Both the position numbers and the translations under genes were made by a program. A DNA stretch of 46,004 nucleotides from contig JAISUT010000011.1 of NCBI GenBank assembly GCA_031271905.1, positions 1 to 46,004 on the forward strand, written 5' to 3'. The stretch is from Acidobacteriota bacterium. Its GTDB lineage: Bacteria > Acidobacteriota > UBA6911. The notes under the pieces were generated by a model, which was given only the letters and a program-made list of their open reading frames with translations, was not told the origin of the DNA and did not search any database. This document shows, one piece after another, positions 1 through 46,004 of the stretch. Numbering within the stretch: position 1 is the stretch's first letter; each line of letters begins with the position of its first letter.

Positions 1-1418
1 ATCTGGTACCTGAATCCGGCCCCGTGCATCCGGCCGTCGGGCAGCTTCTTCGCGCCGTTCTTATGCCAGCTCCAGTCCATCATCTTCTTTCCGGCTTCGA
101 TGCAGGCGTCGAAGCTGGGAACCGGCCTCGGATCCTCTTGCCCGTCCGGGCCGTGCAGGTTCAGCCGCGCGACGTCTATGGGATCCTTCCCCAGCTTCTC
201 GGCGATGATGTGTATCGCCATCGTCACCGCGTCCCAGTTGAAGGGGCAGAATTGCGAGCTGAACGGCATGAGGCCGCGGTTGCTGTCCACGATGTCCATC
301 CGCTGCCGTATGTTCACGCACTTGGTGCCGATGTACGGCCCGTAGCCCTGGTCGCCCGACGTCCCGAAGAACGAATTGCCCTGGGTGCCGCCGTCGGCTA
401 TCGAGAAGTCGTCGAAAGCCGTGATCAGGCCGTCGTTGGTGAAGCCCATCTTCACATGGACGAAGCGCTGCTGGATCATGAAGTCGAACGTGTCCCTGCG
501 GGTGTTGACGCAGCGCACGGGCCGTCCGGTCCTCTTCGCGAGAAGCGGGGTGACCTGCTGAGACCTGCGTATCGTCCAGTCGCAGTATTTGCCGCCTTGG
601 AAGAGCCCCTCCTGCACGGTCTTCTCCGGCGGCACGCCGTAAAGCTGCCCCAGGGCGTTCTTGCCGCCGCTGGCGTGCCAGACGGCGCCTTCGACATGGA
701 GGCTGTCGTTTCCCAGGTAGGGGTCGTCGAACCACCAGGCCACCGATCCGTGAGGGTTGGGCGAAGAGGAGGCGTAGGTGGGCAGGTTCAGGTCGTACTC
801 GACGATGTGGTCCGCCTCGGCGAAGCCTTTCTCCACGTCCCCCTGGTTCTGGTTCGAATAGGAGACGTTCCCTTTTTTCGGCGGGTTGTTGCCGCCCCCC
901 ATGCCGAACATGCCGCCCCCCTTCGGGGCCGGGGGCGGGGGCGGCTGGATCACCGGGGCGCCGTCCTTCCTGCCTTCTTTTATGTCCACGACGTGCGGCA
1001 GGACCTCCCACTGCACGTCGAGCGCCTTCAAAGCCTCTTCGCAGATGTCCACGTTCTCCGCGACGACGATGAAGCCCACCTCGACGTTCTCCTCTTCGGC
1101 GGTGTCGGAGATGAAGGGCATGGGCGAGCCGCCCATGACGCCGCTGCGCATGAGCGGTTTCAGGGCGGGGTCGTCCCAAGCGACTATGTCCACGACTCCG
1201 GGGACGGCCTTGGCCTTTTCCAGGTTGAAACTTTTTATCTTGGCATGCGCGTAAGGGCTGCGCAGGAATTTCGCTTCCAGCATGTCGGGGACGACGTAGT
1301 CTATCCCGAATTTGGCAAGGCCCGTCGCCACCGCGGGTGACAATTTTCCGGGCAGGTTGACCTTCCCGAGTATCCGGAAATCTTCCCTTTGTCCGTTTGT
1401 TCCAGTTAAATCAGCCAT
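1..1418 (-). CDS. Xanthine dehydrogenase family molybdopterin-binding subunit, 5' part
   Basis: Partial: the gene reads leftward and runs off the window start, leaving about 472 codons. The start is the ATG at 1418-1416 (MADLTGTNGQREDF), preceded by an AGAGAGG ribosome site. The translation matches the large molybdenum subunit of the xanthine dehydrogenase/aldehyde oxidase family. An N-terminal hammerhead-type domain carries 'MLEAKFLRSPYAHAKIKSF' and 'VPGVVDIVAWDDP', and the first molybdopterin-binding region carries 'GRPVRCVNTRRDTFDF'. Family members hydroxylate N-heterocycles or aldehydes using a molybdenum cofactor, usually with separate FAD and [2Fe-2S] subunits that are not in this window. 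A Gly/Pro-rich insertion lies near residues 158-183. The substrate cannot be told. The family call is firm. Confidence 0.88.
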   Translation of the reverse strand, partial: MADLTGTNGQREDFRILGKVNLPGKLSPAVATGLAKFGIDYVVPDMLEAKFLRSPYAHAKIKSFNLEKAKAVPGVVDIVAWDDPALKPLMRSGVMGGSPMPFISDTAEEENVEVGFIVVAENVDICEEALKALDVQWEVLPHVVDIKEGRKDGAPVIQPPPPPAPKGGGMFGMGGGNNPPKKGNVSYSNQNQGDVEKGFAEADHIVEYDLNLPTYASSSPNPHGSVAWWFDDPYLGNDSLHVEGAVWHASGGKNALGQLYGVPPEKTVQEGLFQGGKYCDWTIRRSQQVTPLLAKRTGRPVRCVNTRRDTFDFMIQQRFVHVKMGFTNDGLITAFDDFSIADGGTQGNSFFGTSGDQGYGPYIGTKCVNIRQRMDIVDSNRGLMPFSSQFCPFNWDAVTMAIHIIAEKLGKDPIDVARLNLHGPDGQEDPRPVPSFDACIEAGKKMMDWSWHKNGAKKLPDGRMHGAGFRYQ

Positions 1419-1439
1419 ATCGTTCGCCTCTCTTGGTTC

Positions 1440-1465
1440 GACTTCGTTTATAGACTTCGTTTGTA
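1440..1465. repeat. Two tandem copies of a 13-bp unit
   Basis: GACTTCGTTTATA (1440-1452) is followed directly by GACTTCGTTTGTA (1453-1465), 12 of 13 bases identical, and then by a partial third unit (GACT). It lies just upstream of the molybdenum hydroxylase start. It could be paired operator half-sites or simple slippage. Confidence 0.5.
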
Positions 1466-1513
1466 GACTCGCGTCCCGCACGTTTGCCGGGCGGCCTGTC
1501 CGCGCAGGGATCG

Positions 1514-1529
1514 CTTCAAGCGCTTGAAG
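1514..1529. promoter_or_regulatory. Perfect 16-bp palindrome upstream of the molybdenum hydroxylase gene
   Basis: CTTCAAGCGCTTGAAG is a perfect dyad centred about 100 bp before the ATG at 1418. The size and symmetry suit a dimeric regulator such as a TetR-, GntR- or LysR-like protein. No regulator gene is adjacent, so the operator role is inference. Confidence 0.4.
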
Positions 1530-1810
1530 GGCGGCTTTCCCAAAACCCCGGACGACGCACAGCGCCGCGCCCGGAAGCGCCCTAGACGATGAATTTAGGA
1601 GATTGGTGTTTTGTAAGACAGCGCACCGGCGCTAGGAGTTGAGCACTCAGGTGAATCCAGCGAATTGATGAACAAATTGCCTGTCCATAGGTATGCCACT
1701 ATGCCACCAAGGGCGAATGTTTTGCAAACCTTTTTTACTGGAACTTTACGTGCAAACAGGAGGGCGTCCATCCCGCTTCGCCCCGGACGGCCGTTGGACG
1801 GCCGGAGAAT

Positions 1811-2293
1811 TTACGCGAGGGGGCGCAGGACGGCGCGCGCCGGGACGCCGTCGATGCCGTCGATTTTCAGCGGCAGGCAGACAAGCTCGTAGTCGCCCGG
1901 CGGCGCTTCGCCGAGCTCCAAGTTCTCCAAAATCGCCGCGCCGCCCTCCAGCAGCCGACGGTGCGCGCGCAGTTCCCGCGCCTCGGGCGGATCGACCGAC
2001 ATCGCGTCCGTCCCCACCAGCAGGATCCCCCGCGCGGCCAGGTATTCCGCCGCGTCCGGGCCGAGGAAGGCGTAGCCGGGGTCGAAGCCGCCGCCTGGCG
2101 GGGCGGGCGGCGAGGTCTTGAAAATCGCCCGCCGCACGCCCGCGAAATCCAGCGTGTCGAGGTCGGCGGCGCGCACATGCCTTGTGCCGGGCAGCGCAGC
2201 GGCGAGGTCGAAGACGCGCGCCGGGCCGACGAGCGACGCCAAGGGGAACGCCTCCGGCCCCGCGCCTCCGGCGATGACGTGCCGCGGCGCGTC
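1811..2293 (-). pseudogene. Cyclase/kynurenine formamidase family protein, 5'-truncated
   Basis: The remaining 160 residues match the C-terminal three quarters of the cyclase family (arylformamidase-like, usually about 205-215 aa): 'DAPRHVIAGG', 'LVGPARVFDL', 'ILLVGTDAMSVDPPE', 'YELVCLPLKIDGIDG'. The family's metal-binding motif HTGTHxDAPxH is cut at its Asp. Everything upstream of that codon is replaced by repeat module M1, which begins at the same place. No good start or ribosome site remains; TTG at 2242 is the only weak candidate and would omit the metal site. The gene is very probably dead. Catalysis in this family needs the lost His residues. Confidence 0.8.
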
Positions 2294-2397
2294 GTTTATA
2301 CGGTACGGCGGAGCTGAGGGCTGATGGACGCCGCGAGCCGACGGTACAATCCCGACGTTTCCGGCAAGCAGACCGAACCCACGCAGCCTGACCTGCC
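2293..2397. repeat. Repeat module M1, copy 1 (105 bp)
   Basis: It begins CGTTTATACGGTACGGCGGA and ends GCAGCCTGACCTGCC. A second 105-bp copy at 4560-4664 differs at about seven positions. It contains a TACAAT hexamer resembling a -10 element. Its left edge coincides with the break in the cyclase gene, so the element is placed at a rearrangement junction. No coding capacity is convincing on either strand. Confidence 0.8.
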
Positions 2398-2489
2398 TGC
2401 AGCAGGCAGGTCAAGCTGTTGCCCTGCCCGACAGGTCGTTTCTTTGTAAAAACGCTTCCATTCTTCCGGAACCTTGGGATAAGATCGAG

Positions 2490-2605
2490 GTTCCCGTCGG
2501 TGCGGGGGCGTCCCTGCGGCGGGAAAAATTGACATAATGGCCGTTATCGGAAACCGGAATGGGACGGACCGAACCAGAAAATGCAGCTTATTCGCCCTAT
2601 CCATT
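2490..2605. repeat. Repeat module M2, copy 1
   Basis: The core is CGTTATCGGAAACCGGAATG followed by GGACGGACCGAACCAGAAAA. Related copies lie at about 3818-3889 and 4770-4865. In this copy the module continues into the propeller gene and supplies its ATG and roughly the first 17 codons. Copies 1 and 3 each follow an M1 module at a similar distance. Confidence 0.7.
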
Positions 2606-3560
2606 GCAGTCCATAGCAGACGAAACTGCCACGGACGCTCGGAAAACTCCCTCGATTTATGTTGTGGGAGAGGAAGATAAAATCGCCAAACTCTGGGTGA
2701 ACGGCGTGGCTGCCGACATTCCGGACAGCGGGCTCAATGCAGCCTTCTATTCCGTATTTGTTTGCAAGGATGACATTTATATAGCCGGACATGTAACAAA
2801 GCATGGCATAGAGGTAGCCACGGTATGGAAGAACGGTGTAGCCGCCGAACTCACCGACGGGACGCGAGAAGCCAATGCACGCTCCATATTCGTACACAAT
2901 GGCGACGTATATGCTGCCGGACGTGAAGGCAAAAGAGCCAAAGTCTGGAAGAACGGCGTGGCTACCGACCTTACCGACGACAGCGACTATAAACCCTACG
3001 CCTATTCTGTTTTTGTTTACAACGACGACGTATATGTGGCAGGTAAAGATGGAAATAGAGCATTAGTCTGGAAGAACGGCGTGGCTACCGAACTTTCCGG
3101 TGGATATGGACATGGAGAAAATTGCGCGACTTCGGTTTTTGTTTACAAAGGAGATGTCTATGTTTCGGGATATCTGAACACGAGGATAATGAGTCATGAA
3201 GGCGTGGCAGTAGTATGGAAAAACGGCGTGGCGGCAATGCTTGACGACAATAGTATAGCAAACGCGGTTTATGTTTATCGCGGCGACGTTTATGCGGCGG
3301 GAACAACATTCAAATATTTTTATGGCTACAATGCCGTCGTCTGGAAAAACGGCGTGGCAACCAGATTGAGTTTCAATGAAGCTTTCGCCGCGTCTGTTTT
3401 TGTTTATGATGGAGATGTATATGTGGTCGGATATAAAGAAGACATCGAAGACCGTTTTCTAAATTCAGAGGTAGCCAAACTCTGGATTAATCGTGAAACA
3501 ACCGACCTCAGTCCGGAGCAAAAATACGCAAAAGCGGTTTCGGTGTTTGTGACAGGTTGA
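2559..3560 (+). CDS. Seven-bladed beta-propeller repeat protein, function unknown
   Basis: 333 aa built from seven repeats of about 40 residues with the pattern 'VFVYNGDVYVAG' followed by 'VWKNGVATxLT'. The YxxG hallmark occurs seven times. The first blade lacks its leading strand, and the C-terminus ends in an extra 'AVSVFVTG' strand, which would close the ring in the usual velcro fashion; the fold therefore looks complete. Proteins with this repeat normally carry an export or lipoprotein signal, but none is present here. The first ~17 residues (MGRTEPENAAYSPYPL) are encoded by repeat module M2, and the start lacks a good ribosome site. Base composition is clearly less GC-rich than the neighbours. 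It may be a transferred gene that lost its native 5' end. Confidence 0.7.
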   Translation: MGRTEPENAAYSPYPLQSIADETATDARKTPSIYVVGEEDKIAKLWVNGVAADIPDSGLNAAFYSVFVCKDDIYIAGHVTKHGIEVATVWKNGVAAELTDGTREANARSIFVHNGDVYAAGREGKRAKVWKNGVATDLTDDSDYKPYAYSVFVYNDDVYVAGKDGNRALVWKNGVATELSGGYGHGENCATSVFVYKGDVYVSGYLNTRIMSHEGVAVVWKNGVAAMLDDNSIANAVYVYRGDVYAAGTTFKYFYGYNAVVWKNGVATRLSFNEAFAASVFVYDGDVYVVGYKEDIEDRFLNSEVAKLWINRETTDLSPEQKYAKAVSVFVTG

Positions 3561-3587
3561 GCGTCTTGTGGAAGAACGGCGGGTGCT
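3561..3587 (+). pseudogene. Scrap of a further propeller repeat
   Basis: Directly after the propeller stop, another frame reads 'SVLWKNGG', which matches the repeat hallmark 'VWKNGV'. This suggests that blades were once more numerous or that recombination between repeats trimmed the 3' end. Confidence 0.45.
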
Positions 3588-3776
3588 TTGACAAACCAAG
3601 TCTCTTGCTCGAATTCACCGAAACGCAACGATAAATATGAGCCTCTCCAAGAATGCCATCTGATCAATGACGGAAAAAAACTACAGTTTCATGGGAAAAA
3701 GGACGGCGTTGACGTTGTCATTTCTACTGATACAGATGACGATGAGAACACTTGGCGAATCAGGATTTCAAATTAA
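3588..3776 (+). CDS. Small hypothetical protein (62 aa)
   Basis: A TTG-initiated frame with AT-richer composition like the propeller gene before it. It ends 'DGVDVVISTDTDDDENTWRIRISN'. No domain is recognised and no ribosome site is obvious. It may be the tail of a lost gene rather than a real one. Confidence 0.25.
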   Translation: MTNQVSCSNSPKRNDKYEPLQECHLINDGKKLQFHGKKDGVDVVISTDTDDDENTWRIRISN

Positions 3777-3817
3777 ACAATGCGGGTGAACAGTCGGGGT
3801 TGTCCGCGCATCCAGTC

Positions 3818-3889
3818 TGCGTCACCGTTATCGGAAGCGGAGATGGGACGGGCCGAACCGGAAAACGCAGCTTGTTCGCCCTATTCATT
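3818..3889. repeat. Repeat module M2, copy 2
   Basis: CGTTATCGGAAGCGGAGATG then GGACGGGCCGAACCGGAAAA. It is about 85% like copy 1 over the shared core, including the ATG and the following codons (MGRAEPENAACSPYS here). Unlike the other two copies it is not preceded by module M1. Confidence 0.65.
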
Positions 3890-3941
3890 GATGAAGGTGG
3901 TGGAGCCCGGCGGCGCGCCCAGCGGCCGGAAGACCGGCTAG

Positions 3942-4019
3942 GAGGCGCTCGACGAACTGCTCCGCTCGCACGAGTCGCTGATGTTCGAAATCGACAAGTC
4001 CCTCGCGCGCAACGCCTGA
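3942..4019 (+). pseudogene. Unidentified gene scrap
   Basis: A short frame bounded by stops reads 'EALDELLRSHESLMFEID' and ends 'KSLARNA'. It looks like the C-terminus of a real helical protein joined to repeat M2 sequence. The parent family is not recognised. Confidence 0.3.
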
Positions 4020-4120
4020 AAGCCTTTTGCCCGTTGCGGTCGAAAAACCGAGCCGTCAAGAAATCCCTTGTAGATTCGAATAGATACGGTAAAATGCCGT
4101 ATTGTTACAAGGAGGCATTT

Positions 4121-4393
4121 ATGGTTGCCCGCGCCCGTTTCGACCTCAAAATGGATATGGAAGAAAAAAACGTCGTTGCTAGGGCCGCCGCCGTCATGGG
4201 CATGACGATGGCGGGGTTCATGCGCGCCGCGGCCAAGGAAAAAGCTTTATCGCTGCTGGAACGCGAATCGCGCATCACCCTGCCCCTCAAAGACTTCACG
4301 GCGTTCACGGCGGCGCTTGACGGCGCGTTCAACCCGAATCCGGCGTTAAAAGCCTCATTGGAGCGGACCAAGAGCAAGGTGCGGCGTGTTTGA
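4121..4393 (+). CDS. DUF1778 (TacA-like) antitoxin
   Basis: 90 aa. The start is the ATG at 4121 with a strong AAGGAGG site at 4109-4115. An N-terminal ribbon-helix-helix DNA-binding segment, 'ARFDLKMDMEEKNVVARAAA', is followed by the C-terminal toxin-neutralising tail typical of DUF1778 proteins ('ITLPLKDFTAFTAALD', 'FNPNPALKASLERTKSKV'). Such antitoxins bind and neutralise GNAT tRNA-acetylating toxins and repress their own operon. Its stop overlaps the GTG start of the partner gene, the standard arrangement, but that partner is reduced to a fragment. The antitoxin itself looks intact. Confidence 0.82.
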   Translation: MVARARFDLKMDMEEKNVVARAAAVMGMTMAGFMRAAAKEKALSLLERESRITLPLKDFTAFTAALDGAFNPNPALKASLERTKSKVRRV

Positions 4394-4514
4394 CTTCGAA
4401 GAGCGTCCCCTCGACCCCGACGTTCACGACCGCGCCAAGGCGTTTTACGCGCACTTGGGCTTTGCGTCGTTTCCCAGCCAGCCGTTGACGCTATATCTTC
4501 CACTGGGCCGATGA
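4386..4514 (+). pseudogene. GNAT (TacT-like) toxin, internally deleted remnant
   Basis: A 42-codon frame starting at a GTG that overlaps the antitoxin stop. It reads VFDFEERPLDPDV, then jumps to the family's C-terminal signature 'HDRAKAFYAHLGFASFP' and ends 'LTLYLPL'. TacT-type toxins are about 160 aa; the whole acetyl-CoA-binding core is missing. What remains is the two ends fused in frame, so the protein cannot acetylate tRNA. After the stop another frame reads 'FHWADDPVSSNSLFIESHDG', debris of a different unidentified gene. Confidence 0.75.
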
Positions 4515-4559
4515 CCCCGTTTCGTCGAATTCCCTGTTCATAGAGTCCCACGATGGCTG

Positions 4560-4664
4560 CGTTTATACGGTACGGCGGAGCCGACGGCTGACGGACATCG
4601 CGAGCCGACGGTACAATTCCGACGTTTCCGGCAAGCAGACCGAACCCGCGCAGCCTGACCTGCC
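4560..4664. repeat. Repeat module M1, copy 2 (105 bp)
   Basis: The same length as copy 1 at 2293-2397 and about 93% identical, with both ends shared (CGTTTATACGG at the left, CCTGACCTGCC at the right). It abuts gene debris on both sides. Confidence 0.8.
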
Positions 4665-4674
4665 CGCAACGACA

Positions 4675-4758
4675 TGGAGTTCGACGCCGCGACCGTGGCC
4701 GCGATCTACAAGGAGCGCCGTTCGAATTGCGCCTGGAAGATTTTCGCATGGCGGTTCA
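4675..4758 (+). pseudogene. Frameshifted C-terminal scrap of an unidentified gene
   Basis: 'MEFDAATVAAIYKERR' continues, after a one-base frame change, as 'FELRLEDFRMAVQDVLE' and a stop. Both halves look like genuine protein, so a single-base deletion in a short gene tail is likely. The family is not recognised. It lies between modules M1 and M2. Confidence 0.35.
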
Positions 4759-4769
4759 GGACGTGTTGG

Positions 4770-4865
4770 AATAGAATGGAACCTCCCATCGATGCAGGGG
4801 TGCCCTGCGACGGGGAAAGTCGGCATGGCGGGCGTTATCGGAAGCCGGGACGGGACGAATTGGAA
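4770..4865. repeat. Repeat module M2, copy 3
   Basis: CGTTATCGGAAGCCGGGACG then GGACGAATTGGAAAATGC, with upstream similarity to copy 1 (GATGCAGGGGTGCCCTGCGA against GGTGCGGGGGCGTCCCTGCG). It is more diverged than copies 1 and 2. M1 copy 2 precedes it. Confidence 0.55.
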
Positions 4866-4924
4866 AATGCCATAGATTAGCGGCAGGGGAAAGGGATAAT
4901 TTGCGTGGAAAGCGCAGGTGTCAA

Positions 4925-5203
4925 ATGGGGATACGGGAAATAAAGCAGAAAACAATGCCGTTCGTCGATAAATACGGCTTGAAATCCGTCAGCGTCTTCG
5001 GTTCATACGCAACCGAAACGCAAAATGAAGATTCGGATGTCGATTTTTTAGTTGAGTTTTTAAATACGCCGTCGATTTTCAAAGTCATGGGGTTGCGCGA
5101 GGAACTCAAGCGTGCGTTAAACAAAGATGTTGATATTGTCACGTTGCCTTTGGCGCGTCCGGATTTATTAAATATAGGGAAAAGTGAGCGGATTTATGGA
5201 TAG
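4925..5203 (+). CDS. mntA: MntA-type nucleotidyltransferase antitoxin
   Basis: 92 aa from the ATG at 4925 (MGIREIKQKTMPF). It is a minimal nucleotidyltransferase with the motif GSYATETQNEDSDVDFLVEF, giving the GS and DxD catalytic features. MntA proteins silence their HepT toxin by adding AMP to a tyrosine of the toxin. The HEPN partner follows directly. AT-richer than the chromosome around it, consistent with recent transfer of the pair. An upstream in-frame ATG at 4901 is less likely. Confidence 0.8.
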   Translation: MGIREIKQKTMPFVDKYGLKSVSVFGSYATETQNEDSDVDFLVEFLNTPSIFKVMGLREELKRALNKDVDIVTLPLARPDLLNIGKSERIYG

Positions 5204-5215
5204 GAACAGAGTTAA

Positions 5216-5521
5216 TTGACAAAAATCAAGGAAGAGATTTCATTTATCGAGCGGACGATAATCGGATTTGACGAAGCAAAATTTCTGAGTGACGAAGTGG
5301 CGCAACATGCTATTTGCATGTCATTGATTACAATTGGCGAATGCGCCAACCATTTGAGCGACGAATTCATTGGGAGACACACAGAAATTCCGTGGGTTGA
5401 AATCATAGCCGTGAGAAACATTTCTGCGCACAGCTATTGGCAACTTGACATGAAGCAGATTTGGAAAGCGATTGTTGAAGACATACCGGCGCTGAAAAAT
5501 TTCATCATCACACAAACTTAG
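5216..5521 (+). CDS. hepT: HepT-type HEPN toxin with a disturbed start
   Basis: 101 aa from TTG at 5216. It is a HEPN-domain ribonuclease toxin with the RX4HXY motif intact (RNISAHSYW), so both catalytic residues and the tyrosine modified by MntA are present. In such pairs the toxin normally begins at an ATG overlapping the antitoxin stop. That ATG exists at 5196 and encodes MDRNRVN, a good family start, but meets TGA at once; the rest lies in another frame. Either the TTG serves as start, with AGGAAC upstream as a weak ribosome site, or an indel has damaged the gene. Confidence 0.65.
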   Translation: MTKIKEEISFIERTIIGFDEAKFLSDEVAQHAICMSLITIGECANHLSDEFIGRHTEIPWVEIIAVRNISAHSYWQLDMKQIWKAIVEDIPALKNFIITQT

Positions 5522-5540
5522 CGCGAAATCGGGCAGCGCG

Positions 5541-5672
5541 CGGAGCAGCGACTGGGCGCGGTTCGTGCGCGGCATTCTCGACGGACCCTATGCCGACGCC
5601 GAGAAGGCCGTCCTGGTCATGGACAATCTCAACACGCAATCGGCTCTGGAGCGGCACCCGGCCGAAATGTGA
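5541..5672 (+). pseudogene. IS630-family transposase fragment
   Basis: The frame reads 'SSDWARFVRGILDGPYADAE' then 'KAVLVMDNLNTQSALERHP' and stops. This is the DDE segment of IS630 transposases, where the Asp of VMDNLNT is the second catalytic Asp. Only about 44 of some 340 codons survive, and the family's following text is replaced by unrelated sequence. No terminal inverted repeats were found. It is the only clear insertion-sequence trace in the window. Confidence 0.75.
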
Positions 5673-5711
5673 GACGAAATCCTTTGAGGCGGCTTCTTAC
5701 GAGTCGTTGGT

Positions 5712-6941
5712 TCAGGGCATGTCGGCATACAGGCCGGGTTCGTTGCGGCAGAACAACAAAAGGCTTTCATAAAAACGCCGGTAGCCTAAGGGCGCAAAGC
5801 CCTCGCCGTCGCCCGACGCCTTCCCCAGGCACCAGGAGTGCGTCTGGCCGTCTTTTTCCTGCACGACCAGTTTTCGCAACGCCCGCATCGACACGAGCTC
5901 GGCGTCCACGCTGTAGGACGCCGGCGTGAGGCGGACTTTCGCCAGCTTGCCCACATAAAAGCTCTTGCCGTCGATCATGAGGTGTTTTCCCGAAAAAGAG
6001 ATCTTTTCGGGAACGGACCGCAACTTTACATAGATGGCCAGGTACATCCCCATGGGGCCCAGGAATATCAGTGGGCTGCACAGGAGCGGTATTATCAGGG
6101 CGGCAGCCATCCCCATGGACATCTCCGCCCAGTTGAAACCCTTCAAGGTGTCGAAACGCGCTATGAAAAACCCCACGGCGAGCGCCACCGCAAGAACCGC
6201 GCACGTGGCGATCTTGGGGAGCAATTTCGCCTTTCCCCATTTCATCACGCCGGCCTTGTCCACGATAAAGGTTGATTTCCCAAAGTCCACTTCCGGCGCC
6301 GTGGACGCCTCGCCCCGCCCCCGTCCAAGGTCGCCGTCATCCAGAGATGAACCATACCGCCAGCCAGCGTCCATCGCCTTCAGCCCGACACCTGCCATCG
6401 TCGGCGCGGCGAGGTTGACGCCCTCGACGGAGTCGCCTGCCGATGCCGCAAAACCCTCGCGTTTCCTTCGCTGGGCGTCATGGATGGCACCTAACAACCG
6501 GTCGCTGTCCCAACCGTGAAAACCGTACAGGTACAGGCGATGGGTTTTCACACCCCTCGGCGCACCCCGCATCCCCGATGCGTCAAAATCGATGCTCCCG
6601 CAGCGCTCGGTCAAGACCAAAAGGCGTTCCGACCACCGCGAGAGCGAAAAACTCCATTGATCCAACGGGAGGCGCAAGTATTCCCTCCCCCGGCGCGTGA
6701 AAACCACATCGGTGGACGTGACGCGGACACAGATGTCACAGATCCAGTAGGTGAGGACGGCCAGCAGCAACCAGATGACAAGGTTCGCGAAGAAATAATC
6801 GCGGACTGAAAACGCATATTGGAACTTTAGGGGGATGTATCCGCCGGCAAAAAACGACGCCTCAACGATGAGGCCCAGCATCAAAACACAGATCGAAACC
6901 CTCCGCACCACCAATGGATGAGAATGAAACTCCTGTTCCAT
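5712..6941 (-). CDS. Multi-pass membrane protein, unknown function
   Basis: 409 aa from the ATG at 6941 (MEQEFHSHPL), chosen because GGGGAGG lies just before it; longer in-frame starts lack a ribosome site. Predicted membrane segments lie near residues 13-35, 48-72, 241-262 and two within 274-306. The stretch 75-150 ('VTSTDVVFTRRGREYLRLPL') and the segment after 310 each look like small beta-rich cytoplasmic domains, perhaps bacterial PH-like. A low-complexity Gly/Asp/Arg linker spans about 195-220. No family is recognised and no neighbour suggests a role. Confidence 0.65.
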   Translation of the reverse strand: MEQEFHSHPLVVRRVSICVLMLGLIVEASFFAGGYIPLKFQYAFSVRDYFFANLVIWLLLAVLTYWICDICVRVTSTDVVFTRRGREYLRLPLDQWSFSLSRWSERLLVLTERCGSIDFDASGMRGAPRGVKTHRLYLYGFHGWDSDRLLGAIHDAQRRKREGFAASAGDSVEGVNLAAPTMAGVGLKAMDAGWRYGSSLDDGDLGRGRGEASTAPEVDFGKSTFIVDKAGVMKWGKAKLLPKIATCAVLAVALAVGFFIARFDTLKGFNWAEMSMGMAAALIIPLLCSPLIFLGPMGMYLAIYVKLRSVPEKISFSGKHLMIDGKSFYVGKLAKVRLTPASYSVDAELVSMRALRKLVVQEKDGQTHSWCLGKASGDGEGFAPLGYRRFYESLLLFCRNEPGLYADMP

Positions 6942-7127
6942 GAAGCCTCCCCGGATCGTCCCGAATCTTGCTGTCGCGAAACTTGCGGCAACTATCCATA
7001 TCGTCGCGCATGCGGTTTCACGATAGGGAATCGATAACAATTAACGGCGGGGCGCCGGCGGCTTTCAGGACGAAACGGGGTGAGAGGCGGACGCCCGCTT
7101 ATACGGTGCGGAACGGCCGGCCGGAGG

Positions 7128-8984
7128 TCACTTCTCCAAGACGACCGACATGCGGCAGCGCTCGCAGTCGAACTCCAGCCTGTAGACGTGCAGGTTGTCG
7201 CGCAAACGCAACGGTGCGGGGATGCGCCGCGCGCCGCCGCCGCCTTCCCCGCCCTCCCGCAAACAGGCGTCGAGCTGGTGGCGCAGGCAGTATTTCGTCC
7301 GCATCACCTCCCTGCCCCGCGCGACGCCCGCCGCCGCCTCGGCGGGGAAAGACTCCAGCGCAGGCTCGACGACCTGCGCGCCGTGGCGCTCGTAGAACGC
7401 CCGGGCGAGGCGGTTCAGGACGTTGGCGCGGAAATCCACCTGCTTTTCGGGGTAGGGGACGTCGTTGGGGACGACCGGCGCGGTGGGGCGGGGGCGGTTG
7501 GCTTCGCGGACTTTCGCGAGTTCCGCCAAGGAGTCCCTGCGCATCCGGTTCAGAAAGCCGACGGGGAGGAAGCCGACCCGCCCGGAGACCTCCGTCCGCC
7601 CGATGCGGAACGCCGTGCCCCCCGCCGCCGCGAGCCGCCTCTCGACCTGCGCGAGCGCCCGCCCGGGGTCGCGCGGCGCCACGTAGGGCGCGTCGAAGGA
7701 CAGCTCCGCCCGGTTGCCGTCCTCGTCCGTCGCCGTCAGCCGCGCCACGTCGCCCTCATGCGCGAACGCCATCGCCGCATCGACGCGGCGGCGCGCGGAG
7801 TCCCCTTGGAGCAGCCTGTCGAACGCGGCGTCGTGGTTCCTGTGGAGGGGCACCCCTTGGGCGAGCCCCCGCATGGAATTGGGGAACGCCTTCCCGTCCG
7901 GATCGACGCGCTCGACCCGGAAGCCGGACAGCCCCCCGCCGCCGGTGAAGAAGCAGAGCCCGTCCCCGTTGTGCAACCGCTCCCCGTCGAGCTGGAAGAA
8001 CCCCCGCCCCACGCGCGCCACCGTCCCGACGGGCTTGCCCACGGACTTTTGCGTGTCGATGGAACCGGCCTTGTCGCGCGCGCCCGAGATGAAATAGCGC
8101 GTGAAGCCCCGGTTGAAGCTCCGCGCGGGGTCGGGCGTGAAAGAAAATTCGCTGCGCCCCGAGCTGGCGCGGCGGTATCCGGGGCGGGCGGCGATGAAGG
8201 CGTCCAGCGCCTGCCGCCAGGCGGCGGTGACGTTCTTGACGTAACGGGCGTCCTTGTAGCGCCCCTCGATCTTGAACGAGGTGACGCCCGCCTCGACCAA
8301 CGCCCCGAGGTCGCCCATAAGGTCGAGGTCTTTCAAAGAGAGCAGGAACTTGTCCTGCTCGACGCGCCTCCCCACGCCGTCGGTCAGCGTGTACCGCGAG
8401 CGGCACGGCTGGGCGCAGACGCCCCGGTTGCCGCTGCGTCCGGCGACGACCTGGCTCATGTAGCATTGGCCGCTGTAGGACACGCAGAGCGCGCCGTGGA
8501 CGAACACCTCCAGCTCGATCTTCGGCGCCGCCCGCCGGATGGCGGCGATCTCCGCGAGCGAGAGCTCGCGCGCCAGGATCGCGCGGCGTACCCCCACCGC
8601 CTCGAGGAAGCGGACCTTCTCCGGCGTGTCGTTGTGCGCCTGCGTGCTGGCGATCAGGGGGATGGGCGGCAGGTCCAGCTCCAAGAGCCCCCGGTCTTGG
8701 ATGATCAGCCCGTCCGCCCCCAGGTCGTAGACCGACCGGACGATCCCGCGGGCTTCGGCGACCTCCCCGTCGGTCAGGATGGTGTTGAGCGCGACATAGA
8801 CCTTGGCGTAGAACAGATGGGCGCGGCGCACCAGCCGCTCCAAGTCCCCGAGCGCCACCCCCGCCCCCGCGCGGGCGCTGAACTTGGGAGCGCCGATGTA
8901 CACGGCGTCCGCCCCATGCTCCACGGCGGCGACGCCGATGTCCGCATCCCCCGCCGGCGCCAACAGTTCCAACGACGTCCCCAT
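7128..8984 (-). CDS. rlhA: 23S rRNA C2501 hydroxylase RlhA (U32 peptidase family)
   Basis: 618 aa from the ATG at 8984 (MGTSLELLAPAGDADIGVAA). A longer in-frame extension would run across the divergent cyclophilin gene and is rejected. The protein aligns along its whole length with E. coli RlhA (YdcP): 'HGADAVYIGAPKFSARAG', 'LIIQDRGLLELDLPPIPL', the Fe-S cysteine region 'GALCVSYSGQCYMSQ' and 'NRGVCAQPCRSRYTL', 'SFKIEGRYKDARYVKNVTA', and a C-terminal Cys motif 'RLEFDCERCRMSVV'. RlhA hydroxylates a cytidine of 23S rRNA. The length (E. coli about 650) and both Cys clusters are normal. Confidence 0.88.
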   Translation of the reverse strand: MGTSLELLAPAGDADIGVAAVEHGADAVYIGAPKFSARAGAGVALGDLERLVRRAHLFYAKVYVALNTILTDGEVAEARGIVRSVYDLGADGLIIQDRGLLELDLPPIPLIASTQAHNDTPEKVRFLEAVGVRRAILARELSLAEIAAIRRAAPKIELEVFVHGALCVSYSGQCYMSQVVAGRSGNRGVCAQPCRSRYTLTDGVGRRVEQDKFLLSLKDLDLMGDLGALVEAGVTSFKIEGRYKDARYVKNVTAAWRQALDAFIAARPGYRRASSGRSEFSFTPDPARSFNRGFTRYFISGARDKAGSIDTQKSVGKPVGTVARVGRGFFQLDGERLHNGDGLCFFTGGGGLSGFRVERVDPDGKAFPNSMRGLAQGVPLHRNHDAAFDRLLQGDSARRRVDAAMAFAHEGDVARLTATDEDGNRAELSFDAPYVAPRDPGRALAQVERRLAAAGGTAFRIGRTEVSGRVGFLPVGFLNRMRRDSLAELAKVREANRPRPTAPVVPNDVPYPEKQVDFRANVLNRLARAFYERHGAQVVEPALESFPAEAAAGVARGREVMRTKYCLRHQLDACLREGGEGGGGARRIPAPLRLRDNLHVYRLEFDCERCRMSVVLEK

Positions 8985-9029
8985 GAGCCCCCCCGCCCCG
9001 ACGGCTAAAAAACACCGGTCGAATCTGCT

Positions 9030-9059
9030 AATATATGCGTTTTGTTTTTGCGTTTTCAA
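9030..9059 (-). promoter_or_regulatory. Putative promoter of rlhA
   Basis: On the minus strand TTGAAA (9059-9054) and TATATT (9035-9030) are separated by 18 bp, about 45 bp before the rlhA ATG. It lies in the AT-rich divergent gap shared with the cyclophilin gene. Confidence 0.45.
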
Positions 9060-9083
9060 CGTTTTCCCAGGAGCCATTGCATT

Positions 9084-9596
9084 ATGAGCGATAACGAAAG
9101 CCCCAAACTCCCCCGCTGTTTCTTTGACATCACCGCCGACGGCCTGCAACTCGGCCGCATCGTGTTCGAGTTGCGCTCCGACGTCGCGCCCAAGACGGCG
9201 GAGAACTTCCGCGCCCTCTGCACCGGCGAAAAAGGGTTCGGCTACAAAGACTCTACGTTCCACCGCATCATCCCGGAATTCATGTGCCAGGGGGGGGACT
9301 TCACCAACCACAACGGCACCGGCGGCAAGTCGATCTACGGCGAGAAGTTCGCCGACGAGAATTTCACGCTGAAACACACCGGCCCCGGCATCCTCAGCAT
9401 GGCGAACGCCGGCCCCGGCACCAACGGCTCGCAGTTTTTCATCTGCACCGTGCCGACGCCGTGGCTGGACGGGCACCACGTGGTGTTCGGCTCGGTCGTG
9501 GAGGGGATGGACGTGCTCAAGAAGATGGAGAGCTTCGGCACCGGCTCCGGCAGGACGAAGGCGGAGATCGCCATCGCCGACTGCGGCGAGCTGTAA
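9084..9596 (+). CDS. Cyclophilin-type peptidyl-prolyl isomerase, eukaryote-like
   Basis: 170 aa from the ATG at 9084, with CAGGAG upstream; an earlier in-frame start at 9042 is less likely. It is a cytosolic cyclophilin with no signal peptide. Catalytic and cyclosporin-contact residues are present: '[15 protein letters not shown]', '[15 protein letters not shown]', and the Trp of '[12 protein letters not shown]'. It resembles eukaryotic cyclophilin A strikingly, including the insertion-bearing segment '[19 protein letters not shown]', '[17 protein letters not shown]' and '[16 protein letters not shown]', which ordinary bacterial PpiA/PpiB proteins lack. This suggests transfer from a eukaryote or membership of a eukaryote-like bacterial clade. 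Confidence 0.92.
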
Positions 9597-9618
9597 AGCC
9601 CCGCCGCAAATGGCGCAC

Positions 9619-9738
9619 GGGAGCCTCTAAAAACCTCGCAGACAAGGCGTCGCCTTGGTCGGAAATGCTCATTCGCCTCAGCGAACTCCGCTTTTCGACC
9701 AAGGCGCAACGCAGCGGCCGGGGTTTTCAGAGATTCCC
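9619..9738. repeat. Element B, copy 1: inverted-repeat-bounded element, 120 bp
   Basis: The left arm GGGAGCCTCTAAAAACCTC pairs with the right arm (GGGGTTTTCAGAGATTCCC, reverse complement GGGAATCTCTGAAAACCCC), 15 of 19 positions. The core contains GCTCATTCGCCTCAGCGAAC. A second copy at 41893-42000 carries the core in the opposite orientation. It directly follows the cyclophilin stop, so it may also act as a terminator. The architecture is MITE-like, but no transposase or target duplication is seen. Confidence 0.75.
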
Positions 9739-9833
9739 GCAAGGGGGTGCGGCGACAACCGGCAGGGTGCCGCCGCGCCTCCCCGCCCCTCCTCCAAGAA
9801 AAAAAAGCAGCCGCACCGACCGGCACCCGGCTT

Positions 9834-9853
9834 CGGGGCGGGTTTCCGCCCCG
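9834..9853. terminator. GC-rich hairpin, possible terminator
   Basis: CGGGGCGG, loop GTTT, CCGCCCCG: a perfect 8-bp stem between the cyclophilin gene and the rex promoter. No T-tract follows, so termination is only a possibility. Confidence 0.3.
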
Positions 9854-9933
9854 CGCCCACGATGCGCGGACGCGCACCGGATGCGATGCTCCGGCCAGGC
9901 GTGTCCACAAAAACACAAAGCGCATGTCACGGC

Positions 9934-9962
9934 TTGACAAGTATTGTGAATGAGTACACAAT
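9934..9962 (+). promoter_or_regulatory. rex promoter with embedded Rex operator
   Basis: A -35 TTGACA (9934-9939), a 17-bp spacer and a -10 CACAAT (9957-9962). Lying over the spacer and -10 is TTGTGAATGAGTACACAA (9944-9961). It matches the 18-bp Rex consensus TTGTGAAnnnnTTCACAA in both five-base arms and at the exact spacing. The bound repressor would block polymerase, giving NADH-responsive autoregulation. A leader of roughly 135 nt follows, with a hairpin (GGCGAGG / CCTCGCC) at 10017-10036. Confidence 0.8.
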
Positions 9963-10102
9963 TACAGCGCCTCTGAAAAAACATAGAGGCGGACGATTGG
10001 GGCGCCCGGGGATGCAGGCGAGGCGGCGACCTCGCCCAAAACGGGCGCGCCGGACGTGAAGTTGCAGGGGAGCTTCCGGGAAACCGGGGGGGGGAGGAAA
10101 CG

Positions 10103-10801
10103 ATGAGGGGCGCGCAGAAACAATCGGGGACGGTGCAGTTCGCCGGCAAGCGCATCCCGCTCCAGACCGTCGAGCGCCTGTCCACCTACCGCCGGGTGCT
10201 GGAGGATCTGCACGGCCAGGGGATCCAGTACGTCTATTCGCACCAACTGGCGGAATACGTCGATGTCACCTCCGCGCAGCTCCGGCGCGACCTGGCGTCT
10301 TTCGGCTCGTTCGGCAACATCTCGCGCGGCTACAACGTCGGGCAGCTCATCAACACCCTGTCGGAGCTGCTCGGCACCGTGACGGTGCAGCCGGTGGCGC
10401 TGGTCGGCGCGGGCAACCTGGGGCGCACGCTCCTGTCCTATGGCGGCTTCGTCGAACGCGGCTTCGCGCTCGACCTGGTGTTCGACAACGACCCGTCGAA
10501 GATCGGCCGCGTCATCGCCGGGCGGCGTTGCCTAGACATCCGGGATGCCGCGACCGCCTTGCGCGACCGCCAGATCGGCATCGCCATCCTCGCCTGCCAG
10601 CCACAAGGGCTGCAAACCATCGTGAACAGCTTCGCCGAAGCCGGGGTGCGCGCGTTCCTCTGCTTCGTCCCCGCCATCCTCAACGCCCCGCCGGGGACGT
10701 TCATCGAGATGGAGGACATCTCCGCCAAGTTGGAGAAGTTGTCGTTTTTGGGAAAAAACAGGGTCAATCCCCGGCGGGAGTTGAAAGCGAGCGGGTTTTG
10801 A
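10103..10801 (+). CDS. rex: Redox-sensing transcriptional repressor Rex
   Basis: 232 aa with a strong GGGGAGGAAA ribosome site. An N-terminal winged helix ('RLSTYRRVLEDLHGQGIQYV', 'SAQLRRDLASFGSFG') is followed by a Rossmann NAD(H)-binding domain ('VALVGAGNLGRTLLSYGGF', 'VFDNDPSKIGRVIAG'), then the C-terminal swapped helix. Rex represses fermentative and hydrogenase genes when NADH/NAD+ is low and releases DNA when NADH rises. It has an operator over its own promoter and a second site before the hydrogenase operon that follows. The N-terminus is about 15 residues longer than typical. Confidence 0.95.
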   Translation: MRGAQKQSGTVQFAGKRIPLQTVERLSTYRRVLEDLHGQGIQYVYSHQLAEYVDVTSAQLRRDLASFGSFGNISRGYNVGQLINTLSELLGTVTVQPVALVGAGNLGRTLLSYGGFVERGFALDLVFDNDPSKIGRVIAGRRCLDIRDAATALRDRQIGIAILACQPQGLQTIVNSFAEAGVRAFLCFVPAILNAPPGTFIEMEDISAKLEKLSFLGKNRVNPRRELKASGF

Positions 10802-10812
10802 ACTAGATTTTT

Positions 10813-10841
10813 TTAGCATTGTCTGTGTACACACGCACAAT
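10813..10841 (+). promoter_or_regulatory. Hydrogenase-operon promoter with Rex-like operator
   Basis: CTGTGTACACACGCACAA (10823-10840) fits TTGTG-N8-CACAA with a single mismatch (first base), at the same 18-bp spacing as the rex operator. It overlaps a CACAAT -10 (10836-10841) set 17 bp from TTAGCA (10813-10818). This copies the geometry of the rex promoter. Rex control of the downstream operon is therefore likely; affinity may be lower because of the arm mismatch. Confidence 0.68.
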
Positions 10842-10910
10842 GGAACAGCTCCGAGACCGACGAAGGACGCGAACCGGACATCCAAGCCACCATCAAGAAG
10901 GAGAGACACC

Positions 10911-11303
10911 ATGTCCAAGAAGATCCTGACCATCGACGACGACGTCGACCTGACCGATTCCATCAAAGCCTGGTTCGAGGCGCGCGGGTACGCGGTGCGC
11001 GCGGCGCACAGCGGCGCCGAGGGGAAGAAAGCCATACGGCAGGAGCGGCCCGACGCCATCATCCTCGACGTCATGATGGACACCGACGCGGACGGTTTCA
11101 ACCTGGCGTACGAGCTGAAGGGCGACGCCGCCACCCGGGACATCCCCATCGTCCTCCTGTCGGGATTCACCGACCATCTCGCGGACAAGGCGCCGTCATT
11201 TGAATTCGTGATGGGGCGGGACTGGCCCGCGACCGAATACCTCAAGAAGCCCGCATCGTTGCAAAGCATCGGCGAGGCGGTGGAGCGGGTGCTCGGGAGC
11301 TAG
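10911..11303 (+). CDS. Stand-alone response regulator receiver (first gene of the hydrogenase operon)
   Basis: 130 aa, start with AAGGAGAG. It is a single REC domain with the acidic pocket D9-D10-D11, phosphoacceptor D53 in 'IILDVMMDTDADGF', the Ser of 'VLLSGF' and Lys of 'EYLKKPAS'. No output domain follows. An insertion between beta4 and beta5 ('TDHLADKAPSFEFVMGRDWP') is shared in position with the receiver at 17801, suggesting duplicated paralogues. It heads the operon, 90 bp before hydC. A CheY- or Spo0F-like phosphotransfer role is the simplest inference; the partner is probably one of the two kinases in this operon. Confidence 0.88.
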   Translation: MSKKILTIDDDVDLTDSIKAWFEARGYAVRAAHSGAEGKKAIRQERPDAIILDVMMDTDADGFNLAYELKGDAATRDIPIVLLSGFTDHLADKAPSFEFVMGRDWPATEYLKKPASLQSIGEAVERVLGS

Positions 11304-11393
11304 CCCGCCGTCCTCCGGGGGCGCCGCCGATCCCGCGACCATGGGGGGGCGACGGCGGGGAATCGCCAACAACCGACCGCCAAAGGCAACATC

Positions 11394-11876
11394 GTGAAAA
11401 CCATCGAGGAGATCATCGCCGAATTCGTCGCCGCGCCCGACCGCGACCGGCGCGACCGGGACCAGCCCTCGCCCTCCGCCATCATCCCGCTCCTGCAGGC
11501 GACGCAGAAGGAGCGCGGGTATGTGCCGGAAGAGGCGATCCGGGGCATCTCGCGCGCATTGCGGGTGCCGCGCAGCACCGTCTACGGCGTCGCCACCTTC
11601 TACAACCAGTTCCGGCTCACGCCTTTGGGCGAGCATGTGGTCGAGATCTGCCGAGGCACCGCCTGCCATGTGAAGGGGAGCGGCAAGCTGTGCGACCACC
11701 TGCGCCGCAAGCTCAAGCTCCAGAAGGACGGCAACTCGCGCGACGGCAAGTTCACGCTGCTGACCCCCGCGTGCCTCGGCGCCTGCTCCATCGCCTCGGT
11801 CGTCCGCGTCGATGGCGAGTTCCACGGCGGCATGGACGTGGCGAAGCTGGACGCCCTGCTCGACCAGTTGAAGTGA
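11394..11876 (+). CDS. hydC: [FeFe] hydrogenase subunit HydC/HndA (NuoE-like)
   Basis: 160 aa from GTG at 11394 with AAAGG upstream. It is a thioredoxin-like [2Fe-2S] subunit of the NuoE family: 'ILPLLQATQKERGYVPEEAI', 'GVATFYNQFRLTPLGEH', and cluster ligands in 'VEICRGTACHVKGS' and 'TPACLGACSIASVV', the usual C-x4-C and C-x3-C arrangement. In HydABC/Hnd hydrogenases this small subunit sits with the NADH-oxidising subunit. The gene order HydC-HydB-HydA matches other bifurcating hydrogenase operons. Confidence 0.93.
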   Translation: MKTIEEIIAEFVAAPDRDRRDRDQPSPSAIIPLLQATQKERGYVPEEAIRGISRALRVPRSTVYGVATFYNQFRLTPLGEHVVEICRGTACHVKGSGKLCDHLRRKLKLQKDGNSRDGKFTLLTPACLGACSIASVVRVDGEFHGGMDVAKLDALLDQLK

Positions 11877-11910
11877 CCCGCCGCGCGGGCGTCCGACTTT
11901 AGAGGTGACC

Positions 11911-13923
11911 ATGACCGACACCGTGCTTTTAAACCCCTGCTGCCCCGCCTGCCGCCACCGGCCTGCGGAGCCGTGCGTACACTCCGTCGAATGCGTCGAG
12001 AAAGGCCCACTCTGCCACGACGACGACGCCTGCCGCGAACTGCGCCGAATCCGGCTTCTCCAGGCGCGGCGCGGGGGCGAAGGGACCTTGATCTTCCTCG
12101 GCCTAGGCACCTGCGGCCTGGCCAACGGCGCCGCCGACGTGCGCAAGCGCATCGAGGCGTTCCTCGCGCAGAACCGCGTCGCGGCGACCGTCATCGACGT
12201 GGGGTGCATCGGCTACTGCCAGAAGGAGGTCATCGTGGACGTCGCGCCGTCCGGCGGGCCGCGCATCGCCTACGCCGGCGTCACGCCGGAGAACATCGAC
12301 GGGCTGCTCGCCGACGTGCTGTGCCGCGGGAGGGCAGGCCATCCGCTGGCGCTCGGCTGGCACGCCGACCCGGACGCTGCCCCGTCCGTCGCCCCCGACG
12401 GCGTCCCCGCGCTCCACACGATCCCCTTCTTCGCCCGCCAGCAGAAGGTGGTCTTGGAGAACTGCGGCGTCATCGACCCGGTGTCCCTCGACGCCGCCTT
12501 GGCGCGCGGGGCGTTCCGGGGCCTTTCGCGCGCCCTCTCCCTGATGACCCCCGCCGAGGTCTGCGACACCGTGCTCGCCTCCGGGCTGAAGGGGCGCGGG
12601 GGCGGAGGCTTCCCCACCGGGCGGAAATGGCAAGTGGCGCACGGGCAGCCGAGCGCGGAGAAGTACGTCGTCTGCAACGCCGACGAGGGCGACCCGGGCG
12701 CGTTCATGGACCGGGCGGTCTTGGAGGGCGACCCCTACCGCGTCTTGGAGGGGTTGGCGATAGCCGCCTACGCCATCGGCGCGCGCCGGGGCTACATCTA
12801 CTGCCGCGCGGAGTATCCGCTGGCGATCGCGAGGCTGGAGGCGGCCATCGCGCGCATGCGCGAGACGGGCCTCTTGGGCGACAACATCCTCGACAGCCAG
12901 TTCGCCTTCGACGTGAAGGTCAAGCCGGGGGCGGGTGCCTTCGTCTGCGGCGAGGAGACCGCCATCATCGCCAGCATCGAGGGGCGGCGCGGCATGCCGC
13001 GCCCCCGCCCCCCCTACCCCGCCGAGAAGGGGCTGTACGGCAAGCCGACCGTCCTGAACAACGTGGAGACCCTCGCCAACGTCCCCGCCATCGTCGCCCG
13101 GGGCGCGGAGTGGTTCGCCTCCATCGGCAAGGGGGACGCCGGCACGAAGGTCTTCGCCCTCTCCGGCGCGGTGCGCAACACGGGCCTGGTCGAAGTCCCC
13201 ATCGGCATGTCGCTGCGGGAGCTGGTGGAAGGCGTCGGCGGCGGCGTGGCGGCGGGGCACCGCCTCAAGGCGGTGCAGATCGGCGGCCCGTCGGGCGGCT
13301 GCCTGCCCGCCGACCAACTGGACGTGCCAGTGGACTACAGGGCGCTCCAAGAGCGGGGCGCGATCATGGGCTCGGGGGGGTTGGTGGTCATGGACGAGCG
13401 CTCCTGCATGGTGGACGTCGCCAAATACTTCATGGAGTTCGTCCGCTCCGAGTCGTGCGGCAAATGCGCACCCTGCCGCGAAGGGACGACGCGCCTCTAC
13501 GAGATACTCGCGGCGCTGTGCGAGAAGCCGGTCGGCGACGAAGGCAACCGCCTGACGCGCTTCCGCGGCCTGCTCGCAGCCGAGGAGTTGGCGGAGACCG
13601 TCCGCGAGGCGTCGCTGTGCGGCCTGGGGCAGACGGCGGCGAACCCCGTGCTGTCCACCCTGCGCTATTTCCGCGACGAGTACGAGGCGCACCTGCACGA
13701 GCGCCGTTGCCCGGCGGGCGCATGCCAGGGGCTGCGCGTGTTCGCCATCGACAACGCCCTGTGCATCGGCTGCACCATGTGCCGGAAGGCCTGCCCGCAA
13801 GACGCCGTCATGGGCGAGCGCAAGCAGGCGCACTACATCATCGAGGACCGCTGCATCGGCTGCGGCGCCTGCGTCACCGCCTGCCCCAAGGAGGCGATCG
13901 GCGTCGCGCCTTGGAGGCCGTGA
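11911..13923 (+). CDS. hydB: [FeFe] hydrogenase NAD(H)-binding subunit HydB/HndC (NuoF-like)
   Basis: 670 aa from ATG 11911 (GAGGTG upstream; the GTG at 11905 is an alternative). Order: a Cys-rich N-terminal extension (residues 1-45, seven Cys), a thioredoxin-like [2Fe-2S] region ('GLGTCGLANGA', 'VGCIGYCQKEV'), then the NuoF core with the FMN/NADH site ('GLKGRGGGGFPTGRKW', 'CNADEGDPGAFMDRAVLEG'), SLBB domain, the N3-type [4Fe-4S] motif 'ESCGKCAPCREGTTRL', and a C-terminal two-cluster ferredoxin ('CIGCTMCRKACP', 'CIGCGACVTACP'). It oxidises or reduces NAD(H) for the hydrogenase and, in bifurcating homologues, houses the flavin branch point. HndB and HndC functions are fused, as in Thermotoga HydB. 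Confidence 0.93.
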   Translation: MTDTVLLNPCCPACRHRPAEPCVHSVECVEKGPLCHDDDACRELRRIRLLQARRGGEGTLIFLGLGTCGLANGAADVRKRIEAFLAQNRVAATVIDVGCIGYCQKEVIVDVAPSGGPRIAYAGVTPENIDGLLADVLCRGRAGHPLALGWHADPDAAPSVAPDGVPALHTIPFFARQQKVVLENCGVIDPVSLDAALARGAFRGLSRALSLMTPAEVCDTVLASGLKGRGGGGFPTGRKWQVAHGQPSAEKYVVCNADEGDPGAFMDRAVLEGDPYRVLEGLAIAAYAIGARRGYIYCRAEYPLAIARLEAAIARMRETGLLGDNILDSQFAFDVKVKPGAGAFVCGEETAIIASIEGRRGMPRPRPPYPAEKGLYGKPTVLNNVETLANVPAIVARGAEWFASIGKGDAGTKVFALSGAVRNTGLVEVPIGMSLRELVEGVGGGVAAGHRLKAVQIGGPSGGCLPADQLDVPVDYRALQERGAIMGSGGLVVMDERSCMVDVAKYFMEFVRSESCGKCAPCREGTTRLYEILAALCEKPVGDEGNRLTRFRGLLAAEELAETVREASLCGLGQTAANPVLSTLRYFRDEYEAHLHERRCPAGACQGLRVFAIDNALCIGCTMCRKACPQDAVMGERKQAHYIIEDRCIGCGACVTACPKEAIGVAPWRP

Positions 13924-13978
13924 CCGGGACAAACCGCCGCTTGTCGGCGCGAAGATGGGATTACGGAGGGAATGCCAG

Positions 13979-15685
13979 ATGGAGATCACGGTGAACGGCA
14001 AGCCGGTGGAGTGCGACAAGGATGACACCGTGCTAGACGCGGCGTCCCGCGCGGGCGTCCACATCCCGCACCTGTGCGCCCTGGACGTCGCCCCGGCGCC
14101 GCACGCCTCTTGCCGCGTCTGCCTGGTCGAGGTCGAGGGCGAGGCGCGCCTGCAGACCAGTTGCACCATGAAGGTGCGCGAGGGGTTGCGCGTCCGCACC
14201 CACTCGCCCAAGGTGCTGCGCATCAGACGCAACATCGTCGAGCTGCTCCTGGCGGGGCATCCCGACGACTGCCTCTATTGCGCGCGCGCGGACGACTGCG
14301 AGCTGTCCCGCCTGGCCGCGCTGCTGGACGTCCGGGAGCGGCGCTACGCGGGGAGGGTGAAAGACCAGCCCATCGACGTCTCCTCGGTCGCCATCGTCCG
14401 CGACCCGTCCAAGTGCATCCTCTGCGGCCGTTGCGTGACCGTGTGCCAAACCGAGCAGGGGGTGGGGGCGATAGACTTCGCCGGACGCGGCTTCGACACC
14501 TCGGTCCGCCCCGGCGGCGACGCGGGGCTGGACGTCTCCGACTGCGTATTCTGCGGGCAGTGCGTGCGCGTCTGCCCGACCGGGGCGCTCGGCGAGAGGA
14601 GCGCCGTCGCCGAGGTCTCCGAGGCGCTCGGCAAGGCGGCGTCGGGGAGGCTCGATGCCGTGGCGCAGATCGCCCCGGCGGTCCCCGCGACCCTGGCGGC
14701 GGAGCTGGGACTGGGCAACCCGATGGCCGCGCTGGAGCTGGTGACGGGCGCGCTCCGGCAGATCGGCTTCTCCGCCGTCTACGACACGTCCTTCGCCGCC
14801 GACCTGACCGTCATGGAGGAGGCCCACGAGCTCCTCGGACGCCTCGGCGGCGGCGGCCCGCTGCCGATGTTCACCAGTTGCTCCCCCGCCTGGGTGCGCT
14901 TCGTGGAACTGCACCGGCCGGAGTTCGTCCCGCACCTCTCGACCTGCAAGTCGCCGCAGCAGATGGCGGCGGCGCTCATCAAGGAGCGGGCGGCGCGCGA
15001 GGGCAGGGACGTCTACTCGGTCGCCGTCATGCCCTGCACGGCCAAGAAGCAAGAGGCCTTCGAGGTCGGCGACCTGGACGCGGTCCTGACCACGCGCGAG
15101 CTGCTGCGCCTCTTGAAGAACTTCGGCGTCGAGCCGGGGAACGACGCGAAGCTCCGCTCACGGCCCGACGCCCCCTTCGGCGAGGCCAGCGGCGCGGGAC
15201 GGCTCTTCGGCGGCAGCGGCGGCGTGATGGAGGCGGCGTTGCGCACGGCGGCGCACATGGCGGGCGCGGAGACGCCGCCGCGCGCGACGGCGAGCGCCCC
15301 CTTGCGCAGCGGCGAGCGCATCCGCACCTTCACCGCCCCGGTCGGCGGCAGGGAGCTGCGCTGCGCCGTCGCCAGCGGCCTAGGCGCGGCCAAGTCGCTC
15401 CTGGACCAGCTCGCGGCGAAGAAGGTCGACTTGGACTTCGTGGAGGTCATGAGCTGCCCCGGCGGTTGCATCGGCGGGGGCGGGCAACCGCGACGCCGGC
15501 GCGACCGCAGCGGCCATGACGAGATGCTGAAGGCGCGGCGCATCCGCATCCATGACGCCGACAAGAAGGCGCCTCTGCACGCCGCGCACGAGAACCCGGA
15601 GGTGGCGCGGCTTTACGAGGAATGGCTGGGCGCGCCCGGCGGCGGGGAGAGCCACCGCCTGCTGCACCGGGGTTACAACGCATAG
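13979..15685 (+). CDS. hydA: [FeFe] hydrogenase catalytic subunit HydA/HndD (group A)
   Basis: 568 aa from ATG 13979, with GGAGG about nine bases before it; the ATG at 13955 is rejected for lack of a site. Domains: [2Fe-2S] ferredoxin (C33, C45, C48, C62); His-ligated [4Fe-4S] (H94, C98, C101, C107); two [4Fe-4S] clusters (C146-C156, C189-C199); then the H-cluster domain. L1 is TSCSPAW (C301), L2 MPCTAKKQE (C353), L3 EVMSCPGGCIGGGGQP (C493, C497), so all four H-cluster cysteines are present. S302 replaces the proton-relay Cys of clostridial CpI, a variant I recall in other NAD-linked HndD/HydA enzymes. A small-subunit-like tail (EVARLYEEWLG) follows. No maturases HydEFG are in the window. Confidence 0.95.
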   Translation: MEITVNGKPVECDKDDTVLDAASRAGVHIPHLCALDVAPAPHASCRVCLVEVEGEARLQTSCTMKVREGLRVRTHSPKVLRIRRNIVELLLAGHPDDCLYCARADDCELSRLAALLDVRERRYAGRVKDQPIDVSSVAIVRDPSKCILCGRCVTVCQTEQGVGAIDFAGRGFDTSVRPGGDAGLDVSDCVFCGQCVRVCPTGALGERSAVAEVSEALGKAASGRLDAVAQIAPAVPATLAAELGLGNPMAALELVTGALRQIGFSAVYDTSFAADLTVMEEAHELLGRLGGGGPLPMFTSCSPAWVRFVELHRPEFVPHLSTCKSPQQMAAALIKERAAREGRDVYSVAVMPCTAKKQEAFEVGDLDAVLTTRELLRLLKNFGVEPGNDAKLRSRPDAPFGEASGAGRLFGGSGGVMEAALRTAAHMAGAETPPRATASAPLRSGERIRTFTAPVGGRELRCAVASGLGAAKSLLDQLAAKKVDLDFVEVMSCPGGCIGGGGQPRRRRDRSGHDEMLKARRIRIHDADKKAPLHAAHENPEVARLYEEWLGAPGGGESHRLLHRGYNA

Positions 15686-15755
15686 CAGGCGCCCCTGCGC
15701 CGAAACGCCTTTGACGCGAAGGCGTTTTGCGGGGCGCGGACAAGGAGGAGGGATC

Positions 15756-17768
15756 ATGGCGGAGACGTTCGCCGCGATAGAGACGATCAAGCAGAACTGC
15801 CGGCGGTGCTACACGTGCGTCCGCTCCTGCCCGGTAAAGGCGATCAAGATCGAGAACGGCCAGGCCAGCGTCGTGCCGGAGCGTTGCATCGCCTGCGGCC
15901 GATGCACGACCGTCTGCTCGCAAAACGCGAAGACCTACGCCTCGGGGGTGGAGCTGACGCTCTCCATCCTCCAAGGGGGCGCGCCCGCGGTCGCCCTGCT
16001 CGCCCCCTCCTACGTCGCGGAGTTCGACGGCGTGGAGCCGGGGCGGGTGGTGGCGGCGCTGCGGGCGGTCGGATTCAAATACGTCGTGGAGGTGGCGCGC
16101 GGCGCGGACCTGGTCTCCGCCGAGTACGACAAGCTGCTGCAGGAGCATCCCGACGGCTCCTGGATAGCCACGGCGTGCCCCGCCATCGTCGAGCGCGTCC
16201 GCAAATACCACCCGTCGCTGACCGGCAGGCTCGCCCCCATCGTCTCGCCGATGGTCGCGGCGGCGGTCGAGGCGCGGCGCATCTACGGCGACGGCGTCCG
16301 CTCCGTGTTCATCGGCCCCTGCATCGCCAAGAAACTCGAAGTGCGCGACCCATTGCTGCCGCGCGTGGTGGACGAGGCGCTCACCTTCACCGAGTTGCGG
16401 CGCATCGTCGCCGGCGCCGGCGTCGACTTGGGGCTGCTCGAACCCTCCGAGCCGGACCGCCCCTTCGCGGGCATCGGGCGTTCGTTCCCGCTGGCGGGGG
16501 GGTTGCTCATCACGGCGGGGCTGGAGTCCGACCCGCTCGAGACCCGCTTCGTCGTCGCCACGGGCCGGGGGGAGACCGACGAGGTGCTGGAGGACATGGA
16601 GTCGGGGAGGATCCGCCCGCAACTGGTGGAGGCGCTGATGTGCCACGGCTGCCACGCCGGCCCCGGCATGTCCCGGGCCGCGTCCTCGCTTCGGATGCGC
16701 GCCGACATCTGCGCCTACGCGCAACAGGCGCGCGGGCGGCGCCCCGAGGAGGCGGCCGTCGAGACCGTGCGCGCCCTGGGGCGGGGCTACGCCGTCGAGG
16801 ACCACCGCCTCAAGGAGCCGGCGGAGGAGGACATCCGCGACATCCTGGCGCACACCAACAAGTTCTCGGCGGACGACGAGCTGAACTGCGGCGCCTGCGG
16901 CTACCCGACCTGCCGCGCGAAGGCGGCGGCGGTGTTCAACGGCCTCGCCGAGGAGGCGATGTGCCTCCCGTTCTTGATCGACCAGGCGGAGAGGGTTTGC
17001 AACGAGCTGCACGTGCCATGGCGCGACATGCGCGAAATCCACCGCCAACTGGTCAGCACCGAGAAGCTGGCGTCGCTCGGACAGCTCGCCGCCGGCATCG
17101 CGCACGAGCTGAACAACCCGCTGGGGACCATCCTGCTGTACTCCGGGCTCATCGAGCGCAAGCTGGGCAAGGAGTCGAAGGTGTCGGGCGACATCGACCT
17201 CGTGCAGAAGGAGACGCAACGTTGCAAACGCATCGTCTCGGGGCTGCTCGACTTCGCGCGGCAGAACCGCGTCCGCTTCGTGCGCACCCGCATGGGCGAG
17301 TATGTCGCGAAGGTGCTGGCGGACTCCTTCAACCGGCGGGAGCTGGAGGGGCGCAACGTCCGGTTGCGCTTCGACGGGGGCGGGGCGGACGTCGAGGCGG
17401 ACATCGACCGGGACCAGATGACGCAGGTGCTGGTGAACCTCGTCCAGAACGCCATCGACGCCTTGGGGGAGGACGGGGGCGAGATCGCGGTGTCGGCCGG
17501 GCTCTCCGAGGGGGGCGACCGCGTGCGCATCTCGGTCGAAGACGACGGCTGCGGCATCCCGGACGAGGATCACGACCGGGTGTTCCAACCCTTCTTCACC
17601 ACCAAGAACATCGGTCGCGGCACGGGCTTGGGGCTGGCGATAGCCTACGGCATCGTCAAGCTCCACCAGGGGACCATCTGGTTCGAGTCCAAGCCGGGCG
17701 AGGGGACGACGTTCTACATCGAGGCGCCTTTGCAACAGGCGCGTCCGATGCAGTCGGCGGGCGGTTAA
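15756..17768 (+). CDS. H-cluster sensor histidine kinase (HydS-like hydrogenase fused to HisKA/HATPase)
   Basis: 670 aa from ATG 15756 (AAGGAGGAG). An N-terminal two-cluster ferredoxin (C15, C18, C21, C25; C44, C47, C50, C54) is followed by an [FeFe]-hydrogenase-like domain with modified H-cluster motifs: TACPAI (C141), GPCIAKK (C189) and LMCHGCHAGPG (C296, C299). Next come a PF04060-type Fe-S motif (C378, C381, C386, C403) and a cytosolic histidine kinase (AAGIAHELNNPLG, H450; N-box NLVQNAIDAL; DDGCGIP; GRGTGLGLAI). There is no PAS domain and no membrane segment. This architecture belongs with group C sensory hydrogenases, proposed to sense H2 or redox state. Co-transcription with HydCBA fits feedback sensing. 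Confidence 0.9.
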   Translation: MAETFAAIETIKQNCRRCYTCVRSCPVKAIKIENGQASVVPERCIACGRCTTVCSQNAKTYASGVELTLSILQGGAPAVALLAPSYVAEFDGVEPGRVVAALRAVGFKYVVEVARGADLVSAEYDKLLQEHPDGSWIATACPAIVERVRKYHPSLTGRLAPIVSPMVAAAVEARRIYGDGVRSVFIGPCIAKKLEVRDPLLPRVVDEALTFTELRRIVAGAGVDLGLLEPSEPDRPFAGIGRSFPLAGGLLITAGLESDPLETRFVVATGRGETDEVLEDMESGRIRPQLVEALMCHGCHAGPGMSRAASSLRMRADICAYAQQARGRRPEEAAVETVRALGRGYAVEDHRLKEPAEEDIRDILAHTNKFSADDELNCGACGYPTCRAKAAAVFNGLAEEAMCLPFLIDQAERVCNELHVPWRDMREIHRQLVSTEKLASLGQLAAGIAHELNNPLGTILLYSGLIERKLGKESKVSGDIDLVQKETQRCKRIVSGLLDFARQNRVRFVRTRMGEYVAKVLADSFNRRELEGRNVRLRFDGGGADVEADIDRDQMTQVLVNLVQNAIDALGEDGGEIAVSAGLSEGGDRVRISVEDDGCGIPDEDHDRVFQPFFTTKNIGRGTGLGLAIAYGIVKLHQGTIWFESKPGEGTTFYIEAPLQQARPMQSAGG

Positions 17769-17800
17769 CGAGCTGCGCGAACAGGCGAGGAGTGTGCGGG

Positions 17801-18217
17801 ATGGGAGTGACGGATGCGAAGAAACTGCTGTTCATCGACGACGACCAGGACTTCCTGGAGGCGCAGGAGGCCTTCTTCGGCGCGCGCGGCTTCGTGGTGC
17901 TGACCGCCGGGGGGACTGACGAGGCGCTCCGGCTGCTGGAGTCCGAGACGCCGGACATGATCTTCATCGACCTGATGATGGAGCATTTCGACTCGGGTTT
18001 CACGCTGGCGCACCGCCTCCGCCGCGAGGCGCGGTTCCAAGGGACGCCGCTGGTCATGCTCTCCGGGGTGGCCGCCGAGACGGGCAAGGACTTCTCGCGC
18101 GACAAGGAGGGGTTGCGCTCATGGTCGCAACTGGACGACTTCGTGGACAAGCCCGCGAGCGCGCAACGCCTTTTGAAGATCGTGGAGCGCAGGTTGGCGG
18201 CGCCGGGACGCGGCTAA
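17801..18217 (+). CDS. Stand-alone response regulator receiver
   Basis: 138 aa, single REC domain: acidic pocket D13-D14-D15, phosphoacceptor D57 in 'IFIDLMMEHFDSGF', the Ser of 'VMLSGV' and Lys of 'FVDKPAS'. No output domain. It shares with the receiver at 10911 the 'MM...GF' context and an insertion before the last strand. It lies 32 bp after the H-cluster kinase gene and is its likely phosphorylation target. Confidence 0.9.
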   Translation: MGVTDAKKLLFIDDDQDFLEAQEAFFGARGFVVLTAGGTDEALRLLESETPDMIFIDLMMEHFDSGFTLAHRLRREARFQGTPLVMLSGVAAETGKDFSRDKEGLRSWSQLDDFVDKPASAQRLLKIVERRLAAPGRG

Positions 18218-18233
18218 AAGCGAGGAGGGGGAG

Positions 18234-19724
18234 ATGGCTGCAAGCATCCTAGTGGTGGACGACGAACCCGGCATCCGCACCGGAGTGCGCGAGATCCTCG
18301 CCCTGGAGGGGTACGACGTGGAGGCCGCCGACTGCGGCCGCGCAGCGCTCGACCTGATCGACGGCGGCAACGCCTACGACGTGTTCCTGATCGACTACCG
18401 GCTGCCGGACATCGACGGGCTCACGCTCCTGCAGTCGATCCAGCGGAAGGCGCCGGACGCCATGACCTGCATGATCACCGCCTACGCCAACATCGAGACG
18501 GCGGTCTTCGCCACGCGGCAAGGGGTGGACGTCTTCCTGCCCAAGCCCTTCACGCCGGACGACCTGGTGGGCACGGTGGAGAACCTCCTCGGCTACAAGA
18601 AGCTCCGCGACGAGGCGTCCGCGTTGCGGGCGGCGCACGAGGCGAGCCTGCTGGAGCTGGCGTCGGAGAAGAGCCAGACCCATTCGCTGGTCTCCAGCCT
18701 GCGCGACGGCGTGCTGGTGGCGAACCGCCAGGGCGAGATCGCGCTGGCGAACCGCGCCATGGAGGAGCTGCTGGGCGCCGAGGCGGACAGCCTCCTGGGG
18801 CGGCAGGCGTCCGTGGCGCTCGCGGACGGCGTGCTCGCGCCCGCCCTGGCGTCGCTCGCCCCGGACAACCCCGCGCCCGGGGTGTTCGAGGTCGAGGTTG
18901 ACGCCGCGTCGGGCAGGCAGGCGGGGGATGCGGAACCCCGACGGCTCTTCATAAAGGTCAACGGCTTCTACGACGACAAGGGCGCAAGGCTGGGGAGCAT
19001 CCTCACCGCCGTGGACATCTCGGCGGTGAGGCGCATGGCGATGGAGAAGGCGCGTTTCACGCGGACGCTGGTCCACGAGCTGCGCGCGCCGCTCGGCGCG
19101 CTGAAGTCGATCATCGAGGTGATGCAGGATCGCAGCCTGGGCGACTCGCTCGAACCCTACGCCAAGTCGCTGGCGCGCGCCAACGAGCGGATAGACGGCC
19201 TGGGCGAACTCATCTCCGACCTGTTGTCTCTGTCGAGCATCGAGCACAAGGGGACGGACCAGACCCCCGCCGCGCCCTTGGACGTGGCGCCCGCCATCCG
19301 GGAGACGGTGGATCTCTGGAAGGATCGCGCGGCGGCGGTCCCGGTCGCGCTTGAAGTCGATTTGCAGGAGGGGCTGCCCCCTTGCGCCATCGCCGACGAC
19401 GACCTGCGCACCATCCTGACCAACCTGGTGGGCAACGCCGTCAAGTACAACCGCGCGGGCGGAAAGGTCGCCGTCAGCGCCCGGCGCACCCCCGAGGGGA
19501 TCGCCCTCGCCGTGCGCGACACCGGCATCGGCATCGCGGCGGAGAACGTCGCGCGCCTCGGAGAGGAGTTCTTCCGGGAGAAGAAGCCGGAGACCAAGCG
19601 CATCGAGGGGAACGGGCTGGGGCTGGCGATCGTGAAGCGGCTGGTCGGCCACGCCGGCGGCCGCCTGGAGATCTCCAGCCGCGCGGGCGAGGGGAGCGAG
19701 TTCCGCGTCATCCTCCCCTGCTGA
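18234..19724 (+). CDS. Hybrid receiver-PAS-histidine kinase
   Basis: 496 aa, start with GGAGGGGGAG. Order: REC (residues 1-125, phosphoacceptor D54 in 'FLIDYRLPDIDGL', Lys of 'FLPKPF'), a coiled linker (125-150), PAS (about 150-265, 'SLRDGVLVANRQGEIALANR'), HisKA (H281 in 'TLVHELRAPLGALKS') and HATPase ('NLVGNAVKYN', 'DTGIGIAAENVARL', 'EGNGLGLAIVKRL'). It is soluble. An N-terminal receiver on a kinase means its activity can be set by phosphate from another kinase, plausibly the H-cluster kinase two genes upstream. It is the last gene of the operon and ends 15 bp from the convergent VWA gene. Its target regulator is not identifiable here. Confidence 0.92.
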   Translation: MAASILVVDDEPGIRTGVREILALEGYDVEAADCGRAALDLIDGGNAYDVFLIDYRLPDIDGLTLLQSIQRKAPDAMTCMITAYANIETAVFATRQGVDVFLPKPFTPDDLVGTVENLLGYKKLRDEASALRAAHEASLLELASEKSQTHSLVSSLRDGVLVANRQGEIALANRAMEELLGAEADSLLGRQASVALADGVLAPALASLAPDNPAPGVFEVEVDAASGRQAGDAEPRRLFIKVNGFYDDKGARLGSILTAVDISAVRRMAMEKARFTRTLVHELRAPLGALKSIIEVMQDRSLGDSLEPYAKSLARANERIDGLGELISDLLSLSSIEHKGTDQTPAAPLDVAPAIRETVDLWKDRAAAVPVALEVDLQEGLPPCAIADDDLRTILTNLVGNAVKYNRAGGKVAVSARRTPEGIALAVRDTGIGIAAENVARLGEEFFREKKPETKRIEGNGLGLAIVKRLVGHAGGRLEISSRAGEGSEFRVILPC

Positions 19725-19739
19725 CCGGGTCTGCGCCCG

Positions 19740-20912
19740 TCAACCGGAGCGCATCAGGGCGCGGGCGCCGGCGCGCAACCCTTCCAGCGTCAGCTCGAAC
19801 ATCGGGAAGATGGAGCGAACCATCCCCACGGTCGGCGTCCCGTCCCACCAAGCGCGCGGGTCGGGGTTGAGCCAGATCGCCTTGGGGAAGCGTCTGCGGA
19901 TGTCGGACAGCCACTCGACGCCCGGCCTGTCGTTCTCATACCAGAAGTCGATCGCGCCGTTCGGACGCAACAGCTCCCCCGGTGCCATCGAGGCGTCTCC
20001 CACCAGGATCGCCTTGTAATCGCCCGGCACCGCCTCCAGCACCTTGCGGGTGGGGACGGAGCGCATCTGGCGGATGTCGGTGTACAAGTCCTGGTAGACG
20101 CAGTTGTGGAAGTAGTAGGGCTTCAAGTCCTTCACGACGTCCTTGGCTGCGGAGAACAGGCGGCTCACCAGCTCCGCATGCGGCTCCATGGTGCCGCCCG
20201 CGTCCATCAGCAGCAGCAGCTTGATCCTCTTGCGGCGGGCGCGCTCCCAGACGAACTCCAGCTCCCCGGCGTTGCGGCAGGTCGCGCGCACGGTCCCCTC
20301 CACGTCCAGGCTCTCCTTCGGCCCTTCGCGCACCGCTTGGCGGATGAGACCGAGCGCAGTCTTCATGCCGCGCACGTCCAGCGCCACGTCGTCGCGGTAG
20401 TTCCTGAAGCTCCGCCTCTCGGCGATCTGCACGGCGCGGCGGTGGACGCCCTCGCCCTGCCCGACGCGCACCCCGGCGGGGTTGTAGCCCCACGCGCCGT
20501 AGGGGGAGCGTCCGTGCGTCCCGACGGCCTTGTTGCCGCCGACGTGCGGCATGTCGTCCTGGTTGCGCAGCCGGTCGAGGAACCCCTTGCGCACCTCTTC
20601 GAGCTCCAAAGCCCCGACGAGGCGCCTCTCCTCGTCGGTCAGCTCCAGCGGCGGCATCTTCCCCAGGCGCTCCTCGATCCTCCCTAGCAGCTCCGCGTCC
20701 GTGCCGATGTGGCTGAAGCAGTCGAGGAAGGCGCGGTCGAAGCGGTCGAAATGGGCCTCGGTCTTGACCAGGGTGGCGCGCGCCAGATGGTAGAAGCGCG
20801 TCAGCGAGCCGCCGGCGAGATCCTCCCCGAGCGCCGCCTGCAAGGTCAGCCATTCGTCGAAGGTGACCGGCACCCCGTGCCGCCGCAACGCCTGGAACAG
20901 GTTGATGAACAT
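19740..20912 (-). CDS. CoxE-like VWA domain protein
   Basis: 390 aa: 'MFINLFQALRRHGVPVTFDE' at the N-terminus is typical of CoxE/VWA-containing partners of MoxR ATPases. The VWA domain lies in the C-terminal half. Its metal-site motif reads LLLMDAGGTMEP, so the usual DxSxS is DAGGT, a reduced MIDAS. It lies downstream of the AAA ATPase gene in the same direction, and such pairs act as chaperones that insert metals or remodel enzyme complexes. The client is unknown; the adjacent hydrogenase genes are convergent and not co-transcribed with it. Confidence 0.85.
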   Translation of the reverse strand: MFINLFQALRRHGVPVTFDEWLTLQAALGEDLAGGSLTRFYHLARATLVKTEAHFDRFDRAFLDCFSHIGTDAELLGRIEERLGKMPPLELTDEERRLVGALELEEVRKGFLDRLRNQDDMPHVGGNKAVGTHGRSPYGAWGYNPAGVRVGQGEGVHRRAVQIAERRSFRNYRDDVALDVRGMKTALGLIRQAVREGPKESLDVEGTVRATCRNAGELEFVWERARRKRIKLLLLMDAGGTMEPHAELVSRLFSAAKDVVKDLKPYYFHNCVYQDLYTDIRQMRSVPTRKVLEAVPGDYKAILVGDASMAPGELLRPNGAIDFWYENDRPGVEWLSDIRRRFPKAIWLNPDPRAWWDGTPTVGMVRSIFPMFELTLEGLRAGARALMRSG

Positions 20913-20935
20913 CGCTCGCCGCCGGTAAGGGAAAA

Positions 20936-20958
20936 GGGAACCTCTAAAAAGCCCGCAG
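20936..20958. repeat. Isolated arm of element B
   Basis: GGGAACCTCTAAAAAGCCCG then CAG matches the left arm of element B copy 1 at 20 of 23 positions. It sits exactly between the AAA ATPase stop and the VWA start and has no partner arm. It may be a decayed copy. Confidence 0.45.
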
Positions 20959-20959
20959 G

Positions 20960-21769
20960 CTAACGGTCGCCGCGCGAGACGCGGGCGACGTCCTCCTCGG
21001 TCTTCAGGAGGACGCCGAGGAACGGCAACCGCCGCTGGAGCGCCTCCGCGTCGATGCCGCCCGCCACGACGGCCTGTATCCAGTCGAGCAGCTCGCTGGT
21101 CGAAGGCTTCTTCTTCAGGTCGCGCTGCCGCCGGACGAAGTAGAAGCGCGCCACGATCTGCGCGATCAGCCTCGGTTGCAGGTCGGGGTGGTGGACCGCC
21201 GCGATGCGCTCCATCATCTCCGGCTCGGGGAACTCGATGTAGTGGAACAGGCAGCGCCGCAGGAAGGCGTCAGGCAGCTCCTTCTCGCTGTTGCTGGTGA
21301 TGATGACGATGGGGCGGTGGCGCGCCGTGACGTGCTCGCCCGTCTCCAGGATGTCGAAGCTCATCTGGTCCAGCTCGAACAGAAGGTCGTTCGGAAACTC
21401 CAGGTCGGCCTTGTCGATCTCGTCGATCAGCAACACGACCTGCTCCTCGGACGCCAGCGCCTCGCCCAGCCTGCCCAGCTTTATGTACTGCTTGATGTCG
21501 GAGACGTCCTTGTCGTGGAAACGCGAGTCGTTCAGCCGCTGCACCGTGTCGTAGACGTAGAGGCCGTCCGACGCCTTGGTGGTGGACTTGACGTTCCAAC
21601 GCACGAGCCGGAGCCCGAGGTCGGCGGCGATCACCTCCGCCAACTGGGTCTTGCCCGTCCCCGGCTCGCCCTTCAGCAACAGGGGCCGCCGGAGCACGAT
21701 CGCCGCGTTGACGATCTCGCGCAGCGCATCGGACAGGATGTAGTTCTCGACGCCTTTGAATCTATCCAT
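20960..21769 (-). CDS. MoxR/CoxD-type AAA ATPase
   Basis: 269 aa from the ATG at 21769 (MDRFKGVENYILSDAL), with GGGAG upstream. Walker A GEPGTGKTQL, Walker B LLIDEIDKAD, sensor 1 'IVIITSNSEKELPDAFLRR'. This is the MoxR branch of AAA+ ATPases, which works with VWA proteins to mature or activate target complexes. Its start overlaps the end of the HD-domain gene by 8 bp, so the two are translationally coupled; the VWA gene follows after about 47 bp. Confidence 0.9.
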   Translation of the reverse strand: MDRFKGVENYILSDALREIVNAAIVLRRPLLLKGEPGTGKTQLAEVIAADLGLRLVRWNVKSTTKASDGLYVYDTVQRLNDSRFHDKDVSDIKQYIKLGRLGEALASEEQVVLLIDEIDKADLEFPNDLLFELDQMSFDILETGEHVTARHRPIVIITSNSEKELPDAFLRRCLFHYIEFPEPEMMERIAAVHHPDLQPRLIAQIVARFYFVRRQRDLKKKPSTSELLDWIQAVVAGGIDAEALQRRLPFLGVLLKTEEDVARVSRGDR

Positions 21770-22376
21770 GGGAACTCCCAGAAGCCTTTCCGGCATTTCC
21801 GGCGCACGCCCCCTCGATCGACTTCATCGCGTCGAGCGTCCGCAGCAACAGTTCGTCGAGCGTCCACCCGAGCCGCCTGGCGCCTTCGACGATCACGTCG
21901 CGGCTGCAACCCGCCGCGAATTTCTTGTCCTTGAACTTCTTCTTGACGCTTGAAAGTTCCATGTCCGCGACGCTTTTCGACGGCCGCATCAACGCCGCCG
22001 CGCCGATCAGCCCCGTGAGCTCGTCGGTCGCGAACAGGATCTTCTCCATCACATGCGTCGGCTCGTGCTCTTTCAAACACAGCCCCGACGGTTGTTCGAT
22101 GCCGTACCCGTGGGACATCGCGGCGTGGACGATGCCTTCGTCAACGTCGTTCTCGCGAAGGAGCTCCACGCCTTTGACGCAATGCAGCTCGGGGAAAAGC
22201 TCGAAATCCACGTCGTGCAAAAGCCCGACGACCGCCCAATAGTCCTGCCGGCCGGGGTCGTATTGCTTTGCGAAATGCCGCAGGGTCTCCGACACGATTT
22301 TCGCGTGTTGCAGATGAAACGCCTCGCGGTTGTATTTTTCCAGAATGGCTTGCGCTTGTTCGATCGTCGGTATCAT
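21762..22376 (-). CDS. HD-domain hydrolase-like protein
   Basis: 204 aa from the ATG at 22376 (MIPTIEQAQAILEKYN); a start at 22406 is possible. HD phosphohydrolase fold: 'HLQHAKIVSETLRHFA', 'VGLLHDVDFELFPELHCVKG', 'VHAAMSHGYGIEQPSG'. Such stand-alone proteins resemble predicted nucleotide or phosphate-ester hydrolases; the substrate is unknown. It is first in the HD-AAA-VWA cluster and overlaps the AAA gene. Confidence 0.85.
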   Translation of the reverse strand: MIPTIEQAQAILEKYNREAFHLQHAKIVSETLRHFAKQYDPGRQDYWAVVGLLHDVDFELFPELHCVKGVELLRENDVDEGIVHAAMSHGYGIEQPSGLCLKEHEPTHVMEKILFATDELTGLIGAAALMRPSKSVADMELSSVKKKFKDKKFAAGCSRDVIVEGARRLGWTLDELLLRTLDAMKSIEGACAGNAGKASGSSHG

Positions 22377-22387
22377 CTCCCCCCCAC

Positions 22388-22660
22388 TATGCGTCCGCCC
22401 CGCCATGGAACACCGGCTTGCCGATCGTCATTTCGTCCTCGCCGGCGGGCATGGCGGCCTCGAGGTGGCCGATTCCGCAGGCTTCCGGCGGGGATAGCCA
22501 AAGGAACCAGGTGGTCGCCCATGAAACAGGTCGCGCCCTCCACATGCACCACAACCATGAGAAGGACTTGACGACGAACATTGACGGCATGGACAAGACG
22601 GACACCGACTTCTGGGACGGGAGCCGCCTGATTGCATTGGATGCGCGCACGCGACCCTAG
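22388..22660 (+). pseudogene. Remnant resembling a zinc metalloprotease active-site region
   Basis: An open stretch of 90 codons on the plus strand reads 'NTGLPIVISSSPAGMAASRW', then 'NQVVAHETGRALHMHHNHE', then 'DGMDKTDTDFWDGSRLIALD' before TAG. HETGRALHMHH looks like the zincin signature HExxH with the second His changed to Arg (CGC; CAC would be His). It has no start or upstream domain and is wedged between the starts and stops of two minus-strand genes. Family assignment is tentative. Confidence 0.35.
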
Positions 22661-23157
22661 GAGAGGTACAGCAGCAGGAACGCATGCCAAAACGCCAGCA
22701 GGATGTACGCCCACAGGCAGAAGCGGGCGGCGTATTTCCCGAAAGTCCACTCCTTGTGCAACATGATCACGGCGACCGGGACGATGGTCATGACGATCTT
22801 CGCCAAGTAGAACGCCGGATACCCGCCCGCGTCCAAGACGACCCGCATCACGGGGTTCGCCTCTTCGGCAGTGCCCATCTCCAGATGGAATTGGGTCAAG
22901 AGGGTGTCCAGCAACGAAAGCACCAAGACCGCGATGGCGATGCCCCAGCTCCGCGCGCCGTAGTGATCGACATAGGCGCCGGGATCGGTCTTGCGCCGCC
23001 CCCGGCTCTTGCGGCGGCGGGGGCTGTTGGAGAACACGTCACGGAACGACGTAGGCTCCCGGCGTCCGAAGGCGGAGCGCCGCCGTTCCGCCCGCGGCCA
23101 TATCCTTTCCCGCGTCGTCGTCTCCCCGCCCACCACGTCGTCCATGTCCGTTTTCAT
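22657..23157 (-). CDS. DUF5658 family membrane protein
   Basis: 166 aa from the ATG at 23157, which overlaps the queG stop as ATGA; longer starts would lie within queG. A charged, basic N-terminus (residues 1-70, 'RRRKSRGRRKTDPG') is followed by three to four membrane helices with the DUF5658 signature 'SLLDTLLTQFHLEMGTAEEA' and 'NPVMRVVL'. Function is unknown. Translational coupling to queG is probably incidental. Confidence 0.8.
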   Translation of the reverse strand: MKTDMDDVVGGETTTRERIWPRAERRRSAFGRREPTSFRDVFSNSPRRRKSRGRRKTDPGAYVDHYGARSWGIAIAVLVLSLLDTLLTQFHLEMGTAEEANPVMRVVLDAGGYPAFYLAKIVMTIVPVAVIMLHKEWTFGKYAARFCLWAYILLAFWHAFLLLYLS

Positions 23158-24326
23158 CCCGTTCCAGCTTCTTCCCGCCCGTCCAGCGCACGCGCGACCT
23201 CCGCCAGCACGCCCTCGTCCGACTCCCTGTCCCGCACGGATGTTAAGATAGCACAAGCCCTGCCTCGCAGTACACGCCCAAGCGCCCAGGCGGCATGGGC
23301 GCGCACCAACGGGCTGTAGTCCCCGAGCGCCGCCTCCAGCGCCTGGACGACCTCATCCCGCGCCCCTTCGTCCGAGGCGCCGACGTTGCCGAGGGCGACG
23401 ACGACGTTGCGCACGAACCCGTCGCGGGTCGCGCGCAAGACCGGGCTGCCGGCGAACCGTCGCGCGAACCCCTCCCGCGACAGACGCGCGAGCGGCACCA
23501 GATCCGGCGCCAAGTTCTCCGCCCGGGGCGCCAACGCGCCCACTGGCGTCGCGGCGGCGAACCGGTTCCAAGGGCAGGCGTCCTGGCAGGCGTCGCATCC
23601 GAATATCCGCGCGCCGACCAGCGGCCTGAGCCCGCGCGGGATCTCCCCCCGGGACTCGATCGTCAAATACGACAGGCAGCGCCTGGCGTCCAGCCGATAC
23701 GCCTGCACGAGCGCGCCCGTAGGGCAGGCGTCGAGGCAGCGCCGGCATGTCCCGCAAAACTCCTTGCCTTTATCGTCATAATCCAAGGGAATGTCCAGAA
23801 GAATCACGCCGAGGAAAAAACGGGTGCCGAGCCGCCGCGAGACCAGCCCGGTGTGCTTCCCCGTCCAACCGACGGAGGTGGCGGCGCCCCAAGCCTTTTC
23901 CGCAACCGGCCCGGTGTCCGCGTGGCAGACGCCGCGCGCGGAGGGAACCTCGCCGCGGACGAAGGCGAGCAGGCCCTCCAGACGCCCCTTGACGATTGCA
24001 TGGTAGTCCGCGCCGCGTGCGTAGCGGCCGATGACGCCACGGACGCCCTCCCCTTCCGGTTGTTGCGCGGCGGCGGGCGCTCCGTCCGAGTGGTAGCTCA
24101 TCGCCGCGACGAGGATCGAGCGGACGCCCGCGAGCACGAGGCCGGGATTGGCGCGCCGCCCCTCCTGCCGTTCGAGGTAGCGCATCCCGCCGTGGAAACC
24201 GTCGCGCAGCCAGGCGCGGAACCGCCCGGCGCCGGGGGCGTCCCCCGCGCGCGCGACGCCCATCTCGGAGAAGCCGAGCCGCAACGCCTCCCGCCGTATC
24301 TTCTGGGTCAGCAGCCGGACATCCAT
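23154..24326 (-). CDS. queG: Epoxyqueuosine reductase QueG
   Basis: 390 aa from the ATG at 24326, one base overlapping the stop of the small gene before it. QueG reduces epoxyqueuosine to queuosine in the wobble position of tRNAs using cobalamin and two [4Fe-4S] clusters. Visible: 'GFSEMGVARAGDAPG', 'RYARGADYHAIVKGRLEGL', 'CHADTGPVAEKAWGA', the cluster motifs 'FCGTCRRCLDACPTGAL' and 'IFGCDACQDACPWN', and a C-terminal HEAT-like repeat region ('NVVVALGNVGASDEG', 'RAHAAWALGRVL'). Length is normal. Confidence 0.95.
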   Translation of the reverse strand: MDVRLLTQKIRREALRLGFSEMGVARAGDAPGAGRFRAWLRDGFHGGMRYLERQEGRRANPGLVLAGVRSILVAAMSYHSDGAPAAAQQPEGEGVRGVIGRYARGADYHAIVKGRLEGLLAFVRGEVPSARGVCHADTGPVAEKAWGAATSVGWTGKHTGLVSRRLGTRFFLGVILLDIPLDYDDKGKEFCGTCRRCLDACPTGALVQAYRLDARRCLSYLTIESRGEIPRGLRPLVGARIFGCDACQDACPWNRFAAATPVGALAPRAENLAPDLVPLARLSREGFARRFAGSPVLRATRDGFVRNVVVALGNVGASDEGARDEVVQALEAALGDYSPLVRAHAAWALGRVLRGRACAILTSVRDRESDEGVLAEVARALDGREEAGTG

Positions 24327-24625
24327 CACAATTCGATTTCGATGCGCACCACGCCCGCCGGGTCGTCCATCTTGAGGCGGCGGATCATGCCGCGCACCGT
24401 GTCGGAGATCATCTTCTCCGCGAAACCGCTGGCGAGGTCGAGCGGCAGCGGCTCCCCGTTCAACCGGATGCGCGCCGCATCCCCTTCGAGGTCGTAGCGG
24501 AGCGTCCGCACCGGCGCATTGGTCTTGAGCGCGTCCACGATGCCGACGCATACGTTGCCGACGTACCTGCCGATGAACGGCGTCAGGGGGGCTTCGACAT
24601 CATTGCTGTACATGCGAATCTTCAT
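24326..24625 (-). CDS. Small conserved hypothetical protein (99 aa)
   Basis: Starts MKIRMYSNDVEAPLTPFIGR and ends GVVRIEIEL. Its codon use matches its neighbours, and it is tightly packed between tsaD (55 bp) and queG (1-bp overlap), so it is very likely a real gene in the tsaD operon. No known family is recognised. No membrane segment or signal; a mixed alpha/beta composition. Confidence 0.6.
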   Translation of the reverse strand: MKIRMYSNDVEAPLTPFIGRYVGNVCVGIVDALKTNAPVRTLRYDLEGDAARIRLNGEPLPLDLASGFAEKMISDTVRGMIRRLKMDDPAGVVRIEIEL

Positions 24626-24680
24626 ATGCGGATCCTATCTCACGTTTGCACGATAACGGCGGCGACGTCACCAGGCGCGG

Positions 24681-25865
24681 TCAGCAAAGCACGAGGCCGG
24701 GGTCGGCGTTCATGCCGAGGTCGAGCGGGAGTCCGCGCGCGGCAAGCAGCCTGGGCGTGCCTGCGGCGGCGATCATCACGCCGTTGTCCGTCGTATACGC
24801 CGGACTGGGGATGTAGACCCGCACCTCCGCCCCGTCGTCAAGCGAAGGACGCGTCAGCGTCCTGTCATCAAGTAAGCCACGCGCCAGCGACTTGTCGCCA
24901 GACAAGCCGCGCGTCAGCGTCCTGTCATCAAGTAAGCCACGCGCCAGCGACTTGTCGCCAGACAAGCCGCAAGGCGACGCCTCGCGCCCGGTCTCGAACG
25001 TCCGGCGGAAGGAGTCGCGCAGCAGGCTGTTGCAGGCGACCCCGCCGACCAGGAGCATCGAGCGGGGGCGCAGCCGCTCGGCGGCCTTGCGCGTCTGGCG
25101 GATGAGCGTATCGACGATGGCGCGCTGGTAGCTGGCGACCAAGTCCAGCACGACCTGGGAGACCCTGCCGCCGCGCTGCGGCTTGATGCCCGCCGCCTGG
25201 ATATGGCGCAGGGCGGCGGTCTTGAACCCGCTGAAGCTGAAGTCGAGCCGCCCGTCGCTGATCTTGGGGATGGAGAAGGCGAACCGCCCCGCGTCGCCCC
25301 CTTTCGCCAGCCGGTCGATGACAGGCCCGCCCGGATAGCCCAGCCCGAGGAACTTGGACACCTTGTCCAGCGCCTCGCCGGCCGCGTCGTCGCGCGTGCG
25401 CCCGACGACCTCGTAGCGCCCGGGCCCGGGCGCGTGGATCAGCGAGGAATGGCCGCCGGAGACGGTCAGGGCGAGCAGAGGGTATTCGATGCCCGGGTTC
25501 TCGACGAACGCGGAGAATATGTGCCCCTCGACGTGGTTGACCGGAACCAGGGGTTTGCCCGTGGCGAACGCCATCGCCTTGGCGAACGACACCCCCACCA
25601 GGAGTGAGCCGACCAGCCCGGGCCCTTGCGTCACGGCGATGCCGTCGATGTCCTCCTGCGCCTTGCCCGCCTCCTTGAACGCCTGGCTGACGACGTAGCC
25701 GATGTTGCGCAGATGCTCCCGGCTCGCCAGCTCCGGCACGACGCCGCCGAAGGCGCGATGCGTCGCGACCTGCGACGCCACCACGCTGGAGAGCACACGG
25801 TGGCCGTCTTGGACCAGCGCCGCCGCCGTCTCGTCGCAGGATGATTCGATCCCGAGCACCAACAT
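24681..25865 (-). CDS. tsaD: tRNA N6-threonylcarbamoyladenosine transferase TsaD
   Basis: 394 aa from the ATG at 25865 ([20 protein letters not shown]), with GGGAG upstream. TsaD transfers threonylcarbamoyl to A37 of ANN-decoding tRNAs with TsaB and TsaE. Metal ligands are in '[14 protein letters not shown]' and '[12 protein letters not shown]'; the nucleotide site includes '[11 protein letters not shown]' and '[12 protein letters not shown]'. It is about 50 residues longer than typical. The excess is a 40-residue tandem repeat (residues about 299-338) inserted before '[12 protein letters not shown]', encoded by two identical 60-bp units. The fold on either side is intact, so it should be functional. 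First gene of a minus-strand operon. Confidence 0.95.
24851..24970. repeat. Perfect 60-bp tandem duplication inside tsaD
   Basis: Positions 24851-24910 and 24911-24970 are identical. Each 60-bp unit encodes [20 protein letters not shown], itself two related decapeptides of the pattern GLxxDxxLxR. A degenerate further unit (PSLDDG) follows. The reading frame is kept. Confidence 0.95.
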
Positions 25866-25924
25866 CTCTCCCACCTCATCGCCCTTCACGGCGCCCTTCA
25901 CGGAAAAATCGTTATTATACCCTG

Positions 25925-25953
25925 CTGACAAGCCCTCCCGGTTTGGTTATATT
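25925..25953 (+). promoter_or_regulatory. Putative mtnA promoter
   Basis: CTGACA (25925-25930), a 17-bp spacer and TATATT (25948-25953), about 35 bp before the mtnA ATG. On the opposite strand TATAAT (25919-25914) is a candidate -10 for tsaD, so the gap appears to be a divergent promoter. Confidence 0.5.
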
Positions 25954-25986
25954 GAGCAGTCTTTGGGAACCTGGAGGGGGGGGGCA

Positions 25987-27057
25987 ATGATACGGACGAT
26001 CGAATGGACTGACGCGGGGGTCGTGATGCTGGACCAGAAGCTGCTGCCTGCGCAGGAGACCTACCGCACCTACACCGACTACACGGGGGTGGCGGAGGCC
26101 ATCCGCTCCATGGTCGTCCGCGGGGCGCCCGCCATCGGCGTCGCCGCCGCCATGGGGGTCGCCCTCGGCGTCAAGGCGTCCCTGGCGCGCTCCGCCGGGG
26201 AGCTGGACCGGGAGTTCGCCACGGTCTGCGACCACATAGCCGGAACGCGCCCGACGGCGGTCAACCTCTTCTGGGCGGTGGACCGCATGAAGGCGGCATA
26301 CGCCCGCGCCAAGGTGGAGGCGCAAGGCGCGGCGGCGGGCGACCTCTTGGCGTCCGTGAGGGACGCCCTCGTCAAGGAGGCGCTCGCCGTCCACCGGGAG
26401 GACGTCGCCGCCAATCGCGCCCTGGGGCGCTTCGGACAGGAGCTCATACCCGACGGCGCGCGCATCCTGACGCACTGCAACGCCGGGGCGCTGGCTACGG
26501 CGGGGCACGGCACCGCCCTAGGGGTCGTCCGCGCCGCCGTCGAGGCGGGGAAGAAGGTGTCGGTCTTCGCCGACGAGACCCGCCCGTTCCTGCAAGGGGC
26601 GCGCCTCACCGCATGGGAGCTGGCGCATGACGGCATCCCCGTAACCGTCATCACCGACAACATGGCGGGCCATTTCATGCACAAGGGGGAGATCGACTGC
26701 GTGATCGTCGGGGCGGACCGCATCGCGCGCAACGGCGACGTCGCCAACAAGATCGGCACCTACGGGGTGGCGGTGCTGGCGAAGGAGAACGGCGTCCCCT
26801 TCTACGTGGCGGCCCCGGTCTCCACGCTGGACTTGTCCATCCCCGACGGCGGGCGCATCAAGATCGAGGAGCGCGACCCGGACGAGGTGCGCCGGATACA
26901 AGGGGTGGCGATCACGCCCGAGGGCGTCCCGGTCAAGAACCCCTCGTTCGACGTGACCCCCGCCCGCTACGTCGGGGCGATCATCACCGAGCGCGGCGTC
27001 GCCCGCCCCGACTACGCCGAGTCGCTGCCAGCGTTGCAATCGGCGTCGCAATCGTAA
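25987..27057 (+). CDS. mtnA: S-methyl-5-thioribose-1-phosphate isomerase
   Basis: 356 aa from the ATG at 25987 with a G-rich ribosome site. MtnA isomerises methylthioribose-1-phosphate to the ribulose form in methionine salvage. Signatures: '[17 protein letters not shown]', '[20 protein letters not shown]' (catalytic Cys), '[18 protein letters not shown]', '[19 protein letters not shown]' (catalytic Asp). Length is normal. No other salvage genes are nearby; MtnA homologues in anaerobes also act in other thioribose or deoxyribose shunts. Confidence 0.95.
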
Positions 27058-27170
27058 ATCCCCTTCCCCGCGCCGCGTGTTTTCGTTGTAGAATCGACGC
27101 GCGCCGACAAGCGGGGCGGGGACGGAGGCGCACGGGGCTGGAAGCCGGAATTCGCAGGGGGAGGGCGGAG

Positions 27171-28976
27171 ATGCGACGGAGCGGGACATTGAATCGGCGG
27201 GCGTTTCTCAAGACCACGGCGGCGGCGGGCGCCATCGCAGCCAGCCAAATGGCGGCGGCGGCGGGGGCGGAGTCCGGGGCGGCGGAGTCGGGCAAGGAGG
27301 AGGGGCACGAGCTCATCCTCGAGTCGATCGCAGCGGCGGGGGCGAAGAAGGTCTTCTACTGCGGCGGCACCGACAACTTCTACTTCATGGAGTCGGTGGC
27401 GAAATTCAAGGCCCTCGGCAGGCCATGCCCGGATCTGGTCACGGTCATGCACGAGTCCGACGCCCTCTACATGAACATGGGATACGCCCAGTGGTCGGGC
27501 AAGCCCCAGGTGACCTTCCTGCACGTCGATTCGGGGACGATCAACGCCGGCGCGGCGTGGCCAGAGGCGTGGCACGCCAACGCAGGCATAGTCGTCATGG
27601 CGGGGCGCACGCCCTGGACGTCGCGGAACGAGCTGCCCGGCGCGCGCTCCTTCCCCGTCCACTGGGAGCAGGAGGTCTACGACCAGGCCGCCATCGTCCG
27701 GCAGTACACGAAGTGGGACTACGAGGTCAAGACCGTCGAGAACGCCTCGCTGGTCGTCCAAAGCGCCTTCCGCATCGCCGCGAGCGAGCCGTGCGGCCCG
27801 GCGTACCTGACCCTGCCGCGCGAGGTCGTGGCGGCGCAGTTCGAGGGCGGGCGGGTGGCGCGCCTGCGCCCGGAGGACTTCATGCCTGCGGTCTCGGCGC
27901 AAGGGGACGCGGCGGCGCTGCGCGAGGCGGCGAAGAGGCTGGTCCAGGCCGACAACCCCCTCATCCTGGTCAAGAGCATGGGGCGGCACCCGGAGGCGGT
28001 GGCGACGCTGGTGGGCCTGGCGGAGAAGCTGGCGGTGGCGGTCAACTCGACCGACACCTTCATGAACTTCCCGAAAAACCACTGGGCGCGCGCAGAGAGC
28101 CGTCTGGCGGAGCGGGACTTGATCCTGATCATCGACCACGACATCCCCTGGGTCAAGGAGGCGCCCGCGCCGACGGCGACGGTCATATCGCTGGACGCCG
28201 ACCCGATGCGGTTGAAGCAGCCCCTCTGGGGCTTCCCGGTCCACATCCCCATCACCTGCGACTCGTCCAAGGCCCTGCCGCTCCTGCTGGATATGACGGA
28301 GGAGTTCGTCACTGCGCGCCGGAGGAAGGTCATCGAGGGGCGCCGGGAAAAGTTGCGCGCCGACTGGAGGCTCGCCGAGGCGGCGGCGCGGGCGGAGGTC
28401 GCCGCCGCGCGCACGGCGTATCCGCTGTCCCCCGCCTGGGTGCGCGAATGCGTGAACCAGGTCTCTGACGAGGACACGGTGCTGCTCTGGGAGATCGCCG
28501 CCATCCGGCAGGGGGATCGCACCCCGCCCGGACACGTCTTCTCGCAATACGCGGCCAACCTGGGCAACGCCTGGCCGCGCGGCATCGGCATCAAGATGGC
28601 GGCGCCGGACAAGACGGTCATCGCGAGCGGCGGCGACGGCGCGACGATCTTCTCCAACCCCGAGGCGGCGCTCTGGACTTCGCGCAAATACGGCGCGCCC
28701 ATCCTGTACATCGTCAACAACAACAACAAGTACGCCGCCGTCGAGGACAACCTGGCCGCCTATGGCGGCGCGGCGAGTTACGCGGGCAGGGCGGGGTTCA
28801 ACGGCTCAGACCTCACCCCGTCGCCCGACTTCGCCATGATCGCCAAGGCGATGGGGGCGCACGGGGAGAAGGTCACCGAGCCGGACAAGCTCCCCGCCGC
28901 GCTCCGGCGCTGCCTGGAGGCGGTCAAAGGCGGGCAGTCCGCCGTGCTGGACACCGTGATCGTGAGGGAGGGATAG
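27171..28976 (+). CDS. Tat-exported thiamine diphosphate-dependent enzyme
   Basis: 601 aa, with GAGGGCGGAG before the ATG. The N-terminus is a clear twin-arginine signal ('LNRRAFLKTTAAAGAIAAS', Ala-rich to about residue 35). The rest has the three-domain acetolactate synthase/benzoylformate decarboxylase fold: pyrimidine domain with 'VMHESDALYMNMGYAQWSG' (the Glu that activates ThDP), central domain, and PP domain with 'ASGGDGATIFSNPEAALW' ending in a run of Asn (VNNNNK). Tat export implies folding with cofactor in the cytoplasm and action outside it. Thiamine enzymes are normally cytosolic, so substrate and electron acceptor are unclear. It ends at a strong hairpin facing modA. Confidence 0.88.
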   Translation: MRRSGTLNRRAFLKTTAAAGAIAASQMAAAAGAESGAAESGKEEGHELILESIAAAGAKKVFYCGGTDNFYFMESVAKFKALGRPCPDLVTVMHESDALYMNMGYAQWSGKPQVTFLHVDSGTINAGAAWPEAWHANAGIVVMAGRTPWTSRNELPGARSFPVHWEQEVYDQAAIVRQYTKWDYEVKTVENASLVVQSAFRIAASEPCGPAYLTLPREVVAAQFEGGRVARLRPEDFMPAVSAQGDAAALREAAKRLVQADNPLILVKSMGRHPEAVATLVGLAEKLAVAVNSTDTFMNFPKNHWARAESRLAERDLILIIDHDIPWVKEAPAPTATVISLDADPMRLKQPLWGFPVHIPITCDSSKALPLLLDMTEEFVTARRRKVIEGRREKLRADWRLAEAAARAEVAAARTAYPLSPAWVRECVNQVSDEDTVLLWEIAAIRQGDRTPPGHVFSQYAANLGNAWPRGIGIKMAAPDKTVIASGGDGATIFSNPEAALWTSRKYGAPILYIVNNNNKYAAVEDNLAAYGGAASYAGRAGFNGSDLTPSPDFAMIAKAMGAHGEKVTEPDKLPAALRRCLEAVKGGQSAVLDTVIVREG

Positions 28977-28977
28977 A

Positions 28978-29006
28978 GCCTTCGCGGGGACGCGCCCCGC
29001 GAAGGC
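28978..29006. terminator. Bidirectional hairpin terminator between the thiamine enzyme gene and modA
   Basis: GCCTTCGCGGGG and CCCCGCGAAGGC form a perfect 12-bp stem around a 5-nt loop (ACGCG), placed between two convergent stop codons. No T-tract, but the position and strength support a terminator. Confidence 0.7.
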
Positions 29007-29018
29007 GCCTCGCCCCGG

Positions 29019-29831
29019 CTACTGCGGGTTGGCGAAGCCGTACTTCTTGAGGATCGCCTTGCCCGCCTTGCTCTGCGCCAACTCGATGAACTTCGCCGCC
29101 GCCGCGCCGTTGGCGGAATCCTTCAACACCGCTATCGGATAGGTGATCTCCTCGTGCGTCCCCTTGGGGGCGGTCGCCACCACGCGGATCTTCCCCGTGG
29201 CGACCGCCGCGTCGGAGGCGTAGACCAGCCCCGCCTCCACCTCGCCGCGAGAGACGTAGTCCAGCACCTGCCGCACGTTCTCGGCGTAGATGAACCGGGG
29301 CTGCAACGCATCCCACAGCTTGAGCGCCGTCAGCGATTCCTGCGCGTACTGCCCCGCCGGCACCGTCTTGGGGTTGCCGATGGAGATGCGGGCGACCTTC
29401 GCGTCGGCCAGATCCTGGAACGACTTGATCTTCAGCTTGGAGTCCGCCGGCACCACCAGCACCAGGGAGTTGCCCGTGAAGTCCGCCCTCGTGCCCTCCT
29501 TGACCAACCCCTTCTTCTCGATCTCGTCCATCTGCTTCTGCGCGGCGCTGGCGAACACGTCCACCGGCGCGCCCGCCTCGATCTGCTGCTGCAACACGCC
29601 GGAGGCGGCGAAGTTGAAGTTCGGGTGGTAGCCCGTCCTCTTCTCGTAGACCGCGCCCAGCTCCTCGAAGGCGTTTTTCAGGCTGGCCGCCGCCGAGACG
29701 GTGATCTCCTTCTTCTGCGCAAACGCGCCGGACGCCGCCAGCGCCCCCACCGCCAGAACCAGCGCCGCCCCCATGAGCGCACGGCGCGCCCGCTTGAATC
29801 CCCTGAATCCCCTCGCTTCCCTCGTGTCCAT
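29019..29831 (-). CDS. modA: Molybdate ABC transporter substrate-binding protein ModA
   Basis: 270 aa from the ATG at 29831 with a textbook AAGGAGG. A signal peptide ends near residue 38 (ALAASGAFA). The mature protein is ModA-like: 'ITVSAAASLKNAFEELGAVY', 'FNFAASGVLQQQIEAGAPVD', 'NPKTVPAGQYAQESL', 'LDYVSRGEVEAGLVYASDA'. It binds molybdate or tungstate in the periplasm for an ABC importer. No permease (ModB) or ATPase (ModC) gene is adjacent, so it must work with distant ones. The molybdenum/tungsten enzymes at both ends of this window would be consumers. Confidence 0.93.
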   Translation of the reverse strand: MDTREARGFRGFKRARRALMGAALVLAVGALAASGAFAQKKEITVSAAASLKNAFEELGAVYEKRTGYHPNFNFAASGVLQQQIEAGAPVDVFASAAQKQMDEIEKKGLVKEGTRADFTGNSLVLVVPADSKLKIKSFQDLADAKVARISIGNPKTVPAGQYAQESLTALKLWDALQPRFIYAENVRQVLDYVSRGEVEAGLVYASDAAVATGKIRVVATAPKGTHEEITYPIAVLKDSANGAAAAKFIELAQSKAGKAILKKYGFANPQ

Positions 29832-30254
29832 AAGCCTCCTTAGCCTGCACCTGGTTGGAACCCGTTTTTTGCCGGTTGCGCGCCGGACATAGGCGCCGCC
29901 GAATCGCCATCGGAGCGAAAATGTCTTGTTTTCGCAACACGCTCGGCGTTTAAACGCAGATTTTCCGGCTGGAGGATTACATTGTCAAGGAAAACAAACG
30001 AAGAAGCGGGGAAGAAGCGGCCGAGGGCGTCAGGCTGCCGCCCGCCTAAAATGCGTTTCATCGCGAAAGTTTTCGCCCTCCCCTGCCGATGTGTAAGAGA
30101 GGAAAATTCGCGCAACGGTCATTTTTGTGCGCACGACGACGGCAAACGGTCTACAATGCAATTTCCAAATTGACGCAAAGGATGCGCGGACGCCCCCGCC
30201 TGACGGCAAGCGGGCTGCGACCATCGCATCTGTTTCCGAGGAGGCATCACGACT
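29832..30254. other. Intergenic region between divergent modA and glgP
   Basis: 423 bp with no convincing gene on either strand. A TACAAT hexamer at 30152-30157 could be the -10 of glgP, but its -35 is weak. An AT-richer stretch at about 29920-30000 may hold the modA promoter. I found no riboswitch or molybdate-operator motif I could defend. Confidence 0.4.
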
Positions 30255-32837
30255 ATGAAACCGGTTCAGACCTTCACCATCATCCCCCGACTCCCCGCTG
30301 CCCTGGATCGCCTGCGCGACCTCGCCTACAACGTGCATTGGGCGTGGGACTCGGAGACCATCGAGCTGTTCCGGCGCCTGGATCCCAACCTGTGGGAGAC
30401 CACCGGGCACAACCCCGTGCGCATCCTCGGCTCGCTCAGCCAGACCCGCTTGGAGGACGCCGCGACCGACGAGTCGTTCATGAACCATTTCGGGCGGGTG
30501 CTGGCGTCGTTCGACAAGTACATGGAGAACAAGGGGAGCTGGTTCCAGAAGGCGCATGCGGGGGCGTCGCCGGTGATCGCCTATTTCTCCGCCGAGTTCG
30601 GCCTGACCGAATGCCTCTCCATCTTCGCCGGGGGCTTGGGGATGCTGGCGGGCGACCACCTGAAATCCGCCAGCGACCTGGGGCTGCCGCTGGTGGGCGT
30701 CGGGCTGCTTTACCAGCAGGGCTACTTCCGCCAATACCTGAACCCCGCCGGCTGGCAGCAGGAGGCGTATGAGGACAACGACTTCCACACCCTGCCGACG
30801 TCGGTGGTCTACGGCGCGGACGGCGCCCCCCTGCGCGTCGAGGTCCCCATGCCGGGGCGCAAGACCCTGGCGCAGGTGTGGCTCGTGAAGGTGGGGCGCG
30901 TCTCGCTCTACCTGCTGGACACGAACCTCCCGGAAAACAGCGACCGCGACCGCGACCTGACCGACCAGTTGTACGGCGGCAACCTCGAATACAGGCTGCA
31001 ACAGGAGATCCTGCTCGGCATCGGCGGTTGCAAGGCGCTGGAGGCGCTCGGCGTCCGGCCCACCGTCTACCACATGAACGAGGGGCATTCGGCGTTCCTG
31101 TCGCTCGAGTTGACGCGACGCCTGATGGGGGAGTGCAAGCTCGCCTTCGAGGAGGCGCGCACGCTCGCATCCTCGGCGCTGGTCTTCACCACGCACACGC
31201 CCGTCGCCGCAGGGCACGACTACTTCCCCCCCGACCTGATGTACGGCTACTTCAAGGACTACGCCGCCGCCTTAGGCCTCACGTTCGACGACTTCATGGC
31301 GCTTGGGCGCAAGAACCGCCACGACAAGGGGGAGAGCTTCTGCATGACGATCCTCGCCCTGCGCATGGCGGCGTACAGCAACGGCGTCAGCCGCCTGCAC
31401 GGCGAGGTCAGCCGACGCCTCTGGAAGGATCTATGGCCCGAAGTGCCGGAGGACGAGATCCCCATCTCGCACATCACCAACGGCGTGCATTTCCAGTCGT
31501 GGGTCTCGCGGGAGATGGACATCCTATACGAGCGCTACCTCGGCCCGCACTGGCGGGAGCAGTCGGGCGACAGGAGCGCCTGGGACTACACCGGCGCCAT
31601 CGCCGAGGAGAGCCTCTGGCGCACGCACGAGCGGCGGCGCGAGCGGCTGGTGATCTTCACGCGCCGCCAGCTCCACGCCCAGCTCGCCCGACGGGGCGCC
31701 TCCAAGGCGGAGATCGAGGCGGCGAAGTCGGTGCTCGACCCGGAGATACTGACCATCGGGTTCGCACGGCGCTTCGCGACCTACAAGCGCGGCACGCTGC
31801 TGCTGCGCGACACGGAGCGCCTCTGCGCCATCCTGAACAACCACGAGCGCCCGGTGCAGGTGATCTTCGCCGGCAAGGCGCACCCGCATGACGACGCCGG
31901 CAAGGAGCTCATACGGCAGATCGCCTCGCTGGCGCGCGACCCGCGCTTCCGCCAGCGCCTGGTGTTCCTGGAGAACTACGACATGAGCGTGGCGCGCTAC
32001 CTCGTGCAGGGGGTGGACGTGTGGCTCAACACGCCCCTGCGCCCGAACGAGGCGAGCGGCACGAGCGGCATGAAGGCTCTCGCCAACGGCGTCCTGAACC
32101 TGAGCACGTTGGACGGCTGGTGGGACGAGGCGTACCGCTCCTGGGACCCCGACGGCGAGGAGGCGAAAGTCGGCTGGGCCATCGGCAACGGCGAATCCTA
32201 CGCCGACACCGGCTACCAGGATCAGGTGGAGGCGGCGGCGCTCTACGACATCCTGGAACGGGACGTGATCCCCGTCTTCTACGACCGGCGCTCGGACGGG
32301 TTGCCCTACCGGTGGATATCCCTGATGAAGTCGTCCATCGGCAACCTCTGCCGCTTCTTCAACACCCACCGCATGGTGCGCGAATACACAGACCGCTTCT
32401 ACCTGAACGCTGACGCGGGCAACAGGAGCCTGGCCGCCGGCGGCGGGGCGCGTGCGGCGGCGCTCGCCACCGCCTTGGAACGCATCCACGACGCATGGGC
32501 GGGGGTCGAGGTGGGGATCGTCACGGAGAAGGAGGGGCCGGAGCTGCTGTCGGGCGACGCCATGCGCTTCCAGGCGCTGGTGCGCACCGGAGGGCTCTCC
32601 CGGGAGGACTTGCGCGTCGAGCTCTACTCGGGGCGCCTGGACGCCGACGGGGAGATCGAGAACCCCGCCATCGTGCCGATGACGCCGGTCGGAGAGAGGG
32701 ACGGCGGCTACGTCTACGAGACCGTCACCACGCCCGACCGCGGCAACGGCCTGCACGGCTACACGGTGCGCGTCCTGCCGCACCACCCGGACTTGGCGGA
32801 CAAGTTCGCCCCGCGCCTCATCCGCTGGGCGAAGTGA
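30255..32837 (+). CDS. glgP: Alpha-glucan (glycogen/maltodextrin) phosphorylase
   Basis: 860 aa with GAGGAGG upstream. An N-terminal DUF3417 region ('LDRLRDLAYNVHWAWDSET') is followed by the phosphorylase core: 'AYFSAEFGLTECLSIFAGGL', 'VYHMNEGHSAFLSLELTRRL', 'ISHITNGVHFQSWVSREMD', 'GFARRFATYKRGTLLLRD', and the pyridoxal phosphate Lys K607 in 'EASGTSGMKALANGVLNL'. It releases glucose-1-phosphate from glycogen or maltodextrins in the cytoplasm. It is the DUF3417 type common in anaerobes rather than E. coli GlgP-like. Transcribed alone. Confidence 0.95.
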   Translation: MKPVQTFTIIPRLPAALDRLRDLAYNVHWAWDSETIELFRRLDPNLWETTGHNPVRILGSLSQTRLEDAATDESFMNHFGRVLASFDKYMENKGSWFQKAHAGASPVIAYFSAEFGLTECLSIFAGGLGMLAGDHLKSASDLGLPLVGVGLLYQQGYFRQYLNPAGWQQEAYEDNDFHTLPTSVVYGADGAPLRVEVPMPGRKTLAQVWLVKVGRVSLYLLDTNLPENSDRDRDLTDQLYGGNLEYRLQQEILLGIGGCKALEALGVRPTVYHMNEGHSAFLSLELTRRLMGECKLAFEEARTLASSALVFTTHTPVAAGHDYFPPDLMYGYFKDYAAALGLTFDDFMALGRKNRHDKGESFCMTILALRMAAYSNGVSRLHGEVSRRLWKDLWPEVPEDEIPISHITNGVHFQSWVSREMDILYERYLGPHWREQSGDRSAWDYTGAIAEESLWRTHERRRERLVIFTRRQLHAQLARRGASKAEIEAAKSVLDPEILTIGFARRFATYKRGTLLLRDTERLCAILNNHERPVQVIFAGKAHPHDDAGKELIRQIASLARDPRFRQRLVFLENYDMSVARYLVQGVDVWLNTPLRPNEASGTSGMKALANGVLNLSTLDGWWDEAYRSWDPDGEEAKVGWAIGNGESYADTGYQDQVEAAALYDILERDVIPVFYDRRSDGLPYRWISLMKSSIGNLCRFFNTHRMVREYTDRFYLNADAGNRSLAAGGGARAAALATALERIHDAWAGVEVGIVTEKEGPELLSGDAMRFQALVRTGGLSREDLRVELYSGRLDADGEIENPAIVPMTPVGERDGGYVYETVTTPDRGNGLHGYTVRVLPHHPDLADKFAPRLIRWAK

Positions 32838-32934
32838 CCGTCGGCGCGACGCCAGCGCAAACCAAGGGAGGCGCCGGCGCCCTGTGGGCGCGGAGGCGGG
32901 CGCGTCGGCCAGGAGGCGCGGTCAACGCCCCGCC

Positions 32935-33546
32935 TCACATGGGGATCTCGATAGTCACGAACATGCCTACGCGCAACGCGCCGTCGTCGTTGGCGACGGC
33001 GCATCCGACCTTCGAACTGCGCGTGTCCACGTCGATGGCTTTCTCCGCGTAGACGATCTCCCCCCGGAACACCCTGTCCGGCAAAGACGCCGCGCGCACC
33101 TTCACTTCCTTGCCCAACCCCGCGTACACCAAATCCCCCTCGAACACGTCCACCGTCACCCAGAGCCGGGACGGCGGGGACGGCGCGTCGGAGGAGGGGT
33201 GCCCCTGGGGGTGCGTGGAGGTTTCCCGGGACTCATAATGGCCGGAGATGACGCCCGTCGCGTATACGATGTTCCGCCGCTTGTGCGACGCGGCTTTGAC
33301 CGACTTGCCCGCCCCGGCGGCACCGCCTCCGCCCTCGGCCGGAGGTGCCGGATGACCAGGAAGGCGCGGCTTTTCAGGGGAAGGCTTCGCGGGACGCCGC
33401 CCCGCCCCGGCGCCGTCGCGCGCCATCCGGGAGTAGACCGCCTCGCCGACGGCGAGGCTGGCGACGAGGATGCCGATGAGGACGGCGGCGGCGACGCACA
33501 TGCGGCACAAAGGATTCTTCGGCTCCCTGCTGTCGTCCGTCTCCAT
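32935..33546 (-). CDS. Short membrane-anchored protein with an efflux-adaptor-like beta-barrel domain
   Basis: 203 aa from the ATG at 33546 (METDDSREPKNPLC), preceded by GGGGGTTGG. A membrane anchor (about residues 13-35), a Pro/Gly-rich linker (45-80), then a C-terminal part matching the barrel domain of HlyD/CusB-type membrane fusion proteins: 'LWVTVDVFEGDLVYAGLGKE', 'FRGEIVYAEKAIDVDTRSSK', 'LRVGMFVTIEIPM'. The alpha-hairpin and lipoyl halves of a full adaptor (350-450 aa) are absent, and no RND or ABC pump gene adjoins. It is either a trimmed remnant or a specialised mini-adaptor. Confidence 0.65.
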   Translation of the reverse strand: METDDSREPKNPLCRMCVAAAVLIGILVASLAVGEAVYSRMARDGAGAGRRPAKPSPEKPRLPGHPAPPAEGGGGAAGAGKSVKAASHKRRNIVYATGVISGHYESRETSTHPQGHPSSDAPSPPSRLWVTVDVFEGDLVYAGLGKEVKVRAASLPDRVFRGEIVYAEKAIDVDTRSSKVGCAVANDDGALRVGMFVTIEIPM

Positions 33547-33796
33547 CACCAACCCCCAAAGGCCAGGCGCCCGGATGACAGCCGTACCACGGCGACGCGG
33601 GCGGCCATCCCCCGGGCGGGCCAGGCAGACCCGCGTCCCTTCCACGCCGGGGGATGCGTGGGACATCTCGGCGGCGGACATCCCCCTCGGCGATAAAACC
33701 CCTCCCCGTCACGGGCGGCGCCATCGCCCGCGTCTTCTACATCACCACCCCCTCGGCGACGGCGGCCGCAGGCGGGAAACGCCCCCCCCGCCCTCG

Positions 33797-33815
33797 CGCC
33801 GCCTGGCGGGCGGCG
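33797..33815. terminator. GC-rich hairpin downstream of ndk
   Basis: CGCCGCC, loop TGGCG, GGCGGCG: a perfect 7-bp stem about 25 bp after the ndk stop in the minus direction. A weak terminator candidate without a T-tract. Confidence 0.3.
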
Positions 33816-33837
33816 CCCACCAGGCGCCAGGAGACCG

Positions 33838-34563
33838 CTAGGCGATGTTCAGGAGATACTTGGCGGCGACGGCGCCGAGCGGCGTCGCGCTTTCCGCGCC
33901 AGAGGCGATCTTCTGCAACGCCTCGAGGTCGGACCGCCAGAGGACGTCGCCAGGCGCGGCGATGCAACGGGCGCCGGGCGCCTGCTCCGTGGAGAGCGCG
34001 CCGTCCTTGAACCAGTAGAAGGCGTCGCTCGGCGCCGTCGCCCAGGCGAGCATCAGGGGCGGGACGTCCGTCGGCGCGAACCAGAGCTTCACCTCGCGCT
34101 CGGCGTCCGCAGGGTTGGCCGAGGCGTGGATGAGGTTGTCCATGCGGTCGCCGACCACTTTGCCCGAGGCGTCCTTCAAAGGGATGATGGAGCCGAGGGC
34201 GCGGATGCAGCCGGGCTTGGTGTCGCGCGCGACGTGCGGGTTTGTGGGCCCGGCGATGTCGCGGATCTTCTTGATGGCGTCCTGGCCCTGGTAGACGATG
34301 GCGACCACGCGCCGCCGCCACGGCTCGCTCCAGTGCAGCGCGCCCATGATGTAGTCCAGCAGCGAGTCGTAGAACCCCTTCCCCTTGTGCTCCGCGTAAT
34401 GCTCCTCGGCGAGCAGCTTGCTGACCGAGACGATCTTGGCGGCGGACAGGTGCAGGCCGGTGTGGAATTCCGACAACTGCGAGAGCAGGTAGCCCGTCAG
34501 GGAGTTCTGCAGCGCGTCCGGCTTGAGCAACACCAGCGTTTGTTCCAGTTCTTTCGTTTCCAT
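33838..34563 (-). CDS. ndk: Nucleoside diphosphate kinase, long form
   Basis: 241 aa with AGGAA before the ATG. Ndk exchanges gamma-phosphates among nucleoside di- and triphosphates via a phosphohistidine. 'TLVLLKPDALQNSLTGYLLS', 'VVAIVYQGQDAIKKIRDIAG' and the active-site motif 'NLIHASANPADAERE' are present. Typical enzymes have about 140-150 residues. This one has an insertion before the active-site His ('GSIIPLKDASGKVVGDRMD') and a C-terminal extension of about 80 residues of unknown role ('WATAPSDAFYWFKDG', 'AAKYLLNIA'). Codon use is native. A TATAAT -10 lies at 34612-34607 on the minus strand. Confidence 0.88.
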   Translation of the reverse strand: METKELEQTLVLLKPDALQNSLTGYLLSQLSEFHTGLHLSAAKIVSVSKLLAEEHYAEHKGKGFYDSLLDYIMGALHWSEPWRRRVVAIVYQGQDAIKKIRDIAGPTNPHVARDTKPGCIRALGSIIPLKDASGKVVGDRMDNLIHASANPADAEREVKLWFAPTDVPPLMLAWATAPSDAFYWFKDGALSTEQAPGARCIAAPGDVLWRSDLEALQKIASGAESATPLGAVAAKYLLNIA

Positions 34564-34938
34564 GCGATTCCTCGTTCCTTTCTATTCCATGCAAATGAAA
34601 GCCGTCATTATAACATCCCGCACACCCCCATGAAACGGGCGGGCCCGTCTTCGACGGCCGGCGGCGAAAGCGGCGCAGGCGGCGTCCGCCCGGCGCCCCC
34701 GCCCGTCCGATAGCCCGCCCCGGGGCCCGATCCGCGCCCGACCTGCGCCCGACCTGGAAATTTCCGTGCCACCGGCGCATCCGGCGGGGTACAATGCCGA
34801 ACCGGGAAGAGCCGGGAAGAGGCGGGGGCGTGCGCCGGCGAAACGGCGGCAAGGCATCGGCGGCGAACGGGGCATATGGGCACAAGGCGTCTTTACGGGC
34901 ATGTGTGGGACATCTGGAGAACATTGGAAACAGGGACT
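34564..34938. other. Intergenic region between divergent ndk and the GH2 gene
   Basis: 375 bp. A minus-strand TATAAT (34612-34607) is a good -10 for ndk. A plus-strand TACAAT (34790-34795) may serve the GH2 gene, though its -35 is poor. No gene is credible here. Confidence 0.4.
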
Positions 34939-37900
34939 ATGAAAACAAGGAAATTGTTGTCGGCGGCGCTCACATTCATCATGGCTTTCTCCGGGGCGGA
35001 CGCGCTGCTGGCGTCCTCGACGGCGGCAGACGCCGCTTCCGAGGCGGGGCAGGGAAAACCCGAACCGGCGCCGCGCAACGTCGCCTTCCGGCGGGCGGCG
35101 TGGCACTCCAGCGCCGCGAACTACGACAACACCGCGCAGCTTGTGACCGACGGCGTCCTGGGCGTCCTCTCCGTCGAGGCCATCGACTACAGCGGCACCT
35201 CGGCGACCAACCCCACCTACGGCCAGATGGTCCCCGGCATCGTCAACAGCGAGTGGGTGAGCGCCGGAGGCGGCCAAGAGTGGGTCTACATCGACCTCGG
35301 CGCGCCGACCCGGCTGGAGCGCGTCACCGTGAACTGGGGCGCGAGCCACGCCGCCGCCTATGAAATCCAAGTGGCGGACGAGGTGTCCGCCGCCACGGGG
35401 CATCCGGAGAAATGGAAGACCGTCGCCTCTGCCGCAGGCAAGGCCGACGCCGCCGTGGACAGCGACGTGGACGGGCGCGAAGGGCGCTACGTGCGCGTCC
35501 TCTGCAAGAAGCCGTCCGGCAAGAACTACGCCATCGGCGAGGTGCAGGTCATCGGCGAGAACGACCTCCGCTACGGCATCCCCGCCGCGCCCGCCCCCGC
35601 GCCCGACGGCTCGCAGAAGCTGACGGGCGGCAACTGGAGGCTGCAACGCGCGTCGTTCGTGCAGGAGGGCGGCGCCGTCCTCTCGCGCCCCGGCTACGAC
35701 GACTCGGACTGGCTCCCCGCCACCGTCCCCGGCACCGCCTTCGTCTCCTACCTCCGCGCGGGCGCGGTGCCCGACCCCTACTACGACGACTGGCAGTTCC
35801 AGGCGTCGGACATCTTCTTCACGTCGAACTTCTGGTACCGCGACTCGTTCATCGTCCCGGCGGAGCGGCGGGGGAAGAGGGTCTACCTGAACTTCGACGG
35901 CGTCAACTGGAAGGCCGACGTCTGGTTCAACGGGCAGTTGCTGAAGAACGCGCTGCCGAACTACGGGCACTCCATCGAGGGGGCGTTCACCGGCGCGAAG
36001 TTCGACGTGACGGAGCTGGCGGACTACGGCGGCGCCAACCACCTCGCGGTGCTCGTCCACCGCAACCGGACGCCGGGCCTGGTCACCACGCAGGGGCTGG
36101 CGGAAGGGCCGCTCCCCAACGGCGGCGAGCTGGGGCAGGACAACCCGACCATGCACGCCGCCGTGGGCTGGGACTGGCTGCCCACCATCCGCGGGCGCGA
36201 CATCGGCATCTACAACGACGTCTACCTGACCTACGGCGGCGGCGTCCAGTTGGAGAACGCCTGGATGGAGACCGACCTGGACATCAGGGAGACCTCGGCG
36301 AACCTGTCGGCGAAAAACCTCGCCCTCGGCAAGGCGGTGACGCCGCTCGCGGGCCAGGGCGGGAAGGATCCGCAGGCCGTCAACGACGGGCGCGAGGACA
36401 CCCAGTGGATAGGCGAGGACATCGACGGCGCGGGCTTCGTCATCGACTTGGGCGAGAAGACCGCCGTCGGCAGCCTGCAACTGGTCTGGGGCAACGAGGC
36501 GGGGGGCGCGGCGGCGGCGGCCGAAGACCGCCATCCCGCCAAGTTCAAGGTCGAGGCGTCCGACGACGGCGTGAAATGGCGCAACTTCGACTCCTACCCC
36601 GGCGGCGAGGTGGACACCGGCTGGTTCGGCGTCATGAAGGCCGACGCCAAGGCGGGCACGGACGAGTACACGGGCTTCGACATCGCCAACGAGGTGGCGG
36701 GGCCGGCGGCGACCGTGAACGTCTCCTTCGGCGGCAAACCTTTCCCGATGCCGGTCTCCGCGCCGCAGGTCGCGCGCTACCTGCGCTTCACCGCCACCCA
36801 GCGGCGGCAGGTGGCCGAGCAGGGGAACCGCACCGTCCCCGCGCGCGTGAAGGAGATGAGAATTTACAAAGAGTCGGCCTCCGAGGTCGCGCAGAGCATG
36901 GTGCGCTCCTACACGCTCGACGACTCGCAAGCCGACCTCACCTTCCGCGCCGACCTGCGCAACTACACGTCGGAGGATGCCGAGGTGACGGTCAAGGGCG
37001 TCGTCTCGCCCGGCGGCCTCTCCTTCTCGCGGAATTTCCGCGTCCCCGCCCAAGGCGTCGTCGAGGCGGTCATCGACGGCATCGTGATGGACGACCCCGA
37101 GCTCTGGTGGCCGAACACCTACGGCAGGCAGCCGCTGTACTCCGTCGAGCTGACCGTGGAGGCGGCGGAAGGGGAAGGCGCGGGCGGCGACAGGCTCCTC
37201 GACAGGACGGGCTTCAAGTTCGGCGTGCGCGAGTTCTCCTACCCCATCGACGGCAACCTGCTGACGGTCTACTGCAACGGCGTCCGCATCGTCGCCAAGG
37301 GGGGCAACTGGGGGATGGACGACGGGCTGAAGACCGACACGCCGGAGAAGTACGACGCCAAGATGCGCCTCCACGCGGAGGAGAACTTCACGATGGTCCG
37401 CAACTGGGTGGGGATGACCAACCACAGGGCGTTCTACGAGGCGGCGGACAAGTACGGCATCCTCATCTGGGACGATTTCTGGCTGGCGAACCCCGTGGAC
37501 GGGCCGAACCCGGACGACGTGACAATGTTCCTCGACAACGCCGTGGACAAGATCAAGAGGATCCGCCGCCACGCGGCGCTGGCGCTCTACTGCGGCCGGA
37601 ACGAGAGCAGCCCGCCGCCGGTCATCGACGAGGGGCTGCGCGAGCGGACGCGGCGGCTCGACGGCACGCGCACCTACTTCCCCAACTCGGCGGGCGCGCC
37701 CGTGGGGAGCGGCGGCGGCTACGCCATCGCGGCGATGCCGAACCGCAACGGCGGCGCGGGCATCCGCGAGTATTTCGACGAGGTGCCGAACATCACCCTG
37801 CGCAGCGAGTGCGGCATCCCCAACGTGCCGTCGCTGGAGAGCATGAAGAAGTTCCTGCCGGGGGAGAAGCTTTGGCCCATCAACGAGTCCTGGGCGCTGC

Positions 37901-38928
37901 ACGACTGGACGTACCACATGAACGGCCCGGCCAACACCTACATGGACGCCCTGCAGCTCTACAAGCCGGCGGCGTTCTCCGTCCCGACCGACAGGGTGCA
38001 GGGGCAGAACCCGGATCCCTCCGACCCGGTGTTCGTCCAGTACAAGAAGGACGTCCTGAAGATGGTCGCGGACGCGGGCGCGGCCTACACGCTGGAGGAG
38101 TTCCACAAGATCGCGCAACTGGTCAACTACGAGAACTTCAAGGGGGTCTACGAGGGGCTGACGGTGAAGCGCTCGAACGGCTTCCTGATGTGGATGAGCC
38201 AGTCGTCGTGGCCGAGCTTCATGTGGCAGACCTACGACTGGTACCTGGACGCGAACGCCGGGTATTTCGGCGCGAAGGCGGCGAACCAGCCGACGCACGC
38301 CGTCTGGGACCCGCGCGACGACTCGGTCGTGCTCTCGAACCTGACGCCCCGCGCTTACGCGAACGTCACGACGACCCTGAAGGTGTTCGACCTGCACGGC
38401 AGGCCGGTGGCGACGGAAGCCTGGGCGACGCCGGAGCTGGGGCCCGACTCCTACGGCGTGAGGCTGGGGACGGCGACGGGGCATTTCGCCAAGTCGCCGA
38501 CCGACCTGGTCTTCCTGCGGCTGACGGTGACCGGCGGCGACGGCGCGGTGCTGGGCGACACGCTCTACTGGCACAATTGGAAGAGCTACATGCGCTACGA
38601 GTCGCTGGGCTCTCTGAAGGAGGTCGATGTCAAAGCCTCCGTGCGGGCGCTTGCCCCCGTCGCCGAGGGCGTCGGCAAGGGGAACGCGCGCTACGAGGTC
38701 ACGGTGGCGAACGAGTCGGACGAGCCCGCGGTGCAGACGCGCATCCGGACGCTCGCGCGCGCGACGGGCGAGGACGTCCTGCCGGCGTTTTACAGCGACA
38801 ACTATTTCTCGCTGATGCCGGGCGAGGGCAAGACGGTCGTGGTGGAGTTCGACCCCGCCGCGCTGCAGGGCGGCGAGCCCGTCTTCCAGCTCGGCGGCTG
38901 GAACACCAAGGCCAAGGCGCTCAAATAG
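34939..38928 (+). CDS. Secreted glycoside hydrolase family 2 enzyme with discoidin domains
   Basis: 1329 aa from the ATG at 34939; chosen because it opens a Sec signal peptide (MKTRKLLSAALTFIMAF, to about residue 31). Order: F5/8-type (discoidin) domain at about 45-200 ('NVAFRRAAWHSSAANYDN'), GH2 sugar-binding domain (about 220-400, 'WYRDSFIVPAERRGKRVYL'), a second discoidin-like insertion (about 460-650, 'NLALGKAVTPLAG'), an Ig-like domain, then the GH2 TIM barrel. The likely acid/base is E889 in LYCGRNES and the nucleophile E957 in LRSECGIPN. Closest in text to exo-beta-glucosaminidase/beta-mannosidase-like GH2 proteins, but the substrate cannot be fixed. The ribosome site (CAGGGA) is weak. 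It implies use of plant or host glycans. Confidence 0.88.
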   Translation: MKTRKLLSAALTFIMAFSGADALLASSTAADAASEAGQGKPEPAPRNVAFRRAAWHSSAANYDNTAQLVTDGVLGVLSVEAIDYSGTSATNPTYGQMVPGIVNSEWVSAGGGQEWVYIDLGAPTRLERVTVNWGASHAAAYEIQVADEVSAATGHPEKWKTVASAAGKADAAVDSDVDGREGRYVRVLCKKPSGKNYAIGEVQVIGENDLRYGIPAAPAPAPDGSQKLTGGNWRLQRASFVQEGGAVLSRPGYDDSDWLPATVPGTAFVSYLRAGAVPDPYYDDWQFQASDIFFTSNFWYRDSFIVPAERRGKRVYLNFDGVNWKADVWFNGQLLKNALPNYGHSIEGAFTGAKFDVTELADYGGANHLAVLVHRNRTPGLVTTQGLAEGPLPNGGELGQDNPTMHAAVGWDWLPTIRGRDIGIYNDVYLTYGGGVQLENAWMETDLDIRETSANLSAKNLALGKAVTPLAGQGGKDPQAVNDGREDTQWIGEDIDGAGFVIDLGEKTAVGSLQLVWGNEAGGAAAAAEDRHPAKFKVEASDDGVKWRNFDSYPGGEVDTGWFGVMKADAKAGTDEYTGFDIANEVAGPAATVNVSFGGKPFPMPVSAPQVARYLRFTATQRRQVAEQGNRTVPARVKEMRIYKESASEVAQSMVRSYTLDDSQADLTFRADLRNYTSEDAEVTVKGVVSPGGLSFSRNFRVPAQGVVEAVIDGIVMDDPELWWPNTYGRQPLYSVELTVEAAEGEGAGGDRLLDRTGFKFGVREFSYPIDGNLLTVYCNGVRIVAKGGNWGMDDGLKTDTPEKYDAKMRLHAEENFTMVRNWVGMTNHRAFYEAADKYGILIWDDFWLANPVDGPNPDDVTMFLDNAVDKIKRIRRHAALALYCGRNESSPPPVIDEGLRERTRRLDGTRTYFPNSAGAPVGSGGGYAIAAMPNRNGGAGIREYFDEVPNITLRSECGIPNVPSLESMKKFLPGEKLWPINESWALHDWTYHMNGPANTYMDALQLYKPAAFSVPTDRVQGQNPDPSDPVFVQYKKDVLKMVADAGAAYTLEEFHKIAQLVNYENFKGVYEGLTVKRSNGFLMWMSQSSWPSFMWQTYDWYLDANAGYFGAKAANQPTHAVWDPRDDSVVLSNLTPRAYANVTTTLKVFDLHGRPVATEAWATPELGPDSYGVRLGTATGHFAKSPTDLVFLRLTVTGGDGAVLGDTLYWHNWKSYMRYESLGSLKEVDVKASVRALAPVAEGVGKGNARYEVTVANESDEPAVQTRIRTLARATGEDVLPAFYSDNYFSLMPGEGKTVVVEFDPAALQGGEPVFQLGGWNTKAKALK

Positions 38929-38935
38929 CCGTCAC

Positions 38936-38964
38936 AATGGCGCGGGCGGGCGTCTCGCGCCATT
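38936..38964. terminator. Bidirectional hairpin terminator between the GH2 gene and rsmA
   Basis: AATGGCGCG and CGCGCCATT form a perfect 9-bp stem around an 11-nt loop, between the convergent stops of the GH2 gene and rsmA. Confidence 0.65.
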
Positions 38965-38983
38965 CGCCAAGTCCACCGCGCCG

Positions 38984-39922
38984 TCACAGGCGCCGCAAGA
39001 CGTCGGCGAGGCGCTCGTACTCGGCGACGGCGAGGCTTTCCGCGCGGCGCGCCCCGTCGATGCGCGCCTCGGCGAGCAACCGCGGCGCGACCGCGCCGAA
39101 GCGCGGGCTGCGCGACAGGGAGTTCGCCAAGGTCTTGCGCCGGTGGGCGAAGCCGGCTTTCACCAGATCCTCGAAGTCGGACTCCCACGCCGCATCCCAC
39201 GCGGGGGGGCGGCGCGCGGCGTCGCCCTCGCCGCCGGCACCCGCGACCGTCGCACCGCCCCCCCCTCCGGCGCCGCCGCCCGCCCGCCCCTTCGGATGCA
39301 GCGAGACCACCGCCGACATGACCTTGGGGCGCGGCGCGAAACAGGCGGGCGGGACTTTGAACCCCATCCGCGCCTCGGCGCGGTGCCGGCACATCACCGA
39401 GAGGTAGCCGTACTCCTTCGTGCCGGGTCGCGCCAATATCCTCTCGGCGACCTCCAACTGCAACATGAAGAACATGGCGTCGATGCGCGTCCCGTCCGCG
39501 AACTCGCAATGCAGGAGCTTTTCGATGATGGCGGTCCCGATGTTGTAGGGGAGGTTGCCCGCCACGCGCAGGCGCAGCCCGGACGGCGAAGCAGGCAGGC
39601 GTTCCGCGACAAGTCCGGCGAAGTCCAACGACAGGATGTCGCCGGCGACGACGCTCGCCCCGTCGAAGGGGGCGAGCGCCTTTTCGAGGACGGGCAGGCA
39701 GTCCTCGTCCAACTCCACGGCGACGAGCGCCGCGGCCTTTTCCGCGAGGTGCGTCGAAAGCGCGCCCGTCCCCGCGCCGATTTCGACGAACGCCTGATCC
39801 GGGGCGGGGGCCATCCAACGGACGATGCGATCCACCATCCCCGCATCCTTCAGGAAATGTTGCCCCAGCCGCTTCTTCGCGACGGGAGCGCCGGTCTTGA
39901 CAAGGTTTGCAGTGGCTTCCAT
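38984..39922 (-). CDS. rsmA: 16S rRNA (A1518/A1519) dimethyltransferase RsmA (KsgA)
   Basis: 312 aa. It dimethylates two adjacent adenines in helix 45 of 16S rRNA with S-adenosylmethionine. Motifs: 'KKRLGQHFLKD', SAM site 'VEIGAGTGALSTHL', catalytic NLPYNIGT (residues 123-130), 'PACFAPRPKVMSAVVSL'. It is about 40 residues longer than usual. The excess is a Gly/Ala-rich insertion at residues about 212-246 (KGRAGGGAGGGGGATVAGAG onward), between the Rossmann and C-terminal helical domains. The C-terminal domain resumes normally ('LVKAGFAHRRKTLANSL'). Confidence 0.94.
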   Translation of the reverse strand: MEATANLVKTGAPVAKKRLGQHFLKDAGMVDRIVRWMAPAPDQAFVEIGAGTGALSTHLAEKAAALVAVELDEDCLPVLEKALAPFDGASVVAGDILSLDFAGLVAERLPASPSGLRLRVAGNLPYNIGTAIIEKLLHCEFADGTRIDAMFFMLQLEVAERILARPGTKEYGYLSVMCRHRAEARMGFKVPPACFAPRPKVMSAVVSLHPKGRAGGGAGGGGGATVAGAGGEGDAARRPPAWDAAWESDFEDLVKAGFAHRRKTLANSLSRSPRFGAVAPRLLAEARIDGARRAESLAVAEYERLADVLRRL

Positions 39923-39997
39923 AATGATTCATTATTGTAGCGGGATGGGCGTTCGGCTTCAAACTAGTAAATCGAGCAAACAATCGGGGGAGTCAAA

Positions 39998-40330
39998 ATG
40001 AGCGAATTTGTCGGCGAAGTTGGCGATCAGACGTTTGAAACCGAAGTCTTGGGCGCGTCCATGCCCGTCTTGGTGGATTTTTGGGCGTCTTGGTGCGCCC
40101 CCTGCCGCATGATCGCCCCGGTCGTCGAGACGATCGCCGAGGAATACCAGGGCAAGGTGAAGGTGCTCAAGCTGAACGTCGATGACAACACCGTGACTTC
40201 CGGCAAATACCGCATCCAGTCGATCCCGACGCTGCTGCTTTTCAAGGAGGGCGTCGTCAAGGAGCAGATCGTGGGGAACACCTCCCAAGGCGCGATCTCC
40301 AAGATGCTGGACAACCACCTGGACGAATAA
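39998..40330 (+). CDS. trxA: Thioredoxin
   Basis: 110 aa: classic thioredoxin with the active site 'WASWCAPCRMIAPVVE' (WCAPC in place of WCGPC), the cis-Pro segment 'IQSIPTLLLFKEG', and no signal peptide. It is a cytosolic disulfide reductant for reductases and repair enzymes. Transcribed alone from the gap divergent to rsmA. A small hairpin (CCGTCC-GCC-GGACGG, 40385-40399) lies downstream. Confidence 0.96.
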   Translation: MSEFVGEVGDQTFETEVLGASMPVLVDFWASWCAPCRMIAPVVETIAEEYQGKVKVLKLNVDDNTVTSGKYRIQSIPTLLLFKEGVVKEQIVGNTSQGAISKMLDNHLDE

Positions 40331-40517
40331 CGCGACGGACGACGAAGCAGGAGGCTGCGAGGGCGCGCACGCCCCACCGCGCCCCCGTCCGCCGGACGGA
40401 GCCCGGTCGCGCCCCGAAGGCCGTCAGCGCAGGCGGCGCGGTGCGGCGACGGCGGCGCCGGGGTTTATGCGGGGCGCATGTCCCGGCAAGCGCTCCGACG
40501 CGGCGACGAAGGTATAA

Positions 40518-41867
<1,350 letters not shown>

Positions 41868-41892
41868 CCTGCCGACGACCGGCGCTCGCTTT

Positions 41893-42000
41893 AGGGAGCC
41901 TCTCAAAACCTCGCAGAAGGTCGAAAACGGAGTTCGCTGAGGCGAATGAGCGTTTTCGGCCAAGGGGCGACGCAGCGCCCGGGGTTCCCAGAGGCTCCCT
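41893..42000. repeat. Element B, copy 2: inverted-repeat-bounded element, 108 bp
   Basis: The left arm AGGGAGCCTCTCAAAACCTC pairs with the right end (reverse complement AGGGAGCCTCTGGGAACCCC); the outer 11 bp match perfectly. The core contains GTTCGCTGAGGCGAATGAGC, the reverse complement of the copy 1 core. It lies just after purA, as copy 1 lies just after the cyclophilin gene. Confidence 0.75.
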
Positions 42001-42083
42001 TATCAGAGACGACATGCCCCATTGCAGGGCGGCGCCGCGTGTGGGAGAATCATAATCGGTTGTTTTACATGAGGACGTTCGCC

Positions 42084-42842
42084 ATGATGCCCAAATGTAT
42101 GGTCTTCTTCGCCATGGCTTTCAGCGTGCCTTTGGCGGAGGCTGCCGATTTCCACAAGACCTACGACCGCGCCTCCAGCGGCTTCATCACCATTTTCACC
42201 TGGAACGGCGACATCAAGCTCAGCGGCTACGACGGGAGGAACGTCGAGGTCACGGCGGTGAAGAAGGGGCCTGACCGCGACCTGGTGGAGATACAGGACG
42301 ACAGCTTCGGCAACCACGTCCACCTGTTCTCGAAATATCTGGACTTCGGGCGCAACAACGCGACGGTGGATTACGAGGTGCGCGTACCGAAGGAGATCTT
42401 CTACAACCAGATCTACCTCAAGTCGAACAGCGGCACGATCACGGTCAAGGGGGTGGCGGGCTCGTTGCGCCTGGAAACCGTGGGGCGCGCCATCGAGGTG
42501 CGGGACGTGGAGGGGATGCTCATGGCGTCCTCGGTCAGCGGCGACGTCAAGGGCTACCTGAAGCAGACGACCTACCGCAGCGTGTTGCGCTTCGCCTCCA
42601 TCAGCGGCAACATCTCGGTGCAGGCGCCGCCCGACTTGAGCGCCCAGGTGCATCTGGAGAGCGCATCCGGCCGCCTGAAGACCGACTTCCCGCTCGAGGC
42701 GAAGGAGACGCGCTACGGGTCGGGCAAGTTCGCCTTCGGCAAGCTGGGCGCGGGCAACCAGGTGCTGGACATCCGCTCGGTCTCCGGCGCGGTCACCCTG
42801 TCCAAGAAACAGGCGGAAGGCGCGGGCAAAGCCGCCAAATAG
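42084..42842 (+). CDS. Secreted DUF4097-type putative adhesin-like protein
   Basis: 252 aa from the ATG at 42084 with GAGG nine bases before it; an ATG at 42069 is an alternative. A signal peptide (MMPKCMVFFAMAFSVPLAEA) precedes a repetitive beta-rich body of the DUF4097/DUF4098 type: 'FTWNGDIKLSGYDGRNVEVT', 'LKSNSGTITVKGVAGSLRLE', 'ASVSGDVKGYLKQTTYRSVL', 'FASISGNISVQAPPDLSAQV', 'IRSVSGAVTLSKK'. The recurring 'SGxIxV' steps suggest a right-handed beta-helix-like stack. It is extracytoplasmic; the function of this family is unsettled. Confidence 0.8.
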   Translation: MMPKCMVFFAMAFSVPLAEAADFHKTYDRASSGFITIFTWNGDIKLSGYDGRNVEVTAVKKGPDRDLVEIQDDSFGNHVHLFSKYLDFGRNNATVDYEVRVPKEIFYNQIYLKSNSGTITVKGVAGSLRLETVGRAIEVRDVEGMLMASSVSGDVKGYLKQTTYRSVLRFASISGNISVQAPPDLSAQVHLESASGRLKTDFPLEAKETRYGSGKFAFGKLGAGNQVLDIRSVSGAVTLSKKQAEGAGKAAK

Positions 42843-43044
42843 CCTTGGTGGAGGCTCGATGGCTGGCGCCGCGCCGCCGCCACGCCCCCCCAGCGCCGCA
42901 TTGGGGCGCACCGCCCCGAAGTGCGCCGCCCGAAAAATGAAATCCTCCCCCCTGATTGGTGCTATGATTGCCCCGGCGTCGCGGCGTCGGGAAAACGCGA
43001 GCCCGCCGCCACGCGGTCCTTTTGACAAACGAAGGAGTGAAACC
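42843..43044. promoter_or_regulatory. Leader of the ferredoxin/AOR operon
   Basis: A TATGAT hexamer at 42963-42968 is the best -10 candidate, with a poor -35. A strong GAAGGAG ribosome site precedes the ATG at 43045. No Rex-like or FNR-like dyad was found here. Confidence 0.3.
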
Positions 43045-43809
43045 ATGTCCGAAGACAAAGAAGCCGGCGCGGACAAAAAACTGTCGCGCCGCAATTTCCT
43101 ATCGACGGGCGGAGCGGCCGTCGCGGCCACCGCCGCCGCCGCTGTCGCGGTTGTGCCGTCGAGCGCCGCGCAAGCCCCCAAGCCCGCGGCGTACCCCGCG
43201 TCCAAAGGCTACGTCGTCTACGACAGCAAGAAGTGCATCGGCTGCACCACCTGCATGCTGAGCTGCTCCCTGACGCACTACGGCAGCCAGAGCCTGTCGC
43301 TCGCCCGCATCCAGATCATGCAGGATTCCTTCGGGAAGTTCCCCAACGACCTCAAGATGGCCCCCTGCCGCCAGTGCAAGGTCCCCGTCTGCGTAGAGAG
43401 CTGTCCCGTGGGCGCGGCCTACATCGACACGGAGAACGGCAACGTCCGGCGCATCGACGGCAAGAAGTGCATCGGCTGCAAGACCTGCATCAAGATGTGC
43501 CCGCAGCAGCCGCACCGCACCGTCTGGAACCACATCGACAAGAAATCCTCGAAGTGCGACCTGTGCCTGGACACCCCGTACTGGAACGAGGCGGGCGGCC
43601 CCGGCGGCAAGCAGGCGTGCGTGGCATCGTGCCCGGTCAAGGCGCTCAAGTTCGTCGCCGACACGCCCAACCAGGAGGAGACCGACGGCTACGACGTGAA
43701 CTTGCGCAACGACAACTGGCTGAACTTGGGCCTGGTGGAATCGAGCACCATCGTCCCGCCGCGCCTGAAAGGGCAGGCCGGGCCGCAGAAGCAGGAGGAC
43801 GTGCTATGA
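43045..43809 (+). CDS. Tat-exported four-cluster ferredoxin subunit (partner of AOR)
   Basis: 254 aa. The N-terminus is a twin-arginine signal ('LSRRNFLSTGGAAVAATA') ending near residue 40. The mature part has four Cys groups of the DmsB/HycB type: 'CIGCTTCMLSC', 'CRQCKVPVCVESCP', 'CIGCKTCIKMCP', 'CDLC' with 'CVASCP', sixteen ligands for four [4Fe-4S] clusters. Such subunits carry electrons to or from a large oxidoreductase; here the AOR gene follows with an ATGA overlap, so the two are translationally coupled. It resembles the YdhX/YdhY ferredoxins encoded with E. coli YdhV. The AOR subunit has no signal, so it may travel through Tat with this one. Confidence 0.9.
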   Translation: MSEDKEAGADKKLSRRNFLSTGGAAVAATAAAAVAVVPSSAAQAPKPAAYPASKGYVVYDSKKCIGCTTCMLSCSLTHYGSQSLSLARIQIMQDSFGKFPNDLKMAPCRQCKVPVCVESCPVGAAYIDTENGNVRRIDGKKCIGCKTCIKMCPQQPHRTVWNHIDKKSSKCDLCLDTPYWNEAGGPGGKQACVASCPVKALKFVADTPNQEETDGYDVNLRNDNWLNLGLVESSTIVPPRLKGQAGPQKQEDVL

Positions 43810-45851
43810 AAGGCGGTTATTCGGGGAAAATCCTTCGTGTCAACCTGACCACGAAGACCATCGGCAAGATCGACACGGCAAAATACGAGGCGTTCGGCGG
43901 CGGCCACGGCATCGGCTCGGCCATCTTCTTCGACCTGGTGGGCGACCAACTGCCGTTTCCGGCGTTCGACCCGCGCAACCTGGTCATCATGATCGCGTCG
44001 CCCTTCTCCGGCACCTCCGTGCCCGGCTCGGGCCGTTGCGAGGTGCAGGGCCTGGGCCCGATGCTGTATCCCGTCGAGTGGTTCGCCCACAGCAACTTCG
44101 GCGGCCGCTTCACGGCGCAGCTCAAATACGCCGGATGGGACGGCATCGTGGTCGAGGGGGCGGCGGGCGAGCCGTCGTGGATAAACATCGTGGACGACAA
44201 GGTCACGATAGAGAGCGCGGCGGGCATCTGGGGCCTGGACACCTGGGAGACCCAGGACGAGATCTCGCGGCGCGTGCTGCCCAAGCTGAAATACGGCGAG
44301 TGGGCGGAGCTGGAAGGCGGCGGCGCCACCACGCAGATCCCCGCCGTGGTCTGCTGCGGGCCGGCGGGCGAGAACAAGAGCCGCCTGGGGGCGCTCCTGC
44401 ACGGGCCGGGCTCGCAGGCGGCGCTCGGCGGCTTCGGCGGCGTCTTCGGCTCGAAGAACCTGAAGGCCATAAGCGCCATCGGCTCGGGCGTCGTCCCCAT
44501 CGCCGACCCCAAGGCGTTCATGGACGCGCGGCTCTGGTTCAACCAGTTCCTGTGGGACCCTGAGAACCCGCGCGGGGGCGACCGCTTCACTGGCAAGTTC
44601 CCCTACACGCTCATCGGCGGCCAGCCCTCGGGCGGCAACGTGACCAACGGCAGCCTGCCGCTCACGCCGGCGCGCGCCGCCGCCTGCGCCTCCTGCCCGC
44701 GCGGATGCCGCATGCGCCTCTCCACGGCAGACAGCAACGAGTCGGTCTGCGCCGGCACGATGATGATCAGCGTCAACGGCTCGACCAAGTTCACGCGCCA
44801 GGGCAACGACCTGATGCAGCGCTACGGCCTCGGCCACTGGCAACTGCGCCCCGTGATGAACTACGCCCTGATGCTCTACAAGGAGGGGGTCATCGGCAAG
44901 GGGAGGCAGATAGAGTCCGACCTGCCGTTCGACCGCGAGGGGACGTTCGGCTACGCCGACGCCGTCATGCGCGCCATCGCCCTGCGCGAGGGGGTGGGCG
45001 ACGACCTGGCAGAGGGGGCGGCGCGCTTCGCCGAGAAGCTGGGGCGCTACCACCAAGACGTCGACAGCGGCAAGCTGAAGCTGACCTACTGGGGCCTGGA
45101 GGAGCACTACGACACCGCCATCGAAGCGGAGTGGGCGTTCGGCTCGCTCCTGGGGGAGCGCGACCTGATGCTGCACATGATCGCCAACTACCCGTTGCAC
45201 TGGATGGCGATGTCGGGCGACCCCTACCTGACGGCGGAGGAGGCGGCCAAGCTCTACACCGACGCCATGGAGCCGTACCAGGGGGACGTCTACATGGTCG
45301 ATTACAGCGACGGGCCGACGGGCATCTACTCCGACTCGAAGATCAAGCAGGTGGCCTGGACCAAGCACTACGAGAAGTTCTGGATAGGCGGGGGCGGCTT
45401 CTGCGGCTGGCGCTGGCCGATGTGCATCACCAACAACACGGCGGATCGCCGCGGCCCGACGCCGCAGGCCGAGCCCAAGTTCTGGAACGCGGTCACGGGC
45501 CAAGGCATCACCTTCTCCGACGGCATGGAGACGGGGCACAAGATATACACGCTCGACCGGGCGATCTGGTGCCTGCAGGGGCGGCACCGCGACATGGAGC
45601 GGTTCCCCGACTACGCCTACGAGGAGAAGACCTCGGGCCACGACGAGCCGATGTTCATCGATGGCAAATGGCAGTACGCCAACGGCGCGGGGCGCGTCCT
45701 TGACCGCGAGAAGGTGGAGGACTTCAAGACCCGCTTCTACAAGTTCGAGGGGTGCAACCCTGAGAACGGCTATCCGACGCGCGCCACGCTGGAGGGGATG
45801 GGCATGAAGAAGGTCGCCGACACCCTGCAAAGCAAAGGCAAGCTGGGGTAG
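43806..45851 (+). CDS. Aldehyde:ferredoxin oxidoreductase family protein, YdhV-like
   Basis: 681 aa, ATG overlapping the ferredoxin stop. AOR family members use a bis-pterin tungsten or molybdenum centre and one [4Fe-4S] cluster. Present: the N-terminal pterin domain ('GYSGKILRVNLTTKTIGKID', 'SGTSVPGSGRCEVQGLGP', 'FGGRFTAQLKYAGWDGIVVE'), cluster ligands C294, C297 and C301 in CASCPRGC, and a later Cys (C533 in FCGWRWPM). Wording such as 'FCGWRWPM' and 'YPTRATLEGMGMKKVADTL' matches E. coli YdhV better than archaeal AOR. The substrate is unknown. Possibly extracytoplasmic through its Tat-borne partner. High molybdate/tungstate demand fits modA nearby. Confidence 0.92.
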   Translation: MKGGYSGKILRVNLTTKTIGKIDTAKYEAFGGGHGIGSAIFFDLVGDQLPFPAFDPRNLVIMIASPFSGTSVPGSGRCEVQGLGPMLYPVEWFAHSNFGGRFTAQLKYAGWDGIVVEGAAGEPSWINIVDDKVTIESAAGIWGLDTWETQDEISRRVLPKLKYGEWAELEGGGATTQIPAVVCCGPAGENKSRLGALLHGPGSQAALGGFGGVFGSKNLKAISAIGSGVVPIADPKAFMDARLWFNQFLWDPENPRGGDRFTGKFPYTLIGGQPSGGNVTNGSLPLTPARAAACASCPRGCRMRLSTADSNESVCAGTMMISVNGSTKFTRQGNDLMQRYGLGHWQLRPVMNYALMLYKEGVIGKGRQIESDLPFDREGTFGYADAVMRAIALREGVGDDLAEGAARFAEKLGRYHQDVDSGKLKLTYWGLEEHYDTAIEAEWAFGSLLGERDLMLHMIANYPLHWMAMSGDPYLTAEEAAKLYTDAMEPYQGDVYMVDYSDGPTGIYSDSKIKQVAWTKHYEKFWIGGGGFCGWRWPMCITNNTADRRGPTPQAEPKFWNAVTGQGITFSDGMETGHKIYTLDRAIWCLQGRHRDMERFPDYAYEEKTSGHDEPMFIDGKWQYANGAGRVLDREKVEDFKTRFYKFEGCNPENGYPTRATLEGMGMKKVADTLQSKGKLG

Positions 45852-45874
45852 CCTGGCGACAAACCGCCGTCTGC

Positions 45875-45999
45875 CGCACGGGCGCAGGGCGGCGCGTCTG
45901 CCGCGTTGCCGCTTGGGCGGGCTTCCTCGACGTACATGGGTACGCCTGCGGAGCCCGCCCCGCGCGCGCCTTGCATCCACACCACCCTGCGCCCGTGCG
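45875..45999. repeat. Element C: nested palindrome, about 125 bp
   Basis: The outer arms, 15 bp each (45875-45889 and 45985-45999; CGCACGGGCGCAGGG with its exact complement), enclose GGGCGGGCT (45915-45923) paired with AGCCCGCCC (45952-45960), and innermost CGTAC/GTACG around ATGG. It lies 23 bp after the AOR stop near the window edge. It could be a strong terminator or a dispersed palindromic repeat; no second copy is in the window. Confidence 0.65.
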
Positions 46000-46004
46000 A
46001 CCTT

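Follow-up and report, generated by a model that had tools for sequence, protein, structure and literature searches.

How a sensory [FeFe] hydrogenase transmits its signal is an unsolved question, and the two characterized sensors of this kind, TmHydS and TamHydS, lack a kinase of their own that could be assayed. The family described here makes the question testable. Within the window, by which we mean the whole 46,004-nucleotide stretch of Acidobacteriota DNA that was analyzed, the gene at positions 15756-17768 of the forward strand most likely encodes, judging from its sequence, a hydrogen-sensing kinase of the cytoplasm that joins a hydrogenase-like domain, an Fe-S domain, a long helix, and a histidine kinase in one chain. 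Since sensor and kinase of the window protein and its relatives lie in a single soluble polypeptide, the response to H2 should be readable as autophosphorylation. Our preferred reading, which we regard as likely, is that the product is a soluble, dimeric, group C H2-sensing histidine kinase that probably helps to control the HydABC-type hydrogenase of its operon, with the signal passing through the helix and on to receiver domains.

Domain organization of the probable sensor kinase

The open reading frame starts with an ATG at 15756, just 5' of which lies a purine-rich stretch resembling a ribosome-binding site, and its stop codon ends at 17768; the 670-residue product was modeled by AlphaFold2 with a mean pLDDT of 88. 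All of its features are encoded on the forward strand. Two ferredoxin-type [4Fe-4S] sites of the form CxxCxxCxxxC (residues 12-58, positions 15789-15929, Pfam Fer4 families), with all eight Cys kept in 90 of 90 relatives, precede the H-cluster domain Fe_hyd_lg_C (residues 78-303, positions 15987-16664, Pfam E value of 9.7e-41). These are followed by a PF04060 Fe-S domain with the motif Cx2Cx4Cx16C (residues 376-405, positions 16881-16970, Pfam; Cys378, Cys381, Cys386, and Cys403), a 46-residue linker from Cys403 to His450 (positions 16965-17102) that heptad phase, Leu pattern, and model predict to be a signalling helix, a HisKA dimerization and phospho-acceptor domain (residues 441-503, positions 17076-17264, Pfam), and a HATPase_c kinase domain (residues 551-660, positions 17406-17735, Pfam E value of 1.9e-31). 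The H-box HELNNP (residues 450-455, with His450 at 17103-17105) and the N, G1, F, and G2 boxes were all located, as in a HisKA-type histidine kinase. Each of the 16 candidate cluster Cys is invariant in the 90 relatives, which is far above chance. No part of the sequence is hydrophobic enough to be an obvious membrane helix (the largest 19-residue hydrophobicity mean is 1.48), so the protein is probably soluble. A further residue, Cys490 in the second DHp helix, is kept in 85 of 90 relatives, perhaps as a normal feature of such kinases, perhaps as a redox switch.

The candidate H-cluster ligands, assigned by sequence, are Cys141 in L1 (TACPAI, 16170-16187; an invariant residue), Cys189 in L2 (GPCIAKK, 16314-16334), and Cys296 and Cys299 in L3 (MCHGCHAGPG, 16638-16667), the last two with C-x2-C spacing. 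Ala140 aligns with Cys299 of CpI, and the L1 proton-relay Cys is therefore absent; the CpI chain scoring highest against the window protein is the C299A variant. Gly187 occupies the position of CpI Met353. Replacement at both positions is found in most sensory enzymes, about 43% of which have Ala at the Cys299 position and 51% Gly at the Met353 position, the most frequent residues at these sites, and TmHydS carries the same two residues (PMC10055695). The original prediction, made from the letters alone, had described one Cys each in L1 and L2, two in L3 with C-x2-C spacing, no L1 proton-relay residue, and an H-cluster sensor linked to a histidine kinase with no PAS domain; the motifs as located, the spacing read directly in L3, the Pfam domains, and the lack of any Pfam match to PAS in the 670 residues bear out this description. 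Structure prediction, which it had proposed as a check, gave a confidently modeled H-domain (pLDDT mostly 90 or more), and VIA-align matched the model to solved [FeFe] hydrogenases with Z scores of about 40 (up to 41.7, over residues 4-402), an agreement at the level of the fold that comes from a match list covering residues 3-350 or so.

The C-terminal Fe-S domain and the predicted signalling helix

What, then, lies between sensor and kinase in place of PAS? The same prediction had put the PF04060 motif where many HydS-like proteins have PAS and had treated it as special to this protein, and neither statement stood. The literature describes Cx2Cx4Cx16C as the motif of the C-terminal cluster in group C and group D sensors (PMC8163306), it occurs throughout the clade, and a PAS-bearing HydS carries it as well, with PAS after it (in L210, Fe-S at 378-407 and PAS from 419). 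Because PAS follows the same Fe-S motif in PAS-bearing sensors, sequence comparison puts the PF04060 domain of the window protein in its usual place, with the PAS simply missing. The published motif and the PAS position in L210 thus rule out PF04060 as a PAS substitute. A PAS overlooked by the sequence search is also ruled out, as the 46 residues from Cys403 to His450 leave no room for one and the model has only helix there. The aligned kinase-fused relatives agree, with no Pfam PAS in 71 of 71.

The linker has a regular length. In every one of the 147 PAS-free kinase fusions whose sequence is unmasked, 46 (n = 127), 39 (n = 18), or 32 (n = 2) residues lie between the phospho-His and the final Fe-S Cys, and all three lengths equal 4 modulo 7; L137, with a linker of 53 residues that includes masked letters, was excluded from the count. 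At least four length changes are required on the tree, and the chance of a shared phase would be about (1/7)^4 = 0.0004 if phases were random. The contrast sets have no single heptad phase (linkers of 155-175 residues in PAS-kinases, and of 54-61 and 73 in sigma-54 fusions). Since the sample favors near relatives, we take the shared phase as moderate evidence for a helix. Large hydrophobic residues, mostly Leu, stand at -46, -39, -32, -25, and -18 from the His in nearly all non-redundant 46-residue linkers, and the hydrophobic periodicity is significant by permutation (p = 0.0006), with a best period of 3.35 rather than 3.5. The AlphaFold2 models, which are of monomers, give relative L063 an unbroken 66-residue helix that starts one residue beyond the last Fe-S Cys and includes the phospho-His (pLDDT mostly 85-96); the linker of the window protein is modeled at low confidence (pLDDT 50-69 over about 411-460) as helices 404-417 and 422-470 with a break at 418-421 near Pro421. 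One heptad phase and a heptad hydrophobic pattern are what a coiled-coil signalling helix, a described element (PMC1592074), should have, with reservations for the Pro421 of the window lineage and the period of 3.35. These sequence and model features suggest that the Fe-S domain drives the kinase via a rigid signalling helix. Heptad-phased linkers are common in other sensor kinases, whose response depends on the phase (e.g., YF1, PMC6798134), and the phase therefore supports a helix, not H2 as the signal. The rule points to linker mutations in which single residues are compared with whole heptads.

From these elements, we favor a mechanism in which H2 would react at the H-cluster, of which domain and ligands are drawn from sequence and model and the chemistry is presumed. 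A redox or structural change in the H-domain and the ferredoxin-type domain would then alter the packing of the PF04060 domain, which appears to end in the start of the signalling helix; this helix is predicted to continue, with its heptad phase fixed, into the DHp helix with His450. Movement of the coiled coil would switch between kinase and phosphatase activity, by analogy with other kinases such as YF1 (PMC6798134), and phosphoryl groups would be handed on to the products of the next two genes, the stand-alone receiver and the receiver-PAS-kinase, as the conserved gene order suggests. Rex would provide a separate, NADH-dependent control of the cassette.

The alternative that survives best is the redox relay of the original prediction, in which oxidation of H2 would deliver an electron to the PF04060 [4Fe-4S] cluster, and kinase activity would depend on whether this cluster is reduced. 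In favor of it, all Cys of the cluster are invariant, and the signalling helix immediately follows the last of these ligands, Cys403. In TamHydS, the sole sensor in which this was tested, the H-cluster and one of the N-terminal clusters become reduced under H2, and the C-terminal [4Fe-4S] cluster does not under 1 atm of the gas at pH 6-8, yet the secondary structure changes; when the TamHydS cluster is in a [3Fe-4S] form, H2 does reduce it (PMC13104023). In that work, Asp residues adjacent to the C-terminal cluster's first and last Cys are named as a reason for its low potential (PMC13104023). TamHydS belongs to group D, another clade, and D-like rows in our alignment have Asp at the two positions in 13 of 14 and 10 of 14 cases. 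At these positions, the kinase-fused clade has Asn (133 of 148) and Met (148 of 148), represented in the window protein by Asn377 and Met402, so its cluster potential may be higher. With the blamed Asp pair mostly missing from the kinase-fused clade, the negative result in TamHydS may not transfer, and there is reason to think that what holds for group D need not hold here. A relay through the C-terminal cluster is thus possible, though we give it distinctly less credence than transmission of a structural change through the helix.

Relatives and the hydrogenase cassette

In public genomes, 570 stretches encoding relatives of the sensor kinase were detected by a scan, and the 80 loci that were kept span Bacteroidota, Hydrogenedentota, Planctomycetota, Ignavibacteriota, Thermodesulfobacteriota, Bacillota, KSB1, Melainabacteria, and others. 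PAS-free kinase fusions make up a large share of these loci; in Bacillota, the sensor module is mostly joined to other outputs. A quick maximum-likelihood tree of 159 rows (IQ-TREE, LG+G4) put the window protein with L009, from the same genus, and L094, from Syntrophobacterales, within the sensory clade, in a group whose rows are kinase fusions. Branch support for this placement is 94-100 and the separation from group A has support of 100; D-like rows form their own clade, where the D-like and B-like labels were assigned by features and the tree holds no characterized group B, C, or D sequences. The phylogeny that the original prediction had called for thus came out on its side, with the window protein in the sensory clade and apart from group A and the D-like rows. 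Membership in group A or group D is ruled out by the tree, and group D also by Gly187, Asn377, and Met402. The window protein has the two N-terminal [4Fe-4S] sites and the exact C-terminal Cx2Cx4Cx16C motif of group C HydS, invariant in its relatives, and its sequence features fit a kinase-fused group C [FeFe] hydrogenase. A strict M2f protein has a C-terminal PAS, which is lacking in the window protein and in 71 of 71 relatives, so the window protein is not strictly M2f.

Sensors of this general kind are already published, since PAS-less, kinase-fused group C proteins beside bifurcating hydrogenases are known as HydDB group C1 and as BfuT of sub-type V. HydDB defines C1 as sensory, 'histidine kinase-linked' (putative) [FeFe] hydrogenases (PMC5037454), and the window protein could fall under either C1 or C3; these subgroup names have no simple correspondence to the fused domains. 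BfuT of sub-type V from Hydrogenedentota is a group C3 protein that, like the window protein, combines a group C H-domain with a histidine kinase domain; it adjoins a group A3 bfuABC, and PAS occurs in another type (IV) (PMC11406978). Hydrogenedentota members with the same motifs as the window protein are among the relatives that we found, and sub-type V BfuT is about 45% identical to the window protein over the sensor part. In the parts of the BfuT account that were available (PMC11406978), we found no analysis of linker, L3, or Fe-S motifs and no biochemistry. We did not find the heptad rule, the clade-wide C-x2-C spacing, or the Asp difference described elsewhere, which, given incomplete coverage of the literature, is not proof of novelty. 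TmHydS and TamHydS were compared through published descriptions only. TmHydS (Thermotoga maritima, group C, M2f) shares the C-terminal Cx2Cx4Cx16C cluster with the window protein (PMC8163306) but carries PAS at its C-terminal end and lacks a fused kinase. TamHydS (Thermoanaerobacter mathranii, group D, M2e) resembles the window protein in its three accessory clusters, its lack of PAS, and its place beside a bifurcating hydrogenase, whereas its histidine kinase-like ATPase is the product of a separate neighboring gene (PMC8163306). The D-like proteins of our set differ from the window protein in forming their own clade, lacking a kinase, and having a C-x3-C L3 as well as Asp beside the C-terminal cluster. 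A hydrogenase-like H2 sensor also feeds a histidine kinase in the regulatory [NiFe] hydrogenase HoxBC with its kinase HoxJ. That system works like the window protein but is unrelated to it, with another metal center and fold, separate subunits, and a PAS-like domain in HoxJ. HoxJ is mentioned in PMC8163306.

The sensor gene lies in a run of genes on the forward strand separated by short gaps, in the order rex, receiver, hydC, hydB, hydA, sensor kinase, receiver, and receiver-PAS-kinase, and from this arrangement the cassette is probably one operon. Ahead of rex stand a putative Rex operator, the palindrome TTGTGAATGAGTACACAA (9944-9961, forward strand; one mismatch to TTGTGAAN4TTCACAA, with 0.01 expected by chance in the window), and, overlapping it, a putative sigma-70-like promoter (TTGACA-17-CACAAT, 9934-9962, forward strand; 10 of 12 consensus bases), both being consensus matches only; L094 has a similar but weaker Rex-like site in the same place, with three mismatches. 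The forward-strand genes that follow encode Rex, an NADH-responsive repressor (10103-10801; NCBIfam PRK05472.2-4 above the cut-off), a stand-alone receiver domain (10911-11303; Pfam), the NuoE-like HydC (11394-11876), the NuoF-like HydB with FMN/NADH and extra ferredoxin sites (11905-13923; both with Pfam and NCBIfam matches), and HydA, the catalytic [FeFe] hydrogenase subunit of group A type (13955-15685), whose true start may be the Met at 13979. The best NCBIfam match of HydA is to group A6 HydA at 614 bits, below the cut-off of 765, and the solved chains closest to it are those of bifurcating HydA1. Downstream of the sensor kinase are a second stand-alone receiver (17801-18217, forward strand), a probable phosphoryl acceptor judged by its translation and the conserved gene order, and a receiver-PAS-HisKA-HATPase protein (18234-19724, forward strand; Pfam), the probable second step by the same gene order. 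Among 81 loci, 75 could show the neighbors of the sensor; hydA was directly upstream in 65, a receiver was downstream in 59, and a receiver-kinase in 65, which indicates that the whole cassette is conserved and not the sensor gene alone. As a separate observation, L1 of the window HydA (14862-14900 region) reads TSCSPAW, with Ser by position at the CpI ligand Cys300; TSCSP is also present in the solved A. woodii HydA1, and how such enzymes hold the H-cluster deserves a look.

No DNA-binding response regulator is encoded in the cassette, where the partners are two single-domain receivers and another kinase. This composition would suit a sensor that acts on the activity or assembly of the hydrogenase, by contact with HydABC or by phosphorylation, and not on gene expression. 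An unlinked DNA-binding regulator would do as well, and, as cited in PMC8924675, deletion of Thermoanaerobacterium hfs, sensor-type gene included, lowered hyd and ech expression. We consider such direct control unlikely.

The L3 spacing and other H-cluster fusions

The C-x2-C spacing of L3 had also been put forward as special to the window protein, which the tree contradicts. Among its 159 rows, PAS-free kinase fusions have C-x2-C in 44 of 45 cases, and sigma-54 fusions (18 of 18) and PAS-kinase fusions (8 of 8) have it throughout, with C-x3-C in group A, D-like, MCP, and most PAS-only rows; three changes suffice to explain the distribution. By these alignments, the spacing is a mark of the clade and not a peculiarity of one protein. 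Neither L3 Cys varies in any of the 90 relatives and the whole clade shares the spacing, which rules out a broken H-cluster site as an explanation for it. We found no biochemically studied C-x2-C member in the literature. The PAS-free C-x2-C clade might even be a distinct kind of H2 sensor, with an H-cluster in an altered L3 loop and a C-terminal cluster that, lacking the Asp pair and placed right where the signalling helix starts, is reduced by H2 and switches the kinase without PAS. We hold this to be improbable; if true, it would amount to a direct, H2-driven switch from metal cluster to kinase.

Least likely of all, in our judgment, is a general redox sensor whose N-terminal clusters read ferredoxin or the cellular redox state and not H2, with the H-domain as a scaffold that perhaps lacks the [2Fe] subsite: we found no spectroscopic precedent for a C-x2-C L3 in the literature and some Bacteroidales paralogues persist despite having lost H-cluster Cys, but all four H-cluster Cys are invariant in the 90 relatives of the same type, HydG and HydF score above their cut-offs in the source genome so that maturases are present, and the gene follows hydA in most loci. 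Those Bacteroidales second sensors (L038:2-1174 and L044:2-1285, both minus strand, and minus-strand open reading frames of L050 and L040) are divergent from the hyd operon and have lost at least one H-cluster Cys; they are possibly sensors without a full H-cluster, and such losses imply that Cys can be lost when the site is not needed.

The H-cluster module is also joined to other outputs. In Bacillota (L079:5887-8226; L222:1759-3957 and L206:902-3583, both minus strand; and others), it is fused together with PF04060 to sigma-54 AAA+ and HTH domains, with or without PAS, and these proteins are, from their domains, apparently one-component H2-responsive transcription activators. In L215:1181-3586, and similarly in L221, the sensor module is fused to GGDEF and HD-GYP-like domains, a domain combination that suggests H2 control of cyclic di-GMP. 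We found no description in the literature of sigma-54 or GGDEF outputs joined to [FeFe] H-domains, which is weak evidence given the incomplete coverage. In L207:978-4241, two GAF domains and a histidine kinase come after the H-cluster module, and L041:1961-4165 and 6148-8127, from Hydrogenedentota, are two kinase-fused H-cluster sensors in one cassette with receiver and receiver-kinase genes between them. The source genome encodes seven H-domain proteins in all and seems, by sequence, to carry at least two further types of H2 sensor. H-cluster modules with MCP-like chemotaxis regions occur in L005:541-2517 (minus strand) and L006:1243-3204, both of the source genome, and in L167, with the region identified as Pfam MCPsignal in L167 and judged by sequence in L005 and L006. 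L019 encodes a large protein that combines receivers, an H-cluster module, and a hybrid histidine kinase, and L007 of the source genome groups with it on the tree.

Follow-up and report, generated by a model that had tools for sequence, protein, structure and literature searches.

Enzymes dependent on thiamine diphosphate (ThDP) are textbook cytoplasmic catalysts, and a gene encoding such an enzyme behind a twin-arginine (Tat) export signal raises the question of whether the product works outside the cytoplasm and, if so, what reaction it performs there. The gene occupies positions 27171-28976 (+) of the window, that is, the whole stretch of 46,004 nucleotides analysed here, and encodes from an ATG start a protein of 601 amino acids, assigned to the PRK08327 family from the ORF list and the Pfam and NCBIfam profile scores. 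The NF006203/PRK08327 model matched the protein over its whole length, starting at residue 42, with 487.9 bits against a curated cut-off of 456. The TPP_enzyme_N domain (residues 45-174; 27303-27692, +) and the TPP_enzyme_C domain (residues 451-593; 28521-28949, +) were recognised by Pfam with 58.0 and 82.5 bits, against cut-offs of 26.8 and 21.9, whereas the central TPP_enzyme_M domain, aligned at residues 251-369, scored 25.7 bits and fell below its cut-off of 30.4. The predicted catalytic residues are intact. They include Glu95 (27453-27455, +), aligned with benzoylformate decarboxylase and conserved in all rows, His118 (27522-27524, +), aligned with an active-site His of that enzyme, and the GDG (residues 488-490; 28632-28640, +) and NN (residues 517-518; 28719-28724, +) of the ThDP/Mg motif, both located in the conservation alignment. 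E95, H118, D489, G490 and N517, as well as the complete GDG and NN, were conserved in all seven close homologues aligned, and E95, D489 and G490 were kept in 33 of 33 rows of the Tat clade and in 13 of 13 other rows.

At E <= 0.001, a phmmer search of the PDB returned 114 distinct sequences of ThDP decarboxylases and acetolactate synthases, the best single match being an ancestral catabolic acetolactate synthase aligned in two separate pieces. The description of the protein as acetolactate-synthase-like therefore holds for the fold class, which is common to acetolactate/acetohydroxyacid synthases, but not for the family, as the acetolactate synthase model TIGR00118 gave 120.8 bits against a cut-off of 538.35. 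An AlphaFold2 model computed from an alignment of the window protein with L033 and L034 was too poor for use (mean pLDDT 48.4, pTM 0.39).

The N-terminus of the protein is MRRSGTLNRRAFLKTTAAAGAIAASQMAAAAGAES, in which residues 1-33 (27171-27269, +) show the tripartite layout of a Tat signal with n-, h- and c-regions. It comprises the motif NRRAFLK, a stretch rich in Ala and the end AGA|E, and a cut is predicted by eye after AGA at residue 33. The twin-arginine motif found by the pattern scan, NRRAFLK (residues 8-14; 27192-27212, +), is of the S/T-R-R-x-F-L-K type with N replacing S/T, and is accompanied by a hydrophobic stretch and a plausible start codon. Residues 34-43 (27270-27299, +) form a linker that, in the alignment, replaces the signal-less N-terminus of the orthologues of the same genus. 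The strict pattern [STN]RRxF[LI]K matched only this N-terminus in the six frames of the 46-kb window, and a looser scan for an RR motif with a hydrophobic stretch marked 3 of 133 window ORFs of at least 100 amino acids. Of 20000 shuffles of the first 45 residues, 21 passed the loose test and none matched the strict pattern; the Tat motif is far above chance. The Pfam model TAT_signal (PF10518) gave the N-terminal fragment 21.0 bits (E 3.1e-4), narrowly under its cut-off of 22.7, and the NCBIfam model TIGR01409 gave the window protein 7.9 bits, clearly under its cut-off of 16.7. Since both curated models are short and remained under their cut-offs, the claim made here is that the protein works like a Tat substrate, rather than one of model-based membership. 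The genome, with 3.40 Mb and 99.8% completeness, encodes one TatC and two TatA-family proteins. The preliminary description had proposed a full Tat signal, RRAFLK with an Ala-rich stretch, on a ThDP enzyme. This was borne out by the motif scan, the shuffles, a GGAGG resembling a Shine-Dalgarno sequence that lies 6 nt upstream of the ATG (27160-27164, +), the Tat genes and the intact catalytic residues. At the level of sequence, the signal, the family, the catalytic residues and the Tat machinery are established; a genuine-looking export tag on the gene suggests that the enzyme is probably active outside the cytoplasm, and Tat export of the window protein is judged likely.

The distribution of the signal among close relatives is uneven. 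Orthologues were found in five of nine other genomes of the genus (E <= 1e-30), with 67-74% identity to the window protein, and all five start about 20-40 residues ahead of the domain and have no Tat motif. Three further members, at 57-59% identity, turned up when 396 genomes from the phylum and 193 from the class of G063 were searched, and belong to other families of the phylum (G063, G503 and G526). A canonical Tat signal is present in all three, in which RRTFLK is kept and the remaining N-terminus is divergent in the alignment. The survey of homologues for a conserved signal, suggested in the preliminary description, thus turned out against it within the genus and in its favour outside. TatC was detected in seven of the eight close-homologue genomes checked, the exception being G002, which is 76% complete. 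On the close-clade tree the Tat label requires two changes; as far as these comparisons go, the signal is real and the close clade has seen at least two gains or losses of it, so that the enzyme seems able to serve on both sides of the membrane. Topology tests rejected neither a single clade of the five signal-less orthologues (p-AU 0.278) nor one of the four Tat rows (p-AU 0.145), the branching order inside the genus being unsettled on the tree used for these tests. The window protein lacks a P-x-F/Y-A segment that, by eye, four of the five signal-less orthologues share with the three outer Tat relatives, and this leans towards a separate gain of the signal, or else a deletion, on the branch leading to the window protein. 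The column of window residue 42 holds a Cys in the five signal-less orthologues of the genus, two residues ahead of the EGHELIL domain start, and not in the four Tat-bearing members.

The five signal-less orthologues also bear on the possibility that the gene encodes the signal while the functional protein stays in the cytoplasm, either through a start at Met27 or because the signal is a non-functional accident of this lineage. An ATG at residue 27, just ahead of the short linker, would suit such a start. However, GGAGG precedes Met1 only, with no similar sequence ahead of the in-frame ATG at residue 27, which favours the long form. A near-canonical motif with a hydrophobic stretch and an AxA site, absent from every shuffle under the strict pattern, and the retention of the same motif in three relatives from other families likewise argue against this explanation, which is considered unlikely.

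The neighbourhood of the gene gives little indication of a pathway. The upstream neighbour is MtnA-like and on the same strand, the downstream neighbour is ModA-like and on the opposite strand, and no conserved operon partner emerged from a comparison of neighbours across the genus together with G063, G526 and G503. Candidates for such a partner were set aside as confined to one genome, in the case of cytochrome bd genes upstream in G003 and of genes of the E1-dehydrogenase type in G007, or to one close pair, in the case of a Tat-signalled carboxylesterase directly upstream in G004 and G005. The latter is a carboxylesterase-family protein with the Tat-like signal TLSRREVIG, directly upstream of the signal-less ThDP orthologue (L051:5013-6743, +; L052:11397-13238, +). 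A TatA-like N-terminal segment fused to Peptidase_M48 also adjoins the signal-less orthologue in these two genomes (L051:8580-9395, -; L052:15073-15822, -), its matches to PF02416 scoring 20.7 and 21.2 bits around a cut-off of 21. Elsewhere in the window, the TsaD gene (24681-25931, -) contains a run of near-identical short repeats ahead of its C-terminal part, where the match to the TsaD model stops.

Signal-less relatives on plasmids offer some guidance as to the reaction. In 40 listed relatives on plasmids, the match begins at residue 48-62, and no Tat signal was detected by the scan in the six that were fetched; compared with these relatives, the window member adds a 43-residue Tat-bearing extension, while the family, annotated as 'thiamine pyrophosphate-requiring protein', has the same catalytic residues. 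The scanned signal-less genes on Comamonas, Neorhizobium and Acidovorax plasmids adjoin aldehyde dehydrogenases, 2-hydroxyacid oxidase or importer-binding proteins. Genes from Phyllobacterium, Terrarubrum and a second one from Neorhizobium, outside the Tat scan, have annotated starts 3-19 codons ahead of the conserved part and adjoin NAD(P)-dependent oxidoreductases, aldehyde dehydrogenases or tricarboxylate-type transporters. The aldehyde dehydrogenase and 2-hydroxyacid oxidase neighbours fit a decarboxylation of 2-oxoacids, and judging from the neighbourhoods this suits an imported substrate whose product is oxidised in the cytoplasm; many Tat members, by contrast, adjoin electron carriers of periplasmic type. 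The most likely functional likeness of the window protein, by analogy, would be a 2-oxoacid decarboxylase or lyase resembling benzoylformate decarboxylase (PDB 1BFD, 4K9L). That enzyme is cytoplasmic and of the same ThDP fold class, and the phmmer alignment with it covers residues 93-587, including the catalytic Glu and an active-site His. The benzoylformate decarboxylase model NF005485 gave 128.9 bits against a cut-off of 493, far below, so the proposed reaction is an analogy.

The reading preferred here, with somewhat better than even confidence, is that the window protein is a PRK08327-family ThDP/Mg enzyme exported by Tat as a holoenzyme, which loses its signal and acts in the periplasm on a 2-oxoacid by non-oxidative cleavage. 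The enzyme would fold and bind its ThDP/Mg cofactor in the cytoplasm, and the folded holoenzyme would then be translocated by the Tat system. A cut, probably after residue 33, would leave an enzyme of about 568 residues in the periplasm, where it would most likely split a 2-oxoacid without oxidation, either decarboxylating it or lysing a C-C bond, to yield an aldehyde. The class of reaction is proposed with less confidence than export. Against this explanation count the five signal-less orthologues of the genus and the lack of a conserved neighbour hinting at a periplasmic pathway, together with the curated Tat models and the benzoylformate decarboxylase model remaining under their cut-offs and the unusable structure model.

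A second and larger set of Tat-bearing ThDP enzymes was found in the phylum, about 25-30% identical to the window protein and represented in some families by several copies per genome. From a homologue set of 65 kept sequences (37 with a Tat signal by scan), 53 were placed in a tree, leaving out six fragments or remote rows and six near-copies; the Tat labels of L017, L092, L078 and L041 were assigned by eye. The Tat label changed four times on this tree, compared with a mean of 15.2 in shuffles (0 of 500 as low), and the window gene and the distant Tat clade lay on different branches. A survey of 83 distinct homologous genes, most of them from the phylum of the window, left out ORFs shorter than 450 codons and those truncated by the end of a contig, a filter by which G017:C128 (Tat with cytochrome) and G028:C774 were presumably dropped. 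Tat signals were scored by scan in 44 of the 83, so that the view of exported ThDP enzymes as unusual is doubtful for this phylum. A c-type cytochrome gene on the same strand within 700 bp accompanied 19 of the 44 Tat-positive genes and one of the 39 scored negative (Fisher p 7e-6, kinship of the genes being ignored). The single scored-negative gene with a cytochrome, on plasmid p3 of Caballeronia zhejiangensis, begins MTARRTFLKEAIAAGAS, a Tat signal by eye; as this gene and L092, L102 and L040 are Tat-bearing by eye though scored negative, 44 is a low count. The annotation of the Caballeronia plasmid has a 'thiamine pyrophosphate-binding protein' followed by a 'c-type cytochrome', 8 bp apart, and a Novosphingobium plasmid carries an equivalent pair. 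Seven cytochrome neighbours were scanned, four of which (L056, L059, L061 and L065) matched haem-protein Pfam families above the cut-off; those at L066 and L067 combined a haem-protein match under the cut-off with a helix-hairpin-helix domain, and that at L062 had no family match and was recognised by CxxCH and similarity to other neighbours. Paired loci on the same strand include L059:712-3029, L061:9059-11654, L065:279-2888 and L111:8001-10564. A PQQ dehydrogenase adjoins the Tat member at L069, and at L102:7146-11297 the genes after that for a Tat-signalled ThDP enzyme encode subunit 3 of a gluconate 2-dehydrogenase, again with a Tat signal, and a GMC oxidoreductase. Outside the window gene itself, this distant pair, for which no name was found, is the more striking observation.

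The pairing could suggest that the window protein is likewise a periplasmic ThDP-dependent dehydrogenase of 2-oxoacids (or aldehydes), passing electrons to a c-type cytochrome, as seems to be the case in the distant Tat clade, but to one encoded elsewhere. The 19 pairs, the four neighbours above the haem-protein cut-offs and the two plasmid pairs are consistent with such an activity. In the close clade, however, a cytochrome neighbour was observed in none of four Tat members and none of five signal-less members, and in the window seven cytochrome seeds gave no match and no CxxCH occurred in the six frames of 22000-34000. This absence across the close clade makes a cytochrome-linked oxidation less likely for the window protein. 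Its separate tree branch from the paired enzymes, which share its superfamily and bear a Tat signal, and the sub-threshold TPP_enzyme_M domain point the same way, and a dehydrogenase role for the window protein appears improbable. The survey for neighbours thus yielded none conserved among close relatives but a cytochrome c beside many distant Tat members, and the question of the electron acceptor, raised in the preliminary description, has a partial answer in the distant clade but no candidate beside the window gene. It is very unlikely that the protein, once exported, remains tethered to the periplasmic side of the membrane through a signal helix that is not cut. Several distant Tat relatives with an SRRxFL signal have no obvious AxA site by eye, but the window signal ends in AGA|E, and those of the close Tat relatives end in Ala-rich segments that resemble cleavage sites, with long linkers behind them.

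The enzyme is a member of a known family, and its unusual part is the predicted compartment. We know of no enzyme of this class with cytochrome c as its electron acceptor. No exported ThDP enzyme was found in the open-licence full-text literature, weak evidence of absence with most subscription journals outside that scope, and PMC4103569, PMC11267869, PMC6413534 and PMC3306737 proved not to be relevant. A wider scenario, put forward tentatively, is that ThDP enzymes relocated to the periplasm more than once. A large lineage of Acidobacteriota and Pseudomonadota would be a periplasmic ThDP dehydrogenase feeding a co-encoded c-type cytochrome, and the window protein would represent an independent relocation of this chemistry, without a partner; 2-oxoacids might then be decarboxylated or oxidised outside the cytoplasm without import. 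If the window enzyme and its relatives are exported with their cofactor bound, 2-oxoacid chemistry would take place in the periplasm and ThDP would leave the cytoplasm inside proteins; in the distant clade, cytochrome c could accept electrons from a ThDP enzyme. The close clade, in which signal-bearing and signal-less enzymes are up to 74% identical, represents a natural experiment in moving an enzyme across the membrane.
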